The notes under the pieces: generated by a model
Told to the model about the DNA's origin: nothing
The model's database searches: none
The model's input: only the letters and a program-made list of their open reading frames with translations
Position numbers and translations under genes: made by a program
NCBI RefSeq assembly: GCF_002760655.1
Contig: NZ_PDOC01000002.1
Location: forward strand, 496,001 to 560,000
Origin: Massilia eurypsychrophila
GTDB lineage: Bacteria > Pseudomonadota > Gammaproteobacteria > Burkholderiales > Burkholderiaceae_D
Length of the DNA: 64,000 bases
Reading direction: 5' to 3'
Part shown: piece by piece, positions 1 through 64,000 of the stretch
How the letters are laid out: every line of letters starts with the position of its first letter
Position numbering within the stretch: the first letter of the stretch is position 1

Positions 1-2749
1 GGCAATACACCTACAACAGCGCCGGCAAACTGCTGACCCGCACCGGACCCGCCGACGCGCTCGGCAACCGCGACGCGCTGCGGCTCACTTATTACGCCGA
101 CACCACGGGCGACCACACTACTGGCGACCTCGCCACGGCAACCAACGGCGCCGGCGAAGTCACGCAGCTTCGCGAATACAGCAAAGACGGCCTGGCGACC
201 AACATCAAGCTGCCAAACGGGCAAATTATCAAGCTCGAATACGGCGCGCGCCAGCGGCTGGCGTCACGAACGGTCGAGGACGGCAGCGGCGCGGCCGAAA
301 CCGCGCGCTATCAATATGACGATGCCGGCCAGCTCACCCGCGTTATCGCCGCCGATGGCACGTCGATGGAGTACGTCTACGATGCGGCGCACCGCCTTAC
401 CGACCTGCGCGACGGCGCCGGCCACACCGTCCACTTCACGCTCGACAACATCGGCAACGTGGTCAAACAGGATGTGCGCGATGCGAGGGGCGAGTTGGTA
501 GCTACTTCAAAGCGCACGTACGATGCGCTTAACCGGCTGCAGAAAGAGCAGCGCGACGATCAGGATCCAGGCGTGAGCTACGCCTACGACCGTGGCGGCA
601 ACCTGACCAAGGTGATCGATCCGCTCGGCCGCGCGACGACCCAGGTTTTCGATAGATACAATCGGGTGATGACGCAGATTCTCCCACCCCCAGCGCCAGG
701 CGCCGCCGCACCAGTGATCGGTTTCGGCTACTCGCATCAGGACGATCTGCTTTCCGTGACCGATCCACGGAAACTGACGACACGCTACACCGTGGACGGA
801 CTCGGCCAGCAAACCAGCATCGTCACCCGGACACGGGAACAACGACCATCAAGTTTGATGGCGCCGGCAATCCCGACTTCAGCACCGCCGCCGCCGCCCG
901 CAAGACAATTTATCGATTCGATGCAGCGCACCGTCTGACTCAACTTGGCAGCAGTACTTTCGAATACGGCAAAGACGGCAGCGGCGCGACCGGGCGGCTG
1001 ACGAAAGTGACCGACGCATCCGGACAGACCAGCTACACCTACGACGGCTTCGGCCGTCTGTTGAGCAAAGCGCAGTCGGTAGGGGCCGGTGCTTCAGCGA
1101 AAATATTCGCTACTGCCTACACCTACGGCACTACCGGAAGCAGCGTCGGCAACGTAACGTCGATGACCTACCCCAGCGGGAACCGCATTGACTACACATA
1201 TGGCGCAGACGGTCGCGTGCAGAGCCTGGTTTTGACAGCGCCGGGCGCGAGTCCGGTAAAAATTCTCGGCGACATCCGCTATCTCCCGTTCGGTACAGTG
1301 CGTGGTTGGACGTGGGGAAACAGCAGCACCGCTAGCCCGAACATTTACGAGCGCGAATACGATTTGGACGGCAGGGTCATCAGCTATCCGTTGGGCCATC
1401 CCGCCAGCGGTGGCACAGTGCGCTCGCTGAGCTACGACTCTGCAGGGCGAATCAGAGCGACCAAACACACCGGCGCTGCGGGTGCCGCACTGCTTGACCA
1501 GCGCTACGACTACGAGGGCCTCGATCGGCTGATCGCGTTCGACAGCGCCAACACCATGCAGCGTTTCCAGTACGATGCCAACGGCAACCGGACCCGGGCG
1601 ACGTTCGGCGCGACTACTTACCTCAACACGATCAACGGCGCCAGCAACCGACTTACCAGTACTACCGGACCGGCGCCAGCAAAGCAGAACTCTTACGATG
1701 CAACGGGAAATCTGGTGAACGACGGGACGATTCTGTATAAATACGGGATTGACGGCCGGTTAAGTGGGGTCGTTCGCGGCGGGATCACGACGGGGTATCG
1801 GTACAACGGCGTGGGACAGCGGGTGGCGAAGACAGTAACTGCTGGTGTCGCAGTGCACTATGCGTACGAGGAATCCGGCCGACTGTTGGGCGAGTACGAT
1901 GCCGCAGGGAAGACCACACAGGAGACTGTGTATCTGGGCGACTTGCCCGTTGCCGTGTTGAAGCCAAGTGATGCCAATGCCGGCACCACCAGGCTTGCAA
2001 CGGTTGGGATTCACTACGCCTACGCCGATCACTTATCCGCACCTAGAGTGCTGACGCGTGCGGTCGACAACAAGATGGTTTGGCGCTGGGATAGTGCAGA
2101 TCCATTCGGGCTCAATCAGCCTGACGAAAACCCGGCCCGCCTCAGCGCTTTCAACTACAACCCGCGATTTCCCGGACAAGTATTCGATAAGGAAGCGAAC
2201 AATCACTATAACTACTTCAGGGATTATGATCCACAGACTGGGCGGTACGTGCAGTCTGATCCGATCGGGCTAGGAGGCGGTTTGAATACGTATGGGTATG
2301 TTGGTGGTAACCCGGTAAACTGGGCAGATCCATTCGGACTGGCGCCAGGTGATCGCTACAAAACTGCAGACGCTGCGGGGATTCAAGCGATCCGGGACAT
2401 CAATCCCACGTCAATAGCGCGGAATCAAGAGTTCGCCGGACGTGTGTACAGGAGTAAAGATGGGTCCTTTAGCTACACGCCGCCGATTCCCGGCAAACGC
2501 GCTAGCGCCGATTTTGGTTCATGCCCACCGGGAACCGAGAACGCTGGCCAATACCATACTCATGGAGCTGACTCAAATGGCAGGAATCACGACTATGTGT
2601 TTTCAAATCCTGATATGGAGTGGTCCGAAAAAGAGAATGTTCCTTCTTACTTGGGCGTGCCAAATGGTGTAATCGGAAAATACACTCCCGTCAAAGGCGG
2701 CGCCCATCGTTCAGGTTCAGCTTTCCCTATCGGCTCAGGTGCAAAATGA
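1..2749 (+). pseudogene. Rhs/YD-repeat polymorphic toxin, 3' part, frameshifted; DUF4329 tip
   Basis: This is the C-terminal part of an Rhs protein, which builds a YD-repeat shell around a toxic C-terminal tip. The gene is already open at position 3 and its start lies outside the window. YD repeats (such as YTYNSAGK, YVYDAAHRLT, YTYDGFGRL) run through both halves. The reading frame from position 3 ends at 938, while the downstream frame is open through about 827-2749. The break is near 825, where ATC-GTC-AC-CCG-GAC lacks one base needed for the usual I-V-S-P-D-T-G. The core ends with RYVQSDPIGLGGGLNTYGYV and NPVNWADPFGLA at about 2245-2345. The variable tip (INPTSIARNQEFAGRVY, QYHTHGADSNG, SYLGVPNGVIGKYTP) matches DUF4329. 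The stop overlaps the immunity gene start as ATGA. The break may be a real mutation or a sequencing error. Confidence 0.88.
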
Positions 2750-3090
2750 AATTTTTTAAATATCTACTGATTGCGCTTCAGCTCTTCCTTGTGACCGCGA
2801 CGTGGGTCAGTGCTCAAGAATCACTGAAGCAAAGCGATTCCACGCCAGGCTACGTTCCTAAGGAAGGGTTTATCCCGGACCGCAGGACCGCTATTGCCGT
2901 TGCTATTGCGGTCTTGATTCCCATCTACGGCGAAGAAGAAGTCCGCGAAAACCGTCCATTTGTCGCTACGTTAAAAGGTGGGAAGTGGACCGTAACCGGA
3001 TCGCTCCCAAAAAACATGGTCGGTGGCGTGCCTGAGGTCCAACTCTCAAAGTCCAACGGGAAGATTTTGAAAATCAGCGCTGGCAAGTAG
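2746..3090 (+). CDS. NTF2-fold immunity protein for the Rhs tip
   Basis: A 114-residue protein with an N-terminal signal peptide (hydrophobic KYLLIALQLFLVTATWVSA). The mature part carries GYVPKEGFIPD, AVLIPIYGEEEV and NMVGGVPEVQLSK-NGKILKI, the pattern of the NTF2-fold immunity family. Its ATG overlaps the Rhs stop codon (ATGA), so the toxin tip and its antidote are translationally coupled. The signal peptide suggests it neutralises the tip in the periplasm; that is inference. The AT-rich codon use differs from the flanking housekeeping genes and fits exchange by tip swapping. Confidence 0.82.
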   Translation: MKFFKYLLIALQLFLVTATWVSAQESLKQSDSTPGYVPKEGFIPDRRTAIAVAIAVLIPIYGEEEVRENRPFVATLKGGKWTVTGSLPKNMVGGVPEVQLSKSNGKILKISAGK

Positions 3091-3208
3091 GCTCGCACTG
3101 CCGGGGAGCGATGTCCGGAATATCGAGAAAATTCTGGCGCGGGCCATTTGGAGGCGCACCTCTGGCGGCCCTTACGTCGCCCCATAAGTTCATGACGATT
3201 GTCTATAT

Positions 3209-3304
3209 ATGAAAACTACCTTTCGCAGAGCCGTCATCCTCGTCGGCGGAGTTCTTGGGATCGCCATTTTTGCAAGCATGTTGAGAACGTATGCTACCGA
3301 TTAA
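3209..3304 (+). CDS. 31-residue membrane peptide ORF, doubtful
   Basis: A short ORF (MKTTFRRAVILVGGVLGIAI then FASMLRTYATD) with one hydrophobic stretch after a basic start, like a signal anchor. It lies between the first immunity gene and the decayed second Rhs tip. No strong ribosome-binding site is seen, and it may be debris of a longer gene. No function can be assigned. Confidence 0.25.
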   Translation: MKTTFRRAVILVGGVLGIAIFASMLRTYATD

Positions 3305-3330
3305 TGCTGGCCGCGATGAGCGTGTATTTG

Positions 3331-3522
3331 AAACCGCCCACCCATGGCGCGTACAAGGAAAACTACAGGAATGAGGCGTTATCCGGGAACGACCAAACTT
3401 TTAGTGATGGGGAAGGAGTGCCATCGTAGCTCGGTACTCCAACCGGCAACATCTGGAAGTACACCTCGAATGGGTCACCGTACGGTGGAAAAGCGAAAAA
3501 AATTGGACAGTGTGCGAAATGA
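3331..3522 (+). pseudogene. Remnant of a second Rhs DUF4329 toxin tip
   Basis: The forward frame ending at TGA 3520-3522 reads THGAYKENYRNEALSGND, then SDGEGVPS, a TAG stop at 3427-3429, then LGTPTGNIWKYTSNGSPYGG and AKKIGQCAK. It aligns with the intact tip upstream: THGADSNGRNHDYVFSNPD, SEKENVPS-Y-LGVPNGVIGKYT, and a final AK before the stop. The TAG stands where the homologue has Tyr, so a Tyr-to-stop change is likely. The fragment has no YD-repeat core and no start codon of its own. It ends in the same ATGA overlap with an immunity gene as the intact module, so it is probably a displaced orphan tip. Confidence 0.78.
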
Positions 3523-3989
3523 AATCGATTAAATCTGCGGCATGCATCGTGATTACGGTGTGCTTCAGCATCGCAAATTCCTATGCCGATAGCAACTTGA
3601 AACAACAGTTTGTACAGAAGGATGGCGTAATCCCCAAGGACGGATACGTCCCAAAAGAGGGATTCGTCCCTGACGCTGCGACAGCCACCGCGGTCGGGCT
3701 GGCCGTGCTAACGCCGATTTATGGCCGTGACGTTATTGAGCCCCAGAAGCCACTCAAAGCTGTCTTGGTGGGAAACGTCTGGGTAGTGATGGGTACCCTC
3801 AAGAGCAATTCAGTCGGAGGCGTTGCCGAACTAAATATTTCGAGGAAAAATGGGGCAATACTGCGAGTAATTCATGGAAAATATGGCCCTAACTCGGTTG
3901 GATTGCTGTGCGCCCCACCGCCGCTCGCAGCCAACTGTCAAATTCCACTCTTAGCCGGACCGTGCGCGCACGCGGCGGCGCCAAGGTAG
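3519..3989 (+). CDS. NTF2-fold immunity protein, second copy, extended C-terminus
   Basis: A paralogue of the 2746-3090 protein. It has a signal peptide (AACIVITVCFSIANSYA), then GYVPKEGFVPDAAT, AVLTPIYGRDVIEPQKP and NSVGGVAELNISRKNGAILR. The start is the ATG that overlaps the stop of the decayed tip; a start nine bases earlier is possible. The family normally ends soon after the GAILRVIHGK stretch, as the first copy does (ISAGK). This one continues for about 30 unrelated residues rich in Ala, Pro and Cys, so the original stop was probably lost by recombination. It also has an internal duplication (KDGVIPKDGYVPKEGFVPD). It may still give immunity to siblings carrying the second tip. Confidence 0.75.
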   Translation: MKSIKSAACIVITVCFSIANSYADSNLKQQFVQKDGVIPKDGYVPKEGFVPDAATATAVGLAVLTPIYGRDVIEPQKPLKAVLVGNVWVVMGTLKSNSVGGVAELNISRKNGAILRVIHGKYGPNSVGLLCAPPPLAANCQIPLLAGPCAHAAAPR

Positions 3990-4017
3990 AATGTCGGCTC
4001 ATTTCGAAAGAGTGCCC

Positions 4018-4521
4018 ATGCCGAATACCTGGAAACCGTCCGTCACCGTCGCCGCCGTCATCGAACGCGATGGCCGCTTTCTGCTGATCGAAGAAGAGAC
4101 CAGCGAAGGCGTGAAGCTGAACCAGCCGGCCGGCCACCTCGATCCGCACGAGTCGCTCGAACAGGCGGTGGTGCGCGAGGTGCTCGAAGAGACGGCGCAC
4201 GACTTCACGCCGACGGCGCTGGTGGGCATGTACATGTCGCGCTACACCTCCAAGCGGCGCGGCACCGACGTGACGTACCTGCGCTTCACCTTTTGCGGCA
4301 CGCCCGGCATGGAGCACGACGTGCCGCTCGATCACGGCATCATCCGCACGCTGTGGATGACGCGCGACGAAATCGCCGCCTGCGAAGAGCGCCACCGCAG
4401 CCCGATCGTGCTGCGCTGCGTCGACGACTACCTGGCCGGCCTGCGCGCCCCTTTGGCCCTGCTGCACACCCACGCCTCGATCTTCGAGGGCGGGCTTACA
4501 TTAAAGACGGACGTGACATGA
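4018..4521 (+). CDS. nudJ: NUDIX hydrolase, NudJ-type phosphatase
   Basis: A NUDIX hydrolase of 167 residues. The Nudix box G-x5-E-x7-REVLEE-T spans about residues 39-61 ([20 protein letters not shown]). The NudJ family removes phosphates from nucleoside di/triphosphates and thiamine pyrimidine pyrophosphate. The stop overlaps the mnmA start (ATGA), and nudJ-mnmA is a known neighbour pair in proteobacteria. The start was set at [11 protein letters not shown], which matches family N-termini and has GAAAGAG upstream. An in-frame ATG at 3991 would add nine residues and cannot be excluded. Confidence 0.88.
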
Positions 4522-5621
4522 GCAAGAAAAAAGTCGTGATCGGGATGTCGGGCGGTGTCGACTCCTCGGTGGCGGCGTGGATGCTGAAGGAACAAGGCTA
4601 CGAAGTGATCGGCCTGTTCATGAAGAACTGGGAAGACGACGACGATTCCGAATTCTGCTCCTCGCGCCAGGACTGGATCGACGCGGCCAGCGTGGCCGAC
4701 GTTGTCGGAGTCGACATCGAGGCAGTCAATTTCGCCGCCGAGTACAAGGACCGCGTGTTCGCCGAATTCCTGCGCGAGTACCAGGCCGGCCGCACGCCGA
4801 ACCCGGACGTGCTGTGCAACGCCGAGATCAAGTTCAAGGCTTTTCTCGACCATGCGATGCACCTCGGCGCCGACCTGATCGCCACCGGCCACTACGCGCG
4901 CGTGCGCGAAAACGCCGGCAAGTTCGAGCTGCTAAAGGCGGTCGACGCCACCAAGGACCAGAGCTACTTCCTGCACCGGCTGAACCAGGCGCAGTTATCC
5001 AAGACCTTGTTCCCGCTTGGCGAAATCCCGAAGACCGAAGTGCGCAAGCTGGCCGAAAAACTGGCTCTGCCGAACGCGGCGAAGAAGGATTCGACCGGCA
5101 TCTGCTTCATCGGCGAGCGGCCGTTCCGCGATTTCCTGAACCGCTACCTGTCGTACAAGCCGGGGCCGATGAAGCTCGATGACGGCACCACCGTCGGCGA
5201 GCATGTCGGGCTGTCGTTCTACACGCTCGGCCAGAGGAAGGGCATCGGCATCGGCGGCCTGAAGACGCACCGCAACGCCGACGGCACCAGCGAGCCTTGG
5301 TTCGTCGCGCGCAAGGACATCGAGAACAACACCTTGTACATCGTGCAGGGACACGACCATCCGTGGCTGCTGTCGTCATCGCTGGTGGCGGCGCAGGCGA
5401 GCTGGGTGGCCGGCGTGGCGCCCGAGGCGCGCCTGATGGCGGCCAAGACGCGCTACCGCCAGGCCGACGTGGCCTGCGGCATCGTGCCAAGCGGCGACGA
5501 CCGCTTCGAGCTGCGCTTCGACGATCCGCAATGGGCGGCCACGCCCGGCCAGTCGGCGGTGCTGTACGACGGCGACGTGTGCCTCGGCGGCGGCATCATC
5601 GACAGCGTCACCGCGGTGTAG
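4518..5621 (+). CDS. mnmA: tRNA-specific 2-thiouridylase MnmA
   Basis: MnmA makes 2-thiouridine at the wobble position (U34) of tRNA-Lys, -Glu and -Gln, taking sulfur from the IscS/TusE relay. The 367-residue length is standard. The ATP-pyrophosphatase loop SGGVDSS is at residues 11-17. The catalytic cysteines are C100 (in NPDVLCN) and C196 (in STGICFIG), close to the E. coli C102/C199 pair. The start is fixed by the four-base overlap with nudJ. No anomalies were seen. Confidence 0.97.
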
Positions 5622-5719
5622 CGCCATGCTGCCGGGTTTGACTGTCGGTTTACTTTACATCCTGGGCGCCTTATTGCCGCTAGGAATGTAAGTTCTTGAC
5701 ATTAATATCAATTTCCTGT

Positions 5720-5735
5720 TGGCACGATTACTGCT
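5720..5735 (+). promoter_or_regulatory. Sigma-54 (RpoN) promoter of the PEP-CTERM gene
   Basis: TGGCACGATTACTGCT matches TGGCAC-N5-TTGCW with one mismatch. GG (5721-5722) and GC (5733-5734) are separated by exactly 10 bases, as required for the -24/-12 elements. The predicted transcription start near 5746 leaves a leader of about 30 bases before the ATG at 5776. PEP-CTERM genes in other betaproteobacteria are known to depend on RpoN with PrsK/PrsR, which supports the call. A TTGACA at 5696-5701 has no matching -10. Confidence 0.72.
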
Positions 5736-5775
5736 CTACTGTCTGAGCAGTCTACAACTCACCTGGAAAAATATA

Positions 5776-6306
5776 ATGAACAAGAAATTCCTGTCAGCAT
5801 CCGTCGTTGCCGCCGTCGTACTCTTGAGCGCGATGCTTCCCGCGCAGGCTGCGCCAATCAACTACGCCTTGCGAAACGTAACTTTCACCGACGGCACCTC
5901 TGCCACCGGCAGCTTTGTATTCGACGCGGCGACCCACAAGTCGTCCGGTTACAGCATCGCCACCTCCCAGGGAACGTTGACGTCGTTTAACTGGGACCAA
6001 ACGAATAGCGGCCTGTACTTCGGCGGCGGGGCCGGCCCGAACAATTTCACGATCATCACGACCAACGGCCGTCGCGCTTTCAACTTTTCCTTCCTGGATC
6101 CGTTCACGGATGCCGGTGGAACGAACCTCATCAATATCGCCAGCACCTACGAATGCTATAACTGCAGCCCGTTTCGCCGGGTGAACGGTGGCTCCGTCAC
6201 CTCGATCGATGCGGTCGATGTACCGGAGCCGGGTACACTGCCGCTGGCGTTTGCGGCCATTGGCGTGCTTGGCTTCCTGCACCGCCGCCGGAATCAGGCC
6301 GCCTGA
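5776..6306 (+). CDS. PEP-CTERM sorting domain protein
   Basis: A secreted protein of 176 residues. It has a signal peptide (KKFLSASVVAAVVLLSAMLP ending at AQA) and a beta-rich middle with no recognised enzymatic motif. The tripartite C-terminal sorting signal is VPEPGTLP, a hydrophobic helix (LAFAAIGVLGFL) and HRRR. Exosortase is expected to cleave at the PEP motif and deliver the protein to the surface or extracellular polymer. The start was chosen at MNKKF because it begins a proper signal peptide and lies downstream of the sigma-54 promoter. The exosortase is not in this window. The middle region's function is unknown. Confidence 0.88.
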   Translation: MNKKFLSASVVAAVVLLSAMLPAQAAPINYALRNVTFTDGTSATGSFVFDAATHKSSGYSIATSQGTLTSFNWDQTNSGLYFGGGAGPNNFTIITTNGRRAFNFSFLDPFTDAGGTNLINIASTYECYNCSPFRRVNGGSVTSIDAVDVPEPGTLPLAFAAIGVLGFLHRRRNQAA

Positions 6307-6341
6307 TTTGGCGAGGCGGTAGCGCCGGTCACCGCGCCGGG

Positions 6342-7394
6342 TCAGTGACCATGTCGGTGATGGATATCCGGCGTATGCGCGTGCCCGTGCCTCAGTTCAG
6401 TGTGCGCATGCGCGTGGGTATGCGGCTCGGCGCCGTCCCACCCGTCTTCATGCTCGTGCTGGTGATGCCGGTCGTGGCGATGCGCATGCCCGTGCTCCAT
6501 TGGCTCGTGCGTGTGGGCGTGCTCATGACGCTCGGTCAGGTGCAGCCAGATACCGGCCGCCATCAGAACAGCAGCCAGCCAAAACGCCGCGCCAGGCGTT
6601 TCGCCAAGCAGCACCAGCGACAGCGCCACGCCGATGAACGGCCCGACCGCGAAATACGCACCGGTGCGCGCCGTGCCGAGATGGCGCAAAGCGAGCACAA
6701 ACAGCACCAGCGACAGCCCATAGCTGCAAAAGCCCAGCAAGGCGGCGACCAGCGTGGTGGCGACCGGCGGCAGCGCCTGGCCCAGTGTGAACGCCAGCAC
6801 CAGGTTGACGCTGCCGGCGACCAGTCCCTTGACGGCGGCAATCTGCACCGCATCGCTGGCCGAAATCTTGCGCGTCAGGTTGTTGTCGATGCCCCAGCAC
6901 AGGCAGGCGCCCAGGATAGCCAGGCCTGACCACGGTACGCCGCCCAGCGGCCCGCTCGGCCAGTTCAGCACGACGCTGCCGGCGACAATGAGCAGCATGC
7001 CGATGAATATGCGGCGATCGAAATTCTCCTTGAAGACGAACCACGCCAGTGCGGCGGTGAACACGCCCTCTGTGTTAAGCAGCAGCGAAGCGGTCGACGC
7101 CGCGGTGCTGGCCAATCCCGCCATCAGCATGATCGGTCCCATAATGCCGCCGAAAAGGGTCGCGCCCATCAGCCAGGGCCAATCGCGCGCCGTCAGGCGA
7201 TCCGCGCGGGCACCCGCCGATTTGCCGGCAAGCGCGCGGGCGCCGTACCACGCGATCAGGCCGATCCCGCTGCCAAGATAAAGCAGCGCGGCCAGCATGA
7301 TCGGCGGCGTTGCGCCGAGGAGGTTTTTTGCAAACGGCGCGCTGGCGCCGAACAAGATGGCTGCCATCAGCGCGTAAAGAACCCCTTGCTGCAT
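6342..7394 (-). CDS. DMT/EamA transporter with long His-rich C-terminal tail
   Basis: A 350-residue membrane protein with about ten hydrophobic helices in two EamA halves. The last 60 or so residues form a hydrophilic tail with runs such as HEHAHTHEPMEHGHAHRHD and HTHAHAHTELRHGHAH. Such tails bind Zn, Co, Ni or Cu in metal transporters, but are not a general EamA feature. It is the last gene of the metal-efflux operon; its ATG directly abuts the stop of the gene before it. It may export metal, or a metal complex, from the cytoplasm. Substrate and direction are inferred from context. Confidence 0.82.
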   Translation of the reverse strand: MQQGVLYALMAAILFGASAPFAKNLLGATPPIMLAALLYLGSGIGLIAWYGARALAGKSAGARADRLTARDWPWLMGATLFGGIMGPIMLMAGLASTAASTASLLLNTEGVFTAALAWFVFKENFDRRIFIGMLLIVAGSVVLNWPSGPLGGVPWSGLAILGACLCWGIDNNLTRKISASDAVQIAAVKGLVAGSVNLVLAFTLGQALPPVATTLVAALLGFCSYGLSLVLFVLALRHLGTARTGAYFAVGPFIGVALSLVLLGETPGAAFWLAAVLMAAGIWLHLTERHEHAHTHEPMEHGHAHRHDRHHQHEHEDGWDGAEPHTHAHAHTELRHGHAHTPDIHHRHGH

Positions 7395-7766
7395 TTACTT
7401 CACCGAAAAACGCACGCTGACCACGTCCTTGTTGGCGAACGTGACCGCCGCGACGGCCTTGTTGCCGCGTGCCAAACTGACGCCCTTGGCGACCAGCGTA
7501 TTGCTGCCGGATGCTGCGAGCGGCAGCACCGATTTGCTGGCGCCCTGCAGCACCGTCAGCGAGCCGCTCATGCCGGCGGTCGGCAAATCCTTGCCATGAT
7601 CGTCGACGTAAATGGTGGCGACGCCATCCTTGCTGACCAGTTCAAACGACAGGTCCCCCGCGCTTTGCACAATGCCGCCGTGTTTCGCTTTGCTGCCATG
7701 CGCCTGCGCGCCGCCGGCAAGGGCCAGGCTGAATGCCAACGTTGTCAGTCCAATTGCTTTCTTCAT
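7395..7766 (-). CDS. Small periplasmic protein of the metal-efflux operon
   Basis: A 123-residue protein with a clear signal peptide (KKAIGLTTLAFSLALAGGAQA). The mature protein starts with HGSKAKHGG, so it has two early histidines. The rest looks like a small beta-sandwich (LSFELVSKDGVATIYVDDHG). The start was chosen at the ATG preceded by GGAGAA (a TTG 12 bases upstream also fits the frame). It lies between the RND pump and the His-tailed transporter and may be a periplasmic metal-binding accessory. No named family was recognised. Confidence 0.75.
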   Translation of the reverse strand: MKKAIGLTTLAFSLALAGGAQAHGSKAKHGGIVQSAGDLSFELVSKDGVATIYVDDHGKDLPTAGMSGSLTVLQGASKSVLPLAASGSNTLVAKGVSLARGNKAVAAVTFANKDVVSVRFSVK

Positions 7767-7825
7767 GCTGTTCTCCAAAATGGGGCGGCTCGAAATCGGG
7801 CGCCGCCGCTAGGCCCGGATGATTG

Positions 7826-10800
7826 TTAATAAGCGTCGGTGTCCGACGACGCCACCAGCGCTTCCAGTGGCCGGCGGCCGACCAGGAAAAAGATCAATGG
7901 CGTCAGCAGCGAGTCGAGGATCGTCGAACTGATCAAGCCACCGAAAATGACGACCGCCACCGGGTGCAGGATCTCCTTGCCGGGAGTGTCCGCCGCCAGC
8001 AGCAGCGGCAGCAGCGCGCACGCCGCCACCAGCGCCGTCATCACCACCGGCGTCAGGCGTTCGAGCGAGCCGCGCACGATCATCGGCCAGCCGAACGTCT
8101 CGCCTTCGAACTTGCACAGGTTGACGTAGTGGCTGACCTTCAGGATGCCATTGCGGGTGGCAATGCCGGCCAGCGTGATGAAGCCGACCATCGACGCCAC
8201 CGACAGCGCGACGCCGGCGATCCACATCGCGATCACACTGCCGACCAGCGCGAACGGTATGTTCCCCATGATGACGAGCGCCAGCGTGGACGAGCGGTAG
8301 CGTGAATACAGCACCAGGAAGACCAAGGTCAGCGAACCAAGCGCCAGCCCGACCATCAGTAACTGCGCCTGCTCCTGAGCCTGGAACTGGCCCTCGACGC
8401 TGATGAAGTAACCGCCCGGCAGCGCAGTCGCCGCCACGTTCTTGCGCACGTCGCCGATGATGCGCGACATATTCGAGCCGTCGGTATTGGCGTACACCAC
8501 GATGCGGCGGCGGCCGTTCTCGCGGCCGATCTGGTTCGGGCCGTCGCCCTCCTCGACCGTCGCGATCGACGACAGCGGGACCGGGCCGGCCGGGCTGTCG
8601 ATCATCACGCGCGCCAGGTCCTGCGGCGAGCGGCGCGCGTCGGCCAGGCGCACCACCAGGTCGAAGCGGCGCGCGCCGTCGATGATCTGGGTCACGCGGG
8701 TGCCTTCGGCCAGCGACTCGAGCGCGCTCAGGACCTGGCCGGGAGCCAGGCCATGCTGGGCCGCCTTGCGATAGTCGATGCGCACCTTGATCTGCGGGAT
8801 CAGCACCTGGCGTTCAACCGACAGGTCGACCAGGCCTTCAACGCTCGACAGGCGCTCGCGCAGGCCGTCGGCCAGCGCGCGCAAGGTGTCGATATCGTCG
8901 CCGTAGATCTTCAGCGCCACCTGCGCGCGCACGCCGGAGAGCAGATGGTCGAGCCGGTGCGAAATCGGCTGGCCGATCGCCACCGACGCCGGGATCGCGG
9001 CCAGCTGCGCGCGGATGCTCGCCATGATCTCCTCGCGGCTGCGTTGCGACGGCTTCAGGTCGACATCGAGTTCGGACGAGTGGACGCCTTCGGCGTGTTC
9101 GTCCAGCTCGGCGCGGCCGGTGCGGCGCCCGACACGGGTCACCTCCGGCACCTGGCCGATCAGCGTTTCGGCGAGCGCGCCCATACGGTTCGCTTCGGCC
9201 AGCGAGGTGCCGGGCGTGAAGGTCATCCCCATCACCAACGAGCCCTCGTTAAAGGCCGGCAGGAAGGCGCGCGGGAAGAACGGCACCGACGCCGCGGCGG
9301 CCAGCACCACGATCAGCGCCGCAGCCAGGATCGGCCGCACGCGCGCAAACGACCATTGCAAGGCGACGCTGTCCCACGCCTTCAGGCGCCGGATCAGCGG
9401 CGTGTCGCCCCGGTGCAGCCGCTTCATGCGCGGCAGCAGGTAGTAGGCCAGCACCGGCGTGACCGTCATCGATACCAGCATCGACGCCAGGATAGAGGCG
9501 ATGTAGGCGATCCCCAGCGGGGCGAACAGCCGGCCTTCGATGCCGGGCAGCGCAAACAGCGGCACGAACACCAGCACGACGATGATGGTCGCGTAGACGA
9601 TGCCGGATCGGACCTCGACCGACGCGTGCCAGATCACTTCGATCACCGACATGCCGGTTTCCGAGCGCTGCTTCAGGCGCCGCAGGATGTTCTCGACGTC
9701 GACGACGGCGTCGTCGACCAGTTCGCCGATGGCGATCGCCAGGCCGCCGAGCGTCATCACGTTGATCGACTGGCCGAGCAGGTGGAACACCAGCGCGGTA
9801 AGCGCCAGCGACAGCGGAATGGCGACCAGCGAAATGAGCGTCGTGCGCACGCTGAGGAGGAAAGCAAACAGCACCACCGCGACCATCAGCGCGCCATCGC
9901 GCAAGGCTTCGACGACGTTGCCGATCGACGCTTCGATGAAGTTAGCCTGCCGGAACAGCACCACCGGCGCGGCCAGCCCGGCCGGCAGCCCGGGCTTGAG
10001 TTCAGCGAGCGCCGTTTCGATGTCGCGCGTCAGGCGCACGGTGTCGGCGGCGGGCTGCTTTTGCACGCTGACGATGACGGCCGGTTTGCCGTTCATGCCG
10101 GCGTCGCCGCGCTTGAAGGCCGGCGCGTAGCGCACGCCGGCGACCTGTTCGAGCAGCACCGGCGCGCCGTTGCGGTAAGCGACCGCTAGGCCCTTCAGGT
10201 CGTCGAGCCGGTTGGTGCGGCCGAGGTTGCGGATCAGGTATTCGCGGCTGTTGAGGTCAATGAAGCCGCCGCTGGTATTGGCGGCGAAGCCGCGCAGCGA
10301 CGCGCTGACCTGCTCGAGCGTGACGCCAAACTGCGCCATGCGCGCCGTATCGGGTTCGACCCGCAGCTGGCGCACCTCGCCGCCGATCGGCACCACCTGC
10401 GACACGCCGGCGATCGACAGCAGGCGCGGTCGCAGCACGAAGTCGGCGTACTCGCGCGCCTTCATCGGGTCGGTCGCGGTGACGTCGATCGGCAGCGCGA
10501 TGAGCATGACTTCGCCCATGATCGACGACACCGGCCCCATCATCGGCGCGATCTTGCCCGGCAGTTGTTCCTTGACCAGCGCGATCCGTTCGGCGACCAG
10601 CTGGCGGTTGCGGTACGGGTCGGTGCCCCAGTCAAACTCGGCGTAGACGATCGACAGGCCGACGCCCGATACCGACCGCACGCGCGTCACGCCCGGCATG
10701 CCATTGAGCGTGGTCTCGATCGGGAACGAGACGAGCTGCTCGACCTCTTCCGGGGCCATGCCGCCGGCCTCGGTGAGCACCGTCACCACCGGCTTGTTCA

Positions 10801-10924
10801 GGTCGGGGAAGACGTCGACCGGCGTGTGCCAGGCGGTGAAGGCGCCGTACAGCATCAACAGCAGTGCGGCGGCCAGCACCAGCAGGCGGTTCCTCAGGCT
10901 GAAGCGAACGATGTAGTTGAACAT
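7826..10924 (-). CDS. Heavy-metal RND efflux pump, inner-membrane subunit (CzcA/CusA family)
   Basis: A 1032-residue RND permease of the heavy-metal-efflux type, which exports metal ions with proton influx through a CBA complex. It shows the family start ([20 protein letters not shown], then [12 protein letters not shown]) and two periplasmic porter loops. The fourth-helix motif reads [14 protein letters not shown], unlike the DFG-x3-DGA-x4-EN form of CzcA, so the substrate cannot be named. The last helices ([20 protein letters not shown]) are intact. It is seven bases downstream of the adaptor gene, so the two are co-transcribed. Confidence 0.93.
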
Positions 10925-10931
10925 GGGCCGC

Positions 10932-12047
10932 CTACCTGATCTGGTTGATCAGCGCGGCGCCGGAGACGACCACCCGGTTGTCGGCGGTCAGCCCTTTCGT
11001 CACCACCACTGTGCGACCATCGAGCGCGCTCGCCTCCACCGGCAGGGCGATGAAGCGCTGGGCGCCGGACTTGATCCAGACTACCGTCTCATTGGCCGGG
11101 TTGCGGGCCAGTGCTTCGGCCGGCAGGGCGATGCCCTTCACCGTGGTGTTGAGCTTGACGAGGACGGTGACCGGCTGGCCGACCGCCAGCGCGAGGTCCT
11201 TGCCGGTGGCGCGAAAGTTCAGCGGCAAGGCGCCGTCGCGCAAGGCGATGGCCCCGCCCAGCAAGGTCAGCGCCACGTCCGGCGCCTGCACCAGGCTCGC
11301 GCTGCCGATGCGGCCTGCCAGGGTCACGTCGGTCGATGTCGCCTCGACCAGCAGCCGGCGCGGATCGACGATCTCGAACAACACGTCGCGCGATTCGACG
11401 ATCTGGCCGTTGCGCACACTCGCGCTGGCGATGACGCCGGTGGCCGGCGCGACGATCGGCTCGGCGCCGCCAATCGACGCGGCGACCGCGCGCTGGCGGC
11501 CGATGGTGCCGGCCAGCTCCGCCCTGGCCGCATCGACTTCCTTGGCCGGCACCACGCCTTCGAGCGACTCGAGGCGGCGCACCCGCCGTTCGAGCAAGCC
11601 GCGATTCGCGTTCAGTTCAGCCAGTTGGGCGGCCTGGTTGCCCCGTTCAATCGCACTGGCCACAGGACGCAGGCGCGCCAGCACCTGGCCCTTGCGCACC
11701 TGCTGGCCGGCCACCGGCAGGCCATTCGGGCCGGGCTCGATGCTGCCCGAAAAAGGCGCCTGCACGCGGCCGCCGGAATTCGGATCCATGCCGGCGCGGC
11801 CATTCAATTCGACCGTGTGCGGGTATTCGCCCTGCTGCGCCATCAGCGTGCGGATCGCCATGCGGCGCTGCGCCAGCTTGGGTACATTGACGCTGCCGTC
11901 GGGCAGCCGCGCCAGCGCGCCGGCGCTGCCGGATGCCTGGGCGTCGAGGTGTTCGCCGTTGGGGCCATGCGCGCCGGGCGAGGCGATCGCGGCGACGGTG
12001 ACGGCGGCCAGCAGGCAGGCCGCGAGGTAATTGGTAGGCTTGTTCAT
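10932..12047 (-). CDS. RND efflux periplasmic adaptor (CzcB/CusB-like)
   Basis: A 371-residue membrane-fusion protein linking the RND pump to the outer-membrane channel. After the signal peptide comes [13 protein letters not shown], a His motif shared with the next protein upstream. Then follow a split lipoyl/barrel-sandwich domain ([40 protein letters not shown]), a coiled-coil hairpin between them (about residues 130-180), and a beta-barrel and membrane-proximal region ([27 protein letters not shown]). One base separates it from the gene upstream. The N-terminal motif is a likely metal-capture site; that is inference. Confidence 0.9.
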
Positions 12048-12048
12048 G

Positions 12049-12597
12049 TCATTGATCCTTGCGTTGCGCGCGGGCGCGGAAAATCACGGCCGTCAGCAGT
12101 AGGGTTGCCAGCAGCGCGCCGCCGAGCCACCAGGCCCAGGCAGGGGCGCCGTGATCGTCGTGCGGCGCCGGGGCGGCCACAACGAGCGTGCCTTCCAGCA
12201 GATCGCTCTCTTCGCCGGCGACCAGCGTAAACAGCAGCGCGTGCTTGCCGGGAGCCGACAGCGCCTTGAGCAGCCGGGCGTCGTCGAAGGCGTAATCGCC
12301 CATGTCGGGATGGAAGGTCGCTTTGGCCTTCAGGTTCTTGTACTGCACCTCGAGCTGGCCTTTGAGCACTGGCTCGTTGGTCTCGTAGCGGTCGATCAGC
12401 ACCGACAGTTCGCCGCCCGACAGCTGGCCGACCAGTTCGAACGCCTCGGTAAACGTTTCAACGCGCGGCGCGGCGCCGCCGTTCGCCGCGGCGGCCGGGC
12501 CGTCGAGGTGCTCGCCGTTCGGCCCGTGGGCGCCGGGCGAAGCATGGACGGGCGCGATCGCCAGCATGGCGACCAACATCAGGGACAGCAGTTTCAT
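12049..12597 (-). CDS. Membrane-anchored periplasmic protein with His motif, efflux-associated
   Basis: A 182-residue protein with a signal peptide followed directly by [14 protein letters not shown], nearly identical to the start of the mature adaptor. A soluble domain follows (VETFTEAFELVGQLSGGELSVL), then a second His-bearing linker (APHDDHGAPAWAWW) and a C-terminal membrane helix (LGGALLATLLLTAVIF) with a basic tail. The overlap with the TolC-type gene upstream (ATGA) shows it belongs to the operon. The shared motif suggests both proteins bind the same ion or partner. No named family was recognised; it could be a metallochaperone. Confidence 0.78.
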   Translation of the reverse strand: MKLLSLMLVAMLAIAPVHASPGAHGPNGEHLDGPAAAANGGAAPRVETFTEAFELVGQLSGGELSVLIDRYETNEPVLKGQLEVQYKNLKAKATFHPDMGDYAFDDARLLKALSAPGKHALLFTLVAGEESDLLEGTLVVAAPAPHDDHGAPAWAWWLGGALLATLLLTAVIFRARAQRKDQ

Positions 12598-13805
12598 GGC
12601 AGGATTCCTCGGACTTGATTGAGTTGGGCGTGCGCCAGGCCAAGCGCGACACGCTGCTGGCGCACCGTCATGCCGGCTTCGTGCGACAGGATGCGGGCAC
12701 GCAGCATTTCGGCCAGGCCGCGCTCGCCGACGCGGAACGCCTTGTCGATCAGGGCGGCGTGTTCGCGCAGCGCCGCGGCGCGCGCGACGGCCGCTTCGAG
12801 TCCCTCGCGCACGTTCGACAGCTGTTCCAGCGCGTGGGCGACGTCGGCGTCGATGCCGGCCTGCGCCTGCGCTGCCTCGGCCGCGGCGGTGGCGATCTGG
12901 GTCTGCGCCAGCGCCTCGACGGGGCGGTTGCGCGCCGCGCTGCCGAGCGGGATCTGCAGGGCGACGCCGACGCTGCGCTCGGGCGCCGGCAGGGCACCCT
13001 TCTGCTCATGGCGGTACGACAGACCGATGGTCGGCGGCGCACTGCGGGTGGCCTCGGCAACCCGCAGTGCGGCCTCCGCCCGACGTTCGGACGCGCGCGC
13101 CGCGCCCAGGCGCGCATTGAACGGCTCAGCCACCTCCGCAATTGTCTCCGGTTCGAGCCGCGGCAGCTCGCGCAGGCCGGTCAGCACGCGAAAGCGGGCC
13201 AGCGCTTCGCTCGCCTTGGTCGCCGCCTGCGTCATGTCGATGCGCGCGCCGAGCGCTTCCTGTTGCGCCAGCAGGCCGTCGCTGCGCGCCAGGTCGCCGG
13301 CCTTGACGCGGCGCTGCACTTCCTCGGCCAGCTCTTGCAGGTGCTGCAGGTGGTCGCGCTTTTCGATCAGGACCTCCTCGGCGGCGGCCGTTTCCCATGC
13401 GCGTTGGCGCACTTCGCCGGCGACGGCCAGCCTGGCCTGGCGAAGCTGCGCGGCCAGTTCCTCGGTGCTGCGCACGGCCAGCGTCTCGCGCGCCGCCCGC
13501 TGGCCGGGCAGCCAGACTGACGCCGACAGCGACACTTCCGATTCGCGCTGGTCGCGCTGATCGGTCCAGCGGTCCGAGCGCTGCGCCAGCCCCAGCGTGG
13601 GCGACGCGGCAATCCAGGAGCGGGCCGTGGCGCCGGCCGCCTCGACTTCGCCCTGGCGCGCTTCGAGCGTGCGCGCGGGGACAGAGCGCAGCCAGGCGCT
13701 GTCGACGGCGCTGGCCAGGGTGGCGCCTTCGGGCGCCGCGGCGGCCGCCCCCGGCAAGACGAGAACGGCCACGGTAAACAACAGGTGCAGGCGAAATGCG
13801 CGCAT
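12594..13805 (-). CDS. TolC-family outer-membrane efflux protein (CzcC/CusC-like)
   Basis: A 403-residue outer-membrane factor. It has a signal peptide (LLFTVAVLVLPGAAAA) and two long helical repeats rich in Ala, Glu and Arg, which form the periplasmic tunnel of the trimer. Family landmarks are the internal repeat starts ATLASAVDSAW and SAPPTIGLSYRHEQKGALPA. It completes the tripartite pump with the adaptor and the RND subunit. The gene order channel, anchored protein, adaptor, pump is compact. No lipobox cysteine is seen at the signal cleavage site. Confidence 0.87.
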   Translation of the reverse strand: MRAFRLHLLFTVAVLVLPGAAAAAPEGATLASAVDSAWLRSVPARTLEARQGEVEAAGATARSWIAASPTLGLAQRSDRWTDQRDQRESEVSLSASVWLPGQRAARETLAVRSTEELAAQLRQARLAVAGEVRQRAWETAAAEEVLIEKRDHLQHLQELAEEVQRRVKAGDLARSDGLLAQQEALGARIDMTQAATKASEALARFRVLTGLRELPRLEPETIAEVAEPFNARLGAARASERRAEAALRVAEATRSAPPTIGLSYRHEQKGALPAPERSVGVALQIPLGSAARNRPVEALAQTQIATAAAEAAQAQAGIDADVAHALEQLSNVREGLEAAVARAAALREHAALIDKAFRVGERGLAEMLRARILSHEAGMTVRQQRVALGLAHAQLNQVRGILP

Positions 13806-13913
13806 GGTTACTCCATCAGGTGACGAACAGGATCACCGAGGGCGAGCGCACCGGCGCGGCAAAACGTCGCGCGCCGATCAATTCAATGGTGAGTGCAGTA
13901 CTCCCTCGGCAGC

Positions 13914-14273
13914 TTAACCGAGGGCGTGGGCAGGGGGACGCAGGGGACTGTCGAGGAAGGGATCAGGGATAAAGCGGGCGACGGCGTCCTCGGTCGCGCG
14001 GCTGGCCGGTTGCGGCGCGAGCGCGGCCAACGGTGCTGTCAGGAACGCCAGCTGCGGCGACGACGAGTGGTCGTGGATATGCCGGGCCGACTCGTCGGAA
14101 TGGTCGTAGTGCACCGACCCGTCGGCATCGTGATGATGCTCGGTGCCGTCTTCGTGCGCTGACTCGTGGGCGACGCTGAACTCCATTGCGCTCGTGTATG
14201 GCGAGCCAAATTGCATAGCAAAGCTTTGCAATGGCAGGCATACAAGCAGCAGTAAGCAGATGAGTAGACGCAC
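13914..14273 (-). CDS. His-rich CzcI-like protein, first gene of the metal-efflux operon
   Basis: A small exported protein, start set at GTG 14273 because AAGGA stands 7 bases upstream; a longer reading begins at 14321. It has a signal sequence (RLLICLLLLVCLPLQSFA), then a His/Asp/Ser-rich stretch (HEDGTEHHHDADGSVHYDHS, then HIHDH) and a proline-rich end. It resembles CzcI-type leader proteins of cation-efflux operons, which bind metal in the periplasm and modulate expression. The similarity is in layout (signal peptide, His cluster, position ahead of the channel gene) rather than in a verified family motif. Confidence 0.68.
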   Translation of the reverse strand: MRLLICLLLLVCLPLQSFAMQFGSPYTSAMEFSVAHESAHEDGTEHHHDADGSVHYDHSDESARHIHDHSSSPQLAFLTAPLAALAPQPASRATEDAVARFIPDPFLDSPLRPPAHALG

Positions 14274-14297
14274 GAGAAGTCCTTGAAGATCAGCTAA

Positions 14298-14303
14298 ATT
14301 ATA
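14298..14303 (-). promoter_or_regulatory. Extended -10 promoter of the metal-efflux operon
   Basis: On the minus strand TGCTATAAT gives a perfect TATAAT with the TGn extension. No good -35 is present at 16-18 bases, as is common for extended -10 or activator-dependent promoters. Transcription would start near 14291, giving an 18-base leader before the GTG at 14273 with AAGGA inside it. No clear MerR-type palindrome was found. Confidence 0.55.
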
Positions 14304-14334
14304 GCAGGCGCGGACAGGCACGACCCCGGCCCGC

Positions 14335-14715
14335 CTAACCCTGCTGCTTCCTGATCATCGCCAGCACGGTGCTGCGGATCGTCTTGAGCACCGCGTCTGC
14401 CTTGAACGGCTTGACGATGAAGCCGTGCACGCCGCGCGCCAGCGCCGCCTGCAAGGTGGGCGCGTCGAGCGCGCCGGACAGCATGAAGATGATGGTCTTG
14501 GGCAGGTTGGCGCGGATCTGTTCGACGATCTGCTCGCCGTCCTCCATCTGCTCGCGGGCGATGCAGATCAGCTGCGGCCGGAACTTGAGCGCCAGCGCGT
14601 AGCCCTGGCTGCTGGTGTGGGTCTGCCCGACCACGCCGTAGCCGCCGTCGGTGAGCACGCTGTTGAGCAGGTCGCGCGACAGCGCGCTGGTGTCGACGAT
14701 GACGGCTTTCAGCAT
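14335..14715 (-). CDS. Stand-alone receiver-domain protein lacking the phospho-acceptor Asp
   Basis: A 126-residue CheY-like single receiver domain. The first strand reads KAVIVDTS (one Asp instead of the usual acidic pair). The region of the phospho-acceptor reads PQLICIAREQMEDG, with no Asp at the expected place. The Ser/Thr switch (IFMLSG) and the Lys of FIVKPF are conserved. It is therefore probably a pseudo-receiver, acting by protein binding rather than phosphorylation. No output domain or partner kinase is adjacent. Confidence 0.8.
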   Translation of the reverse strand: MLKAVIVDTSALSRDLLNSVLTDGGYGVVGQTHTSSQGYALALKFRPQLICIAREQMEDGEQIVEQIRANLPKTIIFMLSGALDAPTLQAALARGVHGFIVKPFKADAVLKTIRSTVLAMIRKQQG

Positions 14716-14740
14716 GGGCAGCCTCCCGCGGTATCAGTGT

Positions 14741-14920
14741 TCATTCGGATTTACCTTTTGCGTCCTGGCGCGCCTGCCAGCGTTTCAGTGACACCTGGTA
14801 CAGCGCCAGCTCTTCTTCGTACAGGTCAAATATGCACGGCACGCAGCCGCTGCGGCAGCACTCGTCGCTGTGCGGGCGCACCGGCGGCTGCGGCTTCGGG
14901 TCGTCGCTAGAACGATTCAT
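14741..14920 (-). CDS. Oxidoreductase-like domain small protein
   Basis: A 59-residue protein. The pattern RPHSDECCRSGCVPCIFDLY followed by EEELALY and LKRW is the oxidoreductase-like N-terminal domain known from small bacterial proteins and longer eukaryotic ones. Four cysteines in CC-x3-C-x2-C suggest a metal or Fe-S site. The start overlaps the end of xni by 14 bases, so it is probably co-translated. Its biochemical role is unknown. Confidence 0.82.
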   Translation of the reverse strand: MNRSSDDPKPQPPVRPHSDECCRSGCVPCIFDLYEEELALYQVSLKRWQARQDAKGKSE

Positions 14921-15683
14921 ACGCCAGCATCTTCCACGTCACGCCGAGCGGCACGTCGATCTTGAGTTGCACCAGCTTGCGCGACAGCGCCAGTATCTCA
15001 CGCTCGGCGCGCAGCCTCTCGCCGATCGGCGTCTTCAGGATGCCGGCGCCGGCCATCACCGCGTCGACGTCGCCGTACGCGTTGAGCAGCTTGGCGGCGG
15101 TCTTCATGCCGACCTTCGAGACGCCTGGCACGCCGTCGGTGACGTCGCCCATCAGCGCCAGCAGGTCGACCAGCAGTTCCGGCGCGACGCCGAACTTGTT
15201 GCGCACCCAGGCGTCGTCGTGCCACTCGCCCTTGAAATGGTCCCATACCAGCGCGCCGTGCGCGATCAGGCCGTGCAGGTCCTTGTCGGTGGAGGCGATG
15301 ATCGCTTCGCCGCGCCCTTCCGACAGCCAGCGCATCACGCCGGTGCCGATGACGTCGTCGGCCTCGACGCCGGGCAGCATCAGCACATGCAGGCCTTCGC
15401 CGGCCAGGCTGGCGTGAAAACCGGGCAGCGCCTCGCGCAGGAACGACGGCATCGGCGCGCGCTGCTCGCGGTAGCGCGGATACAGTTCATGGCGCCAGGT
15501 CGGTCCGCCGAAATCGAACGCCGCCAGCACGTGGCTCGGTTCGTGCGCGGCGAGCAGCTTGCGAAACGACGACAGCGCGTGGCGCAGCGCGACCGCAGCC
15601 TTGTCGGCCGAATCGGGCTCTGGAGACGCTTCGTACACGCGCCGCACGATATTGAGTCCGTCGATGGCGAGCAGCTTGCCCAT
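14907..15683 (-). CDS. xni: Flap endonuclease Xni / 5'-3' exonuclease family
   Basis: A 258-residue stand-alone 5'-nuclease, homologous to the N-terminal nuclease domain of DNA polymerase I. Metal-binding acidic residues appear in LLAIDGLN, AAFDFGG, GVEADDVIGT, ASTDKDLHGL and LMGDVTDGVPG. The helix-hairpin-helix element VPGVSKVGMKTAAKLL follows. Family members cut flap structures near the branch point during repair and Okazaki maturation. It lies between the small oxidoreductase-like gene and a GST gene. Confidence 0.9.
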   Translation of the reverse strand: MGKLLAIDGLNIVRRVYEASPEPDSADKAAVALRHALSSFRKLLAAHEPSHVLAAFDFGGPTWRHELYPRYREQRAPMPSFLREALPGFHASLAGEGLHVLMLPGVEADDVIGTGVMRWLSEGRGEAIIASTDKDLHGLIAHGALVWDHFKGEWHDDAWVRNKFGVAPELLVDLLALMGDVTDGVPGVSKVGMKTAAKLLNAYGDVDAVMAGAGILKTPIGERLRAEREILALSRKLVQLKIDVPLGVTWKMLAYESF

Positions 15684-15693
15684 CTGGCCGTTC

Positions 15694-16365
15694 CTATTTG
15701 ACGAAATCGTACTTCCCGCCGCGCTCGAGCGCGCGCACGTAGGCGGGGCGCGCGTGGATGCGGTCGAGGAAAGCCATCAGCTTCGGATGTTTTTCGCCGA
15801 GGCCGCCGCGCGAGGCGGCCGCTTCCAGCATAAAGCTGAGCTGCACGTCGGCGGCGGTGAAGACGTCGCCGGCGAACCACTTCGCCTTGGCCAGTTCGGC
15901 TTCAAGGTAGGCCAGGTGCTGGGCGATCTGCGGCATGATGTAGGTACCCTTGACCTTCTGCGCGATGCCGCGCGCGATCGGCTTGACGAAGAACGGCATC
16001 GGACTCGATTCGACGCGGTCGAACACCAGCTTCATCAGCAGCGGCGACATCGCCGAGCCTTCGGCGTAATGCAGGAAGTAGGTGAAGCGCAGCTTGTCGG
16101 GCGTGCCGGCGGCGGGGATGAGGCGCCCGTTGCCGTAGCGCTCGAGCAGGTACTCGATGATGGCGCCAGATTCGGCCACGGTGGAGTCGCCGTCGGTGAT
16201 CACGGGCGACTTGCCGAGCGGATGAATGGCGCGCAGTTCGGGCGGCGCCAGCATCGTCTTCGGATCGCGCTGGTACTTCCTGATCTCGTATTCGAGCCCG
16301 AGCTCCTCGAGCAACCAGAGGATGCGCTGCGAGCGCGAATTGTTGAGGTGGTGGACTACGATCAT
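15694..16365 (-). CDS. Glutathione S-transferase
   Basis: A 223-residue cytosolic GST. The N-terminal thioredoxin-like half has HHLNNSRSQRILWLLEELGL, the cis-proline loop GKSPVITDGD and the glutathione-binding VAESGAIIEYLLERYG. The C-terminal helical half ends with FTAADVQLSFMLEAA and RPAYVRALERGG. The Ser in NNSRSQ is the likely catalytic residue. It is divergently transcribed from the FMN glutamate-synthase-like gene, and its substrate is unknown. Confidence 0.92.
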   Translation of the reverse strand: MIVVHHLNNSRSQRILWLLEELGLEYEIRKYQRDPKTMLAPPELRAIHPLGKSPVITDGDSTVAESGAIIEYLLERYGNGRLIPAAGTPDKLRFTYFLHYAEGSAMSPLLMKLVFDRVESSPMPFFVKPIARGIAQKVKGTYIMPQIAQHLAYLEAELAKAKWFAGDVFTAADVQLSFMLEAAASRGGLGEKHPKLMAFLDRIHARPAYVRALERGGKYDFVK

Positions 16366-16487
16366 CGTGTGCTTTCGCCATGGGGAATGGGCGCAAGCTT
16401 AGCATTGTTGGCCGCAGTTGGCGCGGCCGGTATGGCCGTGCTGGAAACGGAGTACACTCGTTGCGCCTTGATCCCAGGAGTATGCGC

Positions 16488-18113
16488 ATGCCGTCCTTCC
16501 CTGCCCGCTACCTCGCTTTGCTGAGCGCCGCCTTCGTGTTCGTCCTGTCGCTGGCGATCGCCGCGCTGCACGCGGGGCACAGCTGGTGGCTGGCGGTGCC
16601 GAGCGGCGCGCTGACCTTGGTGGGCATCGTCGACCTGCTGCAAACGCGCCAGGCGCTGCGCCGCAATTATCCGATCCTGGCGCACTTCCGCTACTTCTTC
16701 GAATCGATCCGGCCGGAGATCCGCCAGTACTTCCTCGAAGACGATACCGACGCCAGGCCGTTCTCGCGCAACCAGCGCAGCATCGTCTACCAGCGCGCCA
16801 AGGTGGAAACCGACAAGCGCCCGTTCGGCACCCAGCTCGACCTGTACCAGGCCGGCTACGAGTGGATCAATCATTCGATCCGGCCGGCCGACATCGCCGG
16901 CCACAACTTCCGCATCGAGATCGGCAACCATCCGGACTGCCCGCGCGCGCAGCCTTATCAGGCCAGCGTCTTCAACATCTCGGCGATGAGCTTCGGTTCG
17001 CTGTCGGCCAACGCTATCCTGGCGCTCAACGCCGGCGCCAAGATCGGCGGCTTCATGCACGACACCGGCGAAGGCAGCATCAGCCAGTACCACCGCGTCA
17101 ACGGCGGCGACCTGGTATGGGAGATCGGTTCCGGCTACTTCGGCTGCCGCAACGACGACGGCAGCTTTTCGGAAGAGCGCTTCGTCGCCAACGCGGCCAA
17201 CGCGCAAGTGAAGATGATCGAAGTGAAGCTGTCGCAGGGCGCCAAGCCGGGACAAGGCGGCATTCTGCCTGGCGCCAAGGTGACGATCGAAATCGCCGCA
17301 GCGCGCGGCGTGCCGCCGGGACGCGACTGCCTGTCGCCGTCCAGCCACTCGGCGTTTTCGACGCCGGTCGGCCTGCTCAATTTCGTCGAGCGGCTGCGCG
17401 TTCTGTCGGGCGGCAAGCCGACCGGCTTCAAGCTGGCGATCGGCCATCCGTGGGAGTTCTTCGCCATCGTCAAGGCGATGCTGGCAACCGGCATCACGCC
17501 CGACTTCATCGTCGTCGACGGCGGCGAAGGCGGCACGGGCGCCGCGCCCGTGGAGTTCTCGGACCACGTCGGCACGCCGCTGCAGGAGGCGCTGCTGCTG
17601 GTGCATAACACGCTGGTCGGCGCCGGCCTGCGCGAGCGCATCAAGATCGGCGCGTCCGGAAAAATCGTCACCGCGTTCGACGTCGCCCGCACCATCGCGC
17701 TGGGCGCCGACTGGTGCAACTCGGCGCGCGGCTTCATGTTCGCCCTCGGCTGCGTGCAGTCGCAGACCTGCCACACCGACCGCTGCCCTACCGGCGTGGC
17801 GACCCAGGACGCGCAGCGCCAGAAGGCGCTCGACGTGCCGGACAAGACCGCGCGCGTGGCCCACTTCCACCAGAACACGATGAAGGCGCTGTCCGAACTG
17901 ATCGCCGCGGCCGGCCTGACCCACCCGTCGCAGCTGAAACCCCACCACATCGTGCGGCGCGTCTCGCCCAACCAGGTCAAGCTGGCGTCGGCGCTGCTGC
18001 CCTACCTGACGGCGGGCGAACTGCTCGACCCGGATCAGCTGCGGCGCCTGCCGCCGGTGTTCGGCCTGTACTGGCCGATCGCGCAGGCCGAGTCGTTCCA
18101 GCCGCTGGCATGA
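16488..18113 (+). CDS. FMN-binding glutamate synthase-like protein, membrane anchored
   Basis: A 541-residue protein with the FMN-binding, ferredoxin-type domain of glutamate synthase (GltB central region). It starts with two membrane helices (ALLSAAFVFVLSLAIAAL and LAVPSGALTLVGIVDLL). Landmarks are FNISAMSFGSLSANAILALN, GGFMHDTGEGSISQYH, FIVVDGGEGGTGAAPVEFSD and the Cys cluster CVQSQTCHTDRCPTGVA, which resembles the 3Fe-4S ligands. No glutaminase domain is present. The start was placed at the second ATG because AGGAG lies seven bases upstream; an ATG at 16482 is almost on top of it. The substrate in vivo is not known. Confidence 0.88.
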   Translation: MPSFPARYLALLSAAFVFVLSLAIAALHAGHSWWLAVPSGALTLVGIVDLLQTRQALRRNYPILAHFRYFFESIRPEIRQYFLEDDTDARPFSRNQRSIVYQRAKVETDKRPFGTQLDLYQAGYEWINHSIRPADIAGHNFRIEIGNHPDCPRAQPYQASVFNISAMSFGSLSANAILALNAGAKIGGFMHDTGEGSISQYHRVNGGDLVWEIGSGYFGCRNDDGSFSEERFVANAANAQVKMIEVKLSQGAKPGQGGILPGAKVTIEIAAARGVPPGRDCLSPSSHSAFSTPVGLLNFVERLRVLSGGKPTGFKLAIGHPWEFFAIVKAMLATGITPDFIVVDGGEGGTGAAPVEFSDHVGTPLQEALLLVHNTLVGAGLRERIKIGASGKIVTAFDVARTIALGADWCNSARGFMFALGCVQSQTCHTDRCPTGVATQDAQRQKALDVPDKTARVAHFHQNTMKALSELIAAAGLTHPSQLKPHHIVRRVSPNQVKLASALLPYLTAGELLDPDQLRRLPPVFGLYWPIAQAESFQPLA

Positions 18114-18206
18114 CAGGCGACAATGCCATGGAAAGTTGACTGGCGCTAGAGCCAGCCAATGCAGCTTTTTCTGCGGTGCTGGCGCAAAAGTTTTATTGTC
18201 ACAGCC

Positions 18207-19157
18207 TCAAGCACCCGTTACTAACAAATCGTTCATGCGAGCAATGTGGTGCAAAATTTGCCGCTCCTTGTTCTTCCCTAATCCCGGAAAGTGACCAATT
18301 AGGTGGTCATCGAAATACGCCGCCAGTGCCTTGTTTTTTCCAAACTCTTGTTCACGTCCACTATGCTCGGCAGCTAACTTAGCGACGGCCTCTAAGAATT
18401 TGCTTTCAGGGCTTCCCGCCAATACATCGACCTCGTCGGATACGAAATGTTCGATCCAAATATCTCCATTCGACGAATTCTTGTATGTCACATGGATTGC
18501 AACGGCGCCTGGCGGCCCGCCACCCAACTGCACTTCGCTTCCGGTGATAGTGTAGTCGCCGAACCCCGTCCCGAACTGCGAGAACGTCTTGTGACTGTCG
18601 GTGAAGTGTTCGCGGCCTGCGTAGTCGGCATTCCGGATTTTCTTGTTGAATTGATCTACGATGTGCACGATTTTCGAGGTAGGCAAGGCGCCTAGCTGAG
18701 CCCCTGTGATCTTTCCTTGAAGTACGACATGAAACTTTACGTTTGGAGCTGAAGACAGAATTTGCATATCCGCATCGTTTAAACCGCTGTTTGCATAGAG
18801 AAGCGCAATATTGCGGTCACCGTACCTCGTCAGAAAAGCCTGGATGTGCCCCATCGCGACCCCGGGCCGGCATTGAAAACCTGGGATCACAGTCGGATAG
18901 GCAGCGATCGCCGCATCAACCTGCTTCATCCATTCCGAACCAGCCCCGCCTTGTAATTCACCTTGGCAGGGATTTATAACTACTATCATTTGTTGTCCAT
19001 TCTTACCAAGCGTCTCCATGCATTTGACAAAACCGCTAGGTTTTTGAACGATAGGCTCCACGATGGGGACGACGGCCCCGGCTTCCAAGCAACTACTGCT
19101 GGAACTTCGCAAGGCAAGTAGTTCTGACTGGCGGCCATAAACGTAAGGAAAGTACAT
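18207..19157 (-). CDS. sce7725 family protein
   Basis: A 316-residue protein. The start MYFPYVYGRQSELLALR and the middle (VVINPCQGELQGG, RNIALLYANSGLNDAD, IVHIVDQFNKKIRNADY, FGDYTITGSEVQLGGGPPGA) follow the sce7725 family, named from a Sorangium locus. The family is usually found beside sce7726, as here. No catalytic motif was recognised. The gene and its partner are more AT-rich than the flanking genes and have no metabolic context, which suggests a transferred accessory cassette. A defence or stress role is possible but unproven. Confidence 0.8.
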   Translation of the reverse strand: MYFPYVYGRQSELLALRSSSSSCLEAGAVVPIVEPIVQKPSGFVKCMETLGKNGQQMIVVINPCQGELQGGAGSEWMKQVDAAIAAYPTVIPGFQCRPGVAMGHIQAFLTRYGDRNIALLYANSGLNDADMQILSSAPNVKFHVVLQGKITGAQLGALPTSKIVHIVDQFNKKIRNADYAGREHFTDSHKTFSQFGTGFGDYTITGSEVQLGGGPPGAVAIHVTYKNSSNGDIWIEHFVSDEVDVLAGSPESKFLEAVAKLAAEHSGREQEFGKNKALAAYFDDHLIGHFPGLGKNKERQILHHIARMNDLLVTGA

Positions 19158-19217
19158 AAACTGCTCCGATCACGGTGGCGGCGATTATCGCCATTAGCCT
19201 GCCGTTTAAGAGCAATT

Positions 19218-20131
19218 TCAGGGTTGGCTAAGCGGCTGCGACAGAAGCGCCAAGACCGTAGCACGCTGTCGACCAGACAAAGGAGTAGCGTAACCTAGTG
19301 CTCGCAAGGAAGATGGCAGTTGAGAAACGAAGTCTACCGTATTCTGGTCAGTTGATCGCCTTCTCAATGCGTTTACAAAAATTGTATGCGCTAAAAGGGG
19401 CGATACCGTCTTAAATAGATGTTCGCAGTATGTCGAAATATGCCCGTTGGGTAGATCCGGCATTTTTCCGAATATCTCTTGAACAGCGGGCAGATATTCC
19501 GATCGCCTTAAACACCTAAATATGACGCCCGGATCTACGTTCTGTGCATTCGGCCGAGCTTCTCTATACGGAGTCAGTGGCGTCTGCTTGCCAAAACTAT
19601 AAGGCCAACGCGTGAATCCAACTCTTTTTCGTATCGCGCCACGTGGGATGGATGTGTGACGACATAAACTTTATCAAACACGTTTAAATAGTCTGAAGTT
19701 TGACTAGCAAGGCGACGCGCGCTATCAAACTCCGTTTTTATTTCGTAGGCTGTGCTCGTGCCATTGGCAACGGCAACATCGACGATAGAACGTCCAACAC
19801 CCAGCTCGACCTGAAATCCCGCCGTTCTAGGACTGTGGCGCTTAAAAATAAGCCGGGTCGCTAACTCGTTCTTGTACACGTATTCATTACGGTAAGAATC
19901 GGACAAGCTTTCCCAGGCAAGTTCGAACATTTCAGCCAAAGTTTGATTGCGCTCGCGCGCCGCCCGCGCAAGAACATCTTTTTTCAACATACCTATGGCT
20001 GAATTCGGCTCACCGGTCCTAGCCATGGCTGCGAACACAGGTCGAGTAAAAACTCGAGCAAGAAGACGCAAGGACGAAGGATCAATCGTCGTGTCCGTAC
20101 GAATAGTTCTGCCAGCTGATATTAGTGACAC
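19218..20131 (-). pseudogene. sce7726 family protein, frameshifted; PD-(D/E)XK nuclease-like
   Basis: The 5' frame (20131 to 19574) encodes an sce7726-type protein with the core SIVDVAVANGTSTAYEIKTE: an Asp, then about ten residues, then E-I-K, as in PD-(D/E)XK folds. It runs out of frame after VGLIV. One extra base in the A4 run at 19593-19596 (T4 on the coding strand) would continue it as FGKQTPLTPYREARPN, VDPGVIFRCLRRSEYLPAV and on to the stop at 19218, which is the expected family C-terminus. The start is uncertain: GTG 20131 lacks a good ribosome-binding site. The break may be a sequencing error, slippage, or a true loss. Confidence 0.78.
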
Positions 20132-20266
20132 TAGGTTTTCCAGTTTATATGTTCTGCGCCCAAAGGCCGCACCATTCTAGCAATAAATTACTTGGCCAAG
20201 TTTCCTCAAATCGCCTCTGTATCCATTTTCCTACTCTTCCAACCTTTAGGCGACAATTGCTGGCAA

Positions 20267-20295
20267 TTGCGTTGAAGCAGCCCCTTCGATATGAT
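20267..20295 (+). promoter_or_regulatory. Possible promoter of the CocE/NonD hydrolase gene
   Basis: TTGCGT (20267-20272) and TATGAT (20290-20295) are separated by 17 bases, 40 bases before the ATG at 20335. The -10 matches five of six consensus bases; the -35 is weak. The rest of the 203-base gap (20132-20334) holds no gene that can be supported. Confidence 0.4.
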
Positions 20296-20334
20296 GCAAT
20301 GCGCAACTTTATAAATCGCTAGTGGAGAAATTCA

Positions 20335-22251
20335 ATGCCTTGCCCAGTCACACTGAAGTTGTCGTCGCTCTCCCTGATGCTGCTGGCGCTGCATGCGCCG
20401 GCGTTTGCCCAGACCGCCGCCATGGCGCCCGACATCGCCAGCACCAAGTACCAGGCATTGGTTCCCGGCGCCGACTATGTCAAGCAGGTCGTCATGATCC
20501 CGATGCGCGACGGCGTCAAGCTCTACACGGTGATCGTGGTGCCGACGAACGCCGCGCGCGCGCCGATGATGCTGACCCGCACGCCGTACAACGCGGCCAA
20601 GCGCGCCGCGCGCAACAAGAGTCCGAACATGGCGTCGATGCTGCCGGAAGGCGACGACAACTTCGTCGCCAACGGCTACATCCGCGTGTTCCAGGACGTG
20701 CGCGGCAAGCATGGTTCGGAAGGCGACTACGTGATGACGCGGCCGATCCGCGGCCCGCTCAACGACACAAAGGTCGACCACGCGACCGACGCCTACGACA
20801 CCATCGACTGGCTGGTGAAGAACGTCCCGCAAAGTAACGGCAAGGTCGGTATGGTCGGCTCTTCGTACGAAGGCTTCACGGTGTTGATGGCGCTGGCTGA
20901 CCCGCATCCGGCGCTGAAGGCAGCGGTGCCAATGAGCCCGATGGTCGACGGCTGGCGCGGCGACGACTGGTTCCAGAACGGCGCCTTCCGCACCAACAAT
21001 CTCGATTACATCAGCGGCCAGACTGCCGCGCGCGGCGAAGGCGTGCAGCTGTCGACCGGCGTCCACGACGATTACGACATGGTGCTGCGGGCCGGTTCGA
21101 CCGCGGACCTTGCCAAGCGGTTCGGCGTCGACCAGCTCAACTTCACGAAGAAGATCTTCGAGCATCCGGCCTACGACAGCTACTGGCAGGAGCAGGCCGT
21201 CGACCGCGTATTGGCCGGCCGGCCGCTGAAGGTGCCCACCATGACGGTGGTGGGGCGCTGGGACCAGGAAGACATCTACGGCGCCTACGCCACCTACGCG
21301 GCGACCGAGCCGCGCGACAAGCAGAACGACATGAATCACCTGGTGGTCGGGCCATGGCGCCACAGCGGCGTCAATTACAACGGATCGACCCTGGGCGCGC
21401 TGAAGTTCAACGGCGACACCGCGGCCGAGTTCCGGCGCGATGTCATGCAGCCGTTCTTCGACCAGTACCTGAAGGACGGCGCGCCGAAGGCCGACACGCC
21501 GCCGGTGTTTTCGTACCTGACCGGCGCCAACAAGTGGCAGCGACTGGATCGCTGGCCGCTGGCCGCCGCCACCACGCCGATCTACCTGAAGGACGGCTTC
21601 CGGCTCGGCTTCGACCGTGCCGCCGGCACCGAGCAGTTCGACGAGTACGTCGCCGACCCGGCCAAGCCGGTGCCGTTCGTGCCGCGCCCGGTGCGCATGG
21701 GCGACGCCAACGTCTGGAAGCCGTGGCTGGTCACCGACCAGCGCAGCTTCTCCGACCGCACCGACGTGCTGACCTATGTGAGCGAGCCACTGCGCGCGCC
21801 GCTGCAGATCTCCGGCCAGCCGATGGTCAACCTGTTCGCTTCCACCAGCGGCACCGATTCGGACTGGGTCGTCAAGCTGATCGACGTCTACCCGGACGAA
21901 GTGTCGACGCAGCCGGAGATGGGCGGCTACCAGCTCGGCATCGCGATGTCGATCTTCCGCGGCCGCTACCGCGACGGGCTCGACAAGGCGGTGCCGATCA
22001 CCGCCGGCAAGGTCGAGAACTACCGCTTCGCGCTGCCCAACGCGGACCACGTGTTCCTGCCGGGGCATCGGGTGATGGTGCAGATCCAGTCGAGCTGGTT
22101 CCCGTTGTACGACCGCAATCCGCAAACCTTCGTGCCGAACATTTTCTATGCCAAGGCGGGCGACTACCGCAAGGCGACCCAGCGCGTGTATCACGCGCCG
22201 GGGATGGAGAGCACGATCGAACTGCCGGTAGTCGGTCCAGCCGGCTTGTAG
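20335..22251 (+). CDS. CocE/NonD family hydrolase, alpha-amino acid ester hydrolase-like
   Basis: A secreted serine hydrolase of 638 residues with a signal peptide ending at AFAQ. The N-terminal alpha/beta-hydrolase domain carries the nucleophile in GSSYEG (Ser177) and the conserved DVRGKHGSEGDY. The acid and His are expected in VVGRWDQEDIYG and VVGPWRHSG. A C-terminal jelly-roll domain follows (PLRAPLQISGQPMVNLFAST). The family includes amino-ester hydrolases, glutaryl-acylases and X-Pro dipeptidyl peptidases. Here GSSYEGF points to the amino-ester hydrolase branch. GGAGA lies upstream of the ATG. Confidence 0.9.
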   Translation: MPCPVTLKLSSLSLMLLALHAPAFAQTAAMAPDIASTKYQALVPGADYVKQVVMIPMRDGVKLYTVIVVPTNAARAPMMLTRTPYNAAKRAARNKSPNMASMLPEGDDNFVANGYIRVFQDVRGKHGSEGDYVMTRPIRGPLNDTKVDHATDAYDTIDWLVKNVPQSNGKVGMVGSSYEGFTVLMALADPHPALKAAVPMSPMVDGWRGDDWFQNGAFRTNNLDYISGQTAARGEGVQLSTGVHDDYDMVLRAGSTADLAKRFGVDQLNFTKKIFEHPAYDSYWQEQAVDRVLAGRPLKVPTMTVVGRWDQEDIYGAYATYAATEPRDKQNDMNHLVVGPWRHSGVNYNGSTLGALKFNGDTAAEFRRDVMQPFFDQYLKDGAPKADTPPVFSYLTGANKWQRLDRWPLAAATTPIYLKDGFRLGFDRAAGTEQFDEYVADPAKPVPFVPRPVRMGDANVWKPWLVTDQRSFSDRTDVLTYVSEPLRAPLQISGQPMVNLFASTSGTDSDWVVKLIDVYPDEVSTQPEMGGYQLGIAMSIFRGRYRDGLDKAVPITAGKVENYRFALPNADHVFLPGHRVMVQIQSSWFPLYDRNPQTFVPNIFYAKAGDYRKATQRVYHAPGMESTIELPVVGPAGL

Positions 22252-22280
22252 AGCGGCGTTCCGTATCCTACAGTGGACGA

Positions 22281-23198
22281 ATGGGCACCATACGCATCGG
22301 TATTTCCGGCTGGCGCTACCCGCCGTGGCGCGGCGTGTTCTATCCGGCCAAGCTGGCGCAGCACCGCGAATTGTCGTTCGCCTCGCGGGCGCTGCCGACG
22401 ATTGAGCTGAACGGCTCCTTCTATTCGCTGCAGCGGCCGGAAAGTTTTCAGGCGTGGCACGACGACACGCCGGACGACTTCGTCTTCAGCGTCAAGGGCA
22501 ACCGCTACCTGACGCACACGCGGCGGCTGCGCGACATCGACGGCCCGCTGGCGAACATGCTGGCGTCGGGGGTGTTCAACCTGGGCGACAAGCTCGGTCC
22601 TTTCCTGTGGCAGTTCCCGCCGAATTTCCAGTTCGATGCCGAGCGCATGGAGCATTTCCTCAGCCTGCTGCCGCACGACACCGACGCCGGCGTGGCGCTG
22701 GCGCGCAAGTACGAGCCGCGCATGGAAGGGCGCACCGCGCTCGAGGCGGGCAAGAAGCGCAAGATGCGGCACGCAATCGAAGTTCGCCACGAGAGCTTCC
22801 TCGATCCGGCGTTTGTCGCAATGCTGCGCAAGTACAAGGTGGCGGTGGTGGTGGCCGACACGGCCGGCAAGTGGCCGCACATCGAAGACGTGACGGCCGA
22901 CTTCATGTATTTGCGCCTGCATGGCGAAAAGGAGCTGTACGCCGGCGGCTACACCGAGGAGGCGCTGGATCGCTGGGCCGATCGCATTCGCGCCTGGTCG
23001 GCCGGCGCGCAGCCGGACGACGCGCGCCGGGTGTCGCCGAAAGCGCCGCCAAAGCGCGCCAGCCGCGACGTGTACTGCTACTTCGATAATGACATCAAGG
23101 TCGGAGCGCCGTTCGATGCGCGCAAGCTGATACAGCGACTAGGCCTGGACCCGGATGGCAAGCTGACCGCGTTGGCCAAGTCGCCGAACGACATCTAG
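22281..23198 (+). CDS. DUF72 domain protein
   Basis: A 305-residue DUF72 (YecE-like) protein with a TIM-barrel fold. Landmarks are IRIGISGWRYPPWRGVFYP at the start, TIELNGSFYSLQRPESFQAW, VFSVKGNRYLTH, LGPFLWQFPPNF and the C-terminal YLRLHGEKELYAGGYTEE and DVYCYFDND. The biochemical function of the family is not established. It follows the hydrolase gene by 29 bases and may share its transcript. Confidence 0.92.
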   Translation: MGTIRIGISGWRYPPWRGVFYPAKLAQHRELSFASRALPTIELNGSFYSLQRPESFQAWHDDTPDDFVFSVKGNRYLTHTRRLRDIDGPLANMLASGVFNLGDKLGPFLWQFPPNFQFDAERMEHFLSLLPHDTDAGVALARKYEPRMEGRTALEAGKKRKMRHAIEVRHESFLDPAFVAMLRKYKVAVVVADTAGKWPHIEDVTADFMYLRLHGEKELYAGGYTEEALDRWADRIRAWSAGAQPDDARRVSPKAPPKRASRDVYCYFDNDIKVGAPFDARKLIQRLGLDPDGKLTALAKSPNDI

Positions 23199-23252
23199 GC
23201 CAGCGGCTTGTTCACTCGTCCTCGCGAACGCGCCGGACCCGTCCACGCAATA

Positions 23253-23507
23253 TCAGCGGCGAGCGTGGATCTTGATGACGCGCCCTGATGGCGCCTCGGC
23301 CTGCGGCTCGGCGCACGACTTGCAGGTATCGCAGCCGCTGCCGCAGCTCGATTGGGTATTGAGCCACTGCGCCATCTTCGACTGGCTGGCGCCGCGCGCG
23401 CTCAGGCGGTACACCAGCTTCTGGCGCAGGCCGGCCGGCAGGTACTTGCGGACAATGTAGAGCAGCGCGACGACGACGATTGCGGCCACGATCAGGTTCT
23501 GCACCAT
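23253..23507 (-). CDS. FeoB-associated Cys-rich membrane protein (DUF6587-like)
   Basis: An 84-residue protein with one N-terminal membrane helix (LIVAAIVVVALLYIVRKYL) and a cytoplasmic Cys cluster CGSGCDTCKSC (C-x3-C-x2-C-x2-C). It starts one base after feoB ends, so it is the third gene of the feo operon. Small Cys-rich partners of FeoB are thought to aid ferrous iron transport, in the position of FeoC in enterobacteria. The cluster could bind iron or an Fe-S centre; that is inference. Confidence 0.82.
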   Translation of the reverse strand: MVQNLIVAAIVVVALLYIVRKYLPAGLRQKLVYRLSARGASQSKMAQWLNTQSSCGSGCDTCKSCAEPQAEAPSGRVIKIHARR

Positions 23508-23508
23508 G

Positions 23509-25407
23509 TCAGCTCCCCAGCGCCAGCGCGGCGCGGTAAGTGATGAATGAAGCGATGTACGCCAGCGCGAACATGTAGCCAGCCATGATCAGCGGCCAGC
23601 GCATGCCGCCGGTCTCGCGCTTGACCACCGCCAGCGTCGACAGGCACTGCGGCGCGAACACATACCAGGCCAGCAGCGACAGCGCGGTGGCCAGGGTCCA
23701 CGATTGCGCGATGATCGGCGTGAGCGAACTGGCCAGCGCGTCGCCGCTTTGCGACAGCGCATACACGGTGCCAAGCGCGCCGACGGCCACTTCGCGCGCC
23801 GCCATGCCGGGCACCAGCGCGATGCAGATCTGCCAGCCGAAGCCGATCGGCTCGAAGATGACGGCCAGTGCGCGGCCGATCATGCCGGCGATGCTGAAAT
23901 AGATCGGCGGCTGGGTGGCGCCTTCCGGCGCGCCGGGAAAACTCGACAGGAACCAGATCAGCACCATCAAGGTCAGGATCACGGTGCCGACGCGCGACAG
24001 AAAAATCACCGCGCGCTCCCACAGGCCGAGCGCCAGGTTGCGCAGGTGCGGCCAGTGATAGCTCGGCAGCTCCATCATCAAAGGCTGCTGGGCATTGCCG
24101 CCCATGGCGCGCTTGAAGAACCAGGCCACCGCCATCGCGCTGGCGATGCCGGCGAAGTACAGCGCGAACAGCACCAGGCCCTGCAGGTTCATGAAGCCGC
24201 CGACTTCGCGGTCGGGAATGAAGGCGGCGATGATCAGCGCGTACACCGGCAGGCGCGCCGAGCATGTCATCAAAGGCGCGATCATGATGGTGACGAGCCG
24301 GTCGCGCGGATTCTGGATGGTGCGCGCGGCCATGATGCCGGGGATGGCGCAGGCGAAGCTGGAGAGCAGCGGGATGAAGGCGCGCCCGGACAGGCCGACG
24401 CCACCCATCAGGCGGTCGAGCAGGAAGGCCGCGCGCGGCAGGTAGCCGCAGTCTTCCAGCGCAAGGATGAACAAGAACAGAATCAGAATCTGCGGCAGGA
24501 ACACCAGCACGCTGCCGACGCCGCCCATGATGCCTTCCACCAGCAGGCTGCGCAGCGGGCCGTCGGCCATGTTCGCGTTGATCATCTGGCCCAGGCTGTC
24601 GACGCCGCCGGTGATCATTTCCATCGGCAGGGCTGCCCAGCTGAATACTGCCTGGAACACCAGGAACATCAGCGCGGCCAGCAGGATCGGGCCGAGCACC
24701 GGATGCAGCACCACCTGGTCGATCTTCTCGGTCAGGTTGCCGGTGTCGTTGGCATGGCTGGTGCAGGCGTCGAGGATGCGGCGCACTTCGCGCTGGGTGT
24801 CTTCGACCGACACGGCGTCGATCGCCGACAGCGCGTTCGACGCCACCGGCGCCATCGCCGGCATCAGGTCGAGCGCGCGCAGCAGCGATTTTTCGCCGCC
24901 GCTTTGCACCGCCACCGTTTCCACCACCGGCATCTTCAGTTCGGCGGCCAGCTTGTCGGCGTCGATGACGATGCCGCGCCTGGCGGCCACATCGACCATG
25001 TTCAGCGCCAGCACCATCGGCAGGCCGAGGCGCTGCACTTCGAGCACCAGGCGCAGGTTCAGGCGCAGGTTGGTGGCGTTGACGACGCAGACGATGGCGT
25101 CGGGCGCCTGTTCGCCGGCGCGCAGGCCGGCCACGACGTCGCGCGTGATCGCTTCGTCGGGAGTCTGGGCGGTGAGGCTGTAGGCGCCCGGCAGGTCGAG
25201 CACGCGGAAGCTGCGCCCGGCGGGCGAGGTGAAACTGCCTTCCTTGCGCTCGATGGTGACGCCGGCGTAGTTGGCGACCTTCTGGCGCGCGCCGGTGAGG
25301 CGGTTAAACAGTGCGGTCTTGCCGCAGTTCGGATTACCGAGCAAGGCAATCAGCGGCGTGACTGGCGTGCGCGCGTCGGCTTCGACGCGCCGTTCTGCTG
25401 CACCCAT
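23509..25407 (-). CDS. feoB: Ferrous iron transporter FeoB
   Basis: A 632-residue ferrous iron permease. The N-terminal G-protein domain carries G1 GNPNCGKTALFNRLTG, the G2 switch region NYAGVTIERKEG, G3 LPGAYSL and G4 NMVD, followed by the helical GDI domain. The membrane part has two Gate motifs (PLMTCSARLPVYALIIAAF and GMAAREVAVGALGTVYAL). It imports Fe2+ across the inner membrane. It lies two bases after feoA and is somewhat shorter than the roughly 770-residue E. coli protein. Confidence 0.95.
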   Translation of the reverse strand: MGAAERRVEADARTPVTPLIALLGNPNCGKTALFNRLTGARQKVANYAGVTIERKEGSFTSPAGRSFRVLDLPGAYSLTAQTPDEAITRDVVAGLRAGEQAPDAIVCVVNATNLRLNLRLVLEVQRLGLPMVLALNMVDVAARRGIVIDADKLAAELKMPVVETVAVQSGGEKSLLRALDLMPAMAPVASNALSAIDAVSVEDTQREVRRILDACTSHANDTGNLTEKIDQVVLHPVLGPILLAALMFLVFQAVFSWAALPMEMITGGVDSLGQMINANMADGPLRSLLVEGIMGGVGSVLVFLPQILILFLFILALEDCGYLPRAAFLLDRLMGGVGLSGRAFIPLLSSFACAIPGIMAARTIQNPRDRLVTIMIAPLMTCSARLPVYALIIAAFIPDREVGGFMNLQGLVLFALYFAGIASAMAVAWFFKRAMGGNAQQPLMMELPSYHWPHLRNLALGLWERAVIFLSRVGTVILTLMVLIWFLSSFPGAPEGATQPPIYFSIAGMIGRALAVIFEPIGFGWQICIALVPGMAAREVAVGALGTVYALSQSGDALASSLTPIIAQSWTLATALSLLAWYVFAPQCLSTLAVVKRETGGMRWPLIMAGYMFALAYIASFITYRAALALGS

Positions 25408-25409
25408 GG

Positions 25410-25676
25410 TTATTCCGGCTTGATCGATACCAGCGCCGCTTCGAAGCGGCGCAGCGCGAAGGTCGACTCGCCGACCTTGATCGCCAGCGGGCCGCCCTGG
25501 ATACCACGGCGCAGCACGCGGATCCGTTCGCCCGGCACGAAACCGAGTTCCATCAGGCGCCGCCCGACGTCCACGCCCGCGCCGCCATCGAGGCCGGCCG
25601 GCGCCAGGTGAATCACCGTGCCGCTCTGCCCTGCCGCGAGGGTGTCAAGTGTGGTCAATGTCGAAGCAAGAGTCAT
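25410..25676 (-). CDS. feoA: Ferrous iron transport protein FeoA
   Basis: An 88-residue SH3-like FeoA protein that assists FeoB at the cytoplasmic face. It shows the core DVGRRLMELGFVPGERIRVL and ends with FALRRFEAALVSI. The start was set at MTLASTL, within the family length; an ATG 33 bases upstream is possible. It is the first gene of feoA-feoB-Cys-rich protein and has a Fur-like site 72 bases upstream. Confidence 0.9.
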   Translation of the reverse strand: MTLASTLTTLDTLAAGQSGTVIHLAPAGLDGGAGVDVGRRLMELGFVPGERIRVLRRGIQGGPLAIKVGESTFALRRFEAALVSIKPE

Positions 25677-25747
25677 GATGAACTTTGGTTGGTGTGCCGC
25701 CGGCGACAACCGGCTGGCGGCATGGAGGAGATACTAGCATCTTAAAC

Positions 25748-25766
25748 GGTAATGCGAATTATTTCC
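25748..25766 (-). promoter_or_regulatory. Candidate Fur box upstream of feoA
   Basis: GGTAATGCGAATTATTTCC matches 13 of 19 positions of the Fur consensus. It lies 72 bases before feoA in the feoA/bfd intergenic region, where iron control is expected. The match is moderate. Confidence 0.5.
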
Positions 25767-25911
25767 ATTTACGATTCTAACACCGGCCGGCGCTGCCGGT
25801 GCTTCTGCAACAAATTTTGGCAGCCCCCGAGAGCGATATCCCTACAGCGTATGAGGTTACGCAAACAAAGCGCTTGCAATCGCTGCGGAATTCCAAGAGA
25901 ATACAAATCTT

Positions 25912-25930
25912 AATGAGAATGATTCTCGTT
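25912..25930 (+). promoter_or_regulatory. Candidate Fur box upstream of bfd
   Basis: TGAGAATGATTCTCG contains a perfect GAGAAT-G-ATTCTC palindrome and closely follows the 7-1-7 Fur model TGATAAT-N-ATTATCA. It lies about 55 bases before the bfd ATG. bfd is typically derepressed when iron is low. Confidence 0.7.
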
Positions 25931-25984
25931 CTGGACGAAACGGCAACCCGGCGAATTGTCCCTCTTTCTTACAAGGCTGACCAA

Positions 25985-26206
25985 ATGATCGTTTGTGTTT
26001 GCAACAACATCTCCGACCGGGAGATCCGCCAGGCGGTCGACCTGGGGCTGTCGTCGATGGACGAACTGCGCAGCGACCTCGGCGTTGCCACCTGCTGCGG
26101 CAAGTGCGCCACCTATGCTGAGGAAGTGCTCACTCTCCACGTTGAGCGCACCGCTGCCGACACACGCGTCACCGAACTGTCCTTCCGCTCCCGCCAGGCA
26201 GCCTGA
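25985..26206 (+). CDS. bfd: Bacterioferritin-associated ferredoxin
   Basis: A 73-residue [2Fe-2S] protein. The ligands C4, C6, C38 and C41 form the Bfd pattern C-x-C-x31-C-x2-C (MIVCVCNNIS and ATCCGKCA). Bfd docks on bacterioferritin and reduces its ferric core so that iron can be released. The start was fixed at MIVCVCN; the reading frame is open further upstream, but that part overlaps the Fur box. It is followed by bfr, as in many proteobacteria. Confidence 0.92.
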   Translation: MIVCVCNNISDREIRQAVDLGLSSMDELRSDLGVATCCGKCATYAEEVLTLHVERTAADTRVTELSFRSRQAA

Positions 26207-26245
26207 GCGCCAACGCGACGCGCCACGGGAGCGTCGCGTTGGCGC
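26207..26245 (+). terminator. Strong hairpin right after bfd
   Basis: A perfect 15-base-pair stem (arms 26207-26221 and 26231-26245) with a nine-base loop starts directly after the bfd stop codon. There is no U-tract, so termination efficiency is uncertain. It may also protect the bfd message or separate it from bfr. Confidence 0.6.
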
Positions 26246-26467
26246 GCGTCCTTGCTTGACGCTGCAGCGCCCGCCGCCGCCCGCTCGCGCCATGCCGCCT
26301 TTCCTACAATGGCTGCGCAAGCGCGGCTCAATCACCACTCCTTGCTACAGACTGTCATCGTGCGCATAGCCGCCGGGCGTGGCCGGCGCGTCGACAGGTC
26401 ATAAAGTTGGCAATGCCGGCCTCCACTTTGTTATGATGATCTCCATCTCATTACACGAAAGCATTCC

Positions 26468-26938
26468 ATGAAGGGCGATCCAAACATCATCCGTCTGCTC
26501 AACGCGCAGCTGACGAACGAGCTCACTGCAGTGAACCAATATTTCCTGCACGCGCGCATGTACCGTCACTGGGGCATGGAGAAGCTGGGCAAGAAGGAAT
26601 ACGAGGAATCGATCGGCGAAATGAAGCACGCCGACAAGCTGATCGACCGCATCCTGATGCTCGACGGCCTGCCGAACCTGCAGGCGCTGCACAAGCTGCT
26701 GATCGGCGAGCACACCCAGGAAATGCTGGAGCTGGACCTGCAGTTGGAAAAAGCGGCGCAGGTGACGGTCAAGGAAGGCATCCTCGCCTCCGAGCAAGCG
26801 GCCGACTACGTCTCGCGCGAGCTGTTCGTCGTGATCCTGGAAGACACCGAGGAACACATCGAGTGGCTCGAAACGCAACTCGACCTGATCACCAAGATCG
26901 GCATCCAGAACTACATTCAAAGCCAGCTGGGCGAGTAA
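26468..26938 (+). CDS. bfr: Bacterioferritin
   Basis: A 156-residue bacterioferritin subunit that stores iron in a 24-mer. The heme ligand M52 and ferroxidase residues E18, E51, H54, E94 and H130 align with E. coli Bfr. The position of E127 is Thr here (LEDTEEHIEW). The upstream region has a possible promoter (TTGGCA 26407-26412, TATGAT 26432-26437, 19-base spacer). It acts with Bfd and Feo in iron handling and is followed by a good terminator. Confidence 0.94.
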   Translation: MKGDPNIIRLLNAQLTNELTAVNQYFLHARMYRHWGMEKLGKKEYEESIGEMKHADKLIDRILMLDGLPNLQALHKLLIGEHTQEMLELDLQLEKAAQVTVKEGILASEQAADYVSRELFVVILEDTEEHIEWLETQLDLITKIGIQNYIQSQLGE

Positions 26939-26961
26939 GCCTAACTTGCGCAGTCCGCCAG

Positions 26962-26987
26962 GCCGCTGCCTTTTCAGGGGCTTTTTT
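26962..26987 (+). terminator. Rho-independent terminator after bfr
   Basis: GCCGCTG (26962-26968) pairs with CAGGGGC (26975-26981) with one mismatch over a six-base loop, followed by six T residues. Confidence 0.75.
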
Positions 26988-26996
26988 GTTTCTGGA

Positions 26997-27060
26997 AAAA
27001 GCTGGTGTCAGGTCTGACATTCGGACAAATGTCCGAATGTCAGACCTGACACCAGCTTTT
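26997..27060. repeat. Perfect 31-bp-arm palindrome, REP-like
   Basis: Two perfectly complementary 31-base arms (26997-27027 and 27030-27060) around a two-base centre. The arms contain GGTGTCAGGTCTGACA, related to the GGTCTGACC core of the REP units elsewhere in this window. The outer A4/T4 ends would make it a bidirectional terminator. It ends directly before the ribosome-binding site of the next ORF. Confidence 0.9.
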
Positions 27061-27070
27061 AGGAGTATCC

Positions 27071-27448
27071 GTGGAAACTACCGAACATGGGAAGGTTGGG
27101 CGCTTTGTATATGGCGCGGTACGGCTGGACTTCGCGCTGTCCAGCCTGACAGCGTGGATGGGCGAAGGCATCGATGGGCAGCATGCGACGGGCGGCGCAG
27201 AAATTTCGGCAACGTATTTTCGCAAGCATCAGACGCCCGCGGGTGTGCAACAGAAATTTCATCGTTGCTCGGACGTGATCGCGCGTCTGCTGAAACAGAG
27301 CACGACCCTGGAAGGCAGGCCAGGCGGGGACTGGCTGAGCGAGGTCACCGCAACAGTGTCCGACACACACGGCATGCTTGCCGATATTTTCGAAGACTTG
27401 CAGTATCCGGGTATCCCGGCGCAATTTTTGCGAGCTCGGCAGACCTAA
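27071..27448 (+). CDS. Hypothetical protein, GTG start
   Basis: A 125-residue protein of unknown function. The GTG start has AGGAG at 6-7 bases, and the composition looks like a real gene. It appears soluble, with no signal peptide or membrane helix; residues such as DWLSEVTATVSDTHGMLADI suggest helices. Its ribosome-binding site begins right after the palindrome at 26997-27060, which could fold near the translation start. No family was recognised. Confidence 0.55.
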   Translation: METTEHGKVGRFVYGAVRLDFALSSLTAWMGEGIDGQHATGGAEISATYFRKHQTPAGVQQKFHRCSDVIARLLKQSTTLEGRPGGDWLSEVTATVSDTHGMLADIFEDLQYPGIPAQFLRARQT

Positions 27449-27458
27449 CGCGGCGGCA

Positions 27459-28409
27459 TCAGCCGGCGCGCCAGCGGGTCACCCACTTGTCGTAGAAGCC
27501 GATGTCGCGCGGCACCGCGCCGCTGACGGCGCAGATGGCGCCGGCAAATTCGTTGGCGCGCGCCAGCGTCTGCTTGAGCGGCCAGCCGCGCGCGCGTCCG
27601 AGCAGAAAAATGGCGGAGAAGGCGTCGCCGGCGCCGACGGTGTCGATGACGAACGGCGGCGCCGGATTGTCGCGGTTGACGATCAGGGCGCCGTCGGCGC
27701 CGAAATACACCGAGCCGCGGTGGCCCAGCGTGACGATCAGTGCCTCGAGCGCAAACATGTCGAGCAGCGCCCGGCAGGCCGCGTGCACTTCGTCGCTGTC
27801 CAGCGTGGTCTTCGGGTCGATCTGGAAAAACCAGCTGAACAGCGCCTGCAACTCTTCCTCGTTGACCTTGACGATGTTGGCCGCCTTCAGCGACTCGGAC
27901 ACGCAGCCGCGGTCGGACTGGCCTTCGCGCAGGTTCAGGTCGAGAAAGCGCGTGGCGCTGCTCGCGCCCAGCAGCTTGTACAAGCTGTCGTGCGAACGCG
28001 CGCCGCGCTGGGCCAGGGTGCCGAAATAAATCGTGGCCGGCGTCACCTTGGCCATCGCCTCGAGCGCGGCCGCCGGGTCGATGAAGTCGTAGGCCTGCTT
28101 GGGCAGGATCACGAAACGGTGGCCGCCGGGACGGCGCTCGACCAGCACGCGGCCGGTCTCTTCCATGCGATCGAGCTGCAGGCCGCTTTCCGACATGGCA
28201 AACCGCTCGAACTCGGCGCGCACGACGGCGCCGTTGCGGTCGTCGCCGATGCGCGTGACCATCAATTGCGGCGACATGAAGGCGGCCAGGTTGCGGGCGA
28301 CATTGAACGGGGCGCCGCCGACCAGCTGCTCGGTGACGAAATCGTCAACCAGCGCTTCGCCGAAGACGACGGTGGTCAAGGGGCGCTCGCCCGCGCTGGC
28401 CGGGATCAC
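27459..28409 (-). CDS. PfkB-family carbohydrate kinase
   Basis: A 316-residue ribokinase/PfkB sugar kinase. It has the N-terminal glycine motif VGGAPFNVARNLA and the C-terminal ATP and catalytic motif DTVGAGDAFSAIFL, whose Asp is the base. Family members phosphorylate sugars such as fructose or ribose; the substrate here is not clear. The GTG start overlaps the stop of the GST gene upstream (GTGA), so both are in one transcript. Confidence 0.85.
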   Translation of the reverse strand: MIPASAGERPLTTVVFGEALVDDFVTEQLVGGAPFNVARNLAAFMSPQLMVTRIGDDRNGAVVRAEFERFAMSESGLQLDRMEETGRVLVERRPGGHRFVILPKQAYDFIDPAAALEAMAKVTPATIYFGTLAQRGARSHDSLYKLLGASSATRFLDLNLREGQSDRGCVSESLKAANIVKVNEEELQALFSWFFQIDPKTTLDSDEVHAACRALLDMFALEALIVTLGHRGSVYFGADGALIVNRDNPAPPFVIDTVGAGDAFSAIFLLGRARGWPLKQTLARANEFAGAICAVSGAVPRDIGFYDKWVTRWRAG

Positions 28410-29014
28410 TGCGGCACGGATTCTTTGAACGACGGCCGCTCGGACAACTTGTCGAACAGGCGGGCCAGGTTGGCGTAGTCGCCGCGCCAGTCGATTTCGG
28501 GAAAGCGGAACAGCAGCCAGCCGAGGGTGCAGCCGACGGCGACGTCGGCCAGCGTGTAATGATTACCCTTGCAGAAAGGCGATTCGCCCAGGTTGGCCGA
28601 CATCACGGCCAGGCCGGCGTGGACCTTGCCCATCTGGCGCTCGATCCAGGCGACGCTTTGCTGCTCGGCCGGGCGCAGCGTTTTTTCCAGCCGCACCAGC
28701 ACGGCCGCGTCGGCCACGCCGTCCGACAGCGCTTCCCACACCTTGACGTCGGCGCGGTCGCGCCCGTTCGGCGGCAACAGCTTGCACACTGGCGTGAGGG
28801 TATCGAGATACTCGGCGATGACGCGCGAGTCGTACATGGAACTGCCGTCTTCCATCACCAGGCAGGGCACCTGGCCCAGCGGGTTGGCCAGATGGATGGC
28901 GGTCTCGGCGCTCCAGACATCCTCCAGCTCGAACTCGCAGTCGAGCTTTTTTTCCGCCAGGACGACACGGACCTTGCGGACAAATGGGCTGGCAGTTGAA
29001 CCGATAAGTTTCAT
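28406..29014 (-). CDS. Glutathione S-transferase, second
   Basis: A 202-residue GST. The N-terminal half has MKLIGSTASPFVRKVRVVLA, LGQVPCLVMEDGSSMYDSRV and IAEYLD, with the catalytic Ser expected in the STASPF loop. The C-terminal helical half has LADVAVGCTLGWLLFRFPEI. It is close to the YibF-like group. It is divergent from purB and overlaps the PfkB kinase start. Confidence 0.9.
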   Translation of the reverse strand: MKLIGSTASPFVRKVRVVLAEKKLDCEFELEDVWSAETAIHLANPLGQVPCLVMEDGSSMYDSRVIAEYLDTLTPVCKLLPPNGRDRADVKVWEALSDGVADAAVLVRLEKTLRPAEQQSVAWIERQMGKVHAGLAVMSANLGESPFCKGNHYTLADVAVGCTLGWLLFRFPEIDWRGDYANLARLFDKLSERPSFKESVPQ

Positions 29015-29029
29015 AGATGCTTTGGATAG

Positions 29030-30541
<1,512 letters not shown>

Positions 30542-30560
30542 GTCTGCCGCCGGGCACACG

Positions 30561-30594
30561 AATGGGGTCCCCGCGCTCGCGAGGACCCCATTTT
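30561..30594 (+). terminator. Terminator after purB
   Basis: AATGGGGTCC (30561-30570) pairs perfectly with GGACCCCATT (30583-30592), with a GC-rich inner stem, and ends in TTTT. Confidence 0.85.
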
Positions 30595-30615
30595 GTTGCG
30601 TGCTCGAAGGCGCTT

Positions 30616-30667
30616 TTCACACCTGCGGTAATTTTGCGGTATTATTAGTCCTAACACGTACTAATAA
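30616..30667 (+). promoter_or_regulatory. Promoter with overlapping palindromic operator for b561-yceI operon
   Basis: TTCACA (30616-30621) and TATTAT (30640-30645) stand 18 bases apart, each five of six consensus. TTATTAGT (30642-30649) and ACTAATAA (30660-30667) are perfect 8-base inverted arms around 10 bases. The palindrome covers the -10 and start site, as a repressor operator would. It ends 18 bases before the cytochrome b561 ATG. The regulator is unknown and not in the immediate neighbourhood. Confidence 0.68.
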
Positions 30668-30685
30668 ACCCGGGGAATTCCATTG

Positions 30686-31210
30686 ATGCTGCGCTACACC
30701 CGCCCTGCCGTCCTGCTCCACTGGCTGATCGCCCTGCTGATCATCGGCGCCTTCACGATGGGCCTGGTCATGACGGACATCCCCGGCATCACCCCGACCA
30801 AACTCAAATATTATTCCTGGCACAAATGGGCCGGCGTGACGATCCTGGCGCTGGCCGCGCTGCGCCTGCTGTGGCGCCTGACCCATCGCGCGCCGCCGTA
30901 CCCGACGTCGATGCCGCAATGGCAGCAGTCGAGCGCCCACCACCTGCATTCGCTGCTGTACGTGCTGATGTTCGCGGTGCCGCTGTCGGGCTACTTCTAC
31001 ACCTTGTCGGCCGGCGTGCCGGTGGTGTACTTCGGCCTGTTCCAGCTGCCGCTCTTGATCGAGCCGAACGCCGAACTCAAACCCGTGCTCAAGCAACTGC
31101 ACTACTGGCTCAACATGGGCCTGGCCGGCGCCGTCTGCCTGCACATCGCCGCCGCGTTGAAGCACGTCTTCATCGACCGCGACGGCCTGTTCAAACGCAT
31201 GCTTCCCTAA
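30686..31210 (+). CDS. Cytochrome b561 family protein
   Basis: A 174-residue membrane cytochrome with four helices. Heme-ligand histidines appear in LLHWLIALL (helix 1), YYSWHKWAG (helix 2), HHLHSLLYV (helix 3) and AGAVCLHIAAALKH (helix 4). Such proteins pass electrons from quinol or other donors in the inner membrane. It is the first of three genes; cytochrome b561 next to YceI proteins is a common arrangement. GGGGAA lies ahead of the ATG. Confidence 0.9.
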   Translation: MLRYTRPAVLLHWLIALLIIGAFTMGLVMTDIPGITPTKLKYYSWHKWAGVTILALAALRLLWRLTHRAPPYPTSMPQWQQSSAHHLHSLLYVLMFAVPLSGYFYTLSAGVPVVYFGLFQLPLLIEPNAELKPVLKQLHYWLNMGLAGAVCLHIAAALKHVFIDRDGLFKRMLP

Positions 31211-31229
31211 TCCCCACCCCGGAGACTCC

Positions 31230-31784
31230 ATGAAAAAATCACGCCTGCTGCTACCAGCAGCGCTTGCCTGCGTCGCACTTGCCGCCAGCGCCGTCCCGCT
31301 CAAGACCGATGTCGCGCGCAGCAGCGTGGCCGCCGTGTTCAAGCAGATGAATGTGCCGGTCGAAGCAAAATTTAAGAAATTCAACGCCCAAATCGATTAC
31401 GATCCAGTCAAGCCGGACGCGTCCAAGGCAACCGTCGATATCGATACGGCCAGCCTCGACGTCGGCGAAGCGGAAATGAACAAGGAAGTGGCAAAGAAGG
31501 AATGGTTCGATTCGGCCAAGTATCCGAAAGCGAGCTTCGTGTCGTCGTCGATCAAGCCTGCCGGCGCCGGCAAACTGACCGTCGCCGGCAAGCTGCTGAT
31601 CAAGGGCAAAAGCATGGACGTGACATTTCCACTGACGGTCAAGGCCGACGGCGGCAAACAGGTATTCGAAGGCGCCTTGCCAATTCGCCGGCTCGCTTTC
31701 AATATTGGCGAAGGTGAATGGAAAGACACCAGCATGGTCGCCGATGAAGTCGTCATCAAATTCCGCGTCACCGCGGCGCAGTAA
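31230..31784 (+). CDS. YceI family periplasmic protein, first copy
   Basis: A 184-residue YceI protein with a signal peptide (LLLPAALACVALAASA). YceI lipocalin-like barrels bind isoprenoid or polyprenyl chains. Motifs are SVAAVFKQMNVPVEAKFKKF and ATVDIDTASLDVGEAEMNKE. It is divergent from the second copy and may be a fused functional pair with it. It lies 19 bases after cytochrome b561. Confidence 0.88.
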   Translation: MKKSRLLLPAALACVALAASAVPLKTDVARSSVAAVFKQMNVPVEAKFKKFNAQIDYDPVKPDASKATVDIDTASLDVGEAEMNKEVAKKEWFDSAKYPKASFVSSSIKPAGAGKLTVAGKLLIKGKSMDVTFPLTVKADGGKQVFEGALPIRRLAFNIGEGEWKDTSMVADEVVIKFRVTAAQ

Positions 31785-31809
31785 CTCACCTCTCTACTAA
31801 AGGATTACC

Positions 31810-32382
31810 ATGAACTTCAAGCATCTGATCGTTACCGTTCTCGCAGCGACCGCCACGTCCGCTTTCGCAGCCGACACCTATGCCATCGACCCAAGCCACA
31901 CGTTCCCGAGCTTTGAGGCCGATCACATGGGCGGCCTGTCGACTTTCCGCGGCAAGTTCACCAAGACGAGCGGCACCATCGTGCTCGACCGCGCTGCCAA
32001 GACCGGCTCGCTCGACATCACGATCGATGCCACCACGCTCGACTTCGGCCATGAAAAGATGAACAACCACGCCAAGAACAAGGACATGTTCGACGTCACC
32101 CAATTCCCGACCGTGACGTACAAGTCGAAGTCGATCACGTTTAACGGCGACACCCCGGTTGCCGTCAACGGCGAAATGACCCTGCACGGCGTCACCAAGC
32201 CGCTGACCTTGACGATCAACAAGTTCAAGTGCATCCAGCACCCGATGCTCAAGCGTGAAGTGTGCGGCGCCGACGCGTCGGCCGAATTCAACCGCGGCGA
32301 CTACGGCATTGGCTATGGCCTGCAGATGGGCTTCCTGCCAACCGTCAAGCTGGCAATCCAGGTCGAAGCCGTCAAGCAGTAA
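31810..32382 (+). CDS. YceI family periplasmic protein, second copy
   Basis: A 190-residue YceI protein with a signal peptide ending at SAFA. It has the canonical start ADTYAIDPSHTFPSFEADHM, then GKFTKTSGTIVLD and LDFGHEKMNNHAKNKDMFDV, and a C-terminal VCGADASAEFNRGDYGIGYG. It lies 25 bases after the first copy and probably works with the b561 electron carrier in the periplasm. A bidirectional terminator follows. Confidence 0.92.
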   Translation: MNFKHLIVTVLAATATSAFAADTYAIDPSHTFPSFEADHMGGLSTFRGKFTKTSGTIVLDRAAKTGSLDITIDATTLDFGHEKMNNHAKNKDMFDVTQFPTVTYKSKSITFNGDTPVAVNGEMTLHGVTKPLTLTINKFKCIQHPMLKREVCGADASAEFNRGDYGIGYGLQMGFLPTVKLAIQVEAVKQ

Positions 32383-32401
32383 TTGGTCGAGTACCAGGCG
32401 T

Positions 32402-32437
32402 AAAAAAGCCCCGCTTTCTTCCGGAAGCGGGGCTTTT
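32402..32437. terminator. Bidirectional terminator between yceI and the stress gene
   Basis: AGCCCCGCTT (32407-32416) pairs with AAGCGGGGCT (32425-32434). A-run and T-run flanks allow termination on both strands, serving the convergent yceI and glycine-zipper genes. Confidence 0.88.
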
Positions 32438-32453
32438 CACTTAACGGCGAGGA

Positions 32454-33773
32454 TTACTTGCCGTCGCGGTCGAAGTCGCCTGGAATGGCGCGCTCAACCT
32501 TGTCCCATGCTGCCCGGGAAGCCGACTTGGCTTGCTGCCAGCTCAGGCGCGACGAGCCCTTCACCGAATTCCACTCGTTCGACAGGTCGTTTTCGGCGCT
32601 GTCGAAGCTCTGGCCGACATAACGGCCGCGGTTGTTGTAACCGAGCGCGTACGCAGGAGCGTAGTCGTCATAGCTGTACTCTGGCGAGTAGTAAGGCGCT
32701 GTCGAGTGCGAGCTCTTCCAGTAAGCATCTTCCGCTTCAGGATTGACCAGGCTGCCTGCTGCGTGGCCGGCGGTGCCGCCGGCGAGGGCGCCGATTGCCG
32801 CGCCAGCTGCCATGCCGACCGGGCCACCGACTGCGCCTATGGCCGCACCAGCCATCGCGCCGCCGCCGGCGCCGACGCCGGTTGCCAGGTTGTGCTCGCC
32901 GAGCTCATCGTCGCCCTTCGGGTTGGCAACTTCTGCCGCGCCACGGCCGGCCATGCCACCGGCGATGCCGCCGATTGCCGCGCCCGCCGCCATGCCGATC
33001 GGACCGGCGACAGCACCTGCGGCCGCGCCCATTGCAGCGCCGCTACCTGCACCGACGCCCTTGGCGAAATGGTGCTCGGCGAGGTCGTCACCTGGCTTAG
33101 GATTGACCACTTCGGCCGCGCCCTTGCCAGCCAGGCCGCCGGCGATACCGCCAATTGCCGCGCCGGCGACGGTGCCGATCGGACCGGCAACCGAGCCGAT
33201 TGCCGCGCCGGTGACTGCACCGCCGGTGGCGCCCAGGCCGGTTCCGATGATGTGCTCGCCGGCGCTTTCGGTCCAGCTGCGCTCGATGTGTGCGGCGTCA
33301 TCTTGCGAACGTGGGGTCACGCCCATCAGGATGCCGCCGTTCTTGATGCCTTCTTCATAGTGCACGACGCGCTCTTCCGGAATACCGGCGCCGATCAGCG
33401 CGCCAACCAGGCCGCCTGCCAGGCCACCGGCGCCAGCGCCAGCCAATGCTGCGGCGATCGGACCGGCAACAACCAGGCCAATGCCGGGCAGTACCAGGGT
33501 GGTGCCGACTGCGGCGATGCCGGCCAGCACGGCGCCGATGGTGCCGCCGATGCCGGCGCCAACGCCTGCGCCTTCAGCGGCTTTGCTGCCGAGCTCAGTG
33601 TCGGTATCGGCGAAATGGGTTTTGCGGGTGTCGTCCGACATCATCAGGGTGACGTCGTCGCGGGTGTAGCCGCGGTCGGACAGGGAACCATATGCGCGTT
33701 CTGCGCTGTCGCGGTCACGGAACAGGCCAGTAACCATGCGGGAATCGTTCTTGGTGGTGTCGTAATTGCTCAT
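32454..33773 (-). CDS. Stress protein with N-terminal YflT-like domain and tandem glycine-zipper repeats
   Basis: A 439-residue protein. The N-terminus (VTGLFRDRDSAERAYGSLSD, then RGYTRDDVTLMMS) resembles general stress proteins of the YflT type. The centre holds three to four near-repeats of a glycine/alanine zipper (for example GAAAGAVAGPIGMAAGAAIG) separated by hydrophilic linkers such as NPKPGDDLAEHHFAKGVGAG. Glycine zippers insert in or associate with membranes. The C-terminus (YAPAYALGYNNRGRYVGQSF, WQQAKSASRAAWDKVERAIP) is hydrophilic. The function is unknown; the context suggests an envelope or osmotic stress role. Confidence 0.82.
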   Translation of the reverse strand: MSNYDTTKNDSRMVTGLFRDRDSAERAYGSLSDRGYTRDDVTLMMSDDTRKTHFADTDTELGSKAAEGAGVGAGIGGTIGAVLAGIAAVGTTLVLPGIGLVVAGPIAAALAGAGAGGLAGGLVGALIGAGIPEERVVHYEEGIKNGGILMGVTPRSQDDAAHIERSWTESAGEHIIGTGLGATGGAVTGAAIGSVAGPIGTVAGAAIGGIAGGLAGKGAAEVVNPKPGDDLAEHHFAKGVGAGSGAAMGAAAGAVAGPIGMAAGAAIGGIAGGMAGRGAAEVANPKGDDELGEHNLATGVGAGGGAMAGAAIGAVGGPVGMAAGAAIGALAGGTAGHAAGSLVNPEAEDAYWKSSHSTAPYYSPEYSYDDYAPAYALGYNNRGRYVGQSFDSAENDLSNEWNSVKGSSRLSWQQAKSASRAAWDKVERAIPGDFDRDGK

Positions 33774-34117
33774 TGTAATTTCCTTTCGAGTTATCAGCCT
33801 GCGGGGCCCGCAGACTTCCTGGAAATCGTTGCCAGTGACGCAACAATAAGGCCTCTACAGTAGAGCTTCTGTACGTTGCCGCACCATCCTCTCGACATTC
33901 CAATTGGCATCAAATTCCCATAGGAAACTTGCGTTGGCGACATTGTTGCCCCGGTGTTTTTTAATAGCGGCCAAAGCGCGTCCGATGTCTTTTTGCAATC
34001 GTTCGTCTAACGTTCGTTGCCGCACCGACCAAGGGATCTTCCATGACTAGACTTTTTCACAAGGCCAGCGATATTCATTGGTCTAGAGGAATGTCTTTCA
34101 ACTTAAGGAGAATCAAC
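33774..34117. other. 344-base gap between divergent stress genes, with two palindromes
   Basis: No gene was found here. It should hold the promoters of the glycine-zipper gene (minus) and the GlsB-type gene (plus). A 7-1-7 GC-rich palindrome at 33799-33813 lies in the minus-strand leader. CTCTAC-A-GTAGAG at 33853-33865 is a perfect 6-1-6 palindrome and could be an operator. No clear -35/-10 pair was identified. Confidence 0.45.
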
Positions 34118-34387
34118 ATGTTATTCATCATCTGGATCGTCGTAGGCGGTATCTTGGGTTGGCTGGCTAGCCTGGTCATGAAAACGGATGCAGAGCAAGG
34201 CATGATCCTCAACGTGGTCGTCGGTATCGTCGGCGCGTTCCTTGGTGGCTGGTTGCTGTCGCCGCTGTTTGGCACCGGAACCATCAACTCCGACGACTTC
34301 AGCGTCACTTCGCTGCTGGTCTCGTTCCTTGGTGCAGTCATTCTGCTGGCAATCGTTAACCTGTTCCGCCGCGGCCGGACTCGTTAA
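34118..34387 (+). CDS. GlsB/YeaQ/YmgE family membrane protein
   Basis: An 89-residue inner-membrane protein with three hydrophobic helices and the glycine-rich pattern IVVGGILGWLASLVMK, IVGAFLGGWLLSPLFG and LLVSFLGAVILLAIVNLF. The family (transglycosylase-associated) is often stress-induced; its activity is unclear. AAGGAG lies seven bases before the ATG. It is followed by a perfect terminator. Confidence 0.9.
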   Translation: MLFIIWIVVGGILGWLASLVMKTDAEQGMILNVVVGIVGAFLGGWLLSPLFGTGTINSDDFSVTSLLVSFLGAVILLAIVNLFRRGRTR

Positions 34388-34408
34388 GATGGGTTTTCCC
34401 CTAAATAA

Positions 34409-34434
34409 CCAACGCTTAGGCGTTGGTTTTTTTT
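34409..34434 (+). terminator. Terminator after GlsB-type gene
   Basis: CCAACGC and GCGTTGG (34409-34415, 34420-34426) form a perfect stem over TTAG, followed by eight T residues. Confidence 0.92.
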
Positions 34435-34451
34435 ATCCACTGGATTGACTG

Positions 34452-35729
34452 ATGAGAAAAAAGCCTGTGGTCGTAGCCATTATTAGCAGCGTCGTGACGC
34501 TGATTGCGGGTTTCCTGCTGCTCAATTTCATGCCCGGCGAAAAGAAGATCGAGCAGCAGCTCGAGCGCAAATACTACGTCGCCGATCCCCAGTTCCGCCG
34601 CTCGATGGGCGTGCTGCTCGGACCGCCTATCGTCGAAGGCAACAAGGTCGAGGTCTTGCTGAACGGCGACCAGATCTTCCCGTCGATGCTGGCGGCCATC
34701 CGCAGCGCCGAGCGCACCATCACGTTCGAAACCTATATCTACTGGTCGGAAACGATCGGCAAAGAATTTTCCGACGCGCTGATCGAGCGGGCCCGCGCCG
34801 GCGTCAAGGTGCATGTCATGCTCGACTTCATCGGCAGCATGAAGATGGACCTGGCGTCGCTCGACGCCATGAAGGCGGCCGGCATCGAGCTGCAGCGTTA
34901 CCACAAGCCGGTCTGGTGGAAGCTGACGCGACTGAACAACCGCACCCACCGCAAGCTACTGGTCATCGACGGCAAGGTCGGCTTCACCGGCGGCGTCGGC
35001 ATTGCCGACCAGTGGCGCGGCAACGCTCAGACCAAGGAACAGTGGCGCGATACCCATTTTCGCGTCGAGGGCCCGGTGGTCGGCCAGATCCAGGCCGTGT
35101 TTACCGATAACTGGACCAAGTCGACCGGGGCCGTGCTCGACGGCGACGCCTATTTCCCGGCACTCACGCCGAAGGGCGACCACGCCGCCCAGATGTTCGC
35201 CAGCTCGCCCACCGGCGGCAGCGAAAGCATGCACCTGATGTACCTGATGGCAATTACTGCGGCGAAACACACGATTCACTTGTCGAGTGCCTACTTCGTG
35301 CCCGACGAACTGACCGTCAAGGCGCTGGCCGATGCCGCCAGGCGCGGCGTGAAAGTGCGGATCATCACGCCGGGCACCGACATCGATTCGGAAGTGGTGC
35401 GCTCGGCCTCGCGCGAGCTGTGGGGCGACCTGCTGCGCGCCGGCGTCCAGCTTGCCGAGTACCAGCCGACCATGTTCCACGTCAAGGCGCTGGTGGTCGA
35501 CGACCTGATGGTGTCGGTCGGCTCCACCAACTTCGACAACCGCTCGTTCAGCCTGAACGACGAGGCGAACCTGAATATCATCGACCCAGTCTTTGCCAAG
35601 CAGCAAGTCGCCGTGTTCAACGACGACTGGGCCAAGACCAGGAAGATCACGCTGGCGGCATGGGAGGCGCGGCCCTGGCACACCCGGATGATGGGCAGAC
35701 TGGCGTCGCTGATCGGCTCGCAGCTGTAG
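34452..35729 (+). CDS. Phospholipase D-family cardiolipin synthase-like protein
   Basis: A 425-residue PLD-superfamily enzyme. An N-terminal membrane anchor (VVVAIISSVVTLIAGFLLL) precedes two HKD catalytic motifs: THRKLLVIDGKVGFTGG at about residue 162 and MFHVKALVVDDLMVSVG at about residue 343. Both have the His-x-Lys-x4-Asp pattern intact. ClsB/ClsC-like proteins join phospholipids to make cardiolipin. It is just downstream of the GlsB-type gene but separated from it by a terminator. Confidence 0.88.
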   Translation: MRKKPVVVAIISSVVTLIAGFLLLNFMPGEKKIEQQLERKYYVADPQFRRSMGVLLGPPIVEGNKVEVLLNGDQIFPSMLAAIRSAERTITFETYIYWSETIGKEFSDALIERARAGVKVHVMLDFIGSMKMDLASLDAMKAAGIELQRYHKPVWWKLTRLNNRTHRKLLVIDGKVGFTGGVGIADQWRGNAQTKEQWRDTHFRVEGPVVGQIQAVFTDNWTKSTGAVLDGDAYFPALTPKGDHAAQMFASSPTGGSESMHLMYLMAITAAKHTIHLSSAYFVPDELTVKALADAARRGVKVRIITPGTDIDSEVVRSASRELWGDLLRAGVQLAEYQPTMFHVKALVVDDLMVSVGSTNFDNRSFSLNDEANLNIIDPVFAKQQVAVFNDDWAKTRKITLAAWEARPWHTRMMGRLASLIGSQL

Positions 35730-35864
35730 CAACGTGGTAAATAGTTAACCGGCTGTGTTTACGGGCACAGATTCCGGTTGACTATTGAGGAAGCGGTACG
35801 GATACTCTAGGGCGCTCCGCGGAGCCGACCTGTTCCGATTGACCCATTCCTGAGACCGATACGA

Positions 35865-38024
<2,160 letters not shown>

Positions 38025-38060
38025 TCGCCGCCGCGGCGCCAGTCGGCGTCGCCGAACGAC

Positions 38061-38096
38061 AAAAGCCACGTGACCGCAACGTCCCGTGGCTTTTTT
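38061..38096 (+). terminator. Terminator after the S46 peptidase gene
   Basis: AAAAGCCACG (38061-38070) pairs with CGTGGCTTTT, and the run continues to six T residues. Confidence 0.85.
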
Positions 38097-38103
38097 CGTG
38101 CCG

Positions 38104-38313
38104 GAAAACCAGGGTCAGACCCGTTTGTTCTTCGGATACCGCGGCCTTTTGGCGAACAACAATGGGGTCTGACCCTGTTTTCCAAGTAACGCCGATGCCT
38201 AGAAAACAGGGTCAGACCCGTTTGTTGTTCGGCCGGGGACGACTTTCGACGAGTAACATTTTGGTCTGACCCTGGTTTTGAGGAAACGCCGGACAGAAGC
38301 TGGGGTCTAACCT
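38104..38313. repeat. Cluster of GGGTCAGACCC REP units (two inverted pairs)
   Basis: Perfect or near-perfect copies of the 11-base core lie at 38112-38122, 38165-38175 (inverse form), 38209-38219 and 38262-38272 (inverse form, one change), with a decayed copy at 38303-38313. They form two head-to-head pairs with centres about 53 bases apart, the REPIN layout. Flanks such as CCGTTTGTT-TTCGG recur. This fills most of the 38025-38441 gap, where no gene is seen. Confidence 0.85.
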
Positions 38314-38339
38314 CGGCACGCTAACCTGTACCGCACAAC

Positions 38340-38370
38340 AAAAAGCCACGCGACCGGGCGGTGGCGTGGC
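38340..38370 (-). terminator. Terminator of the APC permease gene
   Basis: Read on the minus strand, GCCACGC (38364-38370) pairs with GCGTGGC (38345-38351) and is followed by five T residues (38340-38344). Confidence 0.75.
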
Positions 38371-38441
38371 TGAATGATGACAACAGATATATCGCTACCC
38401 TGTCGTTCCCGCGCAGGCGGGAACCGCTGCCGAGAATGCGC

Positions 38442-39935
38442 TTATGCGGCCGCCTTGTTCAACCGCGAATTGCGAATGCCGTAGATGAAATACGTCAGCA
38501 CCGCCACCGTCATCCACACCGCGAACACGCGGTAGGTGGTCATCGACAGCCCGTACATCAGGTACAGGCAGGCGGCGATGCTCATGCCCGGCACCAGGTA
38601 AGGCCCGAACGGCACGCGGAAGCCCTTGGTCAGCGACACTCCTTCCTTGGCGCGCAGCACCGGCACCGCGATCGACACCACGATGAACGCCGTCAGCGTG
38701 CCCATGCTGACCATGTCCCACAGGAAGGTCGAATCGACCAGCCCGGCGACAATACCGACCGCGATGCAGACGATGACGGTGTTGCCGACCGGCGCCAAGG
38801 TGCGCGGGTGCACTTTCTGGAACGCCTTCGGAATCAGCCCGTCCCGGCTGATCGCGTACAGGATGCGGGTCTGGCCGTAGATCGTCACCAGGGTCACGCT
38901 GAACACCGAGATCACCGCGCCGGCCGACAACACCAGCGCCGGCCACGACTTGCCGGTGACGTTCTGCAGGATCACCGACAGTCCGGCCTGCTGGCCCTCG
39001 AACATGTGCGCCGGCTGCGCACCGACCGCGGCCACCGCCACCAGCATGTAGAACACCGTCACGATCACCAGCGCCGACAAAATCGCCACCGGCACGTTGC
39101 GGGTCGGATCGCGCACTTCTTCGCCGGCGGTCGCCACGGTATCGAGGCCGATGAACGAAAAGAACACCGTCGCCGCGGCCGCCGTCACGCCGACCATGCC
39201 GCCCGCCCCGTGGCTGGTGGCGCCGTTGAAGAACGGATGAAAATTGTCGATGTCGAAGCCGGAGAACGCGATGACGACAAAAAACACCAGGATCGCCAGC
39301 TTGATCAGCACCATCACCGCATTCGTGGCGGCCGATTCGCGCGTGCCGCGGATCAGCAAGGCGCCGCACAGCAGCACCAGCAGGATCGGCGGCAGGTTGA
39401 CGTGACCGGGATTGAACTGCACGCCGTTCGGCGTCGACACCACCATCGGCGTGCGCAACGCTTCGGGTATCTGCCAGCCGACCGCGTTGGTCAGGAAGTT
39501 GTTCAGGTAGTCGGACCAGCCGATCGCCGTGGCGCTGGCCGCCAGCCCGTATTCGAGCAGCAGGCAAAAGGCCATGATGAAGGCGGCAAACTCACCCACG
39601 GTGGCGTAAGCGAACGAGTACGACGAACCGGCCGCCGGGATGCGGAACGACAGTTCGGCGTAGCACAGCGCGGTCAGGCCGGCGGTGATCGCCGCCAGCA
39701 TGAACGACAAAATCACCGACGGGCCGGCCTTCGGCACTGCTTCGACCATGGTGAAGAAAATGCCGGTGCCGATGGTGGCGCCAACGCCGATCATGGTCAG
39801 CGGGAACAGGCCCATGCTGCGGCCCAGCCGGCCGGCCGCCGGAGCATGGCCTTGCTCGGCGACGCGTTCGGTGGGTTTGGTACGAGTCAGCTTTTGGCCG
39901 AGTGTCAGGTTCACGGAGTTGTCCTCGAGTGGCAT
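38442..39935 (-). CDS. APC family amino acid permease (cationic amino acid transporter type)
   Basis: A 497-residue transporter with about 12-13 hydrophobic helices and the APC signatures MIGVGATIGTGIFFTM in helix 1 and FFSFIGLDTVATAGEEVRDP in helix 6. The fold and length fit the cationic/branched amino acid group. It has its own terminator and a possible -10 (TATAAT, minus strand, 39981-39986). A link to the arginine genes about 10 kb away is possible but not shown. Confidence 0.9.
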   Translation of the reverse strand: MPLEDNSVNLTLGQKLTRTKPTERVAEQGHAPAAGRLGRSMGLFPLTMIGVGATIGTGIFFTMVEAVPKAGPSVILSFMLAAITAGLTALCYAELSFRIPAAGSSYSFAYATVGEFAAFIMAFCLLLEYGLAASATAIGWSDYLNNFLTNAVGWQIPEALRTPMVVSTPNGVQFNPGHVNLPPILLVLLCGALLIRGTRESAATNAVMVLIKLAILVFFVVIAFSGFDIDNFHPFFNGATSHGAGGMVGVTAAAATVFFSFIGLDTVATAGEEVRDPTRNVPVAILSALVIVTVFYMLVAVAAVGAQPAHMFEGQQAGLSVILQNVTGKSWPALVLSAGAVISVFSVTLVTIYGQTRILYAISRDGLIPKAFQKVHPRTLAPVGNTVIVCIAVGIVAGLVDSTFLWDMVSMGTLTAFIVVSIAVPVLRAKEGVSLTKGFRVPFGPYLVPGMSIAACLYLMYGLSMTTYRVFAVWMTVAVLTYFIYGIRNSRLNKAAA

Positions 39936-40055
39936 TCGATAAAAGCGGCCAACGATGGGCCAACCGCCAAAAACCTAGCGATTATATGACCATATGCTTT
40001 TACTTATGCACATCTTTTTCAGACGATTCCCACACCTGCCGGCGCCTGGCGGGCG

Positions 40056-40913
40056 TCAGTTCAGCATCAGCACGCGCTTGCCGCTGACGTCGCGCTGGGC
40101 CGGGTTGCCGTAGACCGTGATCGTGCCCGAGCCGTTGCTCTGGGCGACCAGGGTGCGCTTGACGCGCGCCGAAATGTCGCCCGAGCCATTGCTGACCAGG
40201 TCGGCCTGGTCGCTGGTCAGCGCCGCCAGGTTGACGCCGCCCGAACCGGTCACCCGCGCCGTCAGCGACGCCACCGCGCCGCTGGCTTGCAGCGAACCGG
40301 AACCGTGCACGTTGACGCTCAAGGCGCTGCCCTGCACCTGGCCAAGGCTCATCCGGCCAGAGCCGCTCAGATTGACGTTTGCATCGCCGGTCTGCAGCGC
40401 GCTGGCGTTGACGTGACCGCTGCCGCTATGCTGGAAGTCGAGCCGGCTGACGCGGCCCGACAGATTGGCCACGCCCGAACCGCTCTTGATGAAGGCCAGC
40501 GGCGCGCCATTCAGTTCGCTGATCGTCATTCGCCCCGATCCGGACGTCGTCACCTGCGACAGCGCCGGCATCGACGCCGTCACGCGCAGGCTGCTGTTGC
40601 TGCGGACGTTCCCTTCGACCCAGATGCGCAAGGTGCCGCCAACGACTTCGGTGCGGATCATCGGCAGCAGGTTGCTGTCCGCTTCCACCATCAGCGATGG
40701 CGCCGCGCCGACGCGCAGGTTCACTTCCAGCGGGCCGCGCACGTCGATCGCCGAAGCGGCGCTGATGGCGCGCACGTCCTGCGCCTGGACGCCGTTGCCG
40801 GCGATGGCATTGCTGCTGAAGACCGATTTGACCTGGATGTCGTCGTTGCCGGTGACGATGATGGCGCAGCCCGACAGGGCGAGGAGGCAGCCGACGGTAA
40901 GCAGTGAACGCAT
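40056..40913 (-). CDS. GIN-domain (DUF2807) lipoprotein
   Basis: A 285-residue secreted protein. The signal peptide ends with the lipobox LALSGC, so it is probably lipid-anchored. The rest is a DUF2807 right-handed beta repeat (GIN domain), with many S-G-S-G turns (TSGSGRMTI, KSGSGVANL, HSGSGHVNA, TGSGGVNL, SNGSGTITV). The molecular role of the family is unknown. The start was chosen at MRSLLTV because it begins the signal peptide. Confidence 0.87.
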   Translation of the reverse strand: MRSLLTVGCLLALSGCAIIVTGNDDIQVKSVFSSNAIAGNGVQAQDVRAISAASAIDVRGPLEVNLRVGAAPSLMVEADSNLLPMIRTEVVGGTLRIWVEGNVRSNSSLRVTASMPALSQVTTSGSGRMTISELNGAPLAFIKSGSGVANLSGRVSRLDFQHSGSGHVNASALQTGDANVNLSGSGRMSLGQVQGSALSVNVHGSGSLQASGAVASLTARVTGSGGVNLAALTSDQADLVSNGSGDISARVKRTLVAQSNGSGTITVYGNPAQRDVSGKRVLMLN

Positions 40914-41093
40914 GATGGACCCTTGTTTGTTGTGGAGAGGAGTGGTGTCATTGCGCCACTGCCTGCACATTATCAAAAGCCTATCTTGGCCGATGGTTCG
41001 TTGCGACGAACTGCAAAAAACGGGGTACAGGCCGCACAGCGCTTGCGTCGAATCTGCATACGTTGGCTAAAAAGCCGTCGGGTGGCTGTGTGT

Positions 41094-42206
41094 CTACCGC
41101 TGGCCAAGGCGCGTAGCGCCGAACAAGTCCTTGTACTCGCGCGGCTGCGAGCGCCAGTACTGCGGCGGCGCCTGCACCTGCGCCCCCAGCTCGGCGGCGG
41201 CATGCCATGGCCAGCGCGGATCGAACAGCATCGCGCGCGCCAGCGCCACCATGTCCGCCTGCCCCTGTTCGAGGATCGCCTCGGCCTGCCCCGCCTCGGT
41301 GATCATGCCCACGCCGATGGTCGGCATGCCGGTCTCGCGCTTGATCCGTTCGGCGAACTCGATCTGGTAGCCGGGACCGACCGGGATCTTCTGCAGCGGC
41401 GAGACGCCGCCGCTGGAGACATGCATGAAGTGGCAGCCGGCCCGTTCGAGCGCCTGTGCGTAAATCACGCTCTGCTCGACGTCCCAGCCACCAATGACCC
41501 AGTCGGTCGCAGAGATGCGCACGCCAACCGTCATCTCCGCCGGCACCGCCGCGCGCACCGCCTTGAATACCTCGAGCGGAAAGCGCATGCGGTTTTCCAG
41601 CGAGCCGCCGTATTCGTCGGTGCGTACGTTCGACAGCGGCGACAGGAACTGGTGCAGCAGGTAGCCGTGCGCCGAATGCAGCTCGATCGCATCGAAGCCG
41701 AGCGCATGGCTGCGGCGCGCGCAATCGACGAAGCCGTCAAGGATGCGCCCCATGCCGGCCGCGTCGAGTTCATGCGGCGCGCTCTCGCCGGCCGCATGCG
41801 GCAGCGCCGAAGGCGCCACCGTCTGCCAGCCGCCGTCGCCGGGCGCGATGTTGGCGCCGCCTTCCCATGGCACCGCGCTGGACGCCTTGCGGCCGGCGTG
41901 GCCGAGCTGGATCGCCAACTTGATCGGCGAGTGCCGGCGGATCGCCTTGAGCACCGGCGCCAGTGCGGCGGCATGGTCGTCCGACCACAGCCCCAGGTCG
42001 CGCGCCGAGATGCGGCCCTCCGGCGTCACCGCGGTCGCTTCGAGGAACAGGATTGCCGCACCCGACAGCGCCAGGTGGCCGAGGTGGATCATGTGCCAGT
42101 CGGTGGCCAGGCCTTCGTCGGCGGAGTATTGGCACATCGGCGCAATGGCGATGCGGTTTTCAAGCTGCAGGGGGCCGAGCGAAATGGGGGAGAAAAGCAG
42201 GCTCAC
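41094..42206 (-). CDS. NADH:flavin oxidoreductase, old yellow enzyme (YqjM/NamA-like)
   Basis: A 370-residue FMN enzyme of the OYE family. It has APMCQYSA (Cys typical of YqjM-type), the active-site His pair region IELHSAHGYLLHQFLSP, and SSGGVSP and GVGMITEAGQAE at the C-terminal phosphate-binding end. These reductases use NADPH to reduce activated double bonds. A gap of about 49 bases separates it from astE. It has no clear functional link to its neighbours. Confidence 0.92.
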   Translation of the reverse strand: MSLLFSPISLGPLQLENRIAIAPMCQYSADEGLATDWHMIHLGHLALSGAAILFLEATAVTPEGRISARDLGLWSDDHAAALAPVLKAIRRHSPIKLAIQLGHAGRKASSAVPWEGGANIAPGDGGWQTVAPSALPHAAGESAPHELDAAGMGRILDGFVDCARRSHALGFDAIELHSAHGYLLHQFLSPLSNVRTDEYGGSLENRMRFPLEVFKAVRAAVPAEMTVGVRISATDWVIGGWDVEQSVIYAQALERAGCHFMHVSSGGVSPLQKIPVGPGYQIEFAERIKRETGMPTIGVGMITEAGQAEAILEQGQADMVALARAMLFDPRWPWHAAAELGAQVQAPPQYWRSQPREYKDLFGATRLGQR

Positions 42207-42255
42207 GGGAACTCCGGTTCTGGGTCGAACCGGTAGTCTACCGCGCAGGCGCCAA

Positions 42256-43239
42256 TTATGCTGAGCGCACCACCATCAGGCCGGCGCGCAGGCCGACCCG
42301 CACGTCGGGATTGGGGAACACCACCAGCTCTTGCGCGTGCTGCACCCGGTACGTGGTGTCGCCGTCGGTGGCGATCACCGCACCTGCCGCCAGCGCCGTG
42401 AAATTGCGCGTCTCGCGTCCGAACGCCATCTTGAAGTCGTCGCTCAGCTTGATGATTTCCTGCGCCACCTTGAACACATGCGGCGCCGCTGCTGCCGCCG
42501 GCAGGTCGGCGCCACGCAGCAGGCCGGCCAGCGCGCGGTCGACATCGGCAAACTGGCTCAGGTCATTCTGGCCCAGCGTGCCAACCCGCCCCAGCTCCAC
42601 CGTGCTGGCGGCAGCGCCATGGTGTTCGGCCGAGTAGTAGCTGTAGGTGCCGGCCGATTGCGGATTGAGGATGATGGCGCCGATCGCCGCCTGGCCAAGC
42701 CACTCGATCAGCGCGGCCTTCGGCCCGTCGGCGATCAGCTCGGGCACCACGGCGAAGGTCGGGTATTCCGACGGACGGATCGCGGTGTGCAGGTCGAGGT
42801 GCCAGCGCACCGGCCCTGCGCCGGCGAAGAAATCGGCCGTGGCCTGCACCATGACGTCGGCGCGCGCCGCTTCGGCGGCGCCGGCCAGGCTGCCGCGCTG
42901 GGCGCGGAACATGCGGTTCAGGTCAGCGTCGATGAAGCGCTTGCCGGCGGCGATGGCGTCGATATTGCCGACGCAGACCATCAGGTCGACCGCCAGCGCC
43001 GCCGGCTGGCGCGACAGCGCGTCGAGCACATGGGCCAGCACCTCAATCGGCCCGGTCTCGTCGCCGTGCACGCCGACCGACACCAGCACGCTGGTGCGCA
43101 TGCCGCCAGGCGGCGCCTTGAGCGTGACGATGCCGGCGGCCGGCATCGTCACCGCAAAACCGGCTTGCTCGAAGCGCCGCGCCAGCTCGCTGAAATCGGC
43201 AGACGCCAATTGGCGCACTGCCGGCGGCACGGTCTCCAT
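42256..43239 (-). CDS. astE: Succinylglutamate desuccinylase
   Basis: AstE releases succinate from N-succinylglutamate, the last step of the AST pathway, giving glutamate. The 327-residue zinc enzyme shows SVGVHGDETGPIEVL (His and Glu ligands), DADLNRMF and LDLHTAIRPS with the second His ligand. The ATG overlaps the stop of the GDH gene (TGATG), so the two are co-translated. It is the last gene of the operon. Confidence 0.93.
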   Translation of the reverse strand: METVPPAVRQLASADFSELARRFEQAGFAVTMPAAGIVTLKAPPGGMRTSVLVSVGVHGDETGPIEVLAHVLDALSRQPAALAVDLMVCVGNIDAIAAGKRFIDADLNRMFRAQRGSLAGAAEAARADVMVQATADFFAGAGPVRWHLDLHTAIRPSEYPTFAVVPELIADGPKAALIEWLGQAAIGAIILNPQSAGTYSYYSAEHHGAAASTVELGRVGTLGQNDLSQFADVDRALAGLLRGADLPAAAAAPHVFKVAQEIIKLSDDFKMAFGRETRNFTALAAGAVIATDGDTTYRVQHAQELVVFPNPDVRVGLRAGLMVVRSA

Positions 43240-46200
43240 CACGCTGCGGCGGCGCTGGTCGCTTCCGACAGCGCCCAGACGTCGAGCATTGCCTGCTCGA
43301 GGTCAGCCGGCTCGGCGTAACCGGCCAGGCCCATCGCGTGCGTCACCGCGCCGACGGCCTCGAGCGGCTCTCTGCCGCCGTTCGACCTGGTCAGAACCTG
43401 CATCAGCAGGCGTTGCTGGGTGCGGCGCAGTGCCTGCATCGCGTAGTTGCGCAGCTGCTCCTGGGATTTGCTGTGCGGCGCCAGCTTCAGGCCGCGCTCG
43501 AGCGTGTCGATGCCGGCCTGGCCGCGCAGCGCCATCCCCACTTGCAGGAACTGCGACAGCGACATGCCGGCCGGACGCTGCACCGACATCGCCGCAAACA
43601 CGAAGCTGGCCACCGAGTCGATCGCATCGACCGACTTCCACGCCTGGCTGAATGGAACCGGCAGGTCCGGCAGCGAGTCGGCGTCGGCGTGGCTTGGCGC
43701 CATCTGCTGCAGCATGGCCGGATCGGCGAACAGGCGCGACAACTCTTCCATGCCGCCGCCCTGGCCGACGGCCACCGATAGCACGCCTTCGAGCACCGCC
43801 TTGAACAGCACGCGGGTGCGCTGATCGACCTTGATCGAGACCGCGCGCGGCACGTTCATGGCGTCGGCGTCGAGCGCGCCGAAGATCGGCGCCAGGTTCA
43901 ATGCCGACCAGGCCTGGCCCCAGGCCTTGACGACCTCGGTCTCGTCGACGCCGACTTCGATCGCCAGGTTGCGGATCATCAACGGACCGCAGCGGTTGAC
44001 CGCTTCGTTGGCCAGCACGGTGGCCAGGATCGCATTGGCCAGCGGGTGCGCCAGCGCCTTGCGGGTGGCTACCAGCTGGGCCGGGAAATACGGCTTGAGC
44101 ACCGGCTCAGCCCACGCTTCGCCGGTCAGCGGCAAGGCCGCCAGCAGGCGCTTGAAGCGGTTCTTGACGTTGGCGATCACCACCGCCAGTTCAGGCGCGG
44201 TGAGGCCGATGCCGTTGGCCTTGCGGCGCGCCAGCTCGGTGTCGGTCGGCAGCTGCTCGAGTTCACGCGACAGCGCGCCTTCGGCCTCCAGGCTGGTGAT
44301 CAGTGCGGCGTACGCGTCGACCACCGCAGGGTCAAGCTGCGCCTGCACTTCGCGCACCAGCAGGTGGGTTTGCAGCGTATTGTCGCGCAGGACCAGGCGC
44401 TCGATATCGCCGGTCATCTCGCCGAGGATGCGGTTGCGGTCCGCTGCCGTCAGTTCGCCCGCGTTGACTTCGGTGTCGAGCCAGATCTTGACGTTGACCT
44501 CGTGGTCGGAGCAATCCACGCCGGCCGAGTTGTCGATCGCATCGGTGAAGATGCGCCCGCCCGCCAGCGCGAACTCGATGCGCCCGTTCTGGGTTGCGCC
44601 CAGGTTGCCGCCTTCGGCCACCACCATGCAGCGCAGCTGGTTGCCGTCGACGCGGATGTTGTCGTTGGCGCGGTCCTTGACCTGGGCATCGGTCTCGGTC
44701 GACGCCTTGATATAGGTGCCGATGCCGCCGTTGTAGAACAAGTCGACGGGCGCGAGCAGTATGCGGTGCATCAGTTCTTCCGGCGCCAGCGCGGTCTCGG
44801 CGATGTCGAGCGCGGCGCGCACTTGCGGCGACAGCTCAATCGAGCGGGCGCTGCGCGGGAACACGCCGCCGCCTGGCGAGATCAAGGCCTTGTTGTAGTC
44901 TTCCCACGACGAGCGCGGCAACGCGAACATGCGCTCACGCTCGGCGAACGACACGGTGACGTCCGGCGCCGGGTCGAGGAAAATGTGGCGGTGGTCGAAC
45001 GCGGCCAGCACCTTCAGCTGGCGCGACAGCAGCACGCCGTTGCCGAACACGTCGCCCGACATGTCGCCCACGCCGACCATCGTGATCGGGGTGGTGTTCA
45101 TGTCGTGGTCCATCTCGTAGAAGTGGCGCTTGACCGCTTCGAACGCGCCCTTGGCGGTGATGCCCATCTTCTTGTGGTCGTAGCCGTTCGAGCCGCCCGA
45201 CGCAAAGGCGTCGCCCAGCCAGAAGCCGCGCTGCACGGCGATGCCGTTGGCGATGTCGGAGAACGTCGCGGTGCCCTTGTCGGCGGCGACAACCAGGTAC
45301 GGATCGTCCTGGTCGTAGCGCACCGTGTCGTTAGGCGGCACGATGGCGCCGCGCACGCGGTTGTCGGTCACTTCGAGCAGGCTGGAGATGAACAGGCGGT
45401 AGACGGCTTCTCCTTCGGCGGCGATGGTCTCGCGCACCGCGTCCGGCGGCATCTGCTTGCAGACAAAACCGCCCTTCGAGCCGGCCGGCACGATGACGGC
45501 GTTCTTGACCATCTGCGCCTTGACCAGGCCAAGCACTTCGGTGCGGTAGTCTTCCATCCGGTCCGACCAGCGCAGGCCGCCGCGGGCAACCGGGCCGCCG
45601 CGCAGGTGCACGCCTTCGAAGCGGCGCGAGAACACGAAGATCTCGCGGTATGGACGCGGCTCCGGCACCAAGGCCAGGCTGCTGGTGTCGAACTTGAAGA
45701 TGATCTTGTCGCCCGCCTGCGCGTTCTGGAAGTAGTTGGTGCGCACGGTGGCGAGCATCAGGTCGACCAGCGCGGCGAGGATTTCCTCGGTATCGGCGTG
45801 GTTGACCGACGCCAGCTGCTTCTTGACACCGGCGATCTGTTCGGCGCCGACCTGGTGCTGGGCGTCGCCGAGCGACGGATCGAAGCGCAGCAGGAAGCCG
45901 TCGACCAGCTCCTTGACCAGCATCGGCTGGCGGCGCAAGGTGTCGGCGATGTAGCGCACCGAGAACTTGGCGCCGGTCTGGCGCCAGTAGCTGATGTAGG
46001 CGCGTACCAGCTGCACTTCGCGCATGCGCAGGCCGCCTTCGATGGCCAGCCCGTTCAGGCGGCCGTCTTCGGCTTCGTCGTTGAACAGCGACGCGAACAG
46101 CTCTTCGGCGACGGCGACCACGTTCGGCCTGGCCAGTTTCACGGCGCTGGCGGCATCGACCGACAGGCTGGTGACGTAATGGCGGCTGCCGTCGGCCAGG

Positions 46201-47945
46201 TTGATGGCGAAGGTCTGCTCGCGGTCGATCGCCACGCCTGCGTTGTGCAGCGCCGGCAAAATGCGCGACAGCGACGGCACGCTGGCCGCCGAATACAGGC
46301 GGATCGAAGCGCCGCCGCCTTCGTCGGCGTTGTTCGCTTCGACACGCACCGAGACGTGGCCCGGCTGGCCGTTCGACAGCAGCGCGCCGAGGTCGCGGAA
46401 GGCGACTGCCGGCGCGGTGGCGGAGACGTAATTGACCGGCAGCGTGGCGCACAGCTTGCGCAGGCTGCCGCGCGCGGCGACGTCGGTGACGCTGTCGGTC
46501 AACGCGGCGAAGGTGTCGTGCCAGCCGTCCAGCACCGACAGTAGCGGGCGCTGGATGTCGGACTCGAGGTCGAGCGGATTGCGGGCGGCGTGGGCGATCA
46601 GGTAGACGCGCGCCAGCGGGCCGTCGGCGACCAGGGTTTGCGAGCGCACTTCGCGCGCGCCCGAGCTTTCTTTCAGTGCGTTGGCCAGGCTGGCGGCGAC
46701 GCTGGCGCTGTAGCGCTCGCGCGGCAGGTAGACCAGCACGTTCAGGTGGCGCGCATAGACGTCGCGGCGGGCGAATACGCGCGCGCGCGGCTGCTTGTAC
46801 AGCGACACGACCGAGCTGCATACCTGCGCCAGCCATTCCGGATCGGCTTCCAGCGCTTCGGTGCGCGGCAGCGATTCGAGGATCTCGAGGAACTTCTCGG
46901 CGCGGAAGCCTTCCTGGCGCACGCCGGCCAAATTCAGCACCTTGGCGACGCGGCCGCGCGCATACGGCAGGCGTGCCAGCGGGGTGGCCGTGGCGGCGCG
47001 GGTGAAGAGGCCGACGAAGCAGTGCTCGCCGAGGATATTGCCCTGGGTGTCGGTGTTGCGCACGCCGATGAAGTCGAGCGGCTGGTCGCGGTGCAGCGTG
47101 CCTTCGACGTCGGCCTTGACGATCGACAGCGTGTCGGCGCGGCGCGACAGCGTATCGAAGTCGCCCGGGATGTTGGCCAGGCAGGTTCCGTACACCGGAT
47201 GCGTCGTATCCTGCAGCACGCCGATGCGGCTCGGGATGTCGCGTTCGAGTTCGCGCTCGCCCGGCTTGACGACGTAGTAGGCGTAGCCGAACGGTTCGAA
47301 CCCTTCGTTCTTGGCCCATTCGAGAAAAGCGGCCACTTCCAGGCCGGTGCCGCCGTGCGCGGCGGCCTGCGCGGCGACGGCGGTCAGGCGGTCGGCCATC
47401 GCGACCGAATCGCGGCGCACCACGGCGGCGTCGCGCGCCACCATCTGCAGGCGCTCGACCAGCGCGGCCAGTTCGTCGGCGGCCAGGTCTTCGGACAGCA
47501 GGCACAAGACGTACGACTCGAGCGGAGCACCCTCTTCGCCAACCGCGACGGCGACGCCGGCGGCATCGCGCCGCACCGGCAGCACGGCGTTCATCACGCC
47601 GGCCACGGCCACGCGCTGTTTGCGCATCGCCATCACGATCGAGTCGACCAGGTAGGGCATGTCGTCGTTGAGGATCAACAGTGCGGTGGCCATGCCGCCG
47701 CGCCCGTCGGAGTAGCGCAGCTGGACGATCTCGCAGCCGGGCGCTTCGCGCCGCGCCGCTTCGGTGAAACCTGCCCACAAGACCGGCGCCAGGCTGTCGG
47801 GCGACGTGCCGGCGAGGTCCTCTTCGTCGAGCGATCCGAGCCAGGCCTGGACCAGCGCGGATACCTGGCTGGCCGGTCCGGCGCCCTGGTTGGCATTTAC
47901 CAGGTCGAGAGTCTGCGTACGCAAGTCTTGTGGCATCTGTTTCAT
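43239..47945 (-). CDS. gdhB: NAD-specific glutamate dehydrogenase, large type
   Basis: A 1568-residue glutamate dehydrogenase of the large bacterial NAD type. It converts glutamate to 2-oxoglutarate and ammonium. The catalytic region shows [40 protein letters not shown] and the NAD-binding part ([17 protein letters not shown]). The first 800 residues hold regulatory ACT-like regions. The start was set at the ATG with GGAGAAG upstream. It lies between astB and astE, so it should use the glutamate made by AST. Confidence 0.95.
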   Translation of the reverse strand: [1568 protein letters not shown]

Positions 47946-48119
47946 CTTTACTTCTCCAATCGAGAGTGTTGTTGCTTCGCTTACGCGCCGGCTTGTGGCC
48001 ACGCGCTGGGCGATCTACAGGCAGACCGGGGTGGCCGGTCCAAAAATATAAGTCGAAAAATCGACGCTGCCGATATTAGAACAGCTAACGTCAGCGTAAT
48101 CAAACGGCGCGTGCCGGCG
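47946..48119 (-). other. 174-base gap in the ast operon, possible internal promoter
   Basis: No gene is seen. It is more AT-rich than the neighbouring coding DNA. Possible -10 elements on the minus strand (TAATAT, TATATT) and a short GTCGA-AAAA-TCGAC hairpin lie within it. It may contain a promoter for gdhB and astE, but no convincing -35 was found. Confidence 0.3.
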
Positions 48120-49463
48120 TTACGACAAATCGTACAGTCCGGGCAAACCCAGGATGCGCTGCAGGTCCTCCAGCGCCTGCGCGCATTCGATCGCCAGCTG
48201 CGGGTCGGCCAGGTCCTTCGGCTCGAGGCGGTCGCGATAATGCGCTTCGACCCAGGTCACCAGGCGCGCGTACAGCGCCTCGGTCATCACCACGCCCTGG
48301 TGCATCGCTTGCGCCTCGGCGTCGGTCAGCGCCACGCGCAGGCGCAGGCAGGCAGGCCCGCCGCCGTTGCGCATGCTCTGGCGCAGGTCGAAGTCGATCA
48401 GTTCATCGATCGGGCCGTCGCCGGCCACAAGCTGTTCAAGATAACGCGACACCGCCTGGTTTTCCTGGCACTCGTGCGGCACCACCAGCGCCATCGCGCC
48501 ATCGGGCTTGGTCAGCAACTGGCTGTTGAACAGGTAGCTGGTCACCGCATCGGCCACCGGCACCGCGCGCGTATCGACCCGCACCGCATCGAGTTCAGCG
48601 CCGACCCCAATCATCGCCGCGCGCAGCCGGTTCAGTACCGCCGATTCGTCGGCGAACGCCTGCTCGTGATAGAACAGCACATTGCCGTTGCCGACCGCGA
48701 TGACGTCATTATGGAAAACGCCCTGGTCGATGACGTCGGGATTTTGGGAGGCGAACACGGTGCGCGCCGCATCGAGGCCATGCAGGCGCGCGATCGCCTG
48801 CGACGCCTCCAGCGTCTGGCGCGCCGGATAGCGCTTTGGCGCCGGCGCCGACGGGTCGAATTCGACGCGCCCATAGACGAACAGCTGCACGCCCCTGGCG
48901 CCATGGCTGGCCGCCAGGCGGGTGTGGTTGGCGGCGCCCTCGTCGCCGAAGGCTGGCGTGGACGGCAGCGCGTCGTGCACGGCGAAGTGGCGTTCGTCGC
49001 CAAACAGCGCACGCAAGGTGCGGGTCGACTGGATGTGTTCTTCGGCGCGGTGCAGCTTGTTGTTCAGGTTCGCGCTGGTGAAGTGGGTGCGGCCGTCGAA
49101 ACTGTCGGCCGACGGGCTGACGGTGGCGGCGTTGGCAGTCCACATCGGCGAGGCCGAATAGGCGCAGGCGAGGATCGCCGGCGCCTCGCGCCAGGCACGC
49201 GCCAGCACGTCGGCGTCGGTGCCGGTGAAGCCGATGCGGCGCAGCAGGCGAAAGTTGGGACGCGCGTGCGGCGGCAGCAGCGCCTGGGCGAAGCCGCGCG
49301 CGGCCAGCGCGCGCATCTTGGCAAGGCCCTGCAAGGCAGCCTGCTTCGGATTGGAAGCGCTCTTGACGTTGCTGAACGAGGCCACGTTGCCGAACGAGAG
49401 TCCGGCGTAGTTGTGCGAGGGGCCGACCAGGCCGTCGAAGTTGTATTCGCGTGCAGTTTGCAT
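48120..49463 (-). CDS. astB: N-succinylarginine dihydrolase
   Basis: AstB converts N-succinylarginine to N-succinylornithine, CO2 and two ammonia. The 447 residues equal the E. coli length. The catalytic Cys is expected near the C-terminus in [11 protein letters not shown]; further conserved parts are [19 protein letters not shown] and [20 protein letters not shown]. The start was fixed at [12 protein letters not shown]. It is fifth in the operon, 14 bases after astD. Confidence 0.95.
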
Positions 49464-49477
49464 CCGATTTTTCCGTG

Positions 49478-50947
49478 TCAGAAGGTCAGGCCCGGCGACA
49501 GCTTGGCGGGCATCGCCAGGTCGCTCGTTTCGATCGACGCCACGGGGTAGGCGCAATAGTCGGCCGCGTAGTAGGCGCTCGGGCGGTGGTTGCCGGACTT
49601 GCCGATGCCGCCGAACGGCGCCGAACTGGCCGCCCCGGTGGTCGGGCGGTTCCAGTTGACGATGCCGGCGCGCGCCTGCTCGCTAAAGCGCTGCCACAGC
49701 GCCGCGTCGTTCGACAGCAACGCGGCGGCGAGGCCGAACTCGGTGGCGTTGGCAGCGCGCACCGCGGCATCGAAGTCGGCCACGCGGATCACCTGCAGCA
49801 GCGGCCCGAACCACTCCTCGTCGGGGATACCCGTGGCGTCGGTGACGTCGACGATGCCGGCGGTGACGAAGCCGGCGTTCGCATCCGGCTGGCGCATCTG
49901 CAGCAGCGTGACGCCGCCTTTGGCGACCATGGCTGCCTGCGCCTGCACCAGCATCGTGGCGACCGCGTTCGACACCACCGGGCCCATGAAAGGTTGCGGA
50001 TCGGCGTTCGACGGGCCGACCGTCAGCGTGGCGGCCACTTCGACCAGGCGCGCAATGAAGGCGGCGCCGGCCGGCGTGTCCTGCACGATCAGGCGGCGCG
50101 CGCAGGTGCAGCGCTGGCCGGCCGAGATAAACGCCGACATCACGGCGTGGTGGACCGCCGCGTCGACGTCAAGCACATCCCACACCACCAGCGGATTGTT
50201 ACCGCCCATTTCCAGCGCCAGCATCTTGCCGGGCTGGCCGCCGAACTGCTTGTGCAGTGCGACGCCGGTCTGGCAGCTGCCGGTAAACAGCACGCCGTCG
50301 AGCAGCGGCTGCTGGCCGAGCGCGATGCCGGTATTGCGCCCTCCGTTGACCAGGTTGATGACGCCGGCCGGCACGCCCGCCTGCTGCCACAGTTCGACCG
50401 TTTTGATGGCGGTGCGCGGCGCGTATTCGCTCGGCTTGAACACCACCGTGTTGCCGGCGATGAGCGCCGGCACGATGTGCCCGTTCGGCAGGTGGCCGGG
50501 GAAGTTATACGGGCCGAATACGCCGAACACGCCATGCGGACGGTGGCGCAGCACGGCGGTGCCGTCGGCCACGCTGGCCGAGCTGGCGCCGGTGCGCGCG
50601 GCGTAGGCCTGCACCGAGATGTCGACCTTGTTGGCCATGGTGGCCACTTCGGTGCGCGCTTCCCACAACGGCTTGCCGACTTCCTCGGCGATGATCTGCG
50701 CCAGCTGCTCGGCGTCCTGCTTGAGCAGGTCGCGAAAGCGGGTGCAGACGGCGATGCGCTGTTCCAACGACGTCGCCGCCCACTGCGCGAAGCTGGCGCT
50801 GGCCGCCTGCGCGGCGCGGCGCACGTCGTCGGCGGTCGACTCGTTGCTCGACCAGGTCTGGCGGCCGGTGGACGGATCGATCGTCACCAGTTCAATGCCG
50901 CCGCCGGGCAGCCACTCGCCGCCGATGTAATTGGAGAGATTAGACAT
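49478..50947 (-). CDS. astD: Succinylglutamate-semialdehyde dehydrogenase
   Basis: AstD oxidises N-succinylglutamate semialdehyde with NAD. The 489-residue aldehyde dehydrogenase has [10 protein letters not shown] (catalytic Glu), [11 protein letters not shown] (catalytic Cys) and [16 protein letters not shown]. The start overlaps the end of aruG by eight bases, showing translational coupling. Fourth in the operon. Confidence 0.95.
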
Positions 50948-51974
50948 GGGTGTTTTTCCTTACATTGAGTGGCAGGGTGCGCAGCGGGTCGCCGTGGCTG
51001 CAATGGAGCAGCGCGAGCTGGGCGGCGCTGAGCGAGACGCTGCCGCCTGTCGGGGTCGACTGCGCGACGATCATGCGGAAGTCCTGCAGCACGGTGTTGG
51101 AGATCAGGGTCTGTTCGGCGTCGGCCGTGGCCACGCCTTCGCTGGCGGCCACCAGCATGCTGTCGCGCACCGCGCGCAGCTCGGACACGCGCCCCTGCAG
51201 CACCGGGCCGGCATCGAAGATGTCGATGTAGCCCTCGAAATGCATGCCTTCCTGCTCGAGCAGTTTGCGCGCCGGTGCGGTGCTGCGGTGGACCATGCCG
51301 ATGACCGACTGTGCGTCGTCCGGCAGGTAGGCCACGTACAGCGGCTGGCGCGGCATCAGTTCGGCGATGAACGACTTCTTGCCCAGCGCGGTGAGATCGT
51401 CGACGTGGTCGAAGTCCATCTTGAAGAAATGGCGGCCGAGTCCTTCGTAGAAGGGCGAACTGCCATCTTCGGCCTGGAAGCCGCGCATCTCGGCGATCAG
51501 CTTTTCGGTAAACAGGTGCGGGAACTGGGCGATGAACAGGAAGCGGCTTTTCGACAGCCACTTGCCGTTATTGCCGATGCGGTAGTCCGGATGCAAGAAC
51601 AACGAGCACAGTTCGGTCGAGCCGGTCAGGTCGTTCGACAGGTACAGCGTATCCATGCGGGTGAAGATATCGAGTTCGCGGCTCGAGTGCACCAGCGTGC
51701 CGATGCGGTAGTTATAAAACGGCTCGGTGAGGCCGACCGCGCCCTTGATGGCGCACACGCCGGCCATGCGGCCGCTCGAGGTGTCCTCCATGACGAACAT
51801 GTAGTCGCGTTTTTCGGGGGCGATGGTCTGCGCGAACGAGGCCACCGCCACGGCGATGCGGTCGCCCAACATGGTGCGGTCGGGCTTTAGGGTGGTCATG
51901 CCGGTGCCGACCTGGCTGGCCATCTCTAACAGTGCATCGAGGTCCGACGTGGTGATGGCGCGTACGACTAGCAT
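50940..51974 (-). CDS. aruG: Arginine N-succinyltransferase, beta-like subunit
   Basis: A 344-residue AstA-family protein. It transfers succinyl from succinyl-CoA to arginine, the first AST step. Landmarks are STELCSLFLHPDYRIGNNGK, EDGSSPFYEGLGRHFFKMDF and FEGYIDIFDAGPVLQ. A paralogous gene lies directly upstream, and in Pseudomonas the two products (AruF and AruG) form a heteromer. The name aruG is given by order (second of the pair). Confidence 0.92.
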   Translation of the reverse strand: MLVVRAITTSDLDALLEMASQVGTGMTTLKPDRTMLGDRIAVAVASFAQTIAPEKRDYMFVMEDTSSGRMAGVCAIKGAVGLTEPFYNYRIGTLVHSSRELDIFTRMDTLYLSNDLTGSTELCSLFLHPDYRIGNNGKWLSKSRFLFIAQFPHLFTEKLIAEMRGFQAEDGSSPFYEGLGRHFFKMDFDHVDDLTALGKKSFIAELMPRQPLYVAYLPDDAQSVIGMVHRSTAPARKLLEQEGMHFEGYIDIFDAGPVLQGRVSELRAVRDSMLVAASEGVATADAEQTLISNTVLQDFRMIVAQSTPTGGSVSLSAAQLALLHCSHGDPLRTLPLNVRKNTHV

Positions 51975-51985
51975 ATGGTTCTCTT

Positions 51986-53017
51986 TCAGATTCTAACGCA
52001 GATAACGCTGTCGCCGGGCGCCACCATCAGCGCGTCGATGGCGGCCTGCGGCAGGTGCACGCAGTCGCTGGCGTCGACCGAAGGGCACACCGCGGTGATG
52101 GCGCGGAAGTTCTGCTCGCTGCTGGCGGCGATGGCGTAGGTGACGGCCGCATCGCGCCCGCCGCCGCGCTCATCGAGCGTCACGCTGCGCACCACGGCGC
52201 CGGAAAACGAGCGCAGCGAATTCTTGTGCGCCTGCAGGATCGGGCCGCCGTCGAAGATGTCGATGTAGTCGTCTGCCTCGAAGCCTTCTTCGGTGAGCAG
52301 GTTGAAGGCCAGTTCGCCGTCCGGGTGAATCTGCCCCATCGCGGCCTGGGCGTCGCCCGGCAGCAGCGGCACGTACACCGGATAGTGCGGCATCAGTTCG
52401 ACGATCAGGGTGCGGTTGCGGGCGCCGCCGATGACTTTTTCGGCGTCGAGAAAATCCATCTTGAAGAATTTGCGGCCGAGCGCGTCCCAGAACGGCGACG
52501 ACCCTTTGGCGTCGGTGACGCCGGCCAGCGGGACGAAGAAGCGGTCGCCGAAGCGGTGCGGCGCGAGCACGGCGAACAGCAGGCGCGCGCGCGACAGCAG
52601 GGCTGCCTCGACGCCCGCCGCTTCGCGGCCCTGCACGTAAAAGCCCGACAGTTGCGAGTACGCGGTCAGTTCGGAGCACAAGGTCAGCGCGTGCACGCTG
52701 TGGCTGATATTGAGGTCGCGCGAGACCTGCTGGATGACGTCGTTGCGAAACGAGAAGTAGGTGCCGTTCGAACCGGCCGACGCGTAGATCGCGGCGGTGC
52801 CGACGATCTCGCCGGTGGCCTGGTTCTCGAGCACGAACAAATAGGATTCTTCGCTGGGGATGTCCACGTGCGCGGCGAACGAGGCGATCGAGCGCTCCAC
52901 CGAAGCGGCGATTTTCTCGCGCGTCTTCGGCAGCGTATGGACCCCCGGCATCGTCACCGCGGCCAGCTTTTCGAGGGCCGCGATGTCGGACAGCTCCGCC
53001 GGACGGACAACATGCAT
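51986..53017 (-). CDS. aruF: Arginine N-succinyltransferase, alpha-like subunit
   Basis: A 343-residue paralogue of the downstream gene. It starts MHVVRPAELSDIAALEKLAA, with AAGGAAG six bases ahead, and has SELTAYSQLSGFYVQGREAA, KGSSPFWDALGRKFFKMDFL and FEADDYIDIFDGGPILQ. In this family the catalytic machinery lies in the GNAT-like fold. The spacing of 11 bases to aruG shows co-transcription. Presence of both subunits points to the Pseudomonas-type heteromeric enzyme rather than the single E. coli AstA. Confidence 0.92.
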   Translation of the reverse strand: MHVVRPAELSDIAALEKLAAVTMPGVHTLPKTREKIAASVERSIASFAAHVDIPSEESYLFVLENQATGEIVGTAAIYASAGSNGTYFSFRNDVIQQVSRDLNISHSVHALTLCSELTAYSQLSGFYVQGREAAGVEAALLSRARLLFAVLAPHRFGDRFFVPLAGVTDAKGSSPFWDALGRKFFKMDFLDAEKVIGGARNRTLIVELMPHYPVYVPLLPGDAQAAMGQIHPDGELAFNLLTEEGFEADDYIDIFDGGPILQAHKNSLRSFSGAVVRSVTLDERGGGRDAAVTYAIAASSEQNFRAITAVCPSVDASDCVHLPQAAIDALMVAPGDSVICVRI

Positions 53018-53061
53018 GGTGACTTCCTTAAGTGAAGACGGTGCGTGCCGCGCTGCCGGGA

Positions 53062-54306
53062 TCAGGCTGCGGCCAGGATGGCGTCGGCGGCGGCGCGCAT
53101 GATGCGGTCGGCTTCGGCGATCTGCTGGTCCGACACGATCAGCGCCGGCGCCAGGCGGATCACGTCCGGGCCGGCGATCAGCAGCATCAGGCCGAGCGCT
53201 TCGGCAGCCTTGGTGTAGTCCTTGGCGCGGCCGGCGAATGCCTCGGCAACCGGCAGGCCAATCAGCAGGCCCGAGCCGCGCACCTGACCGAACAGTTGCG
53301 GATAGTCGGCCGCCAGCTTGGTCAGGTTGGCAAACAGCTTGACGCTCGCGTCCTTCACGCGCGCCAGGAAGGCCGGCGTGTTGATGGTGTCGATCACGTT
53401 CAGGGCGACCGTCGCGGCGAGCGGGTTGCCGCCGTAGGTGGTGCCATGGGTGCCGACGCCGAAGTGCTCGGCGATGGCGTTGGTGGTCAGCATGGCGCCG
53501 ATCGGGTAGCCGTTGCCGAGTGCCTTGGCCGAGGTCAGGATATCGGGCGTGACGCCGCATTCCATGTAGGCGTACAGCGCGCCGGTGCGGCCGACGCCGG
53601 ACTGCACTTCGTCAAATACCAGCAGCGCGCCGGTTGCGTCGCAGCGTTCGCGCAGCGCCTTCAGGAATGCCGGATCGCCGGGAATGACGCCGCCCTCGCC
53701 CTGGATCGGCTCGACGATCACGGCGGCGACATCGTCGGTGATGGCGGCGAGCGCGGCGGCCACGTCGTTGTACGGGATGTGGTTGATCTCTTGCGGCAGC
53801 GGCTCGAAGCCTTCGGTGTATTTTGGCTGGCCGCCGACCGACACGGTAAACAGCGTGCGGCCGTGGAACGACGACAGGCACGACACGATGCGCGATTTGT
53901 GCGGGCCGAACTTGGTGTGGGCGTACTTGCGCGCCAGCTTCAGGGCCGCTTCGTTCGCTTCGGCGCCGGAATTGCAGAAGAAGGCGCGGTCGGCGAAGGT
54001 GGCTTCGGTCAGCGCCAGCGCCAGGCGCAGGACTGGCTCGTTGGTGTAGCCATTACCGAGGTGCCACAGTGTATTGATCTGCTTGGTGAGGGCGTCGACC
54101 AGCACCGGGTGGGCATGGCCGAGGCTGGTGACGGCGATGCCGGCGGTGAAATCGAGGTAATGCTTGCCGGCCTGGTCCCACAAGTCGAGTCCGCTGGCGC
54201 GCACCGGCACCATGGCCGCTGGCGCATAGGTCGGCACCAGTACTTCGTCGAAAGTCTGGCGTGTGACGGGCCGCGTGGTGACAGCCGAATCAAGCTTTGC
54301 GTTCAT
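53062..54306 (-). CDS. astC: Succinylornithine transaminase
   Basis: AstC is a class-III PLP aminotransferase of 414 residues. It moves the delta-amino group of N-succinylornithine to 2-oxoglutarate; such enzymes often also act on acetylornithine. The PLP Lys is in LTSAKALGNGYPIG, and VEPIQGEGGVIPGD and LLVFDEVQSGVGRTG bind the cofactor. The start has AGGA five bases ahead. It is first in the ast operon. An ArgD assignment is possible, but context favours AstC. Confidence 0.92.
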   Translation of the reverse strand: MNAKLDSAVTTRPVTRQTFDEVLVPTYAPAAMVPVRASGLDLWDQAGKHYLDFTAGIAVTSLGHAHPVLVDALTKQINTLWHLGNGYTNEPVLRLALALTEATFADRAFFCNSGAEANEAALKLARKYAHTKFGPHKSRIVSCLSSFHGRTLFTVSVGGQPKYTEGFEPLPQEINHIPYNDVAAALAAITDDVAAVIVEPIQGEGGVIPGDPAFLKALRERCDATGALLVFDEVQSGVGRTGALYAYMECGVTPDILTSAKALGNGYPIGAMLTTNAIAEHFGVGTHGTTYGGNPLAATVALNVIDTINTPAFLARVKDASVKLFANLTKLAADYPQLFGQVRGSGLLIGLPVAEAFAGRAKDYTKAAEALGLMLLIAGPDVIRLAPALIVSDQQIAEADRIMRAAADAILAAA

Positions 54307-54365
54307 GGCATTCCTCATCCAATGTTAGGGGTTTGCCCGAGCTGGAACAGCTGGGCGGTTGCCCC

Positions 54366-54371
54366 ATTATA
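54366..54371 (-). promoter_or_regulatory. Possible -10 of the ast operon promoter
   Basis: A perfect TATAAT on the minus strand, about 60 bases before astC. The -35 region is poor, which fits a promoter needing an activator such as an ArgR-type protein. No operator was identified. Confidence 0.45.
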
Positions 54372-54438
54372 GGAAAGCATGCAACAAAGTTCTTTTCAAA
54401 CTGCGACAACCATTTTCATTTTTGGTCTCTGGGCAATT

Positions 54439-54510
54439 TCCTCAAAAACAGGGTCAGACCCGGTTTCTGTGGCAATTTCCTCTAAAACAGGGTCAGACCC
54501 GTTTTTTGTT
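54439..54510. repeat. Two direct REP units downstream of the RAYT gene
   Basis: GGGTCAGACCC at 54451-54461 and 54490-54500, in the same orientation and 39 bases apart, with shared flanks (AATTTCCTC-AAAACA and CCGGTTT/CCGTTTT). They resemble the units at 38.1-38.3 kb. Confidence 0.85.
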
Positions 54511-54517
54511 CGGCTGC

Positions 54518-55204
54518 TCAGCCTTTGCGCGGCCGGCCGACCGGGTTGGGCGCTGCCAATCGCCCCATTAGCAGCGAATACGGTTGTTCTGAACCAAACG
54601 CGCCGAGCGCCGTGTTCCCCCTCGTCGCCTTGCGCACCCGGCGGAAGATTTCCGGATCGATAAGCTCATCGAACAGCGCGCGGTAGGCGGATTGCCGGGA
54701 CGCCGTGTCCTGTCCCAGGCGTCCGTAGAGCTCGTGCTGGACCACCAGTTTGCTGGACGGGCCATGGGCGTTGTGATGATAGCTGGACCATGCGTAAAGA
54801 GCAGGGGCCGCGACCAGGCCGGCGCGTACCGGGTTGAGTTCAATGTAGCGCTGGCACACCATCAAGTAGGTTTCCGAATGCACCAGGCAAGAGTGGTATC
54901 GGCCTTCCCATAGCGTGCCGGTGCGCGCGTACCGCCGGTTAACATATTGCACGTAGCGCTGGCCTAGCGACTTCATCATCAGAGCTGGGCCTAGCTCATC
55001 CTTGGGCGAGACCAGCAGGTGAACGTGATTACTCATCAGCACATAGGCATGGATTCGACACTCAGCTTGAAGGGAGGCGGCACGCAGCAGGTAGAGGTAG
55101 ACGCGGTAGTCATCGTCCTCAAAGAAACAGCGCAACCGGTTATTTCCGCGCTGGGTGATATGCAGAGGGACATCGGCAGCGACCGGACGGGGTTGACGTG
55201 GCAT
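54518..55204 (-). CDS. REP-associated tyrosine transposase (RAYT)
   Basis: A 228-residue single-domain Y1 transposase of the IS200/IS605-related RAYT type. It has ADVPLHITQRGNNRL, the HUH motif MSNHVHLLVSP, LWEGRYHSC and YIELNPVRAGLV, and the catalytic Tyr is expected in the helix after the HUH strand. RAYTs act on REP palindromes, which flank the gene on both sides here. An in-frame start 36 bases upstream is possible. The gene appears intact. Confidence 0.88.
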   Translation of the reverse strand: MPRQPRPVAADVPLHITQRGNNRLRCFFEDDDYRVYLYLLRAASLQAECRIHAYVLMSNHVHLLVSPKDELGPALMMKSLGQRYVQYVNRRYARTGTLWEGRYHSCLVHSETYLMVCQRYIELNPVRAGLVAAPALYAWSSYHHNAHGPSSKLVVQHELYGRLGQDTASRQSAYRALFDELIDPEIFRRVRKATRGNTALGAFGSEQPYSLLMGRLAAPNPVGRPRKG

Positions 55205-55330
55205 GGGAGCTCGCAGAATGGCAGAGTAAGAAGAAGTCACCCTAGACGGATCTTAAATAGCAACATTCGATCCGCATCAATCGTTCGCACGCCCACTCCA
55301 CGCGGCCTGAGCTTTAAAACAATTGAAAAC

Positions 55331-55404
55331 AATTGGGGTCAGACCCGTTTGATAATCGGCGTGCGCGTGACTTGGGCATCAATCAAACGGGTCTGACCCC
55401 AATT
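55331..55404. repeat. REPIN with perfect 23-base arms
   Basis: Arms 55331-55353 and 55382-55404 are perfect inverted repeats, each with GGGTCAGACCC (55336-55346) or its inverse (55389-55399). A 28-base spacer separates them. This lies in the 338-base gap (55205-55542) upstream of the RAYT gene, which holds no gene. Confidence 0.9.
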
Positions 55405-55466
55405 ATTTTCCAGTCCATTTGGAGCGCCTGCGTGAGGGGGATGTAACTTCCCGGCCACGTCTAAAG

Positions 55467-55539
55467 AATTGGGGTCAGACCCGTTTTATAGATGGCGTTT
55501 CGCGGATTTTCGATCGATTAAACGGGTCTGACCCCGATT
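55467..55539. repeat. Second REPIN with imperfect 23-base arms
   Basis: Arms 55467-55489 and 55517-55539 carry the core at 55472-55482 and its inverse at 55524-55534, and differ at three positions. It abuts the 3' end of the AraC-family gene (stop at 55543). Confidence 0.88.
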
Positions 55540-55542
55540 GTT

Positions 55543-56484
55543 TTAGGCGGTGAGGCGGCGCTGGCGCTCTTCGCGCGGGGTGTGGCCGAACAGGGCGCCA
55601 AACGCGGTCGAGAAGTGCGAGCCGGACGAGAATCCACACATCAGCCCGACCTGGACGATCGAGTAGTTGGTGTCGAGTAGCAGTTGGCGCGCGCGCTGCA
55701 GCCGCAACTCGAGGTAGTAGCGCGAAGGCAGGCTGCCCAGGTATTGCTTGAACAGGCGCTCGAGCTGGCGCCGCGATAGCCCGACGAGCCCGGCGATGTC
55801 GTCGGTCGACAGCGGCTCTTCGATGTTCGCTTCCATCAACGTCACCGCTTCGCTCAGCTTCGGTTGCAAGGCGCCGAAGCGCGCCTGCAACGCTACCCGC
55901 TGGCGCTCCTCGGCACCACGCACGCGGTCGATGCACAGCGCTTCCTTGATCTGCGCCTGCAGCGCCGCGCCGAACACGTGCTCGACCAGCGTCAGCGCGA
56001 AGTCGATGCTGGCCGCGCCGCCGCAACAGGTGAGCCGGGCGCCATCGAACTCGTACAGGTTGGGCGTGAAGACGGCGTGATCAGCCTTGATGTCGACGTC
56101 GGCATACAGCGCCCACGGCAAGGCGGCGCGCACGCCGTTGAGCACGCCCGCGTCGGCCAGCCACAGCACGCCGGCGCCGACGCCACCCCAGAACGGCGCC
56201 ACCCGCGCACGCTCGATCACGGTGCGCATGGCGGCAGGCTTGAGCGCCGCCTCGGACTCGTCGGCCACCAGCAGCACCAGGTGCCAGTGGCGCAAGGCGT
56301 CGGCGCCGAACTTGTCGGGGCTGCGCACATCGACGTGCAGCCGCTCGGGACCGAGCAGCTTGGCCGCCAGCCGCAGCGGCTGGTACAGGCCGGACCAGGT
56401 CAGCGCGTCGGGCTGGCCGGCATTGACCAGCAAGACGCGCAGCGGCGCTTCCTGCGCCAGGCGGGCGAGGTCAGGGTGCGCCAT
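55543..56484 (-). CDS. GlxA/ArgR-type AraC family transcription regulator
   Basis: A 313-residue regulator. The N-terminal half is a DJ-1/PfpI (GATase1-like) sensor domain (VLLVNAGQPDALTWSGLYQP, VGAGVLWLADAGVLNG). The C-terminal half is an AraC two-helix DNA-binding domain (STDDIAGLVGLSRRQLERLF, QVGLMCGFSSGSHFSTAFGA). Pseudomonas ArgR has this architecture and activates the aru genes and gdhB in response to arginine. The position beside the ast operon makes it the likely local regulator; the RAYT cassette lies between. Confidence 0.87.
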   Translation of the reverse strand: MAHPDLARLAQEAPLRVLLVNAGQPDALTWSGLYQPLRLAAKLLGPERLHVDVRSPDKFGADALRHWHLVLLVADESEAALKPAAMRTVIERARVAPFWGGVGAGVLWLADAGVLNGVRAALPWALYADVDIKADHAVFTPNLYEFDGARLTCCGGAASIDFALTLVEHVFGAALQAQIKEALCIDRVRGAEERQRVALQARFGALQPKLSEAVTLMEANIEEPLSTDDIAGLVGLSRRQLERLFKQYLGSLPSRYYLELRLQRARQLLLDTNYSIVQVGLMCGFSSGSHFSTAFGALFGHTPREERQRRLTA

Positions 56485-56506
56485 CGGACTGGGAAAATGC
56501 TGTCAT

Positions 56507-57421
56507 TTATTCGGGCGCGAGCGAGGCGGCCGGCCGCGGCGCCGCATTCCATTGGCTGACGATCATGCCGGCGATGAGCAGCACGGCGCCCATCCAGCCG
56601 CGCGCGGTGAGCGTTTCGCCTAGCCAGAAAAAGGCGAAAAACGCCGCCGCCGCCGGTTCGAACGCATAGATTACCGCCGCCTCGTTGGCCGTGCTGCGCG
56701 CCTGGCCCCAGCCCTGCAGCGAGATGATGGCGGCGGTCGCCACCACGCCCAGGTAGGCCAGGTTGATGCCGTGCTGGCCGATGCCTTGCGCGATATAGGT
56801 CCAGTAGTTGGCGAAGTCGTTGCCGGCGTCGATGGTGGAGCGCGGCACCTCGCGCGCCAGCAGCCACAGCGCCGCGCACAGCGCCACCGTCACGATCTGC
56901 GCCGCCGTCAAGGTCATCAGGCGCGACGCGCGGCGGGTGCGAAATTCCATCATCTTGATGTACACGCCGAACGCGAACGCGCCCACCAGCGCCAGCGTGT
57001 CGCCGCGCCCCCACGCGCCGCCGTCCCAGCACAGCGCAGTGAGGCCGGCAATGGCCAGCAGCAGCGCGTAGGCGATGCGCTTTTCCGGCATCTTGCCGGC
57101 GACCACGCCAAGCAGCGGCACCACCAGCACGTTCAGGCCGCAAATGAAGGCGTTGCGGTTGGAGGTGGTCAGCGCCAGCCCTTCCACCTGGAACACGTAG
57201 CAGAAAAACAGCAGCACGCCGAGCAGCCCGCCGGACACCAGGTCGTCGCGGCCGGCCTTGTACAGGAACGGCGCCAGCAGCACCGCCGCCAGGGCGAAGC
57301 GCAGGAAGATGATCCACACCGGCGAAAAATACACGGTCAGGTCCTTCATCGCCGGAAAGGTGGTGCCCCACACGAGAGTGACGAGCAGCAAGGCGAGGAT
57401 GCCGCGGAACTGATGGGTCAT
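56507..57421 (-). CDS. DMT/EamA family transporter
   Basis: A 304-residue transporter with ten hydrophobic helices in two EamA halves (LLLVTLVWGTTFPAMKDLTV, ending in MGAVLLIAGMIVSQWNA). It is likely an exporter of small metabolites; the substrate is unknown. The reading frame is open well upstream, but the start was set at MTHQFRG, the normal family beginning. It is divergent from the MarR gene, which may regulate it. Confidence 0.87.
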   Translation of the reverse strand: MTHQFRGILALLLVTLVWGTTFPAMKDLTVYFSPVWIIFLRFALAAVLLAPFLYKAGRDDLVSGGLLGVLLFFCYVFQVEGLALTTSNRNAFICGLNVLVVPLLGVVAGKMPEKRIAYALLLAIAGLTALCWDGGAWGRGDTLALVGAFAFGVYIKMMEFRTRRASRLMTLTAAQIVTVALCAALWLLAREVPRSTIDAGNDFANYWTYIAQGIGQHGINLAYLGVVATAAIISLQGWGQARSTANEAAVIYAFEPAAAAFFAFFWLGETLTARGWMGAVLLIAGMIVSQWNAAPRPAASLAPE

Positions 57422-57519
57422 AGGGTCTTTGCGAGGCGACGATCGGCCGAAATAGTCATATGGTAACTGTCTCGGGCCCAAAAGGCGAACCGGCGCCGCC
57501 GGCAAAGGGCGCCGCCAGC

Positions 57520-57525
57520 TATAAT
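57520..57525 (+). promoter_or_regulatory. -10 element close to the MarR gene start
   Basis: A perfect TATAAT ends eight bases before the ATG at 57534, so transcription would begin almost at the start codon. This suggests a leaderless or near-leaderless message; no Shine-Dalgarno is seen. The -35 is weak. Confidence 0.45.
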
Positions 57526-57533
57526 CACGGTCT

Positions 57534-58001
57534 ATGGGGGAACGATACTTACGCAGTGTCCGCTTGCTGGCGGAGTGCATGCAGGGCTTCGAGCGCTTTT
57601 CGGGCGACTCGGTGCGCCAGTGCGGGCTCACGCACGCCCAGTTCGATATCATCGCTACCCTCGGCAATACGGCCGGCATGACGTACAAGCAACTTGGCGA
57701 GCGCACCTTGATTACCAAAGGCACGCTGACCGGCGTCATCGACCGACTCGAACAGAAGGGCCTGGTCGTGCGCGAGCGCAGCGGCGACGACAAGCGCTCC
57801 TTTTTCGTCAGCCTCACCGCCAGCGGCGAAGCCTTGTTCGAGCGGGTATTCCCCGCCGTCGTAGCGCACGGCAAGCAGCTGTTCGCCTCGTGCAGCGACG
57901 CCGAATTCGACGCGATCGACTCGGCCCTGTCGCGCCTGAAGCAGATGATCACCGATGCCAGCGCCGCTCCCTCCCCGCCCACACCAAAGGAAAAACAATG
58001 A
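57534..58001 (+). CDS. MarR family transcription regulator
   Basis: A 155-residue winged-helix regulator. It shows CGLTHAQFDIIATLGNTAG, the recognition helix YKQLGERTLITKGTLTGVID, and the wing RLEQKGLVVRERSGDDKRS. MarR proteins act as dimers on palindromes and usually respond to small ligands. Divergence from the DMT transporter suggests control of that exporter. The stop overlaps the start of the next gene (ATGA). Confidence 0.9.
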   Translation: MGERYLRSVRLLAECMQGFERFSGDSVRQCGLTHAQFDIIATLGNTAGMTYKQLGERTLITKGTLTGVIDRLEQKGLVVRERSGDDKRSFFVSLTASGEALFERVFPAVVAHGKQLFASCSDAEFDAIDSALSRLKQMITDASAAPSPPTPKEKQ

Positions 58002-58279
58002 AAACCGCCCTGCTCGACGGCATCACGCCGGCCAAGATTGACAAACAGATCATCGGAAACCTGTTGCTCAACGTCGCCTCCGCCGACGAAGTGCGCCAGG
58101 AAAAGATGCTCGTCGGCGTGCGCAACGAGGCCGGCGAAATCTACCGCCTGATCGGTGCGACCAAGGTCAACAGCTACATGAACGCGATCGAGGAACTCGA
58201 AGACCTGGGCCTGGTCGATGAACTGAAAGACACCGAAGCGCCGCAGGACGGCTGTGACGCGATCTTCAGCGCGCATTGA
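57998..58279 (+). CDS. Small protein of unknown function, co-translated with marR
   Basis: A 93-residue soluble protein, acidic toward the end, with no signal peptide. Visible parts are KIDKQIIGNLLLNVASADEV and NAIEELEDLGLVDELKDTEA. AAAGGAAAAA precedes the start, and the gene overlaps the marR stop (ATGA), so the two are expressed together. It may be a partner or ligand-binding helper of the regulator; no family was recognised. Confidence 0.75.
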   Translation: MKTALLDGITPAKIDKQIIGNLLLNVASADEVRQEKMLVGVRNEAGEIYRLIGATKVNSYMNAIEELEDLGLVDELKDTEAPQDGCDAIFSAH

Positions 58280-58351
58280 TGCAAGCCAGGCGGCATAACA
58301 AAAAGATGCTTTTGAGAACGCTTTGGCGTGTTTCTGCCCAACTATTGGGAG

Positions 58352-58357
58352 TATAAT
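58352..58357 (+). promoter_or_regulatory. -10 element of the HDOD gene
   Basis: A perfect TATAAT lies eight bases before the ATG at 58365, again placing the transcription start at or next to the start codon. No Shine-Dalgarno is visible. Confidence 0.5.
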
Positions 58358-58364
58358 TTTTCCC

Positions 58365-59198
58365 ATGGACAGAATCGAAGCCTTCAAAAGCATTGCCGCC
58401 CAGGCTGGACGCGGCGATCTCACCTTCCCGACCAACGTCGACGCCACCCTCAAGCTGCAGCGGGCGCTGGGCGATCCGGACCTGCACATCGACGAGGCGG
58501 CGCGGCTGGTCCAGGCCGAACCGCTGCTGGCGGCGCGCACTGTCGCCATCGCCAACTCGGTGGCCTACAACCGCTTCGGCAACGACGTCACCAATGTCGG
58601 CGCCGCTGTCAAGCGGGTCGGCTTTCGCACGCTCAATGCGCTGGCCGCCGCCGTCATCGTGCGCCAGCTCGACAGCAAGATCACCCGTCCCGACCTGCGC
58701 GCCAAGGCCGACCAGCTGTGGCAGCATTCGGCCCACGTGGCTGCGCTGTCGCAGGTGATCGCCCGGCGCGTGACCAACATCGATCCGGATACGGCGCTGT
58801 TTGCCGGCATCGTCCATGAAGTCGGCGGCTTTTACCTGCTGTCGCGCGCCGAAGAGTTTCCGGGCCTGCTGGACGGCGAGCCAGAGGACTGGATCGAACA
58901 TGGCGAAATGGCCATCGGTCGCGGCGTGCTGACCAAGCTCGGCGTGCCAGGCACGGTAATGGAAGCGATCGAAGCGATGTGGCGCGGCCTGCGCGCGCTG
59001 CCGCCGGAAACGCTGGGCGACACGCTGATGCTGGCCAATGACCTGGCCCCGCTCGACTCGCCACTGCACTCGCGCGCCGGCGCCACCACGCGCCAGTCGG
59101 CCGCCACCATCGACTTCGTCACCGGCGAAGGCACGCTCGCCTCGATTCTCGAGGAATCGGCCGAAGAAGTGCGCAGCCTCACCGCCGCCCTGTTCTAA
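58365..59198 (+). CDS. HDOD domain protein
   Basis: A 277-residue HDOD (HD-related output domain) signalling protein. It has LKLQRALGDPDLHIDEAARL, VQAEPLLAARTVAIANSVAY and FAGIVHEVGGFYLLSRA, the HD-like core in which catalytic residues are largely missing. HDOD proteins act in signalling and are generally not phosphodiesterases. The start is the ATG right after the TATAAT. It is convergent with secF. Confidence 0.85.
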   Translation: MDRIEAFKSIAAQAGRGDLTFPTNVDATLKLQRALGDPDLHIDEAARLVQAEPLLAARTVAIANSVAYNRFGNDVTNVGAAVKRVGFRTLNALAAAVIVRQLDSKITRPDLRAKADQLWQHSAHVAALSQVIARRVTNIDPDTALFAGIVHEVGGFYLLSRAEEFPGLLDGEPEDWIEHGEMAIGRGVLTKLGVPGTVMEAIEAMWRGLRALPPETLGDTLMLANDLAPLDSPLHSRAGATTRQSAATIDFVTGEGTLASILEESAEEVRSLTAALF

Positions 59199-59268
59199 CA
59201 CGCGGCGCGCCAGGCGCGTCGCCCATTGCCCGCATCCCCTAACCCCGCCAGCAACAAACCGTCCGGAC

Positions 59269-59298
59269 AAAAAAAATGCCCGCTCTATTTGAGCGGGC
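59269..59298 (-). terminator. Hairpin with U-tract, minus strand
   Basis: GCCCGCTC (59278-59285) and GAGCGGGC (59291-59298) form a perfect stem. On the minus strand it is followed by a long T-run (59269-59276). It lies about 120 bases beyond the secF terminator and could end a small RNA or act as a second terminator of secF. Confidence 0.75.
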
Positions 59299-59416
59299 CG
59301 AAGTCCAAAACTAGGGATGTCCTGAAAGAGACAGCTCCACTATAGTTCGCCATCTTTTTGCCATCTGTGCGATAGCCCACACAAGCGCATAAATTTCTGC
59401 TTACCCTCCGCGGCAC

Positions 59417-59440
59417 AAAAAAGGGCAGCTTGCGCTGCCC
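59417..59440 (-). terminator. Terminator of secF
   Basis: On the minus strand GGGCAGC (59434-59440) pairs with GCTGCCC (59423-59429), followed by six T residues (59417-59422). Confidence 0.85.
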
Positions 59441-59466
59441 TTTCACTTGATCCGGTCGGCTTGCGC

Positions 59467-60483
59467 TTATACGACGGCGCCGTCCGTCTCGTCCTTTTCC
59501 TTGACCGGTTTGACCAGGTCTTCACGCTTGACGCCCAGCCACATCGCGATCGCCGCGGCGACAAATACCGACGAGTAGATACCGAAACAGATGCCGATTG
59601 TCAGCGCGATGGCAAAGTAATGCAGCGACGGGCCGCCAAAAAACAGCATCGACAGCACCATCATCTGGGTCGAGCCGTGCGTGATGATGGTGCGCGAAAT
59701 GGTGCTCGTAATGGCGCTGTCGATCACTTCCGTCACCGTCGATTTGCGCTGCTTGCGGAAGTTCTCGCGAATCCGGTCGAAAACGACAACCGATTCGTTG
59801 ACCGAATACCCGAGCACCGCCAGCACTGCCGCCAGCACCGTCAGCGAGAATTCCCACTGAAAGTAAGCGAAGAAGCCAAGAATAATGACGACGTCGTGCA
59901 AGTTGGCGATGATCGCCGATGCCGCGAATTTCCATTCGAAACGGATGGCCAGGTAGATCATCACGCCGATGATCACCATCACCAGCGCGTTCAAGCCACT
60001 CTGCATCAGCTCATCGCCGACCTGCGGGCCGACGAACTCGACCCGCTTGAGGATGACCGCTTCTTCGCCCTTGGCGTTGAGACAGGCAGTCCTGGCCACA
60101 TGATCGCCCTGCGGCGTGATGGTGTCGACTTGTTTGCCCGCGCCGCCCTCCGCCGCGCAAAGCGCGTTGAACACGGCGGCCGAACCGCTGGCGCCGGCGG
60201 ACGTCTTCGGCAAGCGCAGCATGACGCTCTGCGCGGTGCCGAAGCTGGTCACTTCAGGATGCTCGTAACCGAGCGTGCGCAGCGAACCACGGATTTTCTC
60301 CTGGTCGGCCGCGTGCGGGTATTGCAGTTCCATCACCGTGCCGCCGGTAAACTCAACCGACAGATTCAGGCCTTTGTGCAACAGGAAGAATACTGCCGCG
60401 ATAAACGTCACCGCCGAGATCACGTTGAAAATCAACGCGTGGCGCATGAAGGGAATATCCTTCTTGATCTTGAAAAATTCCAT
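59467..60483 (-). CDS. secF: Protein translocase subunit SecF
   Basis: A 338-residue membrane subunit of the SecDF complex, which uses the proton gradient to assist Sec export. It has the first helix, a periplasmic P1-like domain (LSVEFTGGTVMELQYPH) and the conserved SVNESVVVFDRIRENFRK in the loop. C-terminal helices end in WLGVKREDLVKP. It lies 18 bases after secD. Confidence 0.96.
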   Translation of the reverse strand: MEFFKIKKDIPFMRHALIFNVISAVTFIAAVFFLLHKGLNLSVEFTGGTVMELQYPHAADQEKIRGSLRTLGYEHPEVTSFGTAQSVMLRLPKTSAGASGSAAVFNALCAAEGGAGKQVDTITPQGDHVARTACLNAKGEEAVILKRVEFVGPQVGDELMQSGLNALVMVIIGVMIYLAIRFEWKFAASAIIANLHDVVIILGFFAYFQWEFSLTVLAAVLAVLGYSVNESVVVFDRIRENFRKQRKSTVTEVIDSAITSTISRTIITHGSTQMMVLSMLFFGGPSLHYFAIALTIGICFGIYSSVFVAAAIAMWLGVKREDLVKPVKEKDETDGAVV

Positions 60484-60501
60484 CTTGAATCCTCTTTCTA
60501 A

Positions 60502-62376
60502 TTACTTCTTGATGGAGACCACACCGGGCGTCCACACAGTGCCGATGGAAATTTTGCCCAGTTTTTTCTGACGCCCATACCAGAAGTTGACCACGCCGCG
60601 CGACACGAATACGGCCGAGAACATCGACGTCAGGATGCCCAGGCAATGCACCACGGCGAAGCCGCGCACCGGACCGGAACCGAACAACAGCAGCGCCACA
60701 CCGACAATCAACGTGGTGACGTTGGAGTCGAGAATCGTGGCCCAGGCGCGATCGAAGCCGGCCGCAATGGCCGCCTGCGGGGTGGCGCCGCCGCGCAACT
60801 CCTCGCGGATACGCTCGTTGATCAGCACGTTGGCGTCGATCGCCATACCGAGCGCCAGCGCAATGGCGGCGATACCAGGCAAGGTCAAGGTCGCCTGCAG
60901 CATCGACAGCAGCGACACCAGGAACAGCACATTGAAGGCCAGCGCCAGCACGCTGAAAAAGCCAAACAAGTGATAGTAGACAATCATGAAGACGGCAATC
61001 GCGATAAAGCCGTAAACCGTCGAGTACAGGCCCTTGGCGATGTTTTCGACGCCGAGCTGCGGGCCGATGACGCGCTCTTCGACAAATTCCATCGGCGCCG
61101 ACAGCGCGCCGGAGCGCAGCAGCAGGGCCAGTTCATTGGCGCGTTCGGCGCTGCCCATGTTCGAGATCTGGAACGTGCTGCCCAGCTCGCTCTGGATGGT
61201 CGCCACCGACGCCACCGAATACTTGTTCTTTTCTTTGAGCAGGATCGCCATGCGCTTGCCGATGCGCTCGCGCGTCGCTTCACGCATCTTGCGCCCGCCG
61301 TCGCCATTCAGGTCCAGGCTCACGGCCGGCTGCTGGTTCTGGTCCATCGTCGCCGTCGCGCTCGAAATGTATTCGCCCGTCAGGATCACTTCCTTGTACA
61401 GCACCACCGGCGCGCCGGTGCCGACCGTAAACAGTTCCGAGCCGAGCGGAATCGTGGCCGACATTTCGGTGCCCGGCGTGATCGACTCGTCGACCATGCG
61501 CATTTCCAAGGTCGCGGTGCGGCCGATGATGTCCTTCGCGCGGGCAACGTCCTGCACGCCCGGCAATTGGATGACGATGCGCTCGAGGCCTTGCTGCTGG
61601 ACGATCGGCTCGCTTACGCCGAGTTCGTTGATCCGCTTCGACAAGGTGGCGATGTTCTGCTTGACGCCCTCTTCCACCGTGGTCTTCAGCGCGTCCGGCT
61701 TGAGCGTGACGACCAGCTTCAGGTCGGTGCCGTCGGCGGCGTCGGCAAACGCGAGGTCGCGCATCTGGCTGCCGAGCGCGTCTTTGGCCTTGGCGCGCGT
61801 CTCGTTGTCGCGGAACTTGATCTCGAGGCTGTTGCCGACGCGCTCGATGCCGGCGTGGCGCACGTTCTTGTCGCGCAGGATGCTGCGCGCGCTCGACTGC
61901 ATGCCCTTGATCTTGTTTTCCAGCACTGCCTTGGCGTCGACCTGCAGCAGGAAGTGCACGCCGCCGCGCAGGTCCAGGCCCAGGTTCATCGGCAGCGCGC
62001 GGATGCTTTGCATCCATTGCGGGGTGTTCTTGACCAGGTTGACCGTGACGATATAGTCGGGATCGGTCTGGTCGCGGTTGAGGTCGCGCTCGAGCGCCAG
62101 CTTGGCCTTGAACTGCGCATCGGTGGTCGGGAAACGCACCCGCACCGAGGTGCTGTTGCCTTCACCCTCCAGGGCGACGCGGTCCGGCGTGATGCCTTCC
62201 TGCTTCAGCGCCGCCGCCACCTGCTCGGTGGTGGCGCTGTTCACCTTGACGGTTGTCTTGCCTGTCGTCACCTGCAACGCAGGCGACTCGCCGAAGTAGT
62301 TCGGCACCGTGTACAGCGCACCGAGCACCAGTGTGACGGCGATCAGGATATATTTCCAGAGGGGATAGCGATTCAT
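60502..62376 (-). CDS. secD: Protein translocase subunit SecD
   Basis: A 624-residue partner of SecF. It has MNRYPLWKYILIAVTLVLGA at the start, the DLRGGVHFLLQVDAKAVLEN segment, the P1 domain and the C-terminal helices with AIALALGMAIDANVLINERI (the conserved D-x-N). Expected topology is six helices with a large periplasmic loop between the first two. It follows yajC in the conserved tgt-yajC-secD-secF order. Confidence 0.97.
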   Translation of the reverse strand: MNRYPLWKYILIAVTLVLGALYTVPNYFGESPALQVTTGKTTVKVNSATTEQVAAALKQEGITPDRVALEGEGNSTSVRVRFPTTDAQFKAKLALERDLNRDQTDPDYIVTVNLVKNTPQWMQSIRALPMNLGLDLRGGVHFLLQVDAKAVLENKIKGMQSSARSILRDKNVRHAGIERVGNSLEIKFRDNETRAKAKDALGSQMRDLAFADAADGTDLKLVVTLKPDALKTTVEEGVKQNIATLSKRINELGVSEPIVQQQGLERIVIQLPGVQDVARAKDIIGRTATLEMRMVDESITPGTEMSATIPLGSELFTVGTGAPVVLYKEVILTGEYISSATATMDQNQQPAVSLDLNGDGGRKMREATRERIGKRMAILLKEKNKYSVASVATIQSELGSTFQISNMGSAERANELALLLRSGALSAPMEFVEERVIGPQLGVENIAKGLYSTVYGFIAIAVFMIVYYHLFGFFSVLALAFNVLFLVSLLSMLQATLTLPGIAAIALALGMAIDANVLINERIREELRGGATPQAAIAAGFDRAWATILDSNVTTLIVGVALLLFGSGPVRGFAVVHCLGILTSMFSAVFVSRGVVNFWYGRQKKLGKISIGTVWTPGVVSIKK

Positions 62377-62433
62377 AATGTTCCAGCGTTCGAGGTGAGC
62401 AGGCGTAGGCGGCGCGGCGGCCGCCCGGCAGGC

Positions 62434-62769
62434 TTACAGGGACTTCAGGGTGCCCTTCGGCAACAGCGTCGTGATCGAGTTCTTTTGCACGACAATTTCC
62501 GTGTTGGCGGCGATTTCGACCGTCACGTAGGTGTCGTTGACTTTGGAAACCTTGCCGAGAATGCCACCGGCGGTCACCACTTCGTCGCCCTTGGCGAGCG
62601 CGTCCATCATGGAGCGCTGTTCTTTCGCGCGTTTCTGCTGCGGGCGAATCATCAGGAAATACATGACCACGAACATCAGTACCAGAGGCAAGAAGGTCGT
62701 CAGGTTGCCCATCATTCCCGGGTCTGCGGCGGTGCCGGCGGTTTGTGCATAAGCGTTAGAAATGAACAC
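62434..62769 (-). CDS. yajC: Preprotein translocase subunit YajC
   Basis: A 111-residue small Sec accessory. It has one membrane helix (FLPLVLMFVVMYFLMIRPQQ) followed by KRAKEQRSMMDALAKGDEVV and a beta-rich soluble part. Its gene order and spacing with secD are as in most proteobacteria. No anomalies. Confidence 0.96.
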   Translation of the reverse strand: MFISNAYAQTAGTAADPGMMGNLTTFLPLVLMFVVMYFLMIRPQQKRAKEQRSMMDALAKGDEVVTAGGILGKVSKVNDTYVTVEIAANTEIVVQKNSITTLLPKGTLKSL

Positions 62770-62954
62770 GGTTACTCCATTATTGATTTTGACTTGGTTA
62801 AAAAAGCAGCGCTGTATTCTAGCACTGGCCGGACGGCGCTAGCCACTTCGGGGTATGTGATGGCTGTAAATTCTTTTGCAAGCGATGCCTGGCACCAGTG
62901 TTAGACAAATAAATCGCGCGGGAGGTCGGTACGCAGCCAGCCGCGGCGGCGTAT

Positions 62955-64000
<1,046 letters not shown>

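Follow-up and report, generated by a model that had tools for sequence, protein, structure and literature searches.

The 64-kb stretch of DNA analysed here (henceforth the window) carries a resident, single-copy gene for a Y1 HUH transposase of the TIR-associated type that very probably acts in trans on hairpin repeats scattered through the genome, the same repeats that also flank its own gene. This RAYT/TIRYT-type gene occupies 54518..55204 on the minus strand and encodes 228 residues from an ATG at 55204 to the stop at 54518. The reading frame remains open upstream to a GTG at 55240 (240 residues), but the ATG is the likely start because the corresponding residue, M13 of the 240-residue frame, is invariant in 16 aligned relatives. 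The longer span of 54439-55545 given in the initial annotation is that of the gene plus its repeats, the gene alone being 54518-55204. To its left lie two repeat units on the plus strand with exact cores, at 54445..54466 (core 54451-54461) and 54484..54508 (core 54490-54500), which share the same orientation with their cores 39 bp apart. To its right lie two REPIN-like inverted pairs, assigned to neither strand and again with exact cores, at 55331..55404 (cores 55336/55389) and 55467..55539 (cores 55472/55524). The core positions thus confirm the arrangement described in the initial annotation, two direct units on one side and two inverted pairs on the other, and its claim of one hairpin with perfect 23-base arms also holds (55331-55353 and 55382-55404), while the longest perfect arm of the second pair is 16 bases, or about 20 with one G-T wobble. 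Near 38 kb the window holds one further inverted pair of the same family with exact cores, between two long convergent ORFs (38112..38175), and a second pair (38209..38272) with one exact core and another, at 38262, that has one mismatch; this makes ten cores in the window, nine of them exact GGGTCWGACCC, as originally counted. The transposase gene is bordered on the left by a class-III aminotransferase gene (called astC here; 53062..54318, minus strand; Pfam Aminotran_3, 405.6 bits) and on the right by a gene for an AraC-family regulator (called araC here; 55543..56484, minus strand; Pfam HTH_18, 86 bits, and HTH_AraC, 55.4 bits). Repeats end close to two stop codons: the left unit at 54484..54508 lies about 10 nt beyond that of the transposase gene, with its end at 54508, and the pair at 55467..55539 ends about 3 nt beyond that of araC, at 55539.

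The protein matches Pfam Y1_Tnp with 52.9 bits (cut-off 23) and NCBIfam REP_Tyr_transpos (NF047646) with 67.7 bits, below the equivalog cut-off of 80; the genome's other Y1 proteins score 25.3-79.9 bits on the latter model and likewise stay below 80. It retains the HUH motif (H72-x-H74) and Tyr132, in keeping with the earlier description of the transposase as intact. H72 and H74 are invariant and Y132 is nearly invariant in an alignment of 16 of 26 relatives, from which L040 and L042, whose matched stretch contains a stop, and eight others were left out. An AlphaFold2 model (pLDDT 83.3, with residues 215-240 mostly low) returned E. coli TnpAREP (4er8) as the first hit of a structure search (E 2.3e-8), the TM-score of the predicted model being 0.77 by target length and 0.54 by query length. 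Searching solved structures with the single protein gave nothing at E 0.001, whereas a profile search did find a match. In the profile alignment with 4er8, W94 is kept and Q95, E100, H101, and R104 are replaced by E, S, C, and H, respectively; these five are the GTAG-contact residues according to PMC6006769. The domain search found no match to a C-terminal HTH in the window protein.

The repeats form a large and specific family. The exact core, found nine times in the window, was absent from 100 dinucleotide shuffles, and the whole genome (5.95 Mb in 119 contigs) holds 225 exact cores compared with 1 occurrence of the reversed pattern. As single strands, the inverted pairs fold far better than shuffled sequence, with z -8.35 for 55336/55389 and z -8.22 for 55472/55524. 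Folding was seen for the direct pair as well (z -4.29), the core being near-palindromic in itself; the 'direct' and 'inverted' units therefore differ less than the initial annotation implied, and its arrangement stands while the sharp contrast between the two does not. We derived the anatomy of the family from 100 of the genome's 225 core places, which group into 47 clusters; 20 of these clusters consist of a single core. The 100 places include 20 inverted pairs at 52-53 bp spacing and seven double pairs of the same spacing with 70-85 bp between pairs, along with seven pairs arranged tail to tail at a distance of 18-25 bp and some direct arrays. The family thus shows the defining layout of REPINs: repeats paired in inverted orientation across a short, variable spacer, and many such copies scattered through the genome. 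The core is bordered by A-rich sequence on one side and, for the most part, by GTTT on the other. Of 100 unique copies, 3 have a GT[AG]G tag no more than 8 nt from the core, versus 2 of 100 control positions, and none has the complement C[TC]AC there, versus 5 at control. The sequence GGGGTCAG is present in 57 of the 100 copies, including both pairs at 55331-55539, and fits the TIR motif GGGGWSAS; the two left units read AGGGTCAG and fall outside that motif.

Since the repeats lack a GTAG tag and four of the five GTAG-contact residues are replaced, the system fits the TIR-associated class (TIRYT) better than the classical REPs, and the label of REP units in the initial annotation needs changing to that extent. 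As in the TIRYT/TIRtron systems described by Di Nocera et al. 2013 (PMC3733652), a RAYT-like gene is flanked by GTAG-less repeats, the repeats carry the motif GGGGWSAS (here GGGGTCAG, and GGGGACAG in relatives), and repeat dimers and clusters occur elsewhere in the genome. Unlike the families there, which are moderately abundant, the repeat numbers 225 cores in this genome and 621 in one from a different genus. In PMC6006769, the HTH-bearing subclass 2.1 accounts for 20 of the 26 TIRYTs described; the window protein differs from it in having no HTH match. The system also resembles the REPIN-RAYT system (PMC8049555) in its inverted pairs, its single-copy gene, and its greater number of repeats where the gene is present, but differs in that the window repeats have no GTAG tag and possess a near-palindromic core with almost no loop. 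With E. coli TnpAREP (4er8) the protein shares the HUH-Y1 fold, the conserved NPV region, and Trp94, and it departs from it in a longer C-terminal part and the four contact residues. Among the papers returned by our literature searches, none linked the core GGGTCWGACCC to repeats.

Repeat number follows the presence of the gene. In the genus of the window, the four genomes with the gene hold 83-225 cores and the fifth holds 1; the three orthologs are 65-69% identical, and the best match in the fifth genome is 38% or less. The same pattern emerged in another genus, for which 40 genomes were compared and a close gene was defined as a match to a query from G050 at E 2.7e-68 or better and 54% or more identity, the best E among the 19 gene-less genomes being 1.6e-44. 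Genomes with a close gene contain 28-184 cores (n=21, median 84) and those without it 0-38 (n=19; Mann-Whitney p=2.3e-7), so there are fewer cores without the gene; this comparison had been proposed in the initial annotation, and its outcome is the predicted one. On a tree of 39 of these genomes (built from one locus, with several weak forks, and leaving out G345, whose match is another Y1 protein), gene presence changes 10 times. The gene-less sister has the lower number in all six sister pairs (35/116, 25/147, 35/95, 29/62, 25/80, and 7/32 cores; two-sided sign test p=0.03), and independent contrasts of gene against cores give r=0.74 (p=8e-8). Relatives without the gene thus have far fewer copies, which argues that the transposase gene probably makes or maintains the scattered hairpin repeats. 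A stop codon interrupts the matched stretch in five of the 21 close genes, and four of those five genomes (G304, G229, G333, and G324) hold 62-184 cores; such stops are therefore not predictive of low numbers. Of the three gene-bearing genomes with the fewest cores, G261 (28 cores) has a stop inside the gene and G211 (29) has another flank repeat, whereas G008 (32) has a low number without such an explanation. A family-wide test of gene presence at E 1e-45 was set aside because many matches of about 41-45% identity seem, judging by eight sampled loci, to represent a different conserved paralogue. The highest number among 392 genomes of the family, 621 exact cores, is found in G143 (genus g40, L300), whose transposase gene has two exact cores on each side.

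Of the 21 gene-bearing genomes in the 40-genome genus, 19 have a core with at most one mismatch next to the gene; the flanking core is exact in 10 of the 21 and lies mostly on one side. The background is 0.015 such cores per shuffled 500-bp flank. Of 20 further transposase loci, 15 are flanked by a core with no more than one mismatch; four of the other five carry another repeat type and one carries none. We then counted flank repeats in a panel of 20 genomes, chosen with the flanks known so as to include several flank types. GGGGACAGACCAC has 73, 86, and 262 copies in the three genomes so flanked and 0-1 in the 17 others; GGGACGTAACNC has 100 and 119 copies in the two genomes so flanked and 0-1 in the 18 others, its reversed pattern reaching up to 5 copies in the panel; and GGGGTCAGACTCC has 57 copies in one of the two genomes so flanked and 0-5 in the 18 others. 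Thus, six of the seven panel genomes with a non-window flank repeat, representing all three non-window types counted, are rich in their own flank repeat, with populations of tens to hundreds; these genome-wide counts leave out type E and the other-type genomes G198, G095, and G288. Together with the domain, the fold, and the covariation of gene and repeats, this flank specificity supports the earlier identification of a Y1 transposase with its own REPIN-like hairpin population. Several genomes run against the main reading. The gene of G346 is flanked by GGGGTCAGACTCC, and the genome has 3 copies only, two of which are the flanks themselves; G294 has 82 GGGTCAGACCC cores, yet its gene is flanked by another repeat; and in four of eight core-rich g40 genomes (G323 with 74 cores, G313 with 29, G365 with 41, and G318 with 34) no core within one mismatch lies beside the Y1 loci examined, which comprise the sole Y1 match of G318 and all but one or two matches in each of G323, G313, and G365. 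The five further loci lacking the core, the inexact flanking core in about half of the 21 gene-bearing genomes, the four core-rich genomes whose gene contains a stop, and the up to 38 cores retained by gene-less genomes weigh in the same direction.

Related transposases also tend to share a flank type. A transposase tree was built from 70 rows (G211's gene appears twice, and G198 and G170 contribute two genes each), of which 69 carry one of five flank motifs, 26 of them with one mismatch; these one-mismatch flanks were pooled with exact ones and account for 24 of 51 window-type rows and 2 of 7 of type E. Flank type changes 9 times on this tree, compared with 18.6 times after shuffling, and none of 200 shuffles was as low. 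The five flank types accompany proteins about 44-69% identical to that of the window, all within one bacterial family. We give an even chance to the reading that several changes of target hairpin have occurred in the lineage, with new targets founding repeat populations and gene loss leading to decay. In G003 the gene's flanks (L117, 1436-1490 and 2323-2344) read GGGACAGACCC, one base off GGGTCAGACCC, and the genome holds 83 cores of GGGTCAGACCC; this flank may mark the beginning of a change of target.

The covariation of gene and repeats could also arise from the opposite direction of cause, if repeat-rich genomes gained the gene more readily by recombination between repeats. Such an order of events would suit the site between the aminotransferase and AraC-type genes in G124, which has three cores and no transposase gene, and in G378, where repeat remnants are seen by eye; repeats can therefore land there without the gene. 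It would also suit the existence of core-rich genomes without a matching gene. We consider it unlikely, since other repeat families likewise show agreement between the gene-flanking repeat and the one spread through the genome, and since the cores of gene-less genomes, which number up to 38, look like remnants. Less probable still is that the repeats are hairpins of an ordinary sort, retained because they serve the cell, for instance in transcription termination, with the transposase there by chance. Their folding is strong, and because they end about 3 and about 10 bases past the araC-type and transposase stop codons they could serve as transcript ends; however, repeat numbers track the gene in one genus under phylogenetic control, and the abundant repeat is the gene-flanking repeat in several repeat families.

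The history of the site bears on whether the gene itself moves. Leaving aside any insert between them, the aminotransferase and AraC-type genes are neighbours in 10 of 10 genomes examined. The transposase gene lies between these neighbours in four of five genus members (G000, G001, G003, and G004) and is missing from the same site in the fifth, G002 (150-bp gap), and, across four other genera, in G124, G378, G294, G211, and G143; the gene must therefore have entered the site at some time. In both two-gene trees G002 branches inside the gene-bearing group, with weak support (56 and 0.34-0.53), so the gene may have been lost in G002, the alternative on these sequences being a gain after G002 branched off. 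The statement that such a system persists without moving is thus too strong: the gene has stayed in place in four genomes, yet it once entered a site that is gene-less elsewhere. The notion that the gene and its outer repeats form an autonomous, self-moving IS200/IS605-like element draws on the gene-less neighbour site in G002 and other genera and on long near-perfect inverted repeats bracketing the gene in several relatives (60 nt at 97% in L139 and 61 nt at 98% in L135), but it is improbable and was rejected for this genome, as there is one copy only, located at the same place in all four gene-bearing genus members, and the remaining four Y1 proteins are only distantly related (33-38%) and have no core nearby. 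The catalytic fold is shared with the IS200/IS605 TnpA proteins of IS608 and ISDra2; unlike in those systems, whose mobile copies contain their own gene, no multi-copy element was found, and the repeats are separate units in the hundreds.

The genome's other four Y1 genes belong to different settings: no exact core lies within 1.5 kb of any of them, three have other flanking repeats, and one is without inverted repeats. Three Y1 genes (G000:C7:58105, L032; C1:91580, L033; C28:27232, L034) show weak HTH matches, all below the Pfam cut-off, which likens them to subclass 2.1 of PMC6006769. GGxGTCAGGTCTGACATTCGGACATT-like repeats flank two of these genes, and three GTGTCCGATTGTCGGCACTGACCCC-like copies flank the third; they are other repeat systems in the same genome. 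A second conserved Y1 paralogue is found at G000:C1:171653-172318 (L124, 1477-2184), with homologues in L120-L123, L251-L289, and L292-L298. It adjoins glutamate synthase- and response regulator-like genes (by eye), and no inverted repeats were found around it. The HUH motif of this paralogue is NHxH or DHxH in seven of eight loci from other genomes, the eighth giving no reading. Throughout the 40-genome genus, in 39 genomes (the 40th match is another protein), the motif has lost its first His and reads mostly PDQLHLL, and in the window genome both His residues are gone (PDQWQLL). Judged by these motifs, the paralogue looks like a transposase turned non-catalytic host protein.

How might the window transposase act on its repeats? 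We propose that the protein would bind the folded repeat on single-stranded DNA, probably on the lagging-strand template, and nick beside the repeat via Tyr132, with a metal held by the HUH histidines. The hairpin pair might then, on rare occasions, be copied or moved to a new site, and the repeat population would persist with the gene present and shrink after gene loss.

Within the literature consulted for comparison, RAYT work has dealt mostly with GTAG-type REPs, and the finding of more REPINs in RAYT-bearing genomes is published for E. coli (PMC8049555). In PMC3733652, the GTAG-less, TIR-flanked kind was judged possibly less productive, and no obvious correlation of tyrosine transposase genes with REP or TIR families was reported. 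Here, the GTAG-less kind is accompanied by 28-184 cores per genome in one genus and by as many as 621 in another, with lower numbers where the gene is missing. New in our data are a correlation of gene and repeats for a TIR-type system with phylogenetic control, the agreement of flank repeat and abundant repeat in the 20-genome panel, and apparent repeated switches of target repeat. The relatives with different target repeats already supply protein-hairpin combinations on which binding and cutting could be assayed, and the sister species that lack the gene offer a natural experiment on how such repeats are kept alive. If the lineage did change targets in the way proposed, the series of switches would offer a way to read the code by which an HUH protein recognises its hairpin, and the lifetime of an abandoned repeat population would become measurable.
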